A stretch of DNA of 40,926 bases from Caldithrix sp. GTDB taxonomy: Bacteria > Calditrichota > Calditrichia > Calditrichales > Calditrichaceae. Positions 1 to 40,926 of this stretch are shown in pieces (the stretch's first letter is position 1; each line of letters opens with the position of its first letter). The notes below the pieces were generated by a model. It worked only from the letters and a program-made list of their open reading frames with translations, was not told the DNA's origin and did no database searches. Made by a program: the position numbers and the translations under genes. The stretch spans positions 1 through 40,926 of the forward strand of contig DYOS01000013.1 of NCBI GenBank assembly GCA_020720405.1. Direction: 5' to 3'.

Positions 1-352
1 TCCGATCCCGCACCTGCGGGACGGAATGACAGGTTTGATGGTTGTCATGCTGAACCATGTATGCTGATCCGGCCCAGGCGGGACATGCTGATTTGTTTCA
101 TCATCTTATTCGGCATCCTCTTCAGCAGCTTCTTCAAATATTTATCCTTTGGGGATTCTTCGCCCCGCTCCGCTCGTCTCAGAATGACAAAGCTCATAAT
201 CATCCTCTTATCCTGTCCAAAAAGCTTTTAGCCAATTATTGTCAGCGAATGACACCGGAACCACCGTTTTTTCTCTGCTCTCTGCTTACTCTGTGTTAAA
301 AACCAAATGGCTGATCAGCTTTTTTATTTTTTATTCTTTCTTACTTCTTCTT
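1..352. repeat. Non-coding region with dispersed-repeat fragments
   Basis: No convincing gene lies here. The stretch carries several copies of short words typical of dispersed intergenic repeats: GAATGAC ends at 30, 188 and 252, and CATGCTGA or ATGCTGAT occurs near 47, 60 and 85. Positions 4-18 form a small GC-rich hairpin (CCCGCA/TGCGGG). Positions 151-188 read GGGGATTCTTCGCC followed by an imperfect repeat ending in CAGAATGAC, a word combination seen in scattered intergenic repeats of many bacteria. The rest (about 190-352) is AT-rich and featureless except for a short palindrome at 310-319. No tRNA or terminator for queC is evident. Confidence 0.45.
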
Positions 353-1033
353 TTAATAAACCGGACGGTTACGGTACGGAATCGGATCTTCTGCACCGGC
401 TATGTGGAAACCGCGCAGGCGCAAAGCACAACTATCGCAGACCCCGCAGGCTTCCTGCTCTTCCTGATAACAGGACCAGGTCAGATGCAGCGGTGCCTGA
501 AGTTCCATTCCTTTCAGGACAATCTCCGATTTTTTAAGGTGAAGCAGGGGCGTATGGATCTGAATTTCGGTCTCTGGTCTTGTCCCAAGCTGAATCAGAT
601 GATTGAAGGCGGTAAAAAAATCCTGACGGCAATCCGGATAGCCCGGGCTGTCCTCTTCCACTGCGCCGATGAAAATCGCCTTCGCTCCGATCACTTCCGC
701 CCAACTGACCGCCATAGCCAGAATATTGGCATTCCGGAACGGCACATAACTGGACGGAATGGATTCAGAATGAAGATCGGCAGGGCTTATTTCAATCTGC
801 CGGTCGGTTAAAGCCGAGCCGCCGATCTGACCGAAAAAGGCAGCATCAATCACCAGCCGTTCGTGAATGGAATAGAAATCTGCAATATCATGGAATGCTT
901 TCAATTCCCGTTTTTCTGTCCGCTGCCGATAATTCAGATGAAGAAATGCCGGTTCAAATCGTTGCCGGGCAATCGCTGCTGTTACACAACTATCCAATCC
1001 TCCTGAAACAAGGACTACCGCCTTATCAGGCAT
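353..1033 (-). CDS. queC: 7-cyano-7-deazaguanine synthase QueC
   Basis: ATP-dependent conversion of 7-carboxy-7-deazaguanine to preQ0, the cytoplasmic step before QueF in queuosine synthesis. The 226-residue protein has the PP-loop SGGLDS at residues 10-15 and a C-terminal zinc site with Cys188, Cys196, Cys199 and Cys202 (CGVCDSC), both hallmarks of QueC; its length is normal. It is the last gene of queD-queE-queF-queC and its ATG overlaps the end of queF by 8 bases, so the two are probably translationally coupled. Downstream is non-coding repeat-containing DNA without a clear terminator. Confidence 0.97.
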   Translation of the reverse strand: MPDKAVVLVSGGLDSCVTAAIARQRFEPAFLHLNYRQRTEKRELKAFHDIADFYSIHERLVIDAAFFGQIGGSALTDRQIEISPADLHSESIPSSYVPFRNANILAMAVSWAEVIGAKAIFIGAVEEDSPGYPDCRQDFFTAFNHLIQLGTRPETEIQIHTPLLHLKKSEIVLKGMELQAPLHLTWSCYQEEQEACGVCDSCALRLRGFHIAGAEDPIPYRNRPVY

Positions 1034-1379
1034 TTAGACCTTCCGGGTCGTAGGTAGCAGAAACGGTGGAATACATACCACCGCGGGTCGAAAACTCGCC
1101 CAGCACTTCCATATAGCGGGGCTGGCAGGCATCAACCAACTCGTCGAGAATCTGATTAACTACCGCTTCATAAAAAATTCCCTGGTTGCGGAATTCCAGG
1201 AAATAGTACTTGAGCGCCTTTAATTCAAGGCAAAGCAGATCCGGAATATATTCAATGGTTATAATACCGAAATCGGGCAAACCGGTTTTTGGACAAAGTG
1301 AGGTAAATTCTTCATTAACATGGGTAACCATATAGTCGCGCTGCGGGTATTTATTTTCAAAAACTTCAATTTTTGACAT
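1026..1379 (-). CDS. queF: NADPH-dependent preQ0 reductase QueF (short type)
   Basis: Reduces preQ0 to preQ1, the base that tRNA-guanine transglycosylase inserts into tRNA. At 117 residues it is the short single-domain (YkvM-like) form rather than the long two-domain E. coli form. The nucleophilic cysteine is Cys29 in TSLCPKTG, and the family signature ELKALKYYF follows near residue 55. The ATG at 1379 has a good ribosome binding site (GAAGGAAAG) a few bases upstream. A 98-base gap separates it from queE; I saw no preQ1 aptamer or terminator there. Confidence 0.97.
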   Translation of the reverse strand: MSKIEVFENKYPQRDYMVTHVNEEFTSLCPKTGLPDFGIITIEYIPDLLCLELKALKYYFLEFRNQGIFYEAVVNQILDELVDACQPRYMEVLGEFSTRGGMYSTVSATYDPEGLNA

Positions 1380-1477
1380 CTTACTTTCCTTCTACATTTA
1401 GTTGTCTTGTTCATTTTCAACGGGTCAATTATTATTTTCGGGAATGTCCAGTGTTTCAGTTAAAAAAAATTAACGGC

Positions 1478-2152
1478 TTAAACACCTTTCATTTCAGGGT
1501 GCCAGATAATCTTATGCAATTGTATTTGCAACCGCACCTCCAGCCCGTCGGCTAAAATCCAGGCTGCCAGGTCTTCATATTTAAGGCGGTTAAACACAGT
1601 TGAAAACAGAACCGGGTTATGCTTGGGGTTGATCTGTTTCTCCTCTAAAACCGAACAGGCAAATTCATAATCCCGGCGGTCGGACAGGACAAATTTCAGC
1701 TCATCACCCGGGCGCAACCGTTTTAGATTTGCCGCATCATTCCGATCCGACTCTCCGCTGGACGGGCATTTAACGTCCATAATCAAACGGGCAGCGGAAG
1801 GGACCCGTGAAATATCCATCTGACCGCCGGTTTCAATAAGTACCTGGTAATTCTCTTGCAGCAAAAGATCAATCAGACCATACACATTCTCCTGCAGCAG
1901 CGGTTCGCCGCCGGTGATCTCGACCAGTCCGGACGGATATTTTCTTATCTTCTGCCGGATTTGATCAAAGGTCAGCACCGTTCCTGGTTTAAAAGCATAG
2001 GCGGTATCGCACCAGGAACAGCGCAGATTGCAATAGGAAAGACGGATAAAAATACAAGGCAAACCGGCCAGAGTGCTTTCGCCCTGAATACTGAAGAAAA
2101 TTTCATTTATATCAAGGGTATTTTTCTGTTCTGCGGTCAGCAATTTATTCAC
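1478..2152 (-). CDS. queE: 7-carboxy-7-deazaguanine synthase QueE (radical SAM)
   Basis: Radical SAM enzyme that contracts 6-carboxytetrahydropterin to 7-carboxy-7-deazaguanine. The 4Fe-4S motif CNLRCSWC (Cys41, Cys45, Cys48) and the SAM-contacting TGGEP at 80-84 are present. The frame is open further upstream to 2230, but those residues merely read through the 3' end of queD in another frame. I chose the GTG at 2152, which overlaps the queD stop by 8 bases, the same arrangement as queF/queC, and gives 224 residues, normal for the family. The exact start is not proven. Confidence 0.94.
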   Translation of the reverse strand: MNKLLTAEQKNTLDINEIFFSIQGESTLAGLPCIFIRLSYCNLRCSWCDTAYAFKPGTVLTFDQIRQKIRKYPSGLVEITGGEPLLQENVYGLIDLLLQENYQVLIETGGQMDISRVPSAARLIMDVKCPSSGESDRNDAANLKRLRPGDELKFVLSDRRDYEFACSVLEEKQINPKHNPVLFSTVFNRLKYEDLAAWILADGLEVRLQIQLHKIIWHPEMKGV

Positions 2153-2510
2153 GGAAGCGAACCTGGTATTTTTCAGTTTCCCACAGGTAAAGATCGTGCA
2201 TGGCCACACCAGCCGGTAGTAACCTGCCAATTTCCTGGTAGAAGAACCTGGCCAGATTTTCAGCAGTAGGATTTAAAACATCAAAGGGTGGAATTTCATT
2301 AAAAAACCGGTGATCAAAGGCCCCAACTGCCTGCCAGCAAATATCGCTTAAATCTTTAAAATCTATAACCATACCCAGCTCATTCAACCGTTCGGAGCGC
2401 ACTTCTACTTTTAATTTCCAGTTGTGTCCGTGCAACAGGGAACAGGCGCCCGGATAATTTCGCAATTGATGGGCCCCGGCCAGGTTTAAGTCGATAGCAA
2501 GAAAATACAT
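2145..2510 (-). CDS. queD: 6-carboxy-5,6,7,8-tetrahydropterin synthase QueD
   Basis: First committed queuosine enzyme, acting on dihydroneopterin triphosphate made by GTP cyclohydrolase I (no such gene in the window). The 121-residue protein belongs to the 6-pyruvoyl-tetrahydropterin synthase family: zinc ligands His14, His27 and His29 (GAHQL, LLHGHN), the catalytic Cys23 four residues before the HGH motif as in QueD, and a C-terminal WETEKYQ glutamate. ATG at 2510 is preceded by AAGGA. It leads the que operon; an AT-rich region upstream (2511-2575) may hold the promoter. Confidence 0.96.
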   Translation of the reverse strand: MYFLAIDLNLAGAHQLRNYPGACSLLHGHNWKLKVEVRSERLNELGMVIDFKDLSDICWQAVGAFDHRFFNEIPPFDVLNPTAENLARFFYQEIGRLLPAGVAMHDLYLWETEKYQVRFRE

Positions 2511-2529
2511 GAAATGTCCTTATGCTTAA

Positions 2530-2562
2530 AATGAGCGGGGGAATTTATAAAAAGATGGCCGG
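2530..2562 (-). promoter_or_regulatory. Possible promoter of the que operon
   Basis: In the short gap between the HAD gene and queD, the minus strand reads TTGCTG, then about 15-16 bases, then TATAAAT. This is a weak match to a -35/-10 pair and lies in the right place for queD, but it is only a by-eye call. Confidence 0.25.
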
Positions 2563-2575
2563 TTCAGCAAAAAGG

Positions 2576-3238
2576 CTATACCCTGTGGAGAAGAAGTTCT
2601 CTGATTTCATCAAAACCGGAGACAATATGAGCAGCCTGAGATAGAAATTCTGCGCCAAGTGTTGTTGTCACAGCAATAACCTCCATGCCGGCGGCAACCG
2701 CACCGCGGATACCAAGCGGGGCATTCTCAATGACCAGACAATGCTCCGGTTTTATACCCAGATTATGGGCTGCTTTTAGGAAGGGATCCGCAAACGGTTT
2801 GCCCCGCGGCACATCGTCCACGGTAACCAGGGTATCAAAAACATCCGGCAGATATTGCTCCAGGGCAGCCTGAACCCGGGTTCTTCCACCGCCGGTGACT
2901 ACGGCTAAGGGCAAATATCTGTCTTTTAGAAATGCGATTAAACCGGTGAATCCTGGATACATTTCAAATTGAAAGGACTGATCAAAAAATTGATTTTTAA
3001 GGCGCTGAACTTCTTCAATCTGTGCCGGAGACAAACCTCTCGGCTCGCCTAATTGCCGGGAAATCTGCTCAATGCCCTGGCCTTCCAACGGGAAAAATTC
3101 TTCAGGTCGGATAGGAAAGCCAAAATGTTTAAAAGCCATTTGCCAGCCCAGAAAATGGTGTTCCATCGAGCGGACAACGACACCGTCAAAATCAAACAGT
3201 ACGGCTTTGATCTTGTTATTATTCATCATTTTTGACAT
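2576..3238 (-). CDS. HAD-superfamily phosphatase/phosphomutase (beta-PGM-like)
   Basis: Haloacid dehalogenase-type hydrolase of the beta-phosphoglucomutase/phosphoglycolate phosphatase subfamily. The DFDG motif with both catalytic aspartates lies near residues 15-18, a helical cap follows, then the TGG motif II, the lysine of GKPFADPF (motif III) and the IENAP acidic motif IV. The chosen ATG at 3238 gives 220 residues and overlaps the upstream TPR gene by 20 bases; the frame is open to 3295 but the extra residues do not resemble the family. Last gene of the kdsB-pyrG-GGDEF-TPR block. The substrate cannot be told from sequence. Confidence 0.88.
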   Translation of the reverse strand: MSKMMNNNKIKAVLFDFDGVVVRSMEHHFLGWQMAFKHFGFPIRPEEFFPLEGQGIEQISRQLGEPRGLSPAQIEEVQRLKNQFFDQSFQFEMYPGFTGLIAFLKDRYLPLAVVTGGGRTRVQAALEQYLPDVFDTLVTVDDVPRGKPFADPFLKAAHNLGIKPEHCLVIENAPLGIRGAVAAGMEVIAVTTTLGAEFLSQAAHIVSGFDEIRELLLHRV

Positions 3239-4145
3239 CGACCTGGATTGATGGTTTTCTTTTCCGCAGGTATTGGGTAAACAAATTGGTGTCAATTGTT
3301 TTCATGGTTCCTTCAAGCTCATCAATAATAACCTGGTTTTTTTTGATATTACGGCGGGCGTATTCAACGACATAAATGCAGTGAACAAAATGGCGGTAAC
3401 GTTCATGCCGATAATGTTTTACCCTGAGGATGCGCTCATTCTGTTCTTTAAGAATCATTAGTTTGTAGAATTTTTCATTGGGTAGAAACACCAGCCAGTT
3501 TCGGTACCAGGCTTCAAAGGCCAGGCGCCATCCACTCTCGGCACGCTGCCCGCTTTCCTGGAATATTGAATTATACAGGTTTCTGAACTGAGTGAAGACC
3601 AGGTCATCTTCTGTTATCTGGTCTGCCGACAAACAAAGAAGTTCGGTCAGGGCCGATGTAGCGGCCTGTCTTTCACCGCCAGCGGCATAACTGCGGGCCA
3701 GAAATAAGGTCGCCAGAAAATTTTCCGGTTCATTAACTGAAATATCCTTTAAAATCTGCTGGGCCGCCTTGATATCCCCGGCCAGGAAGAGAAAGATGCC
3801 ATTCTGTACAGACATCGGTTGCACTTCGTGCTGCGAGCGAATGGCAAAGCGGGAGACCAGCAATTCCTGGTATAGTGAAAATATTTTGGGGCTGATCTTT
3901 TTGTTCCGGCTTTGCTGCCACAAGGCGTACCAGATAGCAGTAAGTTCTGCAGGCGTCGATTCTGAGGTTAGTTCTTCGGGCCAGTTACTCCGGATTTCAT
4001 CTGCGAAATCTTTATATTCCTGATGGGCGGTGATGGAATAATACTCCAGCCAGCAGGCACTGGCTTTTTCCAGATCACCCTGCATAAATGCCTGCCGGGC
4101 ATCATCCAGCAGATGAGAAAAGGAATCCCACAGGGTTGCACTCAT
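3219..4145 (-). CDS. TPR-like helical-repeat protein, unknown function
   Basis: A 308-residue soluble, helix-rich protein that I cannot assign to a named family. Residues roughly 5-40 and 100-165 look like tetratricopeptide repeats (for example AGDIKAAQQILKDI and the following LARSYAAGGERQAA). The C-terminal third is rich in Tyr, His and Arg and lacks recognisable motifs. No signal peptide or membrane segment is visible. The frame is open to 4331, but residues before the ATG at 4145 lie inside the GGDEF gene, so 4145 is preferred, giving a 31-base gap. Position next to a diguanylate cyclase hints at a regulatory partner, which is inference only. Confidence 0.75.
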   Translation of the reverse strand: MSATLWDSFSHLLDDARQAFMQGDLEKASACWLEYYSITAHQEYKDFADEIRSNWPEELTSESTPAELTAIWYALWQQSRNKKISPKIFSLYQELLVSRFAIRSQHEVQPMSVQNGIFLFLAGDIKAAQQILKDISVNEPENFLATLFLARSYAAGGERQAATSALTELLCLSADQITEDDLVFTQFRNLYNSIFQESGQRAESGWRLAFEAWYRNWLVFLPNEKFYKLMILKEQNERILRVKHYRHERYRHFVHCIYVVEYARRNIKKNQVIIDELEGTMKTIDTNLFTQYLRKRKPSIQVDVKNDE

Positions 4146-4176
4146 AAAGAACGGTTTCGGTAAAAAGTGGTCACAC

Positions 4177-5148
4177 TCAGGCCAGGCATATCTGATTACG
4201 CCCATTCTGCTTGGCCTGGTACAGGGCCCGATCGACCAGTTGCACCAGATGCTGTACAGAATTTGCCTGCTGTATTTCGGCAATGCCTGAACTAAAAGTA
4301 AAAGAAATTTGGTATTGCCCGGTTTCGACAACGGTATTCTGAACAGTTTCCAGCAAGCGCTGCATATAGGCTTGCATATTCAATTTGTTCGTATGAATGG
4401 AAAGAATGGCAAATTCTTCACCGCCATAGCGGAAGGCATTATCAATTCCGATCCGCTGGTTTTCCAGTAATATCCGCCCGACTTTCTTCAGTACTTCGTC
4501 CCCGACCTGGTGACCATAGGTGTCATTTACTCTTTTAAAATGATCCAGATCGATCAGGGCAATACTCAGTGTCTGGCTATCCTTTTTCAATCTCAGCCAG
4601 AGCGAGGTAAGATAATCATCAAAAGCCCGCCGGTTCAGGAGTCCGGTCAAAGCATCACGCCGGGCGGCATCCCGGATGCGTTCATTATCGATGAGCAGAT
4701 CCTGGGTGATTTCGGCGAATTTATCCAGTTTTCGCAACGGCCGGCTTAGTGTCCTGAATCGCCGGTGAGCTTTGATCAGAACTTCTTTAGCCTGGGTAGA
4801 ATCAAGCGGATAAGATAAAATATAGTTGACATGAGCCTTGTTTATAGCTTCCCGAAATAAATCAAGATCGACCGAATCGGTTATAATTACCCGCTGAATC
4901 ACATTCTGCCAGTGCATAACCGCCCGCAGAAAGGCGACGCCATCCGGATTTTGCCGGTTGATATAGGCTACAGCCACACTGAATTCCTTATCCGGGTCCA
5001 GTTGCTGAAGAGAAACCGGATTGGACAGATTGATAAAGGGAATTTTAGATTTATTGCAAAAATCCCGAAAGGCATCCATTGCCGGGTGCTGCAAATCATA
5101 GAGTAATATGCAGTTGGGAAAGTTTTCCGGTTTTGATATTGGATTCAC
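4177..5148 (-). CDS. Diguanylate cyclase with degenerate receiver domain
   Basis: Cytoplasmic 323-residue protein. The C-terminal half is a GGDEF domain with an intact active-site RYGGEEF, plus the upstream LTGLLNRR and IDLDHFKRVNDTYGH motifs, so it should make cyclic di-GMP. The product-inhibition I-site is not intact: the arginine nine residues before GGEEF is replaced by isoleucine. The N-terminal ~130 residues have the order of a response-regulator receiver (IITDS then ILSYPLD where a normal one has the Thr and Lys), yet the phospho-acceptor aspartate appears missing (VAVAYINRQNPDG). Start is GTG, 10 bases after the pyrG stop, so it is probably cotranscribed with pyrG. Confidence 0.92.
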   Translation of the reverse strand: MNPISKPENFPNCILLYDLQHPAMDAFRDFCNKSKIPFINLSNPVSLQQLDPDKEFSVAVAYINRQNPDGVAFLRAVMHWQNVIQRVIITDSVDLDLFREAINKAHVNYILSYPLDSTQAKEVLIKAHRRFRTLSRPLRKLDKFAEITQDLLIDNERIRDAARRDALTGLLNRRAFDDYLTSLWLRLKKDSQTLSIALIDLDHFKRVNDTYGHQVGDEVLKKVGRILLENQRIGIDNAFRYGGEEFAILSIHTNKLNMQAYMQRLLETVQNTVVETGQYQISFTFSSGIAEIQQANSVQHLVQLVDRALYQAKQNGRNQICLA

Positions 5149-5158
5149 TACCCGTCCG

Positions 5159-7509
<2,351 letters not shown>

Positions 7510-7584
7510 TTATTTTCCAAATAATAAAAAGCAGTACATAATATCGATCCGGGTTACTATCTGATTGTGTCAACCGGTTTAGTA

Positions 7585-7635
7585 AAAACAAAAAAATCAG
7601 ACTGCCGGAATCAACTCTTCCTACCTGCCGTCTGA
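7585..7635 (-). terminator. Second terminator-like hairpin upstream of kdsB
   Basis: On the minus strand an imperfect 12-base stem (arms 7624-7635 and 7597-7608, two mismatches, 15-base loop) is followed by a T-rich tail of 13 bases with one G. It lies about 17 bases beyond the first hairpin that ends the M23 gene, so it is either a backup terminator or a leader attenuator in front of kdsB. Confidence 0.6.
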
Positions 7636-7651
7636 CCATGTTGGAAATTAC

Positions 7652-7677
7652 AAAAAAAAACCGCCGGTTGGCGGTTT
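7652..7677 (-). terminator. Rho-independent terminator after the M23 peptidase gene
   Basis: Perfect 8-base stem on the minus strand (arms 7670-7677 and 7658-7665, loop of 4), followed by an uninterrupted run of T that partly overlaps the stem. It is 20 bases past the stop of the M23 gene and closes the deoB-to-M23 run. Confidence 0.85.
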
Positions 7678-7696
7678 AATTATTTCGGGTCTAATT

Positions 7697-8659
7697 TTAA
7701 TTTGAATTTAAAACAATTTGCTCGGTTAATTTATAGTCATCAAAAATGTATTTCAACGGATCAACTGGTTTATCCTGATAGTGAACTTCATAATGCAAAT
7801 GGGGTGAGGTTGACAGGCCTGAATTTCCGACTTCACCAATTTTTTCGCCTCGTTTTACGGCTTGACCAGGACGAATGACCACCCGGTCAAGGTGACCGAA
7901 ACGCGTGGAAAATCCATATTTATGATCGATCATGATCATGAGTCCCAAAGTACCCATCCTTCCACTAAAACGAACGGTGCCGTCGGCGGAAGCATATACC
8001 GGCTCACCTCTGCGGGCGGAGATATCGACGCCGTCATGGTGACGTTTTATCTTAAGAATCGGATGGTTGCGATAACCAAATTTGCTGCTGATTACACCTT
8101 TCAGAACAGGTTTTAAGGCGGGAAGATAATCAATAGAATCCTGTTTATGTTTAAAAGTAGCTGCCAATTCTTTGAAAGAATTTTCTTCAAACTGAATTTG
8201 TCGCTCCAGTTTATATAATTCCTGGATTTGATTATTAAGGTCATAATTGACAAACCCGGAAATTTCATCTACATCCGCTTCTTCAAAATTCGCACCGCCG
8301 ATACCGACATTACGTTCATCTGCAGAAACTTCACTCAGACCAAGAACAGTCCGCAGTTCATCATCCTTCGAACCGATGTTTTTAACTTTATCTGCCAGGA
8401 AATTAAACTTGGTCTGAAAATCAATTAAACGGCTTTCCAGAACAGCGATTGTTCGTTCCTGTTTCTCAATTTTTGAATCATGTGTAAAATCAATGAGAAA
8501 ATCCAGCCCAAATTTTCCGAGACCAAAAACAACAAAAAGAATGATACCAACCACGGTGAGTAGTTTTAATCTGGTAATCCGATATTCTTTGTATTTTTTT
8601 TGATCACCCGAGATAAAAATAAGTCTTGATTCTTCTTTCATCCGATTAAACCCAGTCAT
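7697..8659 (-). CDS. M23 (LytM) metallopeptidase, membrane-anchored
   Basis: Probable peptidoglycan endopeptidase. Residues 1-25 are cytoplasmic, about 30-50 form one membrane segment (VVGIILFVVFGLG), about 60-100 a coiled coil, and the C-terminal ~130 residues are an M23 domain with the zinc ligands in HHDGVD and HLHYEV intact, so it is likely catalytically active in the periplasm. Architecture matches the MepM/ShyA-like group. A second ATG at 8641 could be the true start; neither has a strong Shine-Dalgarno. It follows the sigma factor gene and ends at a strong terminator. Confidence 0.92.
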   Translation of the reverse strand: MTGFNRMKEESRLIFISGDQKKYKEYRITRLKLLTVVGIILFVVFGLGKFGLDFLIDFTHDSKIEKQERTIAVLESRLIDFQTKFNFLADKVKNIGSKDDELRTVLGLSEVSADERNVGIGGANFEEADVDEISGFVNYDLNNQIQELYKLERQIQFEENSFKELAATFKHKQDSIDYLPALKPVLKGVISSKFGYRNHPILKIKRHHDGVDISARRGEPVYASADGTVRFSGRMGTLGLMIMIDHKYGFSTRFGHLDRVVIRPGQAVKRGEKIGEVGNSGLSTSPHLHYEVHYQDKPVDPLKYIFDDYKLTEQIVLNSN

Positions 8660-8756
8660 GTTATAGATTGATTAGAGTTAGTCATTATGTGATCCTTATC
8701 AAAATATGAAATTCCGTATCTCTATTCAAGACTTTGTTTGCAAAAATCTTCACGAA

Positions 8757-9602
8757 TTAACCAAGATAGTAACGTAAAACTTTACTGCGTGAGCTATGCC
8801 GTAGTCTGCGCAGAGCTTTTTCTTTTATCTGCCGCACCCGTTCCCGGGTCAGTTTAAATTTCACTCCAATTTCCTCAAGGGTATGCGGCTTTTCGCCATC
8901 GAGGCCAAAATAAAGTTTTAATATTTTTGCTTCGCGTGCGGTCAGGGTGGAGAGGATATGATTCACTTCTTCTTTGAGCGATTCGCCCATAACATCAGAA
9001 TCAGGCTCCGGATCCTGTTGGTTTTGGATAATGTCAATAAGCCTGCTGTCACTGTTTTTCTGCAATGGAGAATCCATCGAAACAGACCGGGTAGCCATTT
9101 TTATGGTATCGGTAATATCGCCGCTGTCAACTTCCAGCACCTTGGCAATTTCTTCCGGAGTTGGTTCCCGCTCAAATTCCTGCTCCAGCATACTATAAAC
9201 TTTACCGATTTTTGTCAGTGTTCCTACCCTGTTCAGGGGCAGCCGGACCAACCGCGACTGTTCAGCAATCGCCTGGAGGATGGACTGTTTTATCCACCAC
9301 ACGGCATAGGAAATAAACTTGAATCCCCGGGTTTCATCAAAGCGGTACGCTGCCTTCATCAGACCAAGATTACCTTCATTGATCAAGTCCTCAAGCGACA
9401 GCCCATAATTTTGATAGGATTTAGCCACACTAACTACAAAACGAAGATTAGCACTGACCAGCTTTTTCAAAGCCCTTTGATCGTTTTGTTTAATTCTCTG
9501 GGCCAGATCAATCTCCTCATCGGGAGTTAGAAGATGTACCTCACCAATTTCTCTTAAATAATTTTCTAGAGATTGATTTTTACTTATAAAAAAATCACTC
9601 AC
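8757..9602 (-). CDS. rpoD: RNA polymerase sigma-70 factor, FCB primary-sigma type
   Basis: The 281-residue protein has region 1.2 ([10 protein letters not shown], about 11-20), region 2 with the core-binding and -10 motifs ([21 protein letters not shown]), region 3, and region 4 with the helix-turn-helix [18 protein letters not shown]. It lacks region 1.1, as do the short primary sigma factors of Bacteroidota and relatives, so this is probably the housekeeping factor rather than a stress sigma. Start is GTG with AGGAG seven bases upstream. Notable context: it sits behind deoB, two EutN/CcmL genes and a small coiled-coil gene, not next to dnaG or rpsU. Confidence 0.95.
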
Positions 9603-9650
9603 CTAAAAGCTCCTGCCTGTTTAATATTAATTTTTAAATATCCAAATACT

Positions 9651-9935
9651 CTAAACCGAGCGTTGACTATCCTTTTCCTGTTCGAGCCGGTCAAGCTCGT
9701 TTTCCAGTTCGCTAATGCCGGTAACCAACTGCATAATATACTTATCATTGCGCAACTCAGATTCTTTCTCGTCCGCACAGAGGTGATGATAAGTCCTGCC
9801 ACCTAATTCGATAAATTTTTCCTCCAATTCCCTTTGCAATGCTATCCTGTCGATGTGCCACCGTCCGCTTTCTGTCATTCTCCTTATCTGGTTGAGAAAT
9901 TTTCCACTGCCTGGAAAGTGCATCTTAGTTGCCAT
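9651..9935 (-). CDS. Small charged helical protein, unknown function
   Basis: A 94-residue protein I do not recognise by name. It is rich in Glu, Lys and Arg; residues about 28-45 and 65-92 look like two amphipathic helices (RELEEKFIELG and ISELENELDRLEQE), suggesting a short coiled-coil hairpin. It has no signal peptide. Its ATG overlaps the end of the second EutN/CcmL gene by 11 bases and it ends 48 bases before the sigma factor, so it is probably expressed with both. A role as an adaptor for the neighbouring pentamers would be pure inference. Confidence 0.7.
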   Translation of the reverse strand: MATKMHFPGSGKFLNQIRRMTESGRWHIDRIALQRELEEKFIELGGRTYHHLCADEKESELRNDKYIMQLVTGISELENELDRLEQEKDSQRSV

Positions 9936-10203
9936 CCGATGGGATATTCATCGAATCGATAATTCCAATAATAGTTGCATCTGTTAGCGCCGGCTGCTTT
10001 CGAAGCGGAATTACAGCCTCATAAGCCGTTACATAAAAAACCAACTGCCCTTCATCCGCTCCGATGCTGTCGGTTGCTACAACAATTTCACCAACCGGAC
10101 AGTCATCAGCATCAACCGGTTGAAGCAGGCGCAGAACGAGACCTTCAAGCTGACCGTCTTTTTGTGTTGCAGTCAGTGACCCTATAACCCTGCCCATCTC
10201 CAT
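9925..10203 (-). CDS. EutN/CcmL-family (BMC vertex-type) protein, copy 2
   Basis: About 92 residues, matching the EutN/CcmL/PduN fold: it opens with GRVIGSLTATQKDGQLEGLVLRLLQP (shown in part: GRVIGSLTATQKD), has the mid-protein VVATDSIGADEGQLVFYV strand pair and ends in the IIGIIDSMNI segment typical of the family. Members form pentamers that cap vertices of bacterial microcompartments. The ATG at 10203 overlaps the preceding gene's TGA (TGATG); a GTG at 10206 is an alternative. It has diverged strongly from copy 1, so this is not a recent duplication. No shell hexamer (BMC-H or BMC-T) gene is in the window. Confidence 0.85.
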   Translation of the reverse strand: MEMGRVIGSLTATQKDGQLEGLVLRLLQPVDADDCPVGEIVVATDSIGADEGQLVFYVTAYEAVIPLRKQPALTDATIIGIIDSMNIPSDGN

Positions 10204-10472
10204 CACTGACCCACATCGATCCGGTCAATAATACCGGAGATGACAGCATCAACCGGTTTCCCTGCTGTAAGTTCGGATTGTCTGGCTGAACTCCCGGTGG
10301 TAACCATAACTAAATCACCGACACCAGCTCCAACGGCATCCACGGCAACGACGTAACTGCTCTTAAGCTGCTCCTGAAGATCAGTGTGCTGAACCACAAG
10401 CAACTTAAGACCATGCAGTTTTTCATCTTTTCGGGTCGCCCAAAGATTGCCGATGACCTTACCAATAACCAT
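10203..10472 (-). CDS. EutN/CcmL-family (BMC vertex-type) protein, copy 1
   Basis: An 89-residue protein with the full EutN/CcmL signature: N-terminal IGKVIGNLWATRKDEKLHG, central VVAVDAVGAGVGDLVMVTTGSSAR and C-terminal VDAVISGIIDRIDV (each motif spans under 20 residues). The central GAGVGD and TGSSAR are the most conserved family positions. Such proteins are the pentameric vertices of microcompartment shells. Its ATG shares a base with the deoB stop (TAATG), so translation is coupled to phosphopentomutase. Without a BMC shell-facet gene here the protein may serve a distant locus or a non-compartment role. Confidence 0.93.
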   Translation of the reverse strand: MVIGKVIGNLWATRKDEKLHGLKLLVVQHTDLQEQLKSSYVVAVDAVGAGVGDLVMVTTGSSARQSELTAGKPVDAVISGIIDRIDVGQ

Positions 10473-11653
10473 TAAAGGTATCCTTTAATAATTTCGGATA
10501 AAAAACTATTCCCGAACCCGGTCCCGGCCAGCCCAAAGTTTTCACAAACCGTGGCCTGAACATCGGCAAAAGTGGAGCGTGTACCAAGATCAATATTTTG
10601 CTTTACACCCGGACCATAAACCAGTAAAGGCACATATTCCCTGGAATGGTCAGTTGACGGGGTTGTCGGGTCATTGCCGTGATCGGCTGTCAGAATAACC
10701 ATGTCATCACCCGTCAGTCCCTGTCCGAATTCAGGCAGCCAGGAATCAAATTCCTGAAGGGCTCCGGCAAACCCGTTGACGTCATTACGATGACCAAAAA
10801 GCATATCAAAATCGACCAGGTTGGCCATAATCAGACCAGAGCTTATTTCGTCACGGGCCTTTAAAAGTATTTCCATCCCCTGATGGTTGCTTTTGGAGAC
10901 ATGCACCTCATCAATTCCAGAACCGGCATACAGATCATCAATTTTCCCGATGGCCACAGTTTTTATCCGGTTCTCCTGCAGGATAAGATGCATGGTTCTG
11001 GAAAAAGGTTTCAGAGAAAAATCCCTGCGGTTCACGGTTCTTTTAAATGAATCTTTGCTTTCGCCGACAAAAGGCCGGGCAATAACCCGGGCCACGGCGT
11101 GTTCAGCGCGAAGAATTTCCCTGGCCACCTGGCAAAAATGATAAAGTTGTTCGAGCGGAATCAGGTCTTCATGGGCTGCGATCTGAAAAACAGAATCAGC
11201 CGAAGTATAAACAATAGGCTGGCCAGTTTTCAGATGTTCTTCACCTAATAGTTTTAGAATTTCAGTACCCGAGGCCGGATAATTGCCAAGGGTTTTGCGA
11301 CCGATTTTTTCTTCAAACTCAGTCAGTATTTTATCCGGAAAACCTTGCGGATAGGTTGGAAATGGAGCTTCCAGTTTTATTCCGGCAATTTCCCAGTGCC
11401 CGGTAGTGCTGTCCTTGCCCATGGATTGTTCCGCCATTTTCCCATAGGCGCCGGCAGAAGAAAGTTCACTATTCAGGCCTTGAATGGGATATATCTTACC
11501 AAGACCAAGTTTTTCAAGATTGGGCAGATTTAGATTTCCATATACTTTGGCCAGATTGGCGAGGGTATTACTGCCTTGATCCCCGTACAAGCCTGCATCC
11601 GGAAGTTCGCCAATGCCGACGCCATCAAGAATAATGATAAAGATACGATTCAC
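10472..11653 (-). CDS. deoB: Phosphopentomutase
   Basis: Interconverts (deoxy)ribose 1-phosphate and 5-phosphate in nucleoside salvage. Length is 393 residues. Alkaline-phosphatase-superfamily metal motifs are present: IILDGVGIGELPDA at about 6-19, the activating threonine region KDSTTGHWE near residue 82, and TADHGNDPTTPSTDHS near 325. Start is GTG with AAGGTGG upstream at suitable spacing. It heads a run of overlapping genes with two EutN/CcmL proteins. No deoC, deoA or pnp gene is in the window, so the pathway partner is elsewhere. Confidence 0.96.
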   Translation of the reverse strand: MNRIFIIILDGVGIGELPDAGLYGDQGSNTLANLAKVYGNLNLPNLEKLGLGKIYPIQGLNSELSSAGAYGKMAEQSMGKDSTTGHWEIAGIKLEAPFPTYPQGFPDKILTEFEEKIGRKTLGNYPASGTEILKLLGEEHLKTGQPIVYTSADSVFQIAAHEDLIPLEQLYHFCQVAREILRAEHAVARVIARPFVGESKDSFKRTVNRRDFSLKPFSRTMHLILQENRIKTVAIGKIDDLYAGSGIDEVHVSKSNHQGMEILLKARDEISSGLIMANLVDFDMLFGHRNDVNGFAGALQEFDSWLPEFGQGLTGDDMVILTADHGNDPTTPSTDHSREYVPLLVYGPGVKQNIDLGTRSTFADVQATVCENFGLAGTGFGNSFLSEIIKGYL

Positions 11654-11671
11654 CAGGTATAACCACCTTAA

Positions 11672-11699
11672 ATAAAGAAACCCGGCAAGCAGGCCGGGT
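11672..11699 (-). terminator. Terminator after the cyclophilin gene
   Basis: Stem of six to seven bases (CCCGGC/GCCGGG arms at 11681-11686 and 11693-11698, 6-base loop), followed on the minus strand by a T-rich TTTCTTTATTT. It separates the cyclophilin gene from deoB, leaving only about 18 bases before the deoB Shine-Dalgarno, so deoB may depend on read-through or a promoter inside the cyclophilin gene. Confidence 0.75.
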
Positions 11700-11755
11700 A
11701 TTTGAAAATAGCCGTTGAATTTAGTTTTTTTTAGCTGGGTTTTCCAGTTTATCTT

Positions 11756-12301
11756 TCAACGCATATACGCCCTGAGAATTACCACTTCCACTAATGGCCG
11801 TTCGTACGGGTCGGTTTTTAATTTCGATATTTTATCCACCGATTCCATACCAGAGACAACTTTTCCAAATGCTGAATAATTTCCATCCAGCAAAGGCAGA
11901 GGCCGCAGACAGATATAAAACTGGCTGGCATTCGACTCTCTGGCCGGGTTGACCTGGTCTCCCTGCCGGGCTGCAGCAACCGTTCCCCGTAAATGACTGG
12001 CTGATATTTCCGCATCTATCTTATAATCAAGACCACCCATTCCATCATTGGTCGGATCATCATCTTTGGAGAGCGGATCGCCGCCCTGGATCAGAAACCC
12101 GGGTACGATCCGGTGAAACTTCAAGCCGTTATAGGTACCGTTTTCCACAAGTTTGATAAAATTCCGGGCATGTTTCGGCGCCGCTTTGGAATCAAGTTCT
12201 ATCTCAAACATACCATAATTTGTCTCAAAAACCGCTCTGTCCTTGCTGCAACTGGTCATTATAATAAGTGATGCTGAGACGAGAAAAAACCATCTTAACA
12301 T
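11756..12301 (-). CDS. Cyclophilin-type peptidyl-prolyl isomerase, lipoprotein
   Basis: Prolyl isomerase of the cyclophilin family, predicted to act in the periplasm. Residues 1-17 are a lipoprotein signal with a lipobox ending MTSC (Cys18). The domain contains FHRIVPGFLIQGGDP, the substrate-site SNASQFYICL and LDGNYSAFGKV, so the core active-site Arg, Phe and Gln positions appear intact. At 181 residues it is a minimal cyclophilin. A good AGGAGAG precedes the ATG, and its own terminator follows. It is divergent from the glycosyltransferase genes. Confidence 0.94.
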   Translation of the reverse strand: MLRWFFLVSASLIIMTSCSKDRAVFETNYGMFEIELDSKAAPKHARNFIKLVENGTYNGLKFHRIVPGFLIQGGDPLSKDDDPTNDGMGGLDYKIDAEISASHLRGTVAAARQGDQVNPARESNASQFYICLRPLPLLDGNYSAFGKVVSGMESVDKISKLKTDPYERPLVEVVILRAYMR

Positions 12302-12444
12302 TATAATTCTCTCCTGATTTCTTATCTGAGTTTTAGAAAATTTCTGATATTTTTAATTTATACAAACCGGCACTAATTCCAATAGCCATTTTAAATGAAA
12401 CATACAGCCAGAGCTCCGACATTGAATAAAATGGCAAAGGCTTA

Positions 12445-12473
12445 TTGATCACTTTTCTGATTTACCCTATCTT
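12445..12473 (+). promoter_or_regulatory. Possible promoter of the glycosyltransferase pair
   Basis: In the 196-base divergent gap (12302-12497), the plus strand has TTGATC, a 17-base spacer and TATCTT, 25 bases before the first ATG. The -10 also resembles the TAnnTTTG element of Bacteroidota because it continues into TTG. On the opposite strand a TATAAA at 12357-12362 might serve the cyclophilin gene, but no good -35 accompanies it. Confidence 0.4.
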
Positions 12474-12497
12474 TTGTCCTGTTTTTTTAGGAGTTGC

Positions 12498-13583
12498 ATG
12501 GAAGTAATTTTAATTTTATCAGGATTTGCTTATATCACTTTGATTTTATTTCTTTTAACTGGTCTGAGCCAATCAAAAATAAAGTATAACGGAAATCCTG
12601 TGCCAATCAGCATCATCGTCGCTGCACATAATGAGGCCGGGAATATTCTGCCTTGTCTGCAGGCTCTGACCGCTCAGAATTATCCGCCTGATTTTTATGA
12701 AATAATTATCGTTGATGACCGCTCTGGTGATGAAACTTTCCGCCTCGCATCAGATTTTGCCAAATCCTACCCGGCTGTCCGGATTATTCAGATCAATGAC
12801 CAGGTAGAGGGTTTTTCACCAAAAAAAAGAGCTATCGCCACAGCGATACAACAGGCTAAATATAGTTTTTTAGCTTTTACAGATGCAGATGGCCGGCCCG
12901 GCCCCGGATGGCTTTCAACTATTTCAGCGCATTACTCGGCCGGCGCCGATATGATTCTCGGTTATGCACCCTATTTAATCTCAGACAAGTCATCACTGAT
13001 GGGAGAAATGCTGGCCCTGGAATATTTATCGCACCAGGCAATTGCTGCGGCCACAGCAAATCTTGGTTTTCCTGCAACCTGTGTCGGGACTAATATGGCC
13101 TATAGAAAACAAATCTTTAATGACCTGCAGGGTTTTGGCCGATTTAAGCATGTACAATCCGGAGATGATGATTTGTTCTTAAACCTGGCCAGGGAAACCG
13201 GCAAATATAAAATAGTCTATATGACCAACCCGGACAGCCATGTTTTTAATGCCCCGCCCAAATCACTGTCCGCCTTTATTCAACAACGGATTCGATATGC
13301 CAGCAAAGGATTCCGCTACCAGATCGGCCTGGTCATTCCACTGCTTCTATTCGTTTTTTTTAATATCTTAATCCTGGCTGGAATCTGGTTAAGTCCGATA
13401 TATACCATGTTCACCTTTATACTAAAATTTATTGCAGACGGGTTATTCCTGAGAAAAGCAGGAATTGTACTCGGTGACCGCCGTTCTTTTTCGGTTTATC
13501 CGTTGACTGCATTTTTGCATATTCCGTATGTTATTTTTTTTTCAATACTTGGACAATTGTTAAACTACAAATGGGGTAATTAA
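12498..13583 (+). CDS. Membrane GT2 glycosyltransferase (first of tandem pair)
   Basis: Processive-type family 2 glycosyltransferase of 361 residues. One N-terminal membrane segment (about 2-22) is followed by the GT-A domain: ISIIVAAHNEAGN, VDDRSGDET, the DXD-like FTDADGRPGP, GDDDLF and a QQRIRYASKG version of the QxxRW motif in which Trp is Tyr. Three C-terminal hydrophobic segments follow. The ATG at 12498 has TTAGGAG at ideal spacing; an upstream ATG at 12474 lacks one. It resembles carotenoid or lipid glycosyltransferases, but donor and acceptor are unknown. The second GT2 begins 3 bases after its stop. Confidence 0.92.
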   Translation: MEVILILSGFAYITLILFLLTGLSQSKIKYNGNPVPISIIVAAHNEAGNILPCLQALTAQNYPPDFYEIIIVDDRSGDETFRLASDFAKSYPAVRIIQINDQVEGFSPKKRAIATAIQQAKYSFLAFTDADGRPGPGWLSTISAHYSAGADMILGYAPYLISDKSSLMGEMLALEYLSHQAIAAATANLGFPATCVGTNMAYRKQIFNDLQGFGRFKHVQSGDDDLFLNLARETGKYKIVYMTNPDSHVFNAPPKSLSAFIQQRIRYASKGFRYQIGLVIPLLLFVFFNILILAGIWLSPIYTMFTFILKFIADGLFLRKAGIVLGDRRSFSVYPLTAFLHIPYVIFFSILGQLLNYKWGN

Positions 13584-13586
13584 CAA

Positions 13587-14765
13587 GTGGAAATATACAC
13601 ATTCTATGTACCGGTGTTAAGTGGATTAGCATTCATCATCAGCCTGATATTCTTCTTTGCCATTCTTTCCCTGGCTGCTCATGCAGATGAAAAACCGATC
13701 TCCAAAGAAGAAGCCGGAGAACCAATCGTTGCCATTCTCGTGGCCATGCGGAATGAGGTTGAAAATATTCCAGACCTGATTACTTCGCTCCGGCTACAGG
13801 ATTATCCCATAGAAAAACTTCAGATCATGCTGATTGATGATCACTCGGATGATGGTACCTTTGATGTTGCCCAGGGTCTGATTCAGGATGCCCCACATTT
13901 CCAGCTGTTAAAGATGCCGACCGATTACAAAACCAATCTGAAAGGTAAAATGCGGGTACTGGCTTTGGGAATCGAACGCTTATCCGCTGAGATCATTTTA
14001 GTTACCGATGCCGACTGTGTTTTGCCCTCCGGTTACATATCCAGATTAGTGCGCTATTTTGATCCGGAAACCGGTATGGTTGGCGGATTAACCATTCCCG
14101 AGAAACCGGGCTTTATTCCCGGACCGCCATATAAAAATACGCCCTTTGGTAAATGGCAGGCTCTGGATTGGCTTTTCCTCCAGGTTGGTTCGCACGGTGC
14201 GGCCAGAGCCGGCCGGCCGATAAGTATTCTTGGCAACAATATGGCATTTCGCAAAAAGGTTTATGAAGAGATCGGCGGATTTGAAAAAATCGGATTTTCA
14301 GTAACCGAAGATTTTTATCTGATGCAGGCCATAGAACGGACCAAAAAATGGAAAATAAAACTGGCCGGGGATCCTGAACTGACCATTTTTACTTACCCGT
14401 CTCCCACTTTTCATGCCTTTTTAAGTCAGCGCACCAGATGGGTCAGGGGTGGTCGTGAAGCCCGTCCGCTGGCCTATTTTTACAGCATTCTTTCGACCAT
14501 TGCCCATAGCTTTATACCACTGCTCTTTCTATCAATGCAATATAATTTTGTTTCGGCAACGGCCATCGGACTTACACTTGGGATTGATTTTTATGTGCTG
14601 AGGAAAACACTGAAAACACTTGGTCTCACCTCTCTGCTCCGCCATTTTATTCCGTTCGTGATCTTTCACTTCACCTATATCCTGCTGATGTATATAGCGA
14701 TTATCTTCCCGATTCCGGTTTACTGGAAGGGAAGGCGTTACAGTTCGGCTGATAAATCGTCCTGA
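13587..14765 (+). CDS. Membrane GT2 glycosyltransferase (second of tandem pair)
   Basis: A 392-residue cellulose-synthase-like GT2 enzyme. N-terminal membrane segment at about 8-30, then VAMRNEVENIP, IDDHSDDGTF, VTDADCVLP, the acceptor-site TEDFYLMQ and a canonical QRTRWVRGG. Four or so hydrophobic segments close the protein. Start is GTG, 3 bases after the first gene's stop, with GGGGTAA inside the end of that gene as binding site. Its last 65 bases overlap the 3' end of the convergent lipoprotein gene. The pair may glycosylate a lipid or build a short surface glycan; this is inferred from family only. Confidence 0.92.
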   Translation: MEIYTFYVPVLSGLAFIISLIFFFAILSLAAHADEKPISKEEAGEPIVAILVAMRNEVENIPDLITSLRLQDYPIEKLQIMLIDDHSDDGTFDVAQGLIQDAPHFQLLKMPTDYKTNLKGKMRVLALGIERLSAEIILVTDADCVLPSGYISRLVRYFDPETGMVGGLTIPEKPGFIPGPPYKNTPFGKWQALDWLFLQVGSHGAARAGRPISILGNNMAFRKKVYEEIGGFEKIGFSVTEDFYLMQAIERTKKWKIKLAGDPELTIFTYPSPTFHAFLSQRTRWVRGGREARPLAYFYSILSTIAHSFIPLLFLSMQYNFVSATAIGLTLGIDFYVLRKTLKTLGLTSLLRHFIPFVIFHFTYILLMYIAIIFPIPVYWKGRRYSSADKSS

Positions 14766-15369
14766 CCCTTTTCATCACAATTTCAAATTCTTGCGCATTT
14801 ACCAGCAAAGACGATCCAAATTCATCTTGGCCAACGGGATTTAACAAACCCTGACTTATACAGAATTTTACGGCCGGGCTGACCATTGTATAATGTCCTA
14901 CATCCCTGAAATCTGAAGTAAAGGCCTGATCCGATTTGAAATCGGGATTAACATTGAGAAACAAATAAAGATAAAAGGCCAGTCCGGCTCTGGTCAGGAA
15001 GAGCCGGGGCTTGAATGTACCATCAGGGTAAACTTCCATAATTTTCAGTGCTACCATATGACTGATCGCCAGGCTGTCTTCAGGATTCAAACCCTGATCT
15101 GAAAACCGGGGACCGTTTAACATTACCGCTGGCTCTGCAATCCGGAACAACGCCCGGCAGAGATCCAGCCGGGTCATATAATCCGTCCCGGTTAAAGATG
15201 AATCACTCTTATTTTCTGGTTGGAAAAGATTAATAACCTGGCCGGCGGATAAATCCGGAGTAAATAAAATGGCATTTTGCGGCGGTTTAATGGTCCGGCA
15301 GGAAAAAAATACCATAAGAAGCAAAAGTGCAAGAATAATGTTATAAGGTGAAATCTTCAACGGCGGCAT
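14701..15369 (-). CDS. SLH-like domain lipoprotein
   Basis: A 222-residue putative outer-envelope lipoprotein. From the ATG at 15369 there is a signal peptide with hydrophobic core and lipobox ending FFSC (about Cys24). The rest holds two S-layer-homology-like motifs: EVYPDGTFKPRLFLTRAGLAFYL (core VYPDGTFKP) near residue 115, and FRDVGHY...AVKFCISQGLL with a VNAQEFEIVMKR tail near 155-200. The frame is open to 15432, but those residues translate the adjacent tRNA-Gly gene and were discarded. The gene lies just downstream of that tRNA and overlaps the GT2 gene tail-to-tail. Confidence 0.78.
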   Translation of the reverse strand: MPPLKISPYNIILALLLLMVFFSCRTIKPPQNAILFTPDLSAGQVINLFQPENKSDSSLTGTDYMTRLDLCRALFRIAEPAVMLNGPRFSDQGLNPEDSLAISHMVALKIMEVYPDGTFKPRLFLTRAGLAFYLYLFLNVNPDFKSDQAFTSDFRDVGHYTMVSPAVKFCISQGLLNPVGQDEFGSSLLVNAQEFEIVMKRVRTIYQPNCNAFPSSKPESGR

Positions 15370-15379
15370 AGTTAAAATA

Positions 15380-15454
<75 letters not shown>

Positions 15455-15491
15455 ATGAGTTAATTTTAATTAAAAATAAAATAAGCGGCAA

Positions 15492-16733
15492 TTATTTATT
15501 TTCAAGCAACACATGGGCAAAAACTTTGGCATCATTGACCATATTCCGGATAACACAATACTCGTTTGGCTGATGGGCAAGATCATCAATGGTTGACCAG
15601 ACCGCGGCGTTGAATCCGGCGCGGCGAAAAATTGCAGCCACGGTTCCCCCGCCAATGCCCTTGGGTTGGGCTGTAACTTTATAAATTTCCTGAATGCCCG
15701 AGGTTAGTTTGCGGACAATTTCAGCATCAACAGGTGTAGCCGGTGCAGCCTGTTCATTCTGTTCTGTACTAATCTCAATCTGAACCTTAAATTTTTGTTC
15801 AATCTCATCAGCCATCCGGCGAACCTGAGTGGTTACCTCGCTTAGTTCATATTCCGGAAGAACACGGCAGTCCAGATAAAAAACATCTTCGCCGGGTACC
15901 GTATTAACATTCGGCACATTGGCGTTTTTTTTGGTTGGTTCAAAAGTGCTGACCGGCGGATCGAAAACCGGATTGACCTTGTTGAAAAGAGAATAAAGTT
16001 CATCCAATTTGACGATAAGGTGAGCACCGGCTTTATGAGCATTTACACCCTTATCCGGCATGCTGGCATGGACCTGTTTACCACTGATTTTAAATTTGAA
16101 CCAGATAATCGATTTTTCGGCAACCTCAATCATCCTGGAGTCCGGTTCCCCGGCATCCGGAATGATAAACAGGTCATCCGTACCAAATAACTCCGGGTGA
16201 TTTTTCAGTACATAATCCAAGCCGTAAACACTACCCGTTTCCTCATCGGAAACGAATAACAGAGCAAGATTTACTTCAGGTTGAATACCGGCATCAATAA
16301 AAGCTTTGGCCGTTAAAAGCCCGCTGACTAAACCCTGGTGATTATCCTCAGTGCCACGTCCATATATTTTCCCATTCTTTAATACTGCTTCAAATGGCTT
16401 TGTCTCCCATTTACTCAAATCACCTTCCGGTACAACATCAAGATGAGCCATGATCCATACTGTTTTAGACCGGTTTCGTCCATTGACCCGAACTACTATA
16501 TTCGGACGCAAACCACCCACTACTCTCGGATCAGGCGCCGGATATTCTTCAATTGCAGATAAGCCGACCGACCTGAGATACCCAATTAAGAATTCAGCCT
16601 TTTCGGTTTCGCCTTTTCCATTATTGGTTGGGCCGAGGGCAGGAATAGAAACAATGGCCTTCATTAGCTCAATCGCCTCTGGCTGCAATTGATCAATACG
16701 ATGACATATTTTACTGAATATTTTTGTATCCAT
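15492..16733 (-). CDS. M20-family metallo-hydrolase (ArgE/DapE-like)
   Basis: Cytoplasmic 413-residue zinc amidohydrolase/peptidase. Motifs for the di-zinc site are present: AHLDVVPEGD (His and the following Asp), GRGTEDNHQG (bridging Asp and ligand) and the catalytic SDEETGS. The dimerisation domain begins near residue 200. The N-terminal PALGPTNNGKGE segment is typical of a subgroup often mislabelled as diaminopimelate-pathway enzymes; the substrate is therefore left open. The ATG has GGGAGAG in front. It starts 19 bases after the dGTPase-like gene and probably shares its transcript. Confidence 0.92.
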   Translation of the reverse strand: MDTKIFSKICHRIDQLQPEAIELMKAIVSIPALGPTNNGKGETEKAEFLIGYLRSVGLSAIEEYPAPDPRVVGGLRPNIVVRVNGRNRSKTVWIMAHLDVVPEGDLSKWETKPFEAVLKNGKIYGRGTEDNHQGLVSGLLTAKAFIDAGIQPEVNLALLFVSDEETGSVYGLDYVLKNHPELFGTDDLFIIPDAGEPDSRMIEVAEKSIIWFKFKISGKQVHASMPDKGVNAHKAGAHLIVKLDELYSLFNKVNPVFDPPVSTFEPTKKNANVPNVNTVPGEDVFYLDCRVLPEYELSEVTTQVRRMADEIEQKFKVQIEISTEQNEQAAPATPVDAEIVRKLTSGIQEIYKVTAQPKGIGGGTVAAIFRRAGFNAAVWSTIDDLAHQPNEYCVIRNMVNDAKVFAHVLLENK

Positions 16734-16752
16734 TATCTCTCCCGGACTCTGT

Positions 16753-17907
16753 TTAAATGAAGTTATTGATTTGCGGTATTAATTTTTTCTGTAAAATATA
16801 ATTAAAATAACGATCGGTCATTCCGGCCATAAAATCCCTGACCTTGATCAGATTCGGCGTATTGTCCCGGTATGTTTCCGATTTTGAATTGAGAAAGTGG
16901 GTAAAAATTTCGCTTTCCTGCCGGCTTGATTTTAGATCATCGGCAAACAGCCCATATAGAAATCTAAAACCGTTTTCAATTTTCTGGTGGTTTGTCTTTA
17001 ATTTTTCACTACGGTAGATATGTTTGTAATTGAATTGTTTTAACTCCAGCAGGGCATCCGATTTTTCTTTACTAAAAGAAACATAATTTTTCAGACAGGA
17101 AGTTTCGGCAACATCATTGACCAGGGTATCAATAATTTCACCGGTGGTCCGTCCGAGAACGGCAACGGCTTTTTCTGGCAATTCATCCCTTGAAATAATA
17201 CCGATGCGGATAGCGTCATCAATATCCTGGCCGATATATGCAATAGTATCGGTTATCCGGACCACGCAACCTTCAAGGGTTGCAGGCATCATATCTACAA
17301 TTTTCCCGCTGGAAATCAAATCCACATAGGTGAGAAGTGAATTCTCAGTTTTTGTTTTATCCGGCCGGAGACCCTGATTATGCACTTCACCATTATGGGA
17401 GAGAATACCATCCCGTGTCTGAAAGGAAAGATTAAGACCACGTCCCTTTTTAGCTATCGAATCGACAATCCGTAAGCTCTGGATATTATGAAAAAACCGG
17501 CCTGTACCGTGCTCCCGGCTAAGCTGATCTAAAAATATTTCACCATCATGTCCAAAAGGTGTATGGCCTAGATCGTGTCCCAGGGCGATGGCTTCAATCA
17601 GGTCAAGATTAAGCGAAAGATAGCGTCCGATTGTTCTGGCAATTTGCGATACACTCAGGGTGTGCATACTACGGCTGGTCAATTCTTCATCCAGCATGGA
17701 GGCAAAATAGATCACCTGAGTTTTTCCGGTGTAACGGCGAAAGGCGCCGCTGTACAAAATACGGTCTCTGTCGAGGGCAAAAGGTGGACGATAAGTTGAG
17801 TCATTCTCTGGTAAATTTCGGAAGGCATCAACATTGTGGCAGGCAAATTCAGAAAGAACTGACTGATCGGCCCGATTGCGATTTTCTGCTATTTCCTGAA
17901 TTTTCAT
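16753..17907 (-). CDS. dGTPase-like HD-domain phosphohydrolase
   Basis: Deoxynucleoside-triphosphate triphosphohydrolase-like enzyme of 384 residues. The HD metal site is visible: SMHTLSVSQIART, then ALGHDLGHTPFGHDGE, with a later conserved aspartate in RITDTIAYIGQDIDD. The N-terminal DRDRILYSGAFRRYTGKTQV is the family's substrate-site segment. It probably hydrolyses dNTPs to nucleoside and tripolyphosphate, which helps control dNTP pools, but activity needs testing. The upstream gap (17908-18135) has no gene. Confidence 0.92.
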   Translation of the reverse strand: MKIQEIAENRNRADQSVLSEFACHNVDAFRNLPENDSTYRPPFALDRDRILYSGAFRRYTGKTQVIYFASMLDEELTSRSMHTLSVSQIARTIGRYLSLNLDLIEAIALGHDLGHTPFGHDGEIFLDQLSREHGTGRFFHNIQSLRIVDSIAKKGRGLNLSFQTRDGILSHNGEVHNQGLRPDKTKTENSLLTYVDLISSGKIVDMMPATLEGCVVRITDTIAYIGQDIDDAIRIGIISRDELPEKAVAVLGRTTGEIIDTLVNDVAETSCLKNYVSFSKEKSDALLELKQFNYKHIYRSEKLKTNHQKIENGFRFLYGLFADDLKSSRQESEIFTHFLNSKSETYRDNTPNLIKVRDFMAGMTDRYFNYILQKKLIPQINNFI

Positions 17908-18135
17908 TTATGACTTTTCTAAAAGTTTATTGCTTTGGATCTGTCTGATAATAAGAAGGGATTAGTCATTTAAATTAACAAGGTGATAAATCCGGCCTGC
18001 AGTTTGAAAGAATAATTTTGTTTTAAGATTCCCGCCCGTTCGGTGATTAAGGTCTTTATTTTTTGCTTCTCCTTGAAATCTAACCGGCAAGAAAACCCGA
18101 TTTAACTATTTATTCAATCCAAAGCGGCTATAAAT

Positions 18136-18181
18136 TAAAAAAACGGCAATTCTTAAATTTTGTAGACCCAAGAATTGCCGT
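18136..18181 (-). terminator. Terminator of the exbB-tonB operon
   Basis: Perfect 12-base stem on the minus strand (arms 18170-18181 and 18143-18154, 15-base loop) followed by seven T. It lies 21 bases after the tonB stop. The remaining part of the 294-base gap up to the dGTPase start shows nothing else I can name. Confidence 0.88.
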
Positions 18182-18201
18182 GTTAGTATAGTTATTTACA
18201 G

Positions 18202-18831
18202 TTATTTCAGTTTAAACTGGAACGGAATATTCATTTTTACTTTTACAAATTTATCACGCTGTTTGGCAGGCTTAAATGTACATTTCCGGGCTGCCTCCAC
18301 AGCTGCTTCATCCAACATAGGTATAGAGCGAAAAACATTGGCATTCTCAACTTTGCCGTCTTTACCAATGGTTACCGTCACCACTACCGTACCTTCAATA
18401 CCGGCTCGTTTGGCCAGATCTGGAAATTTCGGAGTTTCTTTATGCATAATTTCCGGTTTTTCGGAAACCGCAAAAAACTCAAAGATTTCTTCAACATCAG
18501 CTTCCGGCGGCGGTGGCAATTCTTCAAGCGGTGTAAAATCCACCGTCTGTTCCTCAATGGTTACATCATCCAGAATATCCTCATCTTCTGTCTCAACGGG
18601 GATGGATGGTTTGGCCGGAGCGGGTGGACGCTGGAACTGAATCGTTTGCGGAATTTCAATAGTCTCAATCGTTATATCCGGATCTGAGGGTAGTACAACC
18701 GATGTTTCAAATTTCTTGAAGGAATAGAAAAACAGGATCATAATAACTAATGATATTACTAAACCAGCTTCAAGATAGGTATGGTACTTTAATTTTAAAT
18801 CTGCTTCGGGATTGGTCTTTAATGCTTGCAT
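18202..18831 (-). CDS. tonB: TonB-family energy transducer
   Basis: A 209-residue TonB-like protein: short cytoplasmic N-terminus, one membrane anchor at about 22-40, a Pro/Glu-rich periplasmic spacer (about 60-130, with RPPAPAKP and LPPPPEAD), and a TonB C-terminal domain from about 135 with the diagnostic FPDLAKRAGIEGTVVV and TFKPAKQRDK motifs. It couples the ExbB/ExbD proton channel to outer-membrane receptors. It is the last gene of exbB-exbD-exbD-tonB; no TonB-dependent receptor lies in the window. Confidence 0.95.
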   Translation of the reverse strand: MQALKTNPEADLKLKYHTYLEAGLVISLVIMILFFYSFKKFETSVVLPSDPDITIETIEIPQTIQFQRPPAPAKPSIPVETEDEDILDDVTIEEQTVDFTPLEELPPPPEADVEEIFEFFAVSEKPEIMHKETPKFPDLAKRAGIEGTVVVTVTIGKDGKVENANVFRSIPMLDEAAVEAARKCTFKPAKQRDKFVKVKMNIPFQFKLK

Positions 18832-18833
18832 AC

Positions 18834-19250
18834 CTAATACCCTCCCGGCACAGCCGAATAATTTACTTTTAAAGAATTCGCCTTACGCAATTCCTCATGG
18901 ACTTTGCTCACAAAACCCATATCTGCCGTACGATCGATCTTTAAAGCAACGATGATCTGGGGATCTTTTACCAATTTCTGGTAAACGATATTTCTGAGTT
19001 CTGTCACCTTTTTTACATTCAGATCATCACAGGCGACCTGATTGCTTTCATCCACCCAAATTGTAACTACATGCAGCTTCGAACCTTCAATTTTCCTGAT
19101 TTTTTCAGCATCCGGCAGTTTGACTTTCAAACCGCTGAATTGCTTAATCACCGTTGCTACCATGAAAAAGATGAGGAGCATGAAAATAATATCCGGCATG
19201 GAGGTTGTCGGGATGGAAGCATTTACCGAGCTTTTCTTTGAAAACTTCAT
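18834..19250 (-). CDS. exbD: ExbD/TolR-family biopolymer transport protein (second copy)
   Basis: A 138-residue single-pass inner-membrane protein. The membrane segment (about 20-42) carries the conserved proton-path aspartate in MPDIIFMLLIFFMV. The periplasmic part ends in KVNYSAVPGGY. Compared with the first copy it has a slightly different periplasmic domain (HVVTIWVDESNQV). Two ExbD copies with one ExbB are usual in FCB bacteria and may form a mixed dimer inside the ExbB pentamer. It ends 2 bases before tonB. Confidence 0.94.
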   Translation of the reverse strand: MKFSKKSSVNASIPTTSMPDIIFMLLIFFMVATVIKQFSGLKVKLPDAEKIRKIEGSKLHVVTIWVDESNQVACDDLNVKKVTELRNIVYQKLVKDPQIIVALKIDRTADMGFVSKVHEELRKANSLKVNYSAVPGGY

Positions 19251-19268
19251 AGTCTGTATAGCTCCCTT

Positions 19269-19676
19269 TTAATCTTTTTCCGGTTCGGCAATTGAAATAC
19301 GTTTCGCCTCGGCTTTTTTTAGTTGATCAAGAACCTTAACATAATCGCTGTATTTGGTTTCATTATCTGTTTTTAAGGAAACAATCAGCAAATCATTTTC
19401 AAATATCTTGTCTTTAATAATCCTGGCGACTTCGTTCATCTGGACCTGTTCCCCATCCAGAAGTACCTGCCCGGCGGCGTTGACTAAAAGATTGGTAATA
19501 TTTTTCTTAGGTATCTTTATCTCAACTTCCCCCGGCGGCGGAAGAACTAAATCCAGACCTTTTTCCGTATCAATTGACGTGGTTACCAAAAAGAAAATCA
19601 ATAAGAGAAATACAATATCAGACAGAGAAGCAGAAGGAATTTCTACATTCTTTTCTTTTCTCTTGTTTAATAACAT
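19269..19676 (-). CDS. exbD: ExbD/TolR-family biopolymer transport protein (first copy)
   Basis: A 135-residue single-pass protein with the proton-path aspartate in LSDIVFLLLIFFLV (about 17-30), followed by the periplasmic VLPPPGEVEIKIP and a C-terminal domain ending ISIAEPEKD. It lies between exbB (24-base gap) and the second exbD (18-base gap). Confidence 0.95.
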   Translation of the reverse strand: MLLNKRKEKNVEIPSASLSDIVFLLLIFFLVTTSIDTEKGLDLVLPPPGEVEIKIPKKNITNLLVNAAGQVLLDGEQVQMNEVARIIKDKIFENDLLIVSLKTDNETKYSDYVKVLDQLKKAEAKRISIAEPEKD

Positions 19677-19700
19677 GGGATTAACCTTTCAGGATTTCTC

Positions 19701-20315
19701 TTATTTTTTGTTTTCGATTTCAATCAGGGCATCCATCAGCTCAACCGAACTCTGTTCCATATCAATGATCAGTTTATCGATTTTTGAGGTGAAGAAATTA
19801 TAGAAAACCTGGATGATCATAGCCACAACCAGACCAAACAAAGTGGTTAACAAAGCTTCGGAGATACCACCGGCTACCACTGCAGGAGAGATATCATTTG
19901 CTTTCTTGATAGCGTCAAAAGCGCCAACCATACCTGATACAGTTCCGGTAAAACCAAGCATTGGGGCAAGAACAATTACGGATGTCAATACAATCATACC
20001 GCGTTCAAGGAAGGCCATTTCAATGGAACCAGCATTGGTAATAGATTTTTCAACATGCTCCAGACCTTTATCAGCACGGCTTAATCCGGCGTGAAGAATC
20101 GAGGCTACCGGTCCGGGTGTTTTTTCACATTCGGCCACTGCTGCTTCAACGCCACCTTCCTGCAGGGCATTGTGCAGACGTGCTAAAAATTTACGGGTAT
20201 TTATAGAGGCGCGGGACAAAGTCCAGAATCTTTCTAAAACATATCCAACCCCGATAATAAACAGGATCAAAATCGGCCACATAAAAGCACCACCATCAAT
20301 AAAAAGTTCTACCAT
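19701..20315 (-). CDS. exbB: ExbB/TolQ-family proton channel (MotA/TolQ/ExbB)
   Basis: A 204-residue inner-membrane protein with three membrane segments: about 10-27, 110-135 (MLGFTGTVSGMVGAF, the conserved pore helix) and 145-170 (EALLTTLFGLVVAMI). It forms the pentameric stator channel with ExbD. The ATG is preceded by GAGGAG. First gene of the operon, behind a plausible promoter. Confidence 0.95.
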   Translation of the reverse strand: MVELFIDGGAFMWPILILFIIGVGYVLERFWTLSRASINTRKFLARLHNALQEGGVEAAVAECEKTPGPVASILHAGLSRADKGLEHVEKSITNAGSIEMAFLERGMIVLTSVIVLAPMLGFTGTVSGMVGAFDAIKKANDISPAVVAGGISEALLTTLFGLVVAMIIQVFYNFFTSKIDKLIIDMEQSSVELMDALIEIENKK

Positions 20316-20384
20316 AACCTTAACTCCTCAATTTTATTAGATTACCTTATTATTTGTAGGTTTCTACTTATGACTCTATGGTTC

Positions 20385-20413
20385 AAATTACCATACCATA
20401 ATTTTAAAGTCAA
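20385..20413 (-). promoter_or_regulatory. Probable promoter of exbB-exbD-exbD-tonB
   Basis: On the minus strand TTGACT, a 17-base spacer and TAATTT lie right after the S41 protease stop and about 70 bases before the exbB ATG. The -35 is good (5 of 6), the -10 weak. The region is very AT-rich. Confidence 0.4.
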
Positions 20414-20414
20414 T

Positions 20415-22022
20415 TTAATTTTGGCCAGAGGCAACACTACCTAAGTATAAGATTTCATTATACTTGGCGAATATTTTTTGGTACTCTGACAGTTGTTTAT
20501 CCCGGGAGAGCAGGACCTGCCAGTAAGCCTCATTTCCCCAGACCTGGCGGGCTATTTCGGCTTTAACCCGGGTCACATATTCTGCACTTACCGAATTGGT
20601 TAAATTTATACTATCTGACAGTGTTCTTTGGTCTATGCCGGCAAGCAGTCCGATGATCAGCCGGTCAGAAAAACTATTTCTGATCAGGTTGTCGACAGAA
20701 TTTGTATCCACATCTCCTGAAGATAGCAATTCGAGAGCGGCGCTAAAGAACGCACCCTGAGCCAGGAGCCGTCCCGCCGCAGCGGTATCCGAATAGAAGG
20801 AACCCGACTCAACCATAAAATCCGGTTCAATTCCACCGCCGGAGGCTATTTCCCTGCCATTCCTGGTCTTGTAAACCTGGACAATGGCAGTGTTTTTCCC
20901 TGCTCCCTGGTGCTGATAATAAGCAGCCCGGTCAATTCCCTGATAATCTCTTTGGATCAGTCTTCCGGATGGGGTGAAGTATTTTGAGATGGTCAACCGC
21001 AGACGTGACTCGTCCGGGTAGGAAAATTCATTCTGCACAAGACCCTTCCCGAAACTTCTCTCCCCGGCAATCACTCCCCGGTCGTGATCCTGTATGGCTC
21101 CGGCCACAATTTCGGAAGCACTTGCTGAAAATTCGTTTATCAAAATGACCAACGGATACGTGCGGACCAGGCTTTTCCCGAACGTATCGGCAAAATATTC
21201 TTTATTAAACTGCTTCATCCGGCCTTTCGTCGAAACCACCGGCTGACGACCGTCAAGAAATTTTGAACAAACTTCTACCGCTTCCTGCAAAAGTCCGCCG
21301 GCGTTATTTCTCAGGTCCAGCACCAGCCTCTGCATGCCTTTCTTCTCCAGCTTGATCATCGCAGTTTCGACCTCATCCGAGGATGTCTCTGAAAAACGCG
21401 ACAACCAGATATACCCGGTAAGCGAGTCGAGCATGAAAAAGGTCGTCACCGATTGCAGGGGTATTTCAGAGCGGATAATTTCACAGGAGATGGAGTCGGG
21501 TATGGATTTACGGCTGACGGTTACGGTGACCCGTGAATTTTTTTCACCTTTAAGTCGTCTTGGGACATCTTCGGTGGAGATGTCTTTAGTAGTTGTACCG
21601 TCGATTCCGATAATCTGGTCACCGGCCAGCAGCCCGGCTTTTTCGGCAGGAGAATCCGGGAAAACTGAGATCACAAAAGGATAATGATTGAGGATATCGA
21701 ACTGGATGCCAATGCCAAAATAGCGGCCTTCAAATTCTTCGCTGTTACGCCGGGCTTCTTCGGCATTGATATAAACAGAATGGGGGTCGAGAGTATTCAG
21801 CAGACCGTTGACGGCACCCTCGCCGGCTGTTTCCCAGGCAATACTGTCCATATAAAATTGATCGAGCAATTCAATCGTCCGCTCAACTTTTCCCATGGCT
21901 TGAGATTTTGACGATGAACTGTCAAACCGCGGCTGAATCCACCCGCCAATACGCTCATCAACAATGGTCAATAACACAAGTAAGCCAGCAATAAGCAGGA
22001 AAGTCAACCGTTGCGCTGTCAT
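20415..22022 (-). CDS. S41 C-terminal processing peptidase (CtpA-like)
   Basis: A 535-residue periplasmic serine protease. An uncleaved signal/anchor (about 5-22) is followed by an N-terminal helical part, a PDZ domain (about 95-175; FPDSPAEKAGLLAGDQIIGIDG), and the S41 catalytic domain with the Ser/Lys dyad in EFSASASEIVAGA and RSFGKGLVQ. The extra ~150 C-terminal residues are helical. Its ATG overlaps the GH57 stop by four bases (ATGA), so it is translationally coupled to it. Confidence 0.94.
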   Translation of the reverse strand: MTAQRLTFLLIAGLLVLLTIVDERIGGWIQPRFDSSSSKSQAMGKVERTIELLDQFYMDSIAWETAGEGAVNGLLNTLDPHSVYINAEEARRNSEEFEGRYFGIGIQFDILNHYPFVISVFPDSPAEKAGLLAGDQIIGIDGTTTKDISTEDVPRRLKGEKNSRVTVTVSRKSIPDSISCEIIRSEIPLQSVTTFFMLDSLTGYIWLSRFSETSSDEVETAMIKLEKKGMQRLVLDLRNNAGGLLQEAVEVCSKFLDGRQPVVSTKGRMKQFNKEYFADTFGKSLVRTYPLVILINEFSASASEIVAGAIQDHDRGVIAGERSFGKGLVQNEFSYPDESRLRLTISKYFTPSGRLIQRDYQGIDRAAYYQHQGAGKNTAIVQVYKTRNGREIASGGGIEPDFMVESGSFYSDTAAAGRLLAQGAFFSAALELLSSGDVDTNSVDNLIRNSFSDRLIIGLLAGIDQRTLSDSINLTNSVSAEYVTRVKAEIARQVWGNEAYWQVLLSRDKQLSEYQKIFAKYNEILYLGSVASGQN

Positions 22023-24154
22023 GTGGCCGGTGTGTCCAGAATCTGGGTGAGATCAACCTGCCAGGTCTCGCCGGGCACCAGACTGATTGGCCACAGAAAG
22101 ACGATGCACGAACTTTGATAAACCCGTTCGAACCCTGCCTCGGAGAGAGAAATGGTTTGAACCGGTACTCTCCAGATTTCAGCCGGGCGGGAGGCGGATA
22201 ACTTTATGTCAATTCTCATGTACTCATCCCTTAACCCGATGGTAGTCTGATTTTGCCCGGACGCAGCCGAGTCGAGCCAGCCTTCTTGCAGACGGTTTCG
22301 GCCGTCTGTGTAGTAGCGGTCGTGGGCATGGCCGGCCTGCAAGCCGAAATTAAATTCAATCCCAAGTTTGGTATTTATCCCGTAATCACCCGTATTCGTT
22401 AACCGGTAATGAAAACCGGTTCCGGCTGTTGTTCCTGAAATTTCAATCGTTTTCTGAAGGTGAAGTACCTGATCACCAATTTTGCCATCACGACCAAGAA
22501 TGATAACTGCCTTCTCGTCGCTGCGCTCGGCAGAAACGATATTATAAGCAGCATTAATAAAATCACCCTGCTCAGTATACCGGCTTTGCTCAAATTCGGT
22601 AAACGTGGTCTGCTCTTCAAAAAAATGGTCAATCAGCGAACGGCGCAGATAAGAATCATAATTCAGGTATTTTTCGAGGCCGGCCTCTTTGGCTATAACT
22701 AAATCATGAATACTGGCCGCTCCATTGCCTTCTCCGTTATTCTGACCGGGTGTCTGAGCCTGGGCCAGTTTATTATGATAACCTTCAGGACGCCGGGTCA
22801 TCGTATCGAGGATATTTTTCGAGGCGGGTTTAAAATCGTGTTCCAGTAATACTCCACCGCGGAAAGGGCTGATGTAAATATTTTGTTTAGATGAATCGAT
22901 CAAAATCTCGTTCTCTCCGTCCAGATCGTAATCATAAATTTCAATTTGGGGAGTTTTAGCTGGTGTAAGCTTATCCAGCTCTTTTTCAGCTTCAATCAGA
23001 TTACTGTAAATAGCATGCCTGAGGTGACTTAAATACAAACCGCCAAACACGCCATGCCAATATGGGCAGTTACATTGCCCGGCCCAAAGATGGTCAAGTG
23101 CTTTGGATTTTGCGGCTGCGGGTTCGGATGAGGCGGCGATTTTGTTGCTGACCCTGAGCATTTTTTTATGCATCAGGTTCACTTCCGGGTATTTGGTCAT
23201 AAAATTGCGCCAGAAGCCGCCGCGGACAAAGAGACCGTATTGATCCAGTTTACCCTGATCGGCCAGCATGTGTTCAAAGTCTTCATAGTTGCGGAAGGAT
23301 TCGGTGAACAGCGCCCAGTGCATCATTTCGGCATAGGAAGCGGTGGGCAGATAAATGCGGTCTTTTGGCCGAACCTGCTCGATGACTTCCGCAAAGTGGA
23401 CCATCTCGATCCAGGATGATTCATTCTCCAGGGCGGTAAAAAAATTCTCCAGCCAGCCGTTTTCGTAAACATGGCGATAGGTATCCGGCCAGACCCCGAA
23501 TTTTTCACCATCATCAGCAAAAACAACGACTTTTTGCCCATCTTCACTGGCAAAATCCCTCAAAACATTTATAGTAGCCTGGGCATCCTGAAAAGGAATG
23601 GTGTACCTGAGCATTTTGTTAATGGGGAAAATTTTTACCGCCAGACCGTTGTCTTCAGTCATAAAGTAACCATCAAGGTCTCTATCCTGCAGACCGGTGT
23701 ATTTAAAATGGGTATCATCAACAACCGTGTATTGCATCCCGGCTTTGTTCAGCGATCCGGGTAAACCCGGCTCCCAGACCCGCTCGGCCAGCCACATCCC
23801 TTTCGGTTCGTAATTGAACAGGGTATGCACTCTGTCGCTTAATTTCCTGATCTGACCAATACGATCGTGCTCCGGAATAACAGAAAGAATAGGCTCATAA
23901 TAACCGCCCGACATCACTTCAAGCTGACCACGTCCAACCAGCGTCCGTACTTTTGTTAACAGATCCGGATGATTGATTTCAAGCCAGTCCAAAAGGATTC
24001 CTGTGAAATGAATCGAGATGCGGATCGCGGGATGTCTTTCAAGAGTTTCCAGGAAGGGCAGGTAGGATTTCTGATAGGCTTCTTCAAAAACAAAATCGAA
24101 ATTCCCGATTGGCTGATGATTATGAATTCCCAGCACAAATTTTATTTTCTTCAT
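22019..24154 (-). CDS. GH57 4-alpha-glucanotransferase / amylase-like enzyme
   Basis: A 711-residue cytoplasmic glycoside hydrolase family 57 enzyme. The N-terminal (beta/alpha)7 barrel has the family motifs HNHQP at 11-15, GGYYEPIL, WLAERVWEP with the nucleophile Glu, and VVFADDGEKFG with the acid/base Asp. C-terminal beta-sandwich domains (DUF1925/DUF1926 type, from about residue 400) match the Thermococcus-type 4-alpha-glucanotransferase, so maltodextrin or glycogen remodelling is likely. No signal peptide. Both ends overlap neighbours by 4 bases (speB upstream, S41 downstream). Confidence 0.93.
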   Translation of the reverse strand: MKKIKFVLGIHNHQPIGNFDFVFEEAYQKSYLPFLETLERHPAIRISIHFTGILLDWLEINHPDLLTKVRTLVGRGQLEVMSGGYYEPILSVIPEHDRIGQIRKLSDRVHTLFNYEPKGMWLAERVWEPGLPGSLNKAGMQYTVVDDTHFKYTGLQDRDLDGYFMTEDNGLAVKIFPINKMLRYTIPFQDAQATINVLRDFASEDGQKVVVFADDGEKFGVWPDTYRHVYENGWLENFFTALENESSWIEMVHFAEVIEQVRPKDRIYLPTASYAEMMHWALFTESFRNYEDFEHMLADQGKLDQYGLFVRGGFWRNFMTKYPEVNLMHKKMLRVSNKIAASSEPAAAKSKALDHLWAGQCNCPYWHGVFGGLYLSHLRHAIYSNLIEAEKELDKLTPAKTPQIEIYDYDLDGENEILIDSSKQNIYISPFRGGVLLEHDFKPASKNILDTMTRRPEGYHNKLAQAQTPGQNNGEGNGAASIHDLVIAKEAGLEKYLNYDSYLRRSLIDHFFEEQTTFTEFEQSRYTEQGDFINAAYNIVSAERSDEKAVIILGRDGKIGDQVLHLQKTIEISGTTAGTGFHYRLTNTGDYGINTKLGIEFNFGLQAGHAHDRYYTDGRNRLQEGWLDSAASGQNQTTIGLRDEYMRIDIKLSASRPAEIWRVPVQTISLSEAGFERVYQSSCIVFLWPISLVPGETWQVDLTQILDTPAT

Positions 24155-25011
24155 ACCTGGCTTCCGGATTTATATTTAAGGGTGATCAGTTTGTAAACAA
24201 GTTTGGCCGCTAAAAAATCAGCGGCATGGTAACTATCCATCGGACTTAATTCAACCACATCAAAACCGACCACATTGGCCGAGGCAAAAACCTTTTCCAG
24301 AAAACGCACGGTCTCATTCCACAGGAATCCACCAGGCTCAGGCGTCCCGGTTGCCGGCATAATTGAGGGATCAAAATAATCGATATCAAATGTAATGAAG
24401 ACATTCTTTTTCAGTTCTGTTAAAATTCCATCAAAACCATGCTGATGAATCTGATGGGCATAATAGGTTTTTATACCTTTTTCTCTTATAAATTCCGCTT
24501 CTTCAACACACTGGGAACGAATACCAACCTGTACAATATTTGGATTTAATTCGTAAATGCGGTGCATCACCGAAGCATGGGAATAAATGCTGTCTTCATA
24601 GGAATAGCGCAAGTCAGAATGGGCATCAAACTGGAGAACGGTTAATTCGGAAAATTTTTCGTGGAAGGCCCGGTAAACCGGAAAGCTTAGTGAATGCTCC
24701 CCGCCGAGGATCACCGGAAATCTGTTCCTGTCCAGAATAGATTTTACTGCCTGGGTGATAAGATCAAAATCCCGGGTCGTTTCACCGCTGAAATTTAAGG
24801 CCGGTTGGGTAAAAACACCCTGACGATAAGCTTCAGTCTGGTAAACTTCATCATACAATTCAACGAAACGTGAGGCTTCAATAACTGCTTCCGGTCCCCG
24901 ATCTGTACCAGTACCGTAGCTTGTGGTCTTTTCATAAGGTACAGGCAGCACTTCTATCAGAGCAGTTGCCTCAGCTGAAAATTCCGGTTCCAAACCTAAA
25001 AAATTATTCAT
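24151..25011 (-). CDS. speB: Agmatinase
   Basis: Ureohydrolase that cleaves agmatine to putrescine and urea. The 286-residue protein has all Mn-ligand motifs: GGEHSLSFP, FDAHSDLR (Asp, His, Asp) and FDIDYFDPSIMP. The absence of the arginase substrate-binding loop and the adjoining arginine decarboxylase favour agmatinase over arginase or formimidoylglutamase. I chose the ATG at 25011, preceded by AAGGGTG; a GTG at 25017 is possible. Located downstream of pdaD across a 150-base gap containing a large inverted repeat. Confidence 0.93.
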   Translation of the reverse strand: MNNFLGLEPEFSAEATALIEVLPVPYEKTTSYGTGTDRGPEAVIEASRFVELYDEVYQTEAYRQGVFTQPALNFSGETTRDFDLITQAVKSILDRNRFPVILGGEHSLSFPVYRAFHEKFSELTVLQFDAHSDLRYSYEDSIYSHASVMHRIYELNPNIVQVGIRSQCVEEAEFIREKGIKTYYAHQIHQHGFDGILTELKKNVFITFDIDYFDPSIMPATGTPEPGGFLWNETVRFLEKVFASANVVGFDVVELSPMDSYHAADFLAAKLVYKLITLKYKSGSQV

Positions 25012-25054
25012 CGTCACCCTTTGCGCGGTTTTTGCTCCGGATTAAATAATATTT

Positions 25055-25153
25055 ACCATCGGCCAGGAATTCTCTCCGGAAGCAGATTTGATATTCCAGA
25101 TTTCATCTGATTGATTTTATTGTTCAGACCGGAGGGTTTTTCCGGCCGATGGT
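25055..25153 (-). repeat. Large imperfect inverted repeat in the pdaD-speB gap
   Basis: Outer arms ACCATCGGCC (25055-25064) and GGCCGATGGT (25144-25153) match perfectly; inner arms CTCCGG (25074-25079) and CCGGAG (25129-25134) also match. The 9 bases between them on each side are symmetric in length and pair apart from three mismatches, giving a helix of about 25 base pairs enclosing a 49-base loop. A small hairpin (CAGAT/ATCTG) lies inside the loop. It occupies most of the pdaD-speB spacer and would fold in the mRNA as a stable structure. No T-run follows, so it is not an ordinary terminator. Confidence 0.75.
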
Positions 25154-25161
25154 TAGACCCG

Positions 25162-25707
25162 TCAGGGCAAAAGTACAGCCGCGGCAATTACTGTTGTCCA
25201 GAAACCATTCGGACTGCCCACCGCCGTCTGGGTGATGTTCTGTGTATGTACAATTTTACCCGAAATTTCCCAGGTCTGTCGTTTTTCATCCCAACTGGCA
25301 TCAGGATCAAATTCAACACCCAAAATGGTGGCCAGCATTTCTGCGGCAATATCCTCAGCATAATCACCCGATTGCTTTTCATCCAAACCAAAACCATGAT
25401 GCTCACTCAGGTAACCGTACATATTATTATCTTTTGGAATCGCCACACCAATCGAAGCAGCCAGCATACGATGCGGTTCATTGGTAGTGTTTTTACTATA
25501 GACTGCATGAACAATCTGTCCGGACTGCATCTCCGACAAACCTTCTTCGACCGAGACAATTTCACAACCGGCAGGATAAATGCTGGAAACGGCAACCAGA
25601 TTGAACGGTGCAATCCGGGCATTCCTCAAGGCCATTTCGAAACTGGTCAGCTGCTCTTTGTGAATTCCAACGCCTTTTGTAAAAAATACTTTTTTGGGTA
25701 CATACAT
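25162..25707 (-). CDS. pdaD: Pyruvoyl-dependent arginine decarboxylase
   Basis: Decarboxylates arginine to agmatine, the first step of the two-step putrescine route completed by speB. The 181-residue proenzyme contains the self-cleavage site Ser41-Ser42 in VAVSSIYP; cleavage converts Ser42 to the pyruvoyl cofactor. Other family motifs are GEIV-like CEIVSVEEG and the C-terminal [21 protein letters not shown] core TAVGSPNG. The ATG is preceded by AAGGAG. It begins 15 bases after the zincin peptidase stop. Confidence 0.96.
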
Positions 25708-25722
25708 TTTAAGAACTCCTTC

Positions 25723-26715
25723 TTAGTTTTTTTCCAAATATTCATCCTCCCAGGAAGAAATTTTTTGGTTGTTCCGTCTTTTAATCTGGCAAAATGCCAG
25801 TGCCATTAATATTAAAATAAAAATCCAGATCAGAATTGGGGAACTGATCAAACCGATGGCAGAGTATCGCTGGCGAATCCAGGTCTGCCATTGATGATTA
25901 AAACCGGTAAAATTTTCACCGGTCTGCCGTAGAAAAACACGGTCATAATTTTCCCCACCGCCAATTGCCCGGGTCAGTTCAACCAGCGACTCCAGCCCAT
26001 AAGTCTGGTTATAATAAGTTGTGGCCGACAAACTTAAGGCATAGGACTGGCCGGCGCCTGAGCCGGAAAGTGGGCCAGGGTGTTCCAGGTCTGTCAGATC
26101 AAGCTTTTTTCCCGCAAGGGTCAGCCAGCTCAGTATCATCGCTTTGGAAAAATCAATTTCTTCCCCGCTGAGCAAATCGGCCAGACCCTCATGCAGCCAC
26201 CAGGGGATGCGGTTGGTCTTATCCAATCCGGCCAGATGAATGTGAACCAGCTCATGTAGCAACACCGCAGGCAGATGCTCAAGGTCTTCCGGTTTAGCAG
26301 TACGGATGTATATCCTGTTTTGCTCCGGCAGGGCAACCGCCTGACTCCAGCCGGGCGGTTCAAAACCCGATAAACCCGTAATTTCTGTCAAAGAACGAAC
26401 GATGACTATCTCAATCCTGCCGGTCGGTTGTCCAAACAAAATTTCAAACTCTGCGGCCCGTCCGGCACATTGTTCGGCTGCTTCTGCTATAATGCGTTTT
26501 TGCTCAGGCGGGACAAGGATAACTGCGTTTTCAGTAAGGAAAATTTGCTCCCCATTCTGCCCTGCTGCAAAGCTTGCAAATATAGGGAACAGGCTTAGTC
26601 TTAACAATAATTTTTTGAAGCTGAGTGTAATTTTATAACCCTGAATTCGGGTGATTTCAGGGAGAAAAAATTTATAAAAAATATTCTTCCGGGATCCGGA
26701 CCTGAAATATGGCAT
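25723..26715 (-). CDS. Zincin peptidase with C-terminal membrane anchor (peptidase MA-like)
   Basis: Putative metalloprotease of 330 residues. A signal-like hydrophobic stretch lies near residues 30-50, the zinc-binding HELVHIH at about 155-161 is followed by WWLHEGLADLLSGEE with the third ligand Glu about 20 residues on, and a membrane segment (LIWIFILILMALAF) sits close to the C-terminus. The fold matches the 'peptidase MA-like' gluzincin group. The frame also opens with a TTG at 26745; the ATG at 26715 with AGAAGGAAA upstream is preferred. Substrate unknown. Upstream spacing to pdaD suggests a shared transcript. Confidence 0.86.
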   Translation of the reverse strand: MPYFRSGSRKNIFYKFFLPEITRIQGYKITLSFKKLLLRLSLFPIFASFAAGQNGEQIFLTENAVILVPPEQKRIIAEAAEQCAGRAAEFEILFGQPTGRIEIVIVRSLTEITGLSGFEPPGWSQAVALPEQNRIYIRTAKPEDLEHLPAVLLHELVHIHLAGLDKTNRIPWWLHEGLADLLSGEEIDFSKAMILSWLTLAGKKLDLTDLEHPGPLSGSGAGQSYALSLSATTYYNQTYGLESLVELTRAIGGGENYDRVFLRQTGENFTGFNHQWQTWIRQRYSAIGLISSPILIWIFILILMALAFCQIKRRNNQKISSWEDEYLEKN

Positions 26716-26776
26716 TTCACCGGGTTTCCTTCTGTGAATTATCAAGTTGTAATGAAATTTCCATCTGAAAGAATGA

Positions 26777-26953
26777 AAAGCAAATAATTTTTTAAATGAC
26801 AGTGGTGACCCAAATGGACGAAAGGATTACCGGGAGACCATTACTTATCTCAAGTTGGATGGAGGGGAACTCTATACATCGAAAACTTTGGATTCGGTTT
26901 ACCGATTCCGCCGGCAGATTGAAAAATTCACCAACTGCGGTATTTGGGTCATT
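26777..26953 (+). pseudogene. Coding-like fragment without start (possible remnant)
   Basis: In the gap between the zincin and MFS genes the plus-strand frame 26777-26953 reads as ordinary protein (DSGDPNGRKDYRETITY, then KLDGGELYTSKTLDS and YRFRRQIEKFTNCGI) and is open until it runs antisense into the MFS gene. It has no ATG in frame and no binding site. It may be the stub of a decayed gene or a chance open frame. I do not recognise a family. Confidence 0.3.
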
Positions 26954-28276
<1,323 letters not shown>

Positions 28277-28291
28277 CTGAAGCTAAAATGC

Positions 28292-28324
28292 AAAAAAAAA
28301 CCTCTTCATTTATGATGAAGAGGT
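28292..28324 (-). terminator. Terminator of the MglA/roadblock operon
   Basis: Stem of 9-10 base pairs on the minus strand (arms 28315-28324 and 28300-28309, 5-base loop) followed by nine T. It lies 25 bases past the stop of the MglA-like gene, so it ends that operon and insulates the MFS gene, whose start lies only 16 bases beyond. Confidence 0.92.
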
Positions 28325-28348
28325 CAGATACCAAACCCGTATTAAAAC

Positions 28349-28933
28349 CTAAAGTTGATTCTGTACATTTTGTACAACCAGGTTGATTACTGCTTTTAGT
28401 GTATTAAATACGCCATCACCTTTTACGGCAACTGCCTCAAAATGGGGTACATTGAAGAAATTCAGCCTTTTCTGCAGCACATCAACAACTTCCGCTCCGG
28501 GCAGATCGCGTTTGTTATACTGAACAGCCCAGGGGAAATTTTCCAGTGAGTGGCCATCCTGTTTAAGATTGCTTTCCAGGTCAAGCAGCGTTTCGATGTT
28601 GGCTTCCATGCGGTGCGGCTGAGAATCAGCAACAAAAATTATTCCGTCAACACCGTTCAGAATTACCTTGCGGCTGGAAGCATAATAAACCTGACCAGGA
28701 ACGGTGTAAAGGTTAAATTTTGGTTTCTTCCCTTTAATACGTCCAACCTCAATTTGCATAAAGTCGAAGAATATGGTCCGGTCTTCTTTCGTTTTCAGCG
28801 ATACGAGATCACCTTTAAGCGATGGATCCAGCTTCGAATGGATGTATTCAAGATTAGTGGTTTTACCACTCATTCCGGGTCCGTAATAGACTATTTTGAG
28901 GTTAATTTCCTGTTGAGCCCAGTTTATAAACAT
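28349..28933 (-). CDS. mglA: MglA-like small Ras-type GTPase
   Basis: A 194-residue cytosolic GTPase of the MglA family, which sets polarity and drives motility machinery in Myxococcus and occurs in many other phyla. P-loop GPGMSGKTT at 18-26, the MglA-type G3 motif TVPGQ at 77-81 in place of DxxG, and G4 NKRD at 140-143 are intact; the family motif VYYASSRKVIL follows G3. It is the last gene of the operon and has GGAGATAAG before its ATG. The gene upstream encodes a roadblock protein, the usual partner and GAP class for MglA. The symbol reflects family membership, not proven function. Confidence 0.93.
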   Translation of the reverse strand: MFINWAQQEINLKIVYYGPGMSGKTTNLEYIHSKLDPSLKGDLVSLKTKEDRTIFFDFMQIEVGRIKGKKPKFNLYTVPGQVYYASSRKVILNGVDGIIFVADSQPHRMEANIETLLDLESNLKQDGHSLENFPWAVQYNKRDLPGAEVVDVLQKRLNFFNVPHFEAVAVKGDGVFNTLKAVINLVVQNVQNQL

Positions 28934-28955
28934 TCTTATCTCCGAACTTTAACTA

Positions 28956-29468
28956 TTATTTAAATGTGTCATCCAGTGCATTGCCAAGCAGAGTACTAAA
29001 ATCAGAATCAATCATTATTTCATCGGTTACACCATCAGAAGAGTCATCTTCCAGTATTGCTGAAAGGTCTTCTATTGCTTTCTTGGTGTAAATCCGGATC
29101 AGCCCCAGGGTTACACTGACATCAAAAACAACGACCAGGAAAAAATTATCCCCAACATTCGAAAGGTAAACATTTCGTTTTTCACCTTCATGGAAGAGCA
29201 GTTTGAATTTTGCTTCCTCCCCGACCAGTTTGGCCATCTCGGAGGTGGCTGCGAAATCTGAGGCGGCCAGGGCAGATAGAACTGTGGTGTTCATATCTTC
29301 GGTGTTGCCGCGCTGACTGATCAGTTGACCGCTCATATCGGCAAATAAAATGGCCGAAGCCTTTGTTTTATTAGCCAGTTCAGTCAATACCTTGGTAATC
29401 GTGTCGTATTGCTTGCCATTCAGTATAACCTGCCGGCTGCCGTCCTTTAGCTTTTTTGTTTGTACCAT
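28956..29468 (-). CDS. Roadblock/LC7-domain protein (MglB-like)
   Basis: A 170-residue protein with a roadblock/LC7 domain at about 20-130 (TKASAILFADMSGQLISQRG, then VLSALAASDFAAT, FLVVVFD and LGLIRIY). The C-terminal ~35 residues are acidic (EDDSSDGVTDE, DALDDTFK) and have no known fold. Roadblock proteins dimerise and bind MglA-type GTPases; being immediately upstream of the GTPase, this is the best candidate for its GAP or effector. Gap to the GTPase gene is 22 bases. Confidence 0.9.
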   Translation of the reverse strand: MVQTKKLKDGSRQVILNGKQYDTITKVLTELANKTKASAILFADMSGQLISQRGNTEDMNTTVLSALAASDFAATSEMAKLVGEEAKFKLLFHEGEKRNVYLSNVGDNFFLVVVFDVSVTLGLIRIYTKKAIEDLSAILEDDSSDGVTDEIMIDSDFSTLLGNALDDTFK

Positions 29469-29485
29469 ATATAAACCTCAGCTAG

Positions 29486-30238
29486 TTAAATTCTCATCGA
29501 TTTCTGTTTTGAAAGGCGATCGAGAGCAATTTTCACACTCTCTCTGAGACGCTCTAAAGCCTGTGCCAGTTTTAAAATTTCATCATTCGTCTTCACCGAA
29601 ACAATCTCATCCAACTTGCCCTGACTGATTTCATCGGCACGATTGGTCAAATAAATGATCGGCCGGATTATCAGATTGGACAGGAAAACAACCACCAGAA
29701 TTCCTACCAGAGTAAAGCTGGCAATTACAACCATCAGAGTAACACTGTTCTCTTTAATAATCTGGTCAATATAATTCTTTTGCATTCCAACCCGGACATA
29801 GCCCAGGTATCCGTCTTCAACAGGAATCCAGATATCATAACAGGAAAGTCCCTGCCCGTTTATTTTGACAATTCCCGGCCGGGCAGCCTGTGCAGTCAAT
29901 GGATCATAAATTCGCCCGGCCAGGCCCTCCGGCAACTGTCCGTTATAGGAATCTGATAGAATCGTTCCATCATCGGCCTGGATAATAATATATTCGACAC
30001 CCTCAAATTTCAAGCCACTGTAAACCAGTTCATGCAGCTTGATCTGGTCACGTTCCTGAATATCACCAATGCCATATTGGGCAATATTTTTACCTATCGT
30101 CCGGCCTCGCCCGATTAACTCATGACCAATTTTATCAGAAAAAATATTGTTGATTATAAAAATCAGAAGAAAGCCAAGCAGCAGATTGCTGAAGACCAGT
30201 ATAAAACCGATTTTCCATTTAATACTGATAAATTTCAA
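29486..30238 (-). CDS. Cache-HAMP membrane sensor without output domain
   Basis: A 250-residue inner-membrane protein: membrane segment about 9-31, a periplasmic single-Cache-like domain (about 32-165; VEYIIIQADDGTILSDS), a second membrane segment about 170-192, and a HAMP linker (IIRPIIYLTNRADEISQGKLDEIV) followed by a short coiled coil. No kinase, methyl-accepting or cyclase domain follows, so it must act through a partner. Its ATG overlaps the previous gene's stop by 4 bases. The position between roadblock genes suggests it passes its signal to the roadblock/GTPase components. Confidence 0.88.
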   Translation of the reverse strand: MKFISIKWKIGFILVFSNLLLGFLLIFIINNIFSDKIGHELIGRGRTIGKNIAQYGIGDIQERDQIKLHELVYSGLKFEGVEYIIIQADDGTILSDSYNGQLPEGLAGRIYDPLTAQAARPGIVKINGQGLSCYDIWIPVEDGYLGYVRVGMQKNYIDQIIKENSVTLMVVIASFTLVGILVVVFLSNLIIRPIIYLTNRADEISQGKLDEIVSVKTNDEILKLAQALERLRESVKIALDRLSKQKSMRI

Positions 30239-30726
30239 TTACTCTCCAGCAGCTTCATATTTTCGAGCATAATTTTCTGAAATTGCAGTTTTTTGCTTTC
30301 ATCCTGAATCTCATCACTGACTTTTTCAATAAACTCAGGTATGCGCAGCAACGGATAGTTATTCTTTTTTAATCCAAGTTCCCAGAGCACATCGTCGATC
30401 AGAAAAGGGGCAACCGGACCAATAATTCTGATCAACTCACTGCGTACTGATTCAAAGAACTTTTCATCCACAAGGCGTTCGACCGGTTTTTCACTGGTTT
30501 TAAGTTCAATCAATCCTTTTTCGAACAAACCATAAAATAAAGTCAGGACTTCATCATCACTCATGGAAAGAATCAAGGCAATCTCGGAGATAGACCGCAT
30601 GCCGTCAATCTGGGTAATGATCGCCCATTCGGAGGAGCGAAGCGTAACTTCAGACGGGTTTTTTTTTGAATTCAGCTGAAAAACTGAATTTATACCCGGA
30701 ATTTGTTCTGTATTCAATCGTTCCAA
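30235..30726 (-). CDS. Winged-helix-like protein, unknown function
   Basis: A 163-residue cytosolic protein. Residues about 25-75 look like the winged-helix segment often found next to DUF4388 (EWAIITQIDGMRSISEIALIL and the following GLIELKT). Residues about 85-160 resemble a small helical domain seen beside roadblock proteins (RSELIRIIGPVAPFLIDDVL). It lacks a clear DNA-binding signature and may be a protein-protein module. The start is TTG without a good binding site; no in-frame ATG lies near the N-terminus. Confidence 0.75.
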   Translation of the reverse strand: MERLNTEQIPGINSVFQLNSKKNPSEVTLRSSEWAIITQIDGMRSISEIALILSMSDDEVLTLFYGLFEKGLIELKTSEKPVERLVDEKFFESVRSELIRIIGPVAPFLIDDVLWELGLKKNNYPLLRIPEFIEKVSDEIQDESKKLQFQKIMLENMKLLESN

Positions 30727-30756
30727 TTGTATTTTAATCGTTTTTTAAGGATGATT

Positions 30757-31200
30757 CTAATTTATTTTCGAATATATCTCGGTTTCTTTTGCTTCAAGTT
30801 TATCTCTATTCAGAAACAGAGTCCGGTCACCGGCTTCATCCCGGACCAGCTTATAGAATTTTTTATCTTCCAGCAGACGGGCATACGTCACATTCAGCGT
30901 GATGCGCAGCAGCGGAAGAATCTGTCTTGAACTGCAAACGGTAACCAATATAAAATTTTGCGAAACCTTGCAGATGATCACCTGCTTTTGCCAGAAGAGT
31001 TCAAGTTCAGACAGGCTGTGGCTGAATTTATGAAAAACGGCTGCACTTTTCATAATGCGCACGGAAAGGTCTTCCAGTCTTTGATTTTTTTTCAGGTTTC
31101 CGGCCAGGGAGATAACACTGCCCCGATTGGAAATTATAAAGGCACCCTGCACAGCGTCCAGTTGCGTAATATCGTCCAGCCATTCATTTTTCATCGACAT
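30757..31200 (-). CDS. Roadblock/LC7-like protein
   Basis: A 147-residue protein resembling roadblock/LC7: LDAVQGAFIISNRGSVISLAG at the N-terminus (beta1-beta2), a helix around residue 45-60, then KQVIICKVSQNFILVTVCS (beta-strands). The match is more distant than the copy beside the GTPase. It starts 2 bases after the DUF4388 gene and is thus translationally linked to it. Confidence 0.75.
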   Translation of the reverse strand: MSMKNEWLDDITQLDAVQGAFIISNRGSVISLAGNLKKNQRLEDLSVRIMKSAAVFHKFSHSLSELELFWQKQVIICKVSQNFILVTVCSSRQILPLLRITLNVTYARLLEDKKFYKLVRDEAGDRTLFLNRDKLEAKETEIYSKIN

Positions 31201-31202
31201 GC

Positions 31203-31844
31203 CTACCTTAATGCCTGGCGGATAAATGGTAAAATGACTTCCGTTTTCGTTTTGCTTTCCAGTTCTATGACCACTAAAAATTTATTAAAGGCACAAAGCG
31301 CAAATTTATTAAACCCGCCGCTAAAGGTGACAATCTCCGGCGTCTCAAGCTGAAGAAGTTCGCCAATCTTTTGCGTTTCATAATTCAGCAACAGGTAAAA
31401 GTATTCAGAGAAGGATTTATCCTGGCTGCTGCTGGCAATAATTTCATCAGCTTCATTGATGATCTTCGCCTTTATCACTCCTTTTATGGTCAACAATCGT
31501 TCAAACAGGTGATCATAACGCCGGGATGGATCAGCCTCTCCGTCGTCCATTTTATGCAGACCTTCCAGCAAAAGTGAATTCCAGCTCAGTTTTATGGTTT
31601 GGGCCGGCGCCCGGATACCGCTTTCCACCTTAAATTTTCCCGAGTACAGCTGAAGCATGCGGTAAACGGCCTCTTCCCCGATCTGCGGGTCGTATTCGGC
31701 ATGAACCACCTGGCCATTCTCAAAATAGACAAAACCATACCGTCCATCGGTTTCAATGGTTAATTTGGCGGTGTTTTTCTCCATGCAGTTAAGCTGAATC
31801 AGGCTGGGCAGTTTCAGATCCTTAAGATCGCCGACCAGTGCCAT
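31203..31844 (-). CDS. DUF4388-roadblock fusion protein
   Basis: A 213-residue two-domain protein. Residues about 1-100 are a DUF4388 (PATAN-type) domain, with MALVGDLKDLKLPSLIQL and YGFVYFENGQVVHAEY motifs; residues about 110-213 look like a divergent roadblock domain (LLTIKGVIKAKIINEADEII and KFALCAFNKFLVVIELE). PATAN domains occur in response regulators linked to motility and twitching. It begins 1 base after the receiver gene. Confidence 0.85.
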   Translation of the reverse strand: MALVGDLKDLKLPSLIQLNCMEKNTAKLTIETDGRYGFVYFENGQVVHAEYDPQIGEEAVYRMLQLYSGKFKVESGIRAPAQTIKLSWNSLLLEGLHKMDDGEADPSRRYDHLFERLLTIKGVIKAKIINEADEIIASSSQDKSFSEYFYLLLNYETQKIGELLQLETPEIVTFSGGFNKFALCAFNKFLVVIELESKTKTEVILPFIRQALR

Positions 31845-31845
31845 A

Positions 31846-32211
31846 TCAGTTTAATAACCTCATCACAAGCTCCCTCATTTCCTTTATCTCGAAAGGTTTT
31901 TCAATATAATATTCAGCGCCAAGTTGAAGAGCTTCATCCTGTTTATCGCTTGTACCATAGGCGGTCATAATTACAAATTTGATCTGCGGATATTGCTTTT
32001 TCACCTGTTTCAATAATTCCAGACCGCTGATTCCGGGCATAAAAATATCGGTTATAACCAGATCAAACTGCTTTTCCCGGATGCGCTGCAAGGCTTCTTC
32101 ACCACTGTTGGCGGTGATTATTTCGTAATCATTCCGGGAGATGATAAAGCTCTGGTACAAGCTGAAGGTCAGCGTTTCTTCATCATCGACAATCAGCAAC
32201 CGCTTGGCCAT
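31846..32211 (-). CDS. Stand-alone response regulator receiver (CheY-like)
   Basis: A 121-residue single receiver domain with all key positions: DDE at about 9-11, phospho-acceptor Asp in LVITDIFMPG, Thr in VIMTAYG and Lys in YIEKPF. It has no output domain. It follows the histidine kinase by 11 bases and is its likely phosphorylation target. Confidence 0.96.
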   Translation of the reverse strand: MAKRLLIVDDEETLTFSLYQSFIISRNDYEIITANSGEEALQRIREKQFDLVITDIFMPGISGLELLKQVKKQYPQIKFVIMTAYGTSDKQDEALQLGAEYYIEKPFEIKEMRELVMRLLN

Positions 32212-32222
32212 AACGCGCCTCT

Positions 32223-33464
32223 CTAATTTTCATGAACGGGAAGAAATATGGTAAACTCGGTTCCCTTTGTTTCTTCCGATGCAACTTCAATTCTGCCGCC
32301 ATTTTCATTGATCAGGCGGGAGGAAATCGATAACCCAAGCCCGACGCCTTCCGGCTTTGATGTGAAAAACGGATTAAATATCTTCTCCAGGTTTTCTTTG
32401 CGTATCCCGTGGCCGTCATCCCTGATTTTGACAAACACGGCGGCCTGCACGGGTTTGTTTTCATCCAGCCGAACTGCCTCTTCATAACCCGTACCGACCA
32501 GGATGCTCCCGCCCTTGGGCCCGATGGCATCGATGGCATTCAGGAACAGGTTCAGAATCACCTGTTCAAGCTGTCCCTCATCAACAAAAACCTGAGGTGT
32601 GAAATCGGCAAAAGTTTTATTGAACTGTATATTTTTCTTTTTCAGGCGGTTGACTAACAGCAGATAGACGCCATCGATCAGCAATTCGATATTAACCAGC
32701 TTTTGTTTGGGTTTATTTGGTTTGGCAAAGTTGAAAAATCGCTTTAGAAGTTCATTACTGCGGTCAATTTCCTTGACAATGCGGGAAACCAGTTGACTGC
32801 GGAAATCGGCGGGACTAAAACTTTCTTCCAGCACCTGGGCGGACACTTTGATGCCGGCCAGAGGATTGCGGATTTCATGGGCAATCCCGGCCGATAGCTC
32901 ACCCAGTGTAGCCAGCCGGTCCATGCGTTCGATCTGGGTTCGTAAATTCATCAGGTAGCGCAGATTTCTGAAAATAATAATATAGCCGTCGCCAGGGGTC
33001 TTTCCCGGAAGCTGGACAATGCTGGTGCTGAAACCAACCGGCACCGGTTTACCTTTCCCGGAAAGAAAATGGGTTTCTTTGCTTTCAAATTGTTTTTTTT
33101 CTTTGATCAGCTCCTGGGTTGTTTCGGCACCCTCATCCGGACTGGCAAAAAATTTCCGGAACGGCTGATTGTTCAGCTCGGTATTTTTCAGATCCAGAAT
33201 TTCGCAGGCCGCCTTATTAGCAAAAGTGATCATCCCGTTGTTATCGAGAATCAATAAACCACTGCTGATATTCTGAACGATATTACGGTGGAAATTAAAG
33301 ACGTCCTGCAGTTCCTGATAGCGTCCAAGCAAAAGATTATATTTGAAACGCAGCTCACTCAGTTCTCTGACCTCATCCGGGGGCTTCGGGGCAGCAATGG
33401 GAGCAGTAAACATTTTATTTATGCGGGCTGCGGTTTCCCGTTTGCTTTCGAATTGTTTGCTCAT
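32223..33464 (-). CDS. PAS-domain histidine kinase
   Basis: A 413-residue soluble kinase (434 if the TTG at 33527 is used). After a disordered N-terminus and a coiled coil, a PAS domain follows (about 85-190; SSGLLILDNNGMITFANKA), then the HisKA H-box LGELSAGIAHEIRNPLAG and the HATPase N-, G1- and G2-like boxes (LNLFLNAIDAI, DDGHGI, GVGLGLSISSRLI). No membrane segment is visible, so the signal is cytoplasmic. It starts shortly after priA and is followed by its probable cognate receiver. Confidence 0.93.
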   Translation of the reverse strand: MSKQFESKRETAARINKMFTAPIAAPKPPDEVRELSELRFKYNLLLGRYQELQDVFNFHRNIVQNISSGLLILDNNGMITFANKAACEILDLKNTELNNQPFRKFFASPDEGAETTQELIKEKKQFESKETHFLSGKGKPVPVGFSTSIVQLPGKTPGDGYIIIFRNLRYLMNLRTQIERMDRLATLGELSAGIAHEIRNPLAGIKVSAQVLEESFSPADFRSQLVSRIVKEIDRSNELLKRFFNFAKPNKPKQKLVNIELLIDGVYLLLVNRLKKKNIQFNKTFADFTPQVFVDEGQLEQVILNLFLNAIDAIGPKGGSILVGTGYEEAVRLDENKPVQAAVFVKIRDDGHGIRKENLEKIFNPFFTSKPEGVGLGLSISSRLINENGGRIEVASEETKGTEFTIFLPVHEN

Positions 33465-33541
33465 GAATGGTTTCTGCTGGTTTTCATAGAATTGGGCGAG
33501 TTTAAAAATTCTGGTCTGGGATAGCAAATCTGAATAAATAC

Positions 33542-35989
33542 TTAATTTAGGCTCAGCGGATCGACATCAATATTAACCTGGAAATCTCTGGAGAAGGGTT
33601 CGCTGCTCAGATCAACAGCCTCGCCTAAAGCCTTCCGGGTCAGCCGCCCGGCCGGGTCTTTAGACGGATCAATTTTTATATAGAATTGCCAGAAATAGCG
33701 ATTTTTTAATTTCGGCCAGATGGCCGGGGAAGGCCCGCTTATTTCAGCGACCGGGCCGGCACGCAGTACAAAATTTCGTTTGATGGTCCGGATCAGGCTG
33801 ATCACCTGAGGATGATCTTTGCCATTGACCTCGACCCGGATGATCCTGGTAAATGGTGGAAAGGCATATTTCTGGCGGACGGCCAGCTCTCGCCTCACAA
33901 AAAGCAGATAATCATGACGGCTGACTGCATCGAGCACAAAATGCCCGGGCCAATAGGTCTGAACGATGACCCGGCCGTTTAATTCGCCGCGCCCGGCCCG
34001 CCCGGCAAGCTGGGTCAACAACTGGAATACCCGTTCAAAGGCGCGGATATCGGGAACCGCCAGACCTATATCAGCCGATATTACTCCGGCCAGGGTAACC
34101 AGCGGGAAATCCAGACCTTTGGCAATCATTTGTGTACCAATCAGAACATCAGCCTGATGGTTGCGGAAGGCGGTCAGCAGACGGTCGTGACTGTTTTTCT
34201 GGCGGGTTGTATCCTGATCCAGCCGGATAATCCGCACAGCGGGCAGAAACTCGGCCAGAGCCTGTTCAATGCGCTGCGTACCCACACCCTTCTGTTCAAT
34301 CTGTGTCCCGCCGCAATAGGCACAATCTGTAGTCTTTTGTATTTGGTAATTACAGTGGTGGCAATGCAGGTGCTGATCGTGTTTATGGTAGGTCAGACTG
34401 ATATCGCAGTTTGGACAAACCGGGATGTAACCACAGCGGCTGCACTGCAGAAACGAAGCAAAGCCCCGTCTGTTTTGCAGAAGAATAACCTGTTCGCCGC
34501 GGGCAACCGTTTCCTCTACAGCGCCGGCCAGATATTTGGAAAAGACATGACCCTCGGCGGTGCCGAGCCGGCTGGTGGCCCGCATATCGACCAGTTCAAC
34601 CGGCGGCAGGCTACGCTGATTGATCCGGTTTTCCAGAAACAGATAATGATATTTTCCGGTCTGGCTGTGGTGATAGGACTCCATTGAAGGGGTGGCGGAT
34701 CCCAGAATGACCAGGGCATTATTTGCTTTGCCCCAGTACAGGGCAACATCACGGGCATGGTAACGGGGCTGACTGTCGGATTGTTTGTAAGAGGCATCAT
34801 GCTCCTCATCAACCACAATCAGACCTGGGTTTGCCAGCGGGGCAAATAGTGCTGACCGCGGCCCGATGGCAATCCGGGCGCTGCCGTTAAAGCAGGCCAT
34901 CCAGGCATCGTATCGCTCACCAAGGGACATCTGACTATGAAAGATGGCGATTTTCTCCCGGAACGCATTTCTGAAGCGGTTCACCGTTTGCGGTGTCAGG
35001 GCAATTTCCGGTACCAGGATCAGGCCATCCCGCCCGCTTTCCAGCACCTGTTTTAAGATTTCAATGTAAACCCGGGTTTTTCCACTCCCGGTCACACCAT
35101 GCAGCAAGGCCGATTTGAATTGTTTTTCCCGGTACAGCCGGAGCAAATCGGCGGTAATCACTTTCTGATCAGCGGTCAGTTCAGGCAAAGCACTCTCATC
35201 AACCGGTTGTTCAAAACCAGGCTGGCGTTCAACCTGGGATAAATCGATGCGGCAGACACCCCAACCAGCCATTTTCTGCAGGGTGGCTGAGGCCATCCTG
35301 CTTTTCTGCAGAAAAACCGTTTTGGCCAGAGTCAGGCCGCGGTGTTCCTTTAAAAAATCAGCCACTTCCGGCCGCCGCTTCAAATAGGCCGCCAGTTCGG
35401 GGCGGAATTCTTCAGGACAATTCGCCTCGGCCAGGATGGTTACTGCCTGGCGCATCAGCGGACGGGTATCGGGGCCGCTGCGCTCTCTTTCAATTTCAAG
35501 AATGGACAGGCTGACCAGGCGGTTTAACTGCTGATGAAAGGATGAATGACCGTATTTCTTATGATAATATTCTTTTTTCTGTCCCGGGATTTCAACCACC
35601 AAGCGCAACAGATCTTTCTGCCGCGCGGTAAGGTCATCGGGAAACAGGTCGGTTTTTAAGTGAATCAGATCATTAAACTGATCATTAATTCCTTTGGGCA
35701 GGAAAAACGGCAATACCTGGCCAAGCGGCGTCATATAATAATCAGAAATCCAGCGGGCGAGCTGGAAAAATGAGGGTCGGATTAAGGGCTCAACATCGAC
35801 AATATCGATCACCGGGCGGATGCCGGGATAATCGCTCTCAACATTGGTTGAAGTGATAATGCCGGTTAATATTTTTTTCCCGAAGGGCGCCACAACCCGC
35901 ATTCCGGGCTGCAGAAACCCGGCGCTGTCATCGGCTAAATAGGTAAAAGACTGGTACAAAGGCAGGTTAAAAGCGATATCGAGGAGCAT
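33542..35989 (-). CDS. priA: Primosomal protein N' (replication restart helicase PriA)
   Basis: An 815-residue superfamily 2 DNA helicase that restarts collapsed forks. Walker A in GVTGSGKTRVYIEIL, Walker B DEEH, the eight-cysteine zinc module (CSRCGYIPVCPNC ... CHHCNYQ ... CAYCGG) and helicase motifs V-VI (GTQMIAKGLDFP, QLAGRAGR) are all visible. The N-terminal 3'BD begins at LLDIAFNLPLYQSF. The ATG at 35989 is preferred over the longer frame to 36022. It is separated from rplI by a strong hairpin and stands just before the signalling operon. Confidence 0.97.
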   Translation of the reverse strand: MLLDIAFNLPLYQSFTYLADDSAGFLQPGMRVVAPFGKKILTGIITSTNVESDYPGIRPVIDIVDVEPLIRPSFFQLARWISDYYMTPLGQVLPFFLPKGINDQFNDLIHLKTDLFPDDLTARQKDLLRLVVEIPGQKKEYYHKKYGHSSFHQQLNRLVSLSILEIERERSGPDTRPLMRQAVTILAEANCPEEFRPELAAYLKRRPEVADFLKEHRGLTLAKTVFLQKSRMASATLQKMAGWGVCRIDLSQVERQPGFEQPVDESALPELTADQKVITADLLRLYREKQFKSALLHGVTGSGKTRVYIEILKQVLESGRDGLILVPEIALTPQTVNRFRNAFREKIAIFHSQMSLGERYDAWMACFNGSARIAIGPRSALFAPLANPGLIVVDEEHDASYKQSDSQPRYHARDVALYWGKANNALVILGSATPSMESYHHSQTGKYHYLFLENRINQRSLPPVELVDMRATSRLGTAEGHVFSKYLAGAVEETVARGEQVILLQNRRGFASFLQCSRCGYIPVCPNCDISLTYHKHDQHLHCHHCNYQIQKTTDCAYCGGTQIEQKGVGTQRIEQALAEFLPAVRIIRLDQDTTRQKNSHDRLLTAFRNHQADVLIGTQMIAKGLDFPLVTLAGVISADIGLAVPDIRAFERVFQLLTQLAGRAGRGELNGRVIVQTYWPGHFVLDAVSRHDYLLFVRRELAVRQKYAFPPFTRIIRVEVNGKDHPQVISLIRTIKRNFVLRAGPVAEISGPSPAIWPKLKNRYFWQFYIKIDPSKDPAGRLTRKALGEAVDLSSEPFSRDFQVNIDVDPLSLN

Positions 35990-36009
35990 GCTTTTTCCCG
36001 GAGTAAATA

Positions 36010-36039
36010 AACAACCCGGCAAATCACTGCCGGGTTGTT
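36010..36039 (-). terminator. Hairpin terminator after rplI
   Basis: Perfect 12-base inverted repeat on the minus strand (36028-36039 and 36010-36021, 6-base loop) beginning 17 bases after the rplI stop. The stem end and a few bases past it are T-rich but not a long pure run, so termination strength is uncertain. It separates the ribosomal-protein operon from priA. Confidence 0.75.
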
Positions 36040-36055
36040 CGGAGAAAGTTGATGG

Positions 36056-36499
36056 TTACTCTTTAACCACCCAAACTTTGACGCTGGTCTCAACCTCGGG
36101 ATGAAGTTTTACCGGCACCGAATAAATGCCAAGAGATTTGATAGGTTCATCCAGCAGAATTTTTCTCTTATCGACCTGGATGCCCTGGTTGGCCAGTTCA
36201 TCCGCAATATTCTGAGAGGTAACCGAACCAAACAGCCTGTCTTCTTCGCCAACCTGGACCGAGATGGTACAGGAAATATTTTCCATAGCTTTAGCGAATT
36301 CTTCGGCTTTTTTCTTTTCCCGGCGAATCTGCAGTGTGGCCTGTTTCTGCTCGTTCTCATATCTTTTCAGAAAATCCGGAGTTGCCGGAAAGGCAATGCC
36401 CCGCGGTATCAGAAAATTACGGGCAAATCCATCCTTCACTTTTAATACCTTACCGGCTTCACCCAGATTCTCATAATCTTTTCTTAAAATAATTTCCAT
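36056..36499 (-). CDS. rplI: 50S ribosomal protein L9
   Basis: A 147-residue L9: N-terminal domain with EIILRKDYENLGEAGKVLKVK and the FARNFLIPRGIA RNA-binding segment, central long helix (about 42-75), and C-terminal domain with RLFGSVTSQNIADEL-type motif. Good binding site AGAGGATT. Third gene of rpsF-rpsR-rplI; ssb, often found between rpsF and rpsR, is absent. Confidence 0.98.
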   Translation of the reverse strand: MEIILRKDYENLGEAGKVLKVKDGFARNFLIPRGIAFPATPDFLKRYENEQKQATLQIRREKKKAEEFAKAMENISCTISVQVGEEDRLFGSVTSQNIADELANQGIQVDKRKILLDEPIKSLGIYSVPVKLHPEVETSVKVWVVKE

Positions 36500-36515
36500 G
36501 ATTATAATCCTCTGT

Positions 36516-36743
36516 TTAGCGTGAAAAATCGGTTACAAATGGCAGAATCGCCAAATGCCTGGCTTTTTTAATGGCATTTGACAACTGGCGCTGATGTTTG
36601 GCGCAGGTACCGGTAGTGTGTTTTGGCAATATTTTACCTTGCTCGGTCATAAAACGGCGCAGCATACGGTCATCTTTGAAATCAATAAAGTCTATATTCT
36701 GTTCGCAGAACTGACAAACCCTCTTTTTTCTTATCTTTATCAT
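36516..36743 (-). CDS. rpsR: 30S ribosomal protein S18
   Basis: A 75-residue S18 ending with ARHLAILPFVTDFSR. It is the zinc-binding (C+) form: cysteines in VCQFCEQ and GTCAKHQ. S18 pairs with S6, encoded 2 bases upstream. AGGAG lies just before the ATG. Confidence 0.98.
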   Translation of the reverse strand: MIKIRKKRVCQFCEQNIDFIDFKDDRMLRRFMTEQGKILPKHTTGTCAKHQRQLSNAIKKARHLAILPFVTDFSR

Positions 36744-36745
36744 GG

Positions 36746-37159
36746 CTACTCCTGACTTTCCTGGGTTACCGCATTTGTTTCAGGTTTCAGGGCAACCACC
36801 GCTTCCGCTGCGGGAACGGCTGCGGCCGGAGCTTTGGCCTGCTCAGCGGCATTCTGCATGGCGCGAATTTTATACTTATCGAAACGATAGGTCAAATAGC
36901 GCAAAACATTGTCGCTGTAATTGTAGTCGCTTTCCAATACATGCGGGATATTTCCATCACCTTCAAATTCAATCGAGATATAGAAACCATATTGTTTCTT
37001 CTCAATTTCATAAGCCAGGCGTTTCTTACCCCATTTGTCGATCTTGCGGATTACACCGCCGCGCTCCTGGATGATTACTGACAACCGGTCAACAACATTG
37101 TCGATGTCTTTCGGTGTCAGCAGGCTGTCCAGAATCACGATTGATTCATAAATGGCCAT
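36746..37159 (-). CDS. rpsF: 30S ribosomal protein S6
   Basis: S6 of 137 residues: ferredoxin-like core ([18 protein letters not shown] at the start, [19 protein letters not shown] in the middle), then a ~35-residue Ala/Pro/Glu-rich tail (about 105-137) longer than in most S6 proteins. The binding site AAAGGAGG is very strong. A hairpin in the 59-base leader after hppA is a candidate autoregulatory element. Confidence 0.97.
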
Positions 37160-37170
37160 AAAGCCTCCTT

Positions 37171-37205
37171 TGGTCTTACGGTCCCGTTCTCTGGCCTTAC
37201 GGGAC
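37171..37205 (-). promoter_or_regulatory. Candidate rpsF leader hairpin (possible S6:S18 autoregulation)
   Basis: On the minus strand GTCCCGT (37199-37205) pairs with ACGGGAC (37181-37187) over an 11-base loop, immediately followed by CCGTAAGACC and then the rpsF Shine-Dalgarno. CCGTAAG occurs twice around the hairpin. There is no T-run, so it is not a terminator. S6:S18 leader motifs with a CCG element are known upstream of rpsF in many bacteria; the match here is by eye. Confidence 0.35.
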
Positions 37206-37218
37206 AGGATTTTATCAA

Positions 37219-39240
37219 TTATAACAGTGGTGCAAGAACCAGAGACACCACTGACATCAGTTTTATCAGAATATTAAGCGAAGGTCCGGCCGTATCCTTA
37301 AACGGATCGCCAACCGTATCACCGACCACCGCCGCCTTATGGGCAGGCGAGCCTTTACCACCGTATGCACCGGTCTCTATATATTTTTTAGCATTATCCC
37401 AGGCCCCGCCGGCATTGGCCATAAATATGGCCAGCAGAACACCGCTGACGGTTACCCCGGCCAGCAATCCGCCGATCATTTCATATCTATGTTCACCACC
37501 TATAAGGCCCACGGCAACCGGCGTAAGTATGGCTAATAACCCTGGTGCGATCATTCTTTTAATGGCGGCTGAGGTCGATATATCGACACATTTGGCATAA
37601 TCCGCTTCAGCTGTACCTTCCATAAGACCGGGGATGGTCCGGAATTGACGGCGCACCTCTTCAATCATCTCAAAAGCAGCCTGTCCGACAGCCTTCATAG
37701 CCAGGGACGAGAAAAGAAATGGCAGCATACCGCCGATAAATAAACTGGCCATAACATAAGGATTGGCCACATTGATCGTTTCCAGATGGGTTGTTTCCAT
37801 AAAAGCGCTGAACAGGGCCAGGGCAGTTAAAGCGGCACTACCTATCGCAAATCCCTTACCGATCGCAGCGGTTGTATTACCAACTGCATCCAGTTTATCG
37901 GTTCTCTGCCGGACTTCTTTTTCCAGCCCGGACATTTCGGCGATACCACCGGCATTGTCGGCAATTGGGCCATAAGCATCAACGGCCAGCTGTATGCCAA
38001 GCGTGGCCAGCATACCAAGCGCAGCGATGGCAATTCCGTATAAACCGGCCTGCCCGAAGGCAACCAGGATTACGGCGGCAAGTACAATAACCGGCAGGGC
38101 TGTACTAAGCATACCGATAGCCAAACCGGAGATAATATTGGTGGCAGCACCGGTTTGCGATGCCTCAGCAATACTCCGGGCCGGTGATTTTGATTCTGCC
38201 GTATAATATTCGGTCAGAATGCCGATCAAAATTCCACCGACCAGACCGGCCAGCATGGCCAGGTATATTTTAAAGGCATTTTCAGGCACAAAATAATTGA
38301 TAATAAAATAGGCAAAAAGCGCCATGACGATTCCGGCACCGAAGGAACCCAGATTAAGGGCCTGCTGCGGATTTCCTCCTTCTTTGGTGCGGACGAAGAA
38401 AGTACCAATGATCGAAACAATAATACCAGCCGCAGCTAAAAACATCGGCATCAGAATATGGTTCATAGACAGGCTTGCCCCTAAAACCATCGAACCGACA
38501 ATAGCCCCGACGTAAGATTCAAAAAGGTCTGCACCCATACCGGCCACATCGCCAACATTATCACCAACATTATCGGCGATAACCGCCGGGTTGCGCGGAT
38601 CATCTTCCGGGATACCGGCCTCAACCTTGCCAACCAGATCGGCGCCAACATCAGCAGCTTTGGTGTAAATACCGCCACCGACCCTGGCAAACAGGGCAAT
38701 GGAACTGGCCCCCAGCGAAAAACCGCTGAGAACAGGCATAACATGACTTTGCAAAACATGAAGCTGGGTGTAATCGAAATGAAATGAGTACAGAACAAAA
38801 AGTCCGCTCAGCCCCAGAAGACCAAGCCCGACCACACTCATACCCATTACGCTGCCGCCGGCAAAAGCCACACCCAGGGCTTTGGCTATGCCCTGACGGG
38901 CGGCATTTGTTGTGCGGACATTGGCCAGTGTCGCCACCCGCATTCCAAAGAATCCGGATAAAGCAGAACTGAAGGCGCCGATGACAAAAGAAACGGCAAC
39001 AAGTTCAGTATTATTGACCAGATTGCCCCAATACAGGAGAACAGCAACTATGGCAACAAAGATGAACAATACCTTGTACTCACGAAAGAGAAAAGCCATT
39101 GCACCTTGCCGGATATAACCTGAAATGCGGATCATCCGCTCTGTCCCCGGATCATTCTTTTTCACCCAGGATGCTTTCCACAGGGCAAAAATCAGAGCCA
39201 GCACCGAAGCCAGTAAAACAAGATAAATAGACGAATCCAT
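37219..39240 (-). CDS. hppA: Membrane-bound pyrophosphatase, K+-dependent type (ion pump)
   Basis: Ion-translocating pyrophosphatase of 673 residues with about 16 membrane segments. The pyrophosphate-binding motif [19 protein letters not shown] (about 205) and [18 protein letters not shown], the K+-class motif [18 protein letters not shown] (Ala where K+-independent enzymes have Lys) and the C-terminal [18 protein letters not shown] are present. Whether it pumps H+ or Na+ cannot be read reliably. ATG with GGGGAAG; it follows pth by 11 bases and precedes rpsF by 59. Confidence 0.96.
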
Positions 39241-39251
39241 TACTTCCCCGA

Positions 39252-39827
39252 TTATTGATTTATTTCCAAAACAGATCGATTGTACCGGTTCATTACCATC
39301 TGAAATTCCTCACAGCTCCAGTCACGGAGACCGCTTAGCGCCGAATCAAATACTACGTTGAGCTGTTGCTGCTCTTCCTTTGAAAAATCGCTCAACACAT
39401 AATCAATAATTTCACCCTTCGGCTCACCGATACCAAAGCGTAACCGGTCGAATTCCTGCGTCTGACAGGTATTTATCACCGACTCGACACCATTGTGTCC
39501 GCCGGAACTCCCGGCAGAGCGGAAGCGCAGTGTGCCAAAGGGCAGATGAAAATCATCATAACAGACCAGCCAGTGGCCAAAAGCTGAACCCAGCCAGCCG
39601 GAAACCTGGCGGACTGCATTCCCGCTCAGATTCATAAAAGTCATTGGTTTGATCAGCAAAAATTCATTCTGATCGATGCTGATCTCACTAAAATAATAAT
39701 CCCCTCGGCCGGGGCGAAAGGGGATTTTAAATTTTTGAACTATATAATCAAGAAACATAAACCCGATGTTATGCCGGGTCTGCTGATATTTTTGACCAGG
39801 ATTGCCGAGTCCGAAAACCACCCGCAA
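39252..39827 (-). CDS. pth: Peptidyl-tRNA hydrolase
   Basis: Recycles peptidyl-tRNA released from stalled ribosomes. The 191-residue protein has [18 protein letters not shown] with the catalytic His and the conserved Asn, [10 protein letters not shown], and the lid segment [10 protein letters not shown]. Start is TTG preceded by AGGGATAG. It lies 9 bases after rplY, the classic order rplY-pth. Confidence 0.97.
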
Positions 39828-39836
39828 GAACTATCC

Positions 39837-40451
39837 CTATTCTTCTTTCGGCTTTCTCTCGGTTATCACTTCTGGTTCTACCCGTTCCTCACCCGGCTCG
39901 ACGACGGTTTCAACTTTCGGTCTTTGGACCTGACAGACCACTTCATGGCTGTCGTTAAGAATTTTGAAGGTCTCAAATTTCAGGTCGGAGACACGGATCT
40001 GATCGCCGATACCTAATCCGGCTATATCTATCGCGATATGTTCGGGAATATCCTTGGGCAGCACTGAAATATTTAATTCATCAAGATGACTGCTAAATAA
40101 ACCGCCTTCAATCACACCTTTGGCCCGGCCTTCAAAATGAACCGGCACGGACATGGTTAAAGCATGTCCTTTCTGCACCCGCATAAAATCGATATGCAGG
40201 GGAAAGCCATGAACCGGATGATACTGAACTTCACGGATAATCACTTCTTCCGATTTGTTTTCAATATTCAGACTGATCAGGTTATGCTCGCTTTTAGTCA
40301 GCAAATAATAGTCATGACTATCAACGGTAATATTGACCGGTGATTTTTCTCCGTAAATAACGCCTGGAATCCGGCCGCCCCGGCGTGTCCGGCGGTTACT
40401 GTTTTTACCGGTCTCCACACGGAGAGCCGCTGATAAGGTTGCTACCGACAT
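39837..40451 (-). CDS. rplY: 50S ribosomal protein L25 (TL5/CTC family)
   Basis: A 204-residue two-domain L25 of the CTC type: the 5S rRNA-binding domain has RRTRRGGRIPGVIYGEK at about 20-36 and REVQYHPVHGFPLHIDF, followed by a C-terminal beta domain (KDIPEHIAIDIAGLGIGD) and a charged tail rich in Glu/Pro/Lys. AGGAG precedes the ATG. Confidence 0.96.
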   Translation of the reverse strand: MSVATLSAALRVETGKNSNRRTRRGGRIPGVIYGEKSPVNITVDSHDYYLLTKSEHNLISLNIENKSEEVIIREVQYHPVHGFPLHIDFMRVQKGHALTMSVPVHFEGRAKGVIEGGLFSSHLDELNISVLPKDIPEHIAIDIAGLGIGDQIRVSDLKFETFKILNDSHEVVCQVQRPKVETVVEPGEERVEPEVITERKPKEE

Positions 40452-40472
40452 TTCGAAACTCCTGTTTTCTTA

Positions 40473-40496
40473 AAATAAAAACGTAAGCAGGCTTAC
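40473..40496 (-). terminator. Terminator-like hairpin between tRNA-Gln and rplY
   Basis: On the minus strand GTAAGC (40491-40496) pairs with GCTTAC (40483-40488), followed by GTTTTTATTTTA. It sits about 20 bases after the tRNA-Gln 3' end and 31 bases before the rplY ATG. The stem is short, so it may only partly stop transcription. Confidence 0.55.
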
Positions 40497-40517
40497 ATTT
40501 CAATGTTCAATTCCATG

Positions 40518-40589
40518 CTGGGGTGAAAGGATTCGAACCTTTGAATGGCGGAACCAAAATCCGCTGCCTTACCACTTGGCGACACCCCA
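40518..40589 (-). tRNA. tRNA-Gln(TTG)
   Basis: Cloverleaf on the minus strand: acceptor TGGGGTG/CACCCCA, anticodon arm with loop TTTTGGT (anticodon TTG), T-arm AAAGG-TTCGAAT-CCTTT and discriminator G. The 3' CCA is not encoded (the genome reads CAT there), unlike the tRNA-Gly in this window. It lies upstream of rplY. Confidence 0.95.
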
Positions 40590-40703
40590 ATAGCCAAATT
40601 TTGAAAGACGCAGAATATAAAGCCGGCATCGAATATTGTCAATAACGGTTCGGATGAACTTCTGCAACTCATTTTTACTTGCCGGGCAAAATTTTAAAGC
40701 GGA

Positions 40704-40926
40704 ATGCATTCTTTCAATGCCACGGAGTTCACAACAGCGATAAAGGGCAAATATAAAAAGGGTGCCCGAAAGAACGGAGTCAGATTAAGGCCGCGGGCAA
40801 AGTCATTTATGGATGATGCCGGAGTTGAAATGGTTATTTTAAATGATCTGGCCGGTTTTAATCCGGTGGTGGTAAAAGAAATCGGTGAGAAAAGCACATT
40901 TTCGGAGATTGTTCAGAGCTTTACGA
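40704..40926 (+). CDS. Partial ORF of unknown function (runs off the window)
   Basis: The plus-strand frame from ATG 40704 stays open to the edge (at least 74 residues). The sequence is protein-like (KGKYKKGARKNGVRLRP, then VEMVILNDLAGFNPVVV and KEIGEKSTFSEIVQSFT), basic at the start and without signal peptide. I do not recognise the family. A clear Shine-Dalgarno is missing, so an internal start such as the ATG near 40810 is possible. A 67-residue minus-strand frame overlaps here but is less protein-like. Confidence 0.4.
   Translation, partial: MHSFNATEFTTAIKGKYKKGARKNGVRLRPRAKSFMDDAGVEMVILNDLAGFNPVVVKEIGEKSTFSEIVQSFT

Follow-up and report, generated by a model that had tools for sequence, protein, structure and literature searches.

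Genomic context of the pdaD-speB junction

We analysed a stretch of 40,926 nucleotides (hereafter the window: positions 1 to 40,926 of contig DYOS01000013.1), which is part of a 3.33-Mb draft genome of Caldithrix sp. (GCA_020720405.1). The locus of interest lies on the - strand and comprises, in gene order:

25723-26745, - strand: gene for an unnamed protein, first in order, before pdaD
25162..25707, - strand: pdaD, pyruvoyl-dependent arginine decarboxylase, 181 aa (PF01862, PvlArgDC, E 1.3e-61; TIGR00286 over cut-off)
25129..25153, - strand: 5' arm of an imperfect inverted repeat, mRNA sense (repeat search and pair count)
25080..25128, - strand: A+T-rich loop of 49 bases with a small inner hairpin (folding)
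25055..25079, - strand: 3' arm of the inverted repeat, mRNA sense (repeat search and pair count); outer 10 base pairs perfect
25008..25054, - strand: speB translation start and spacer tail; the stem is not followed by a T-run, and an AAAGGG Shine-Dalgarno-like stretch lies ~30 bases away from it
24151..25017, - strand: speB, agmatinase, 288 aa from the listed GTG (PF00491, Arginase, E 3.6e-66; TIGR01230 over cut-off)
22019-24154, - strand: glycoside hydrolase 57 (GH57) gene, after speB
20415-22022, - strand: further open reading frame, after the GH57 gene

The domain matches confirm the two genes named in a preliminary description of this DNA, pdaD and speB, as enzymes of consecutive pathway steps. 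Along the gene order the junctions measure 15, 144, -4 and -4 bases, the 144-base gap between pdaD and speB being the sole wide one. The tight same-strand junctions agree with a single transcript, and pdaD and speB are probably co-transcribed, judging from gene spacing alone. By match to the starts of relatives, the likely start of speB is the ATG at 25011, which would give a gap of ~150 instead of 144 bases.

Geometry and folding of the inverted repeat

Repeat search recovered the arms at 25055-25079 and 25129-25153 with 49 bases between them, and folding the small inner hairpin in the loop, both as first described. The count of three mismatches given at that time is valid only when G-U pairs are included on the + strand: 20 of the 25 positions of the ungapped arms form Watson-Crick pairs (five mismatches), and G-U pairing adds two pairs on the + strand (three mismatches) and one on the - strand (four mismatches). 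The - strand is the mRNA strand of the hairpin, the + strand being antisense to pdaD and speB. The hairpin does lie in the pdaD-speB gap, as had been stated, but it occupies 99 of the 144 bases and not the whole of it; its stem begins 8 bases past the pdaD stop codon and ends ~30 bases ahead of the Shine-Dalgarno-like stretch of speB.

A 103-base stretch spanning the repeat reaches a minimum free energy of -36.3 kcal/mol when read as mRNA and of -45.6 kcal/mol on the opposite strand. None of 2000 dinucleotide shuffles folded as well on either strand (z of -5.2 on the mRNA strand and -6.7 on the other). We also ranked G+C-adjusted folds in a set of 13,386 stretches drawn from the window plus 17 further parts of the genome (~363 kb). 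The element comes 1st on the + strand and by the better of the two strands, 3rd when the strands are averaged, and 26th when the mRNA strand is taken alone.

Of 60 Markov-shuffled windows of 41 kb, one contained arms of equal or better quality; the window itself has one such pair, and another occurs in 322 kb of other genome stretches (a perfect terminator-like hairpin in L121). The thresholds for arm quality were taken from the element itself, which makes these shuffle and sample counts post hoc. In a looser gapped scan the element does not stand out: its score of 15 was attained in 37 of 40 shuffled windows as well. Taken as a whole, the inverted repeat is real and statistically unusual.

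The + strand folds better by 9.3 kcal/mol and ranks first of the 13,386 stretches, which would suit a small antisense RNA with a branched fold, made from the + strand and acting on the operon mRNA. However, the sampled stretches include larger strand differences (such as -42.3 versus -22.1 at L117:17761), no promoter-like site is found on the + strand just upstream, and no relative has the element. We consider such an antisense RNA very unlikely.

Conservation in relatives

The panel of relatives comprised 60 genomes including that of the window, all others from outside the genus; 33 have pdaD, and loci from 30 were examined. Within the class, 26 relatives have a pdaD locus, and speB adjoins pdaD in 16. 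Gap lengths are approximate, as start codons were taken from lists of open frames. In 15 of the 16, the gap measures ~62 bases or less (with one overlap) and lacks a comparable hairpin; in the remaining one (G004) it is ~192 bases. The gap of the window minus the 99-base repeat is 45 bases. Beyond the class, 8 more loci hold both genes, with gaps of at most ~91 bases. The other 10 class loci show no speB match, and several loci stop at contig ends. In three of these 10 (L011, L018 and L019) pdaD is directly followed by a GH57-like gene, assigned by eye, with no speB between; the operon has thus probably acquired or lost speB at this place.

The short spacers of the relatives are too divergent to align, and the element is absent from them. 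DNA searches over 60 and 40 genomes returned no homologous element but only short pieces, of 23-34 bases in the 39 other class genomes. The true query matched four other genomes besides its own compared to 0 of 40 for the reversed query at the same threshold; some of this excess of short matches may be real, or may be due to composition. Three of the short matches (two in G021, one in G009) were dismissed as chance-like, all lying inside long open reading frames. The preliminary description had looked to conservation or compensatory change in relatives; the element turned out to be missing from them altogether, so no covariation model could be built. Separately, 26 of 30 bases of the loop recur in a multi-copy repeat of a class relative, G023. 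That genome carries an inverted-repeat element of ~145 bases (L041, L072-L084) with at least 33 matches, out of 755 first-look candidates, and its arms differ from those of the window element.

Copy number and relation to known repeats

The element is single copy in its own genome (next best match 31 bits, E 0.22), and its arm pattern, with up to 3 mismatches allowed, recurs at only two other sites, each with 3 mismatches. The further copies of the arms for which a genome search had been proposed are thus not there, and a multi-copy mobile repeat of this genome is ruled out by the single copy. At the flanks of the element no direct repeat exceeds 3 bases, and a clear target-site duplication is missing. 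A parent element with these arms was found neither in the genome nor at its two IS200-type transposases, and a REPIN of these transposases was rejected after comparing their flanks, which are unrelated to the arms of the element. In the same genome, near-identical REP-like palindromes of 27-28 bases flank an IS200-family transposase on both sides (L154:78-105 and 665-691, contig C172).

Other origins were discarded in turn: there is no plasmid match, the single phage match is at chance level, and the two viral contigs matched by a 24-letter arm pattern were judged near chance. An integron attC site was considered as well, a GTTAGAC motif overlapping the outer end of the arm. Such sites have spaced double boxes and not a continuous outer stem; by eye, the outer stem of the element is continuous, without spaced double boxes.

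In two other genomes the same gap holds palindromic repeats of its own. The 192-base gap of G004 contains one (L012:1845-1925) that has 41 matches within G004 but is not matched in the genome of the window, while the 91-base gap of G048 contains a different palindrome with 14 matches at ~8 places in G048 and, again, none in the genome of the window. The junction therefore tolerates palindromic insertions, and by analogy the window element may be one more of them, its sequence being different again. The mobile element suggested in the preliminary description is thus supported only indirectly, by the absence from the spacers of relatives and the other palindromes in this gap; a second copy and a flanking direct repeat longer than 3 bases are missing.

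Like REP, REPIN and MITE-type elements, the window element has ~100 bases and inverted arms around a short loop, and sits in an intergenic gap in which the relatives examined do not carry it. Unlike them, it is single copy and without flanking duplication, and its arms are unrelated to the palindromes beside IS200. According to the Caldithrix abyssi genome paper (PMC5317091), that species has an 18-base REP-like intergenic palindrome in 38 copies; we count 38 exact copies of AACCGTTNNAACGGTT in the same-family relative G005, equal to the published number. G005 is therefore probably C. abyssi, and the window probably stems from a relative of it at the family level. The palindrome resembles the window element in being intergenic and from the same bacterial family. 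Nonetheless, its core AACCGTTnnAACGGTT, present once in the genome of the window, differs in sequence, and the element is not a copy of this palindrome.

Termination, ligand sensing and speB translation

No T-run follows the stem on either strand (the tails are AAATATTATTTAATCC on the mRNA strand and TAGACCCGTCAGGG on the + strand), and a terminator scan of the pdaD-speB gap reported nothing. The earlier remark that the hairpin, without a T-run, does not look like a terminator thus holds on both strands. A strong stem directly after the pdaD stop codon is what a transcription attenuator or terminator between the two genes would have, but the missing T-runs and the empty scan make this highly improbable. 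Transcription may still end in the gap in a Rho-dependent manner.

In a 600-base mRNA context, the outer base pairs of the predicted fold have probabilities of 0.88-0.99, and part of the speB start region is predicted to be open while the hairpin is there. When the hairpin is deleted in silico, some bases around the speB start become more open and others less so. Based on these predictions, the hairpin may have a modest effect on speB translation.

A structure responsive to polyamines or arginine had been proposed at the outset, with conservation as the test set beforehand. Lying as it does between the genes for successive steps in a pathway, the element would suit an RNA that senses polyamine, agmatine or arginine and sets the expression of speB or pdaD, and its size and loop could accommodate a binding site. 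The proposal did not survive: the element is missing from all class relatives that keep the pdaD-speB pair, failing the conservation test, and no terminator or Shine-Dalgarno-masking fold was found. No Rfam covariance model reached its gathering score, the best being chance-level snoRNAs (17.8 versus 45 bits and 17.5 versus 39; E 1.2 and 1.5). For want of homologues and of an above-threshold Rfam match we rejected a ligand-binding RNA, a reading that we hold to be extremely improbable.

A proposed lineage-specific insertion as the best explanation

The explanation that we favour, with moderate confidence, is a lineage-specific palindromic insertion or its remnant which, if it acts at all, does so as a passive intercistronic stem-loop. 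A single-copy palindromic stretch of ~99 bases, probably a small insertion or remnant, would have widened an otherwise tight junction; we infer the insertion from spacer length and by analogy. The stretch is probably transcribed within the pdaD-speB mRNA and would fold there into a long stem-loop, 8 bases behind the stop codon of pdaD. This stem could slow 3'-to-5' decay into pdaD and could separate the translation of pdaD from that of speB, a gene with a ribosome-binding site of its own. Changes in mRNA levels are a deduction from this model. The mRNA-processing site of the preliminary description, or a decay site, may also apply.

The stem-loop reading gains from a hairpin that beats its shuffles on both strands and pairs with high probability in the 600-base context; the stronger fold of the non-mRNA strand, the shifted pairing around the speB start, the single copy and the missing target-site duplication count against the explanation. 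That intercistronic stem-loops can shield the mRNA on one side of them or the other is established for E. coli (PMC5927463). The window hairpin resembles the decay stem-loops treated there, of the malEFG REP, puf and papBA, in being T-run-free and in the gap between two genes of a presumed single transcript, but it is a predicted structure, occurs in one genome only and is not conserved.

It is also quite possible, if somewhat less probable, that the element is a neutral remnant that leaves the operon unaffected, either a decayed REP- or MITE-like inverted repeat or a palindrome that arose by chance in additional spacer. The single copy, the absence from relatives, the imperfect arms and the lack of a flanking direct repeat longer than 3 bases all fit, as do the different palindromic repeats that G004 and G048 carry at this junction. 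On the other hand, the stem has kept enough pairing to give, on its better strand, the top G+C-adjusted fold of the ~363 kb, and neither the genome nor its two IS200-type transposases yielded a parent element with such arms. Overall, we favour a passive decay barrier or spacer; no role at all is nearly as likely, and ligand sensing is improbable.

There is a slim chance that the element has become a species-specific structured RNA, sense or antisense, recruited from an inserted palindrome and tuning the flux from agmatine to putrescine through the PdaD:SpeB ratio. The pdaD-speB junction could then be a repeated site of such recruitment, other lineages holding unrelated palindromes there. A literature search by titles and abstract openings found no description of this element. 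The element matters little alone; it shows how a tight operon junction can be opened up by a palindrome that is not conserved. Should the hairpin set the enzyme ratio, this would be a small natural case in which acquired spacer DNA tunes the expression of an operon.

Finally, the same genome contains a very stable nested palindrome at another place (L119:4000-4140, contig C154), in a stretch without open frames of at least 100 codons.
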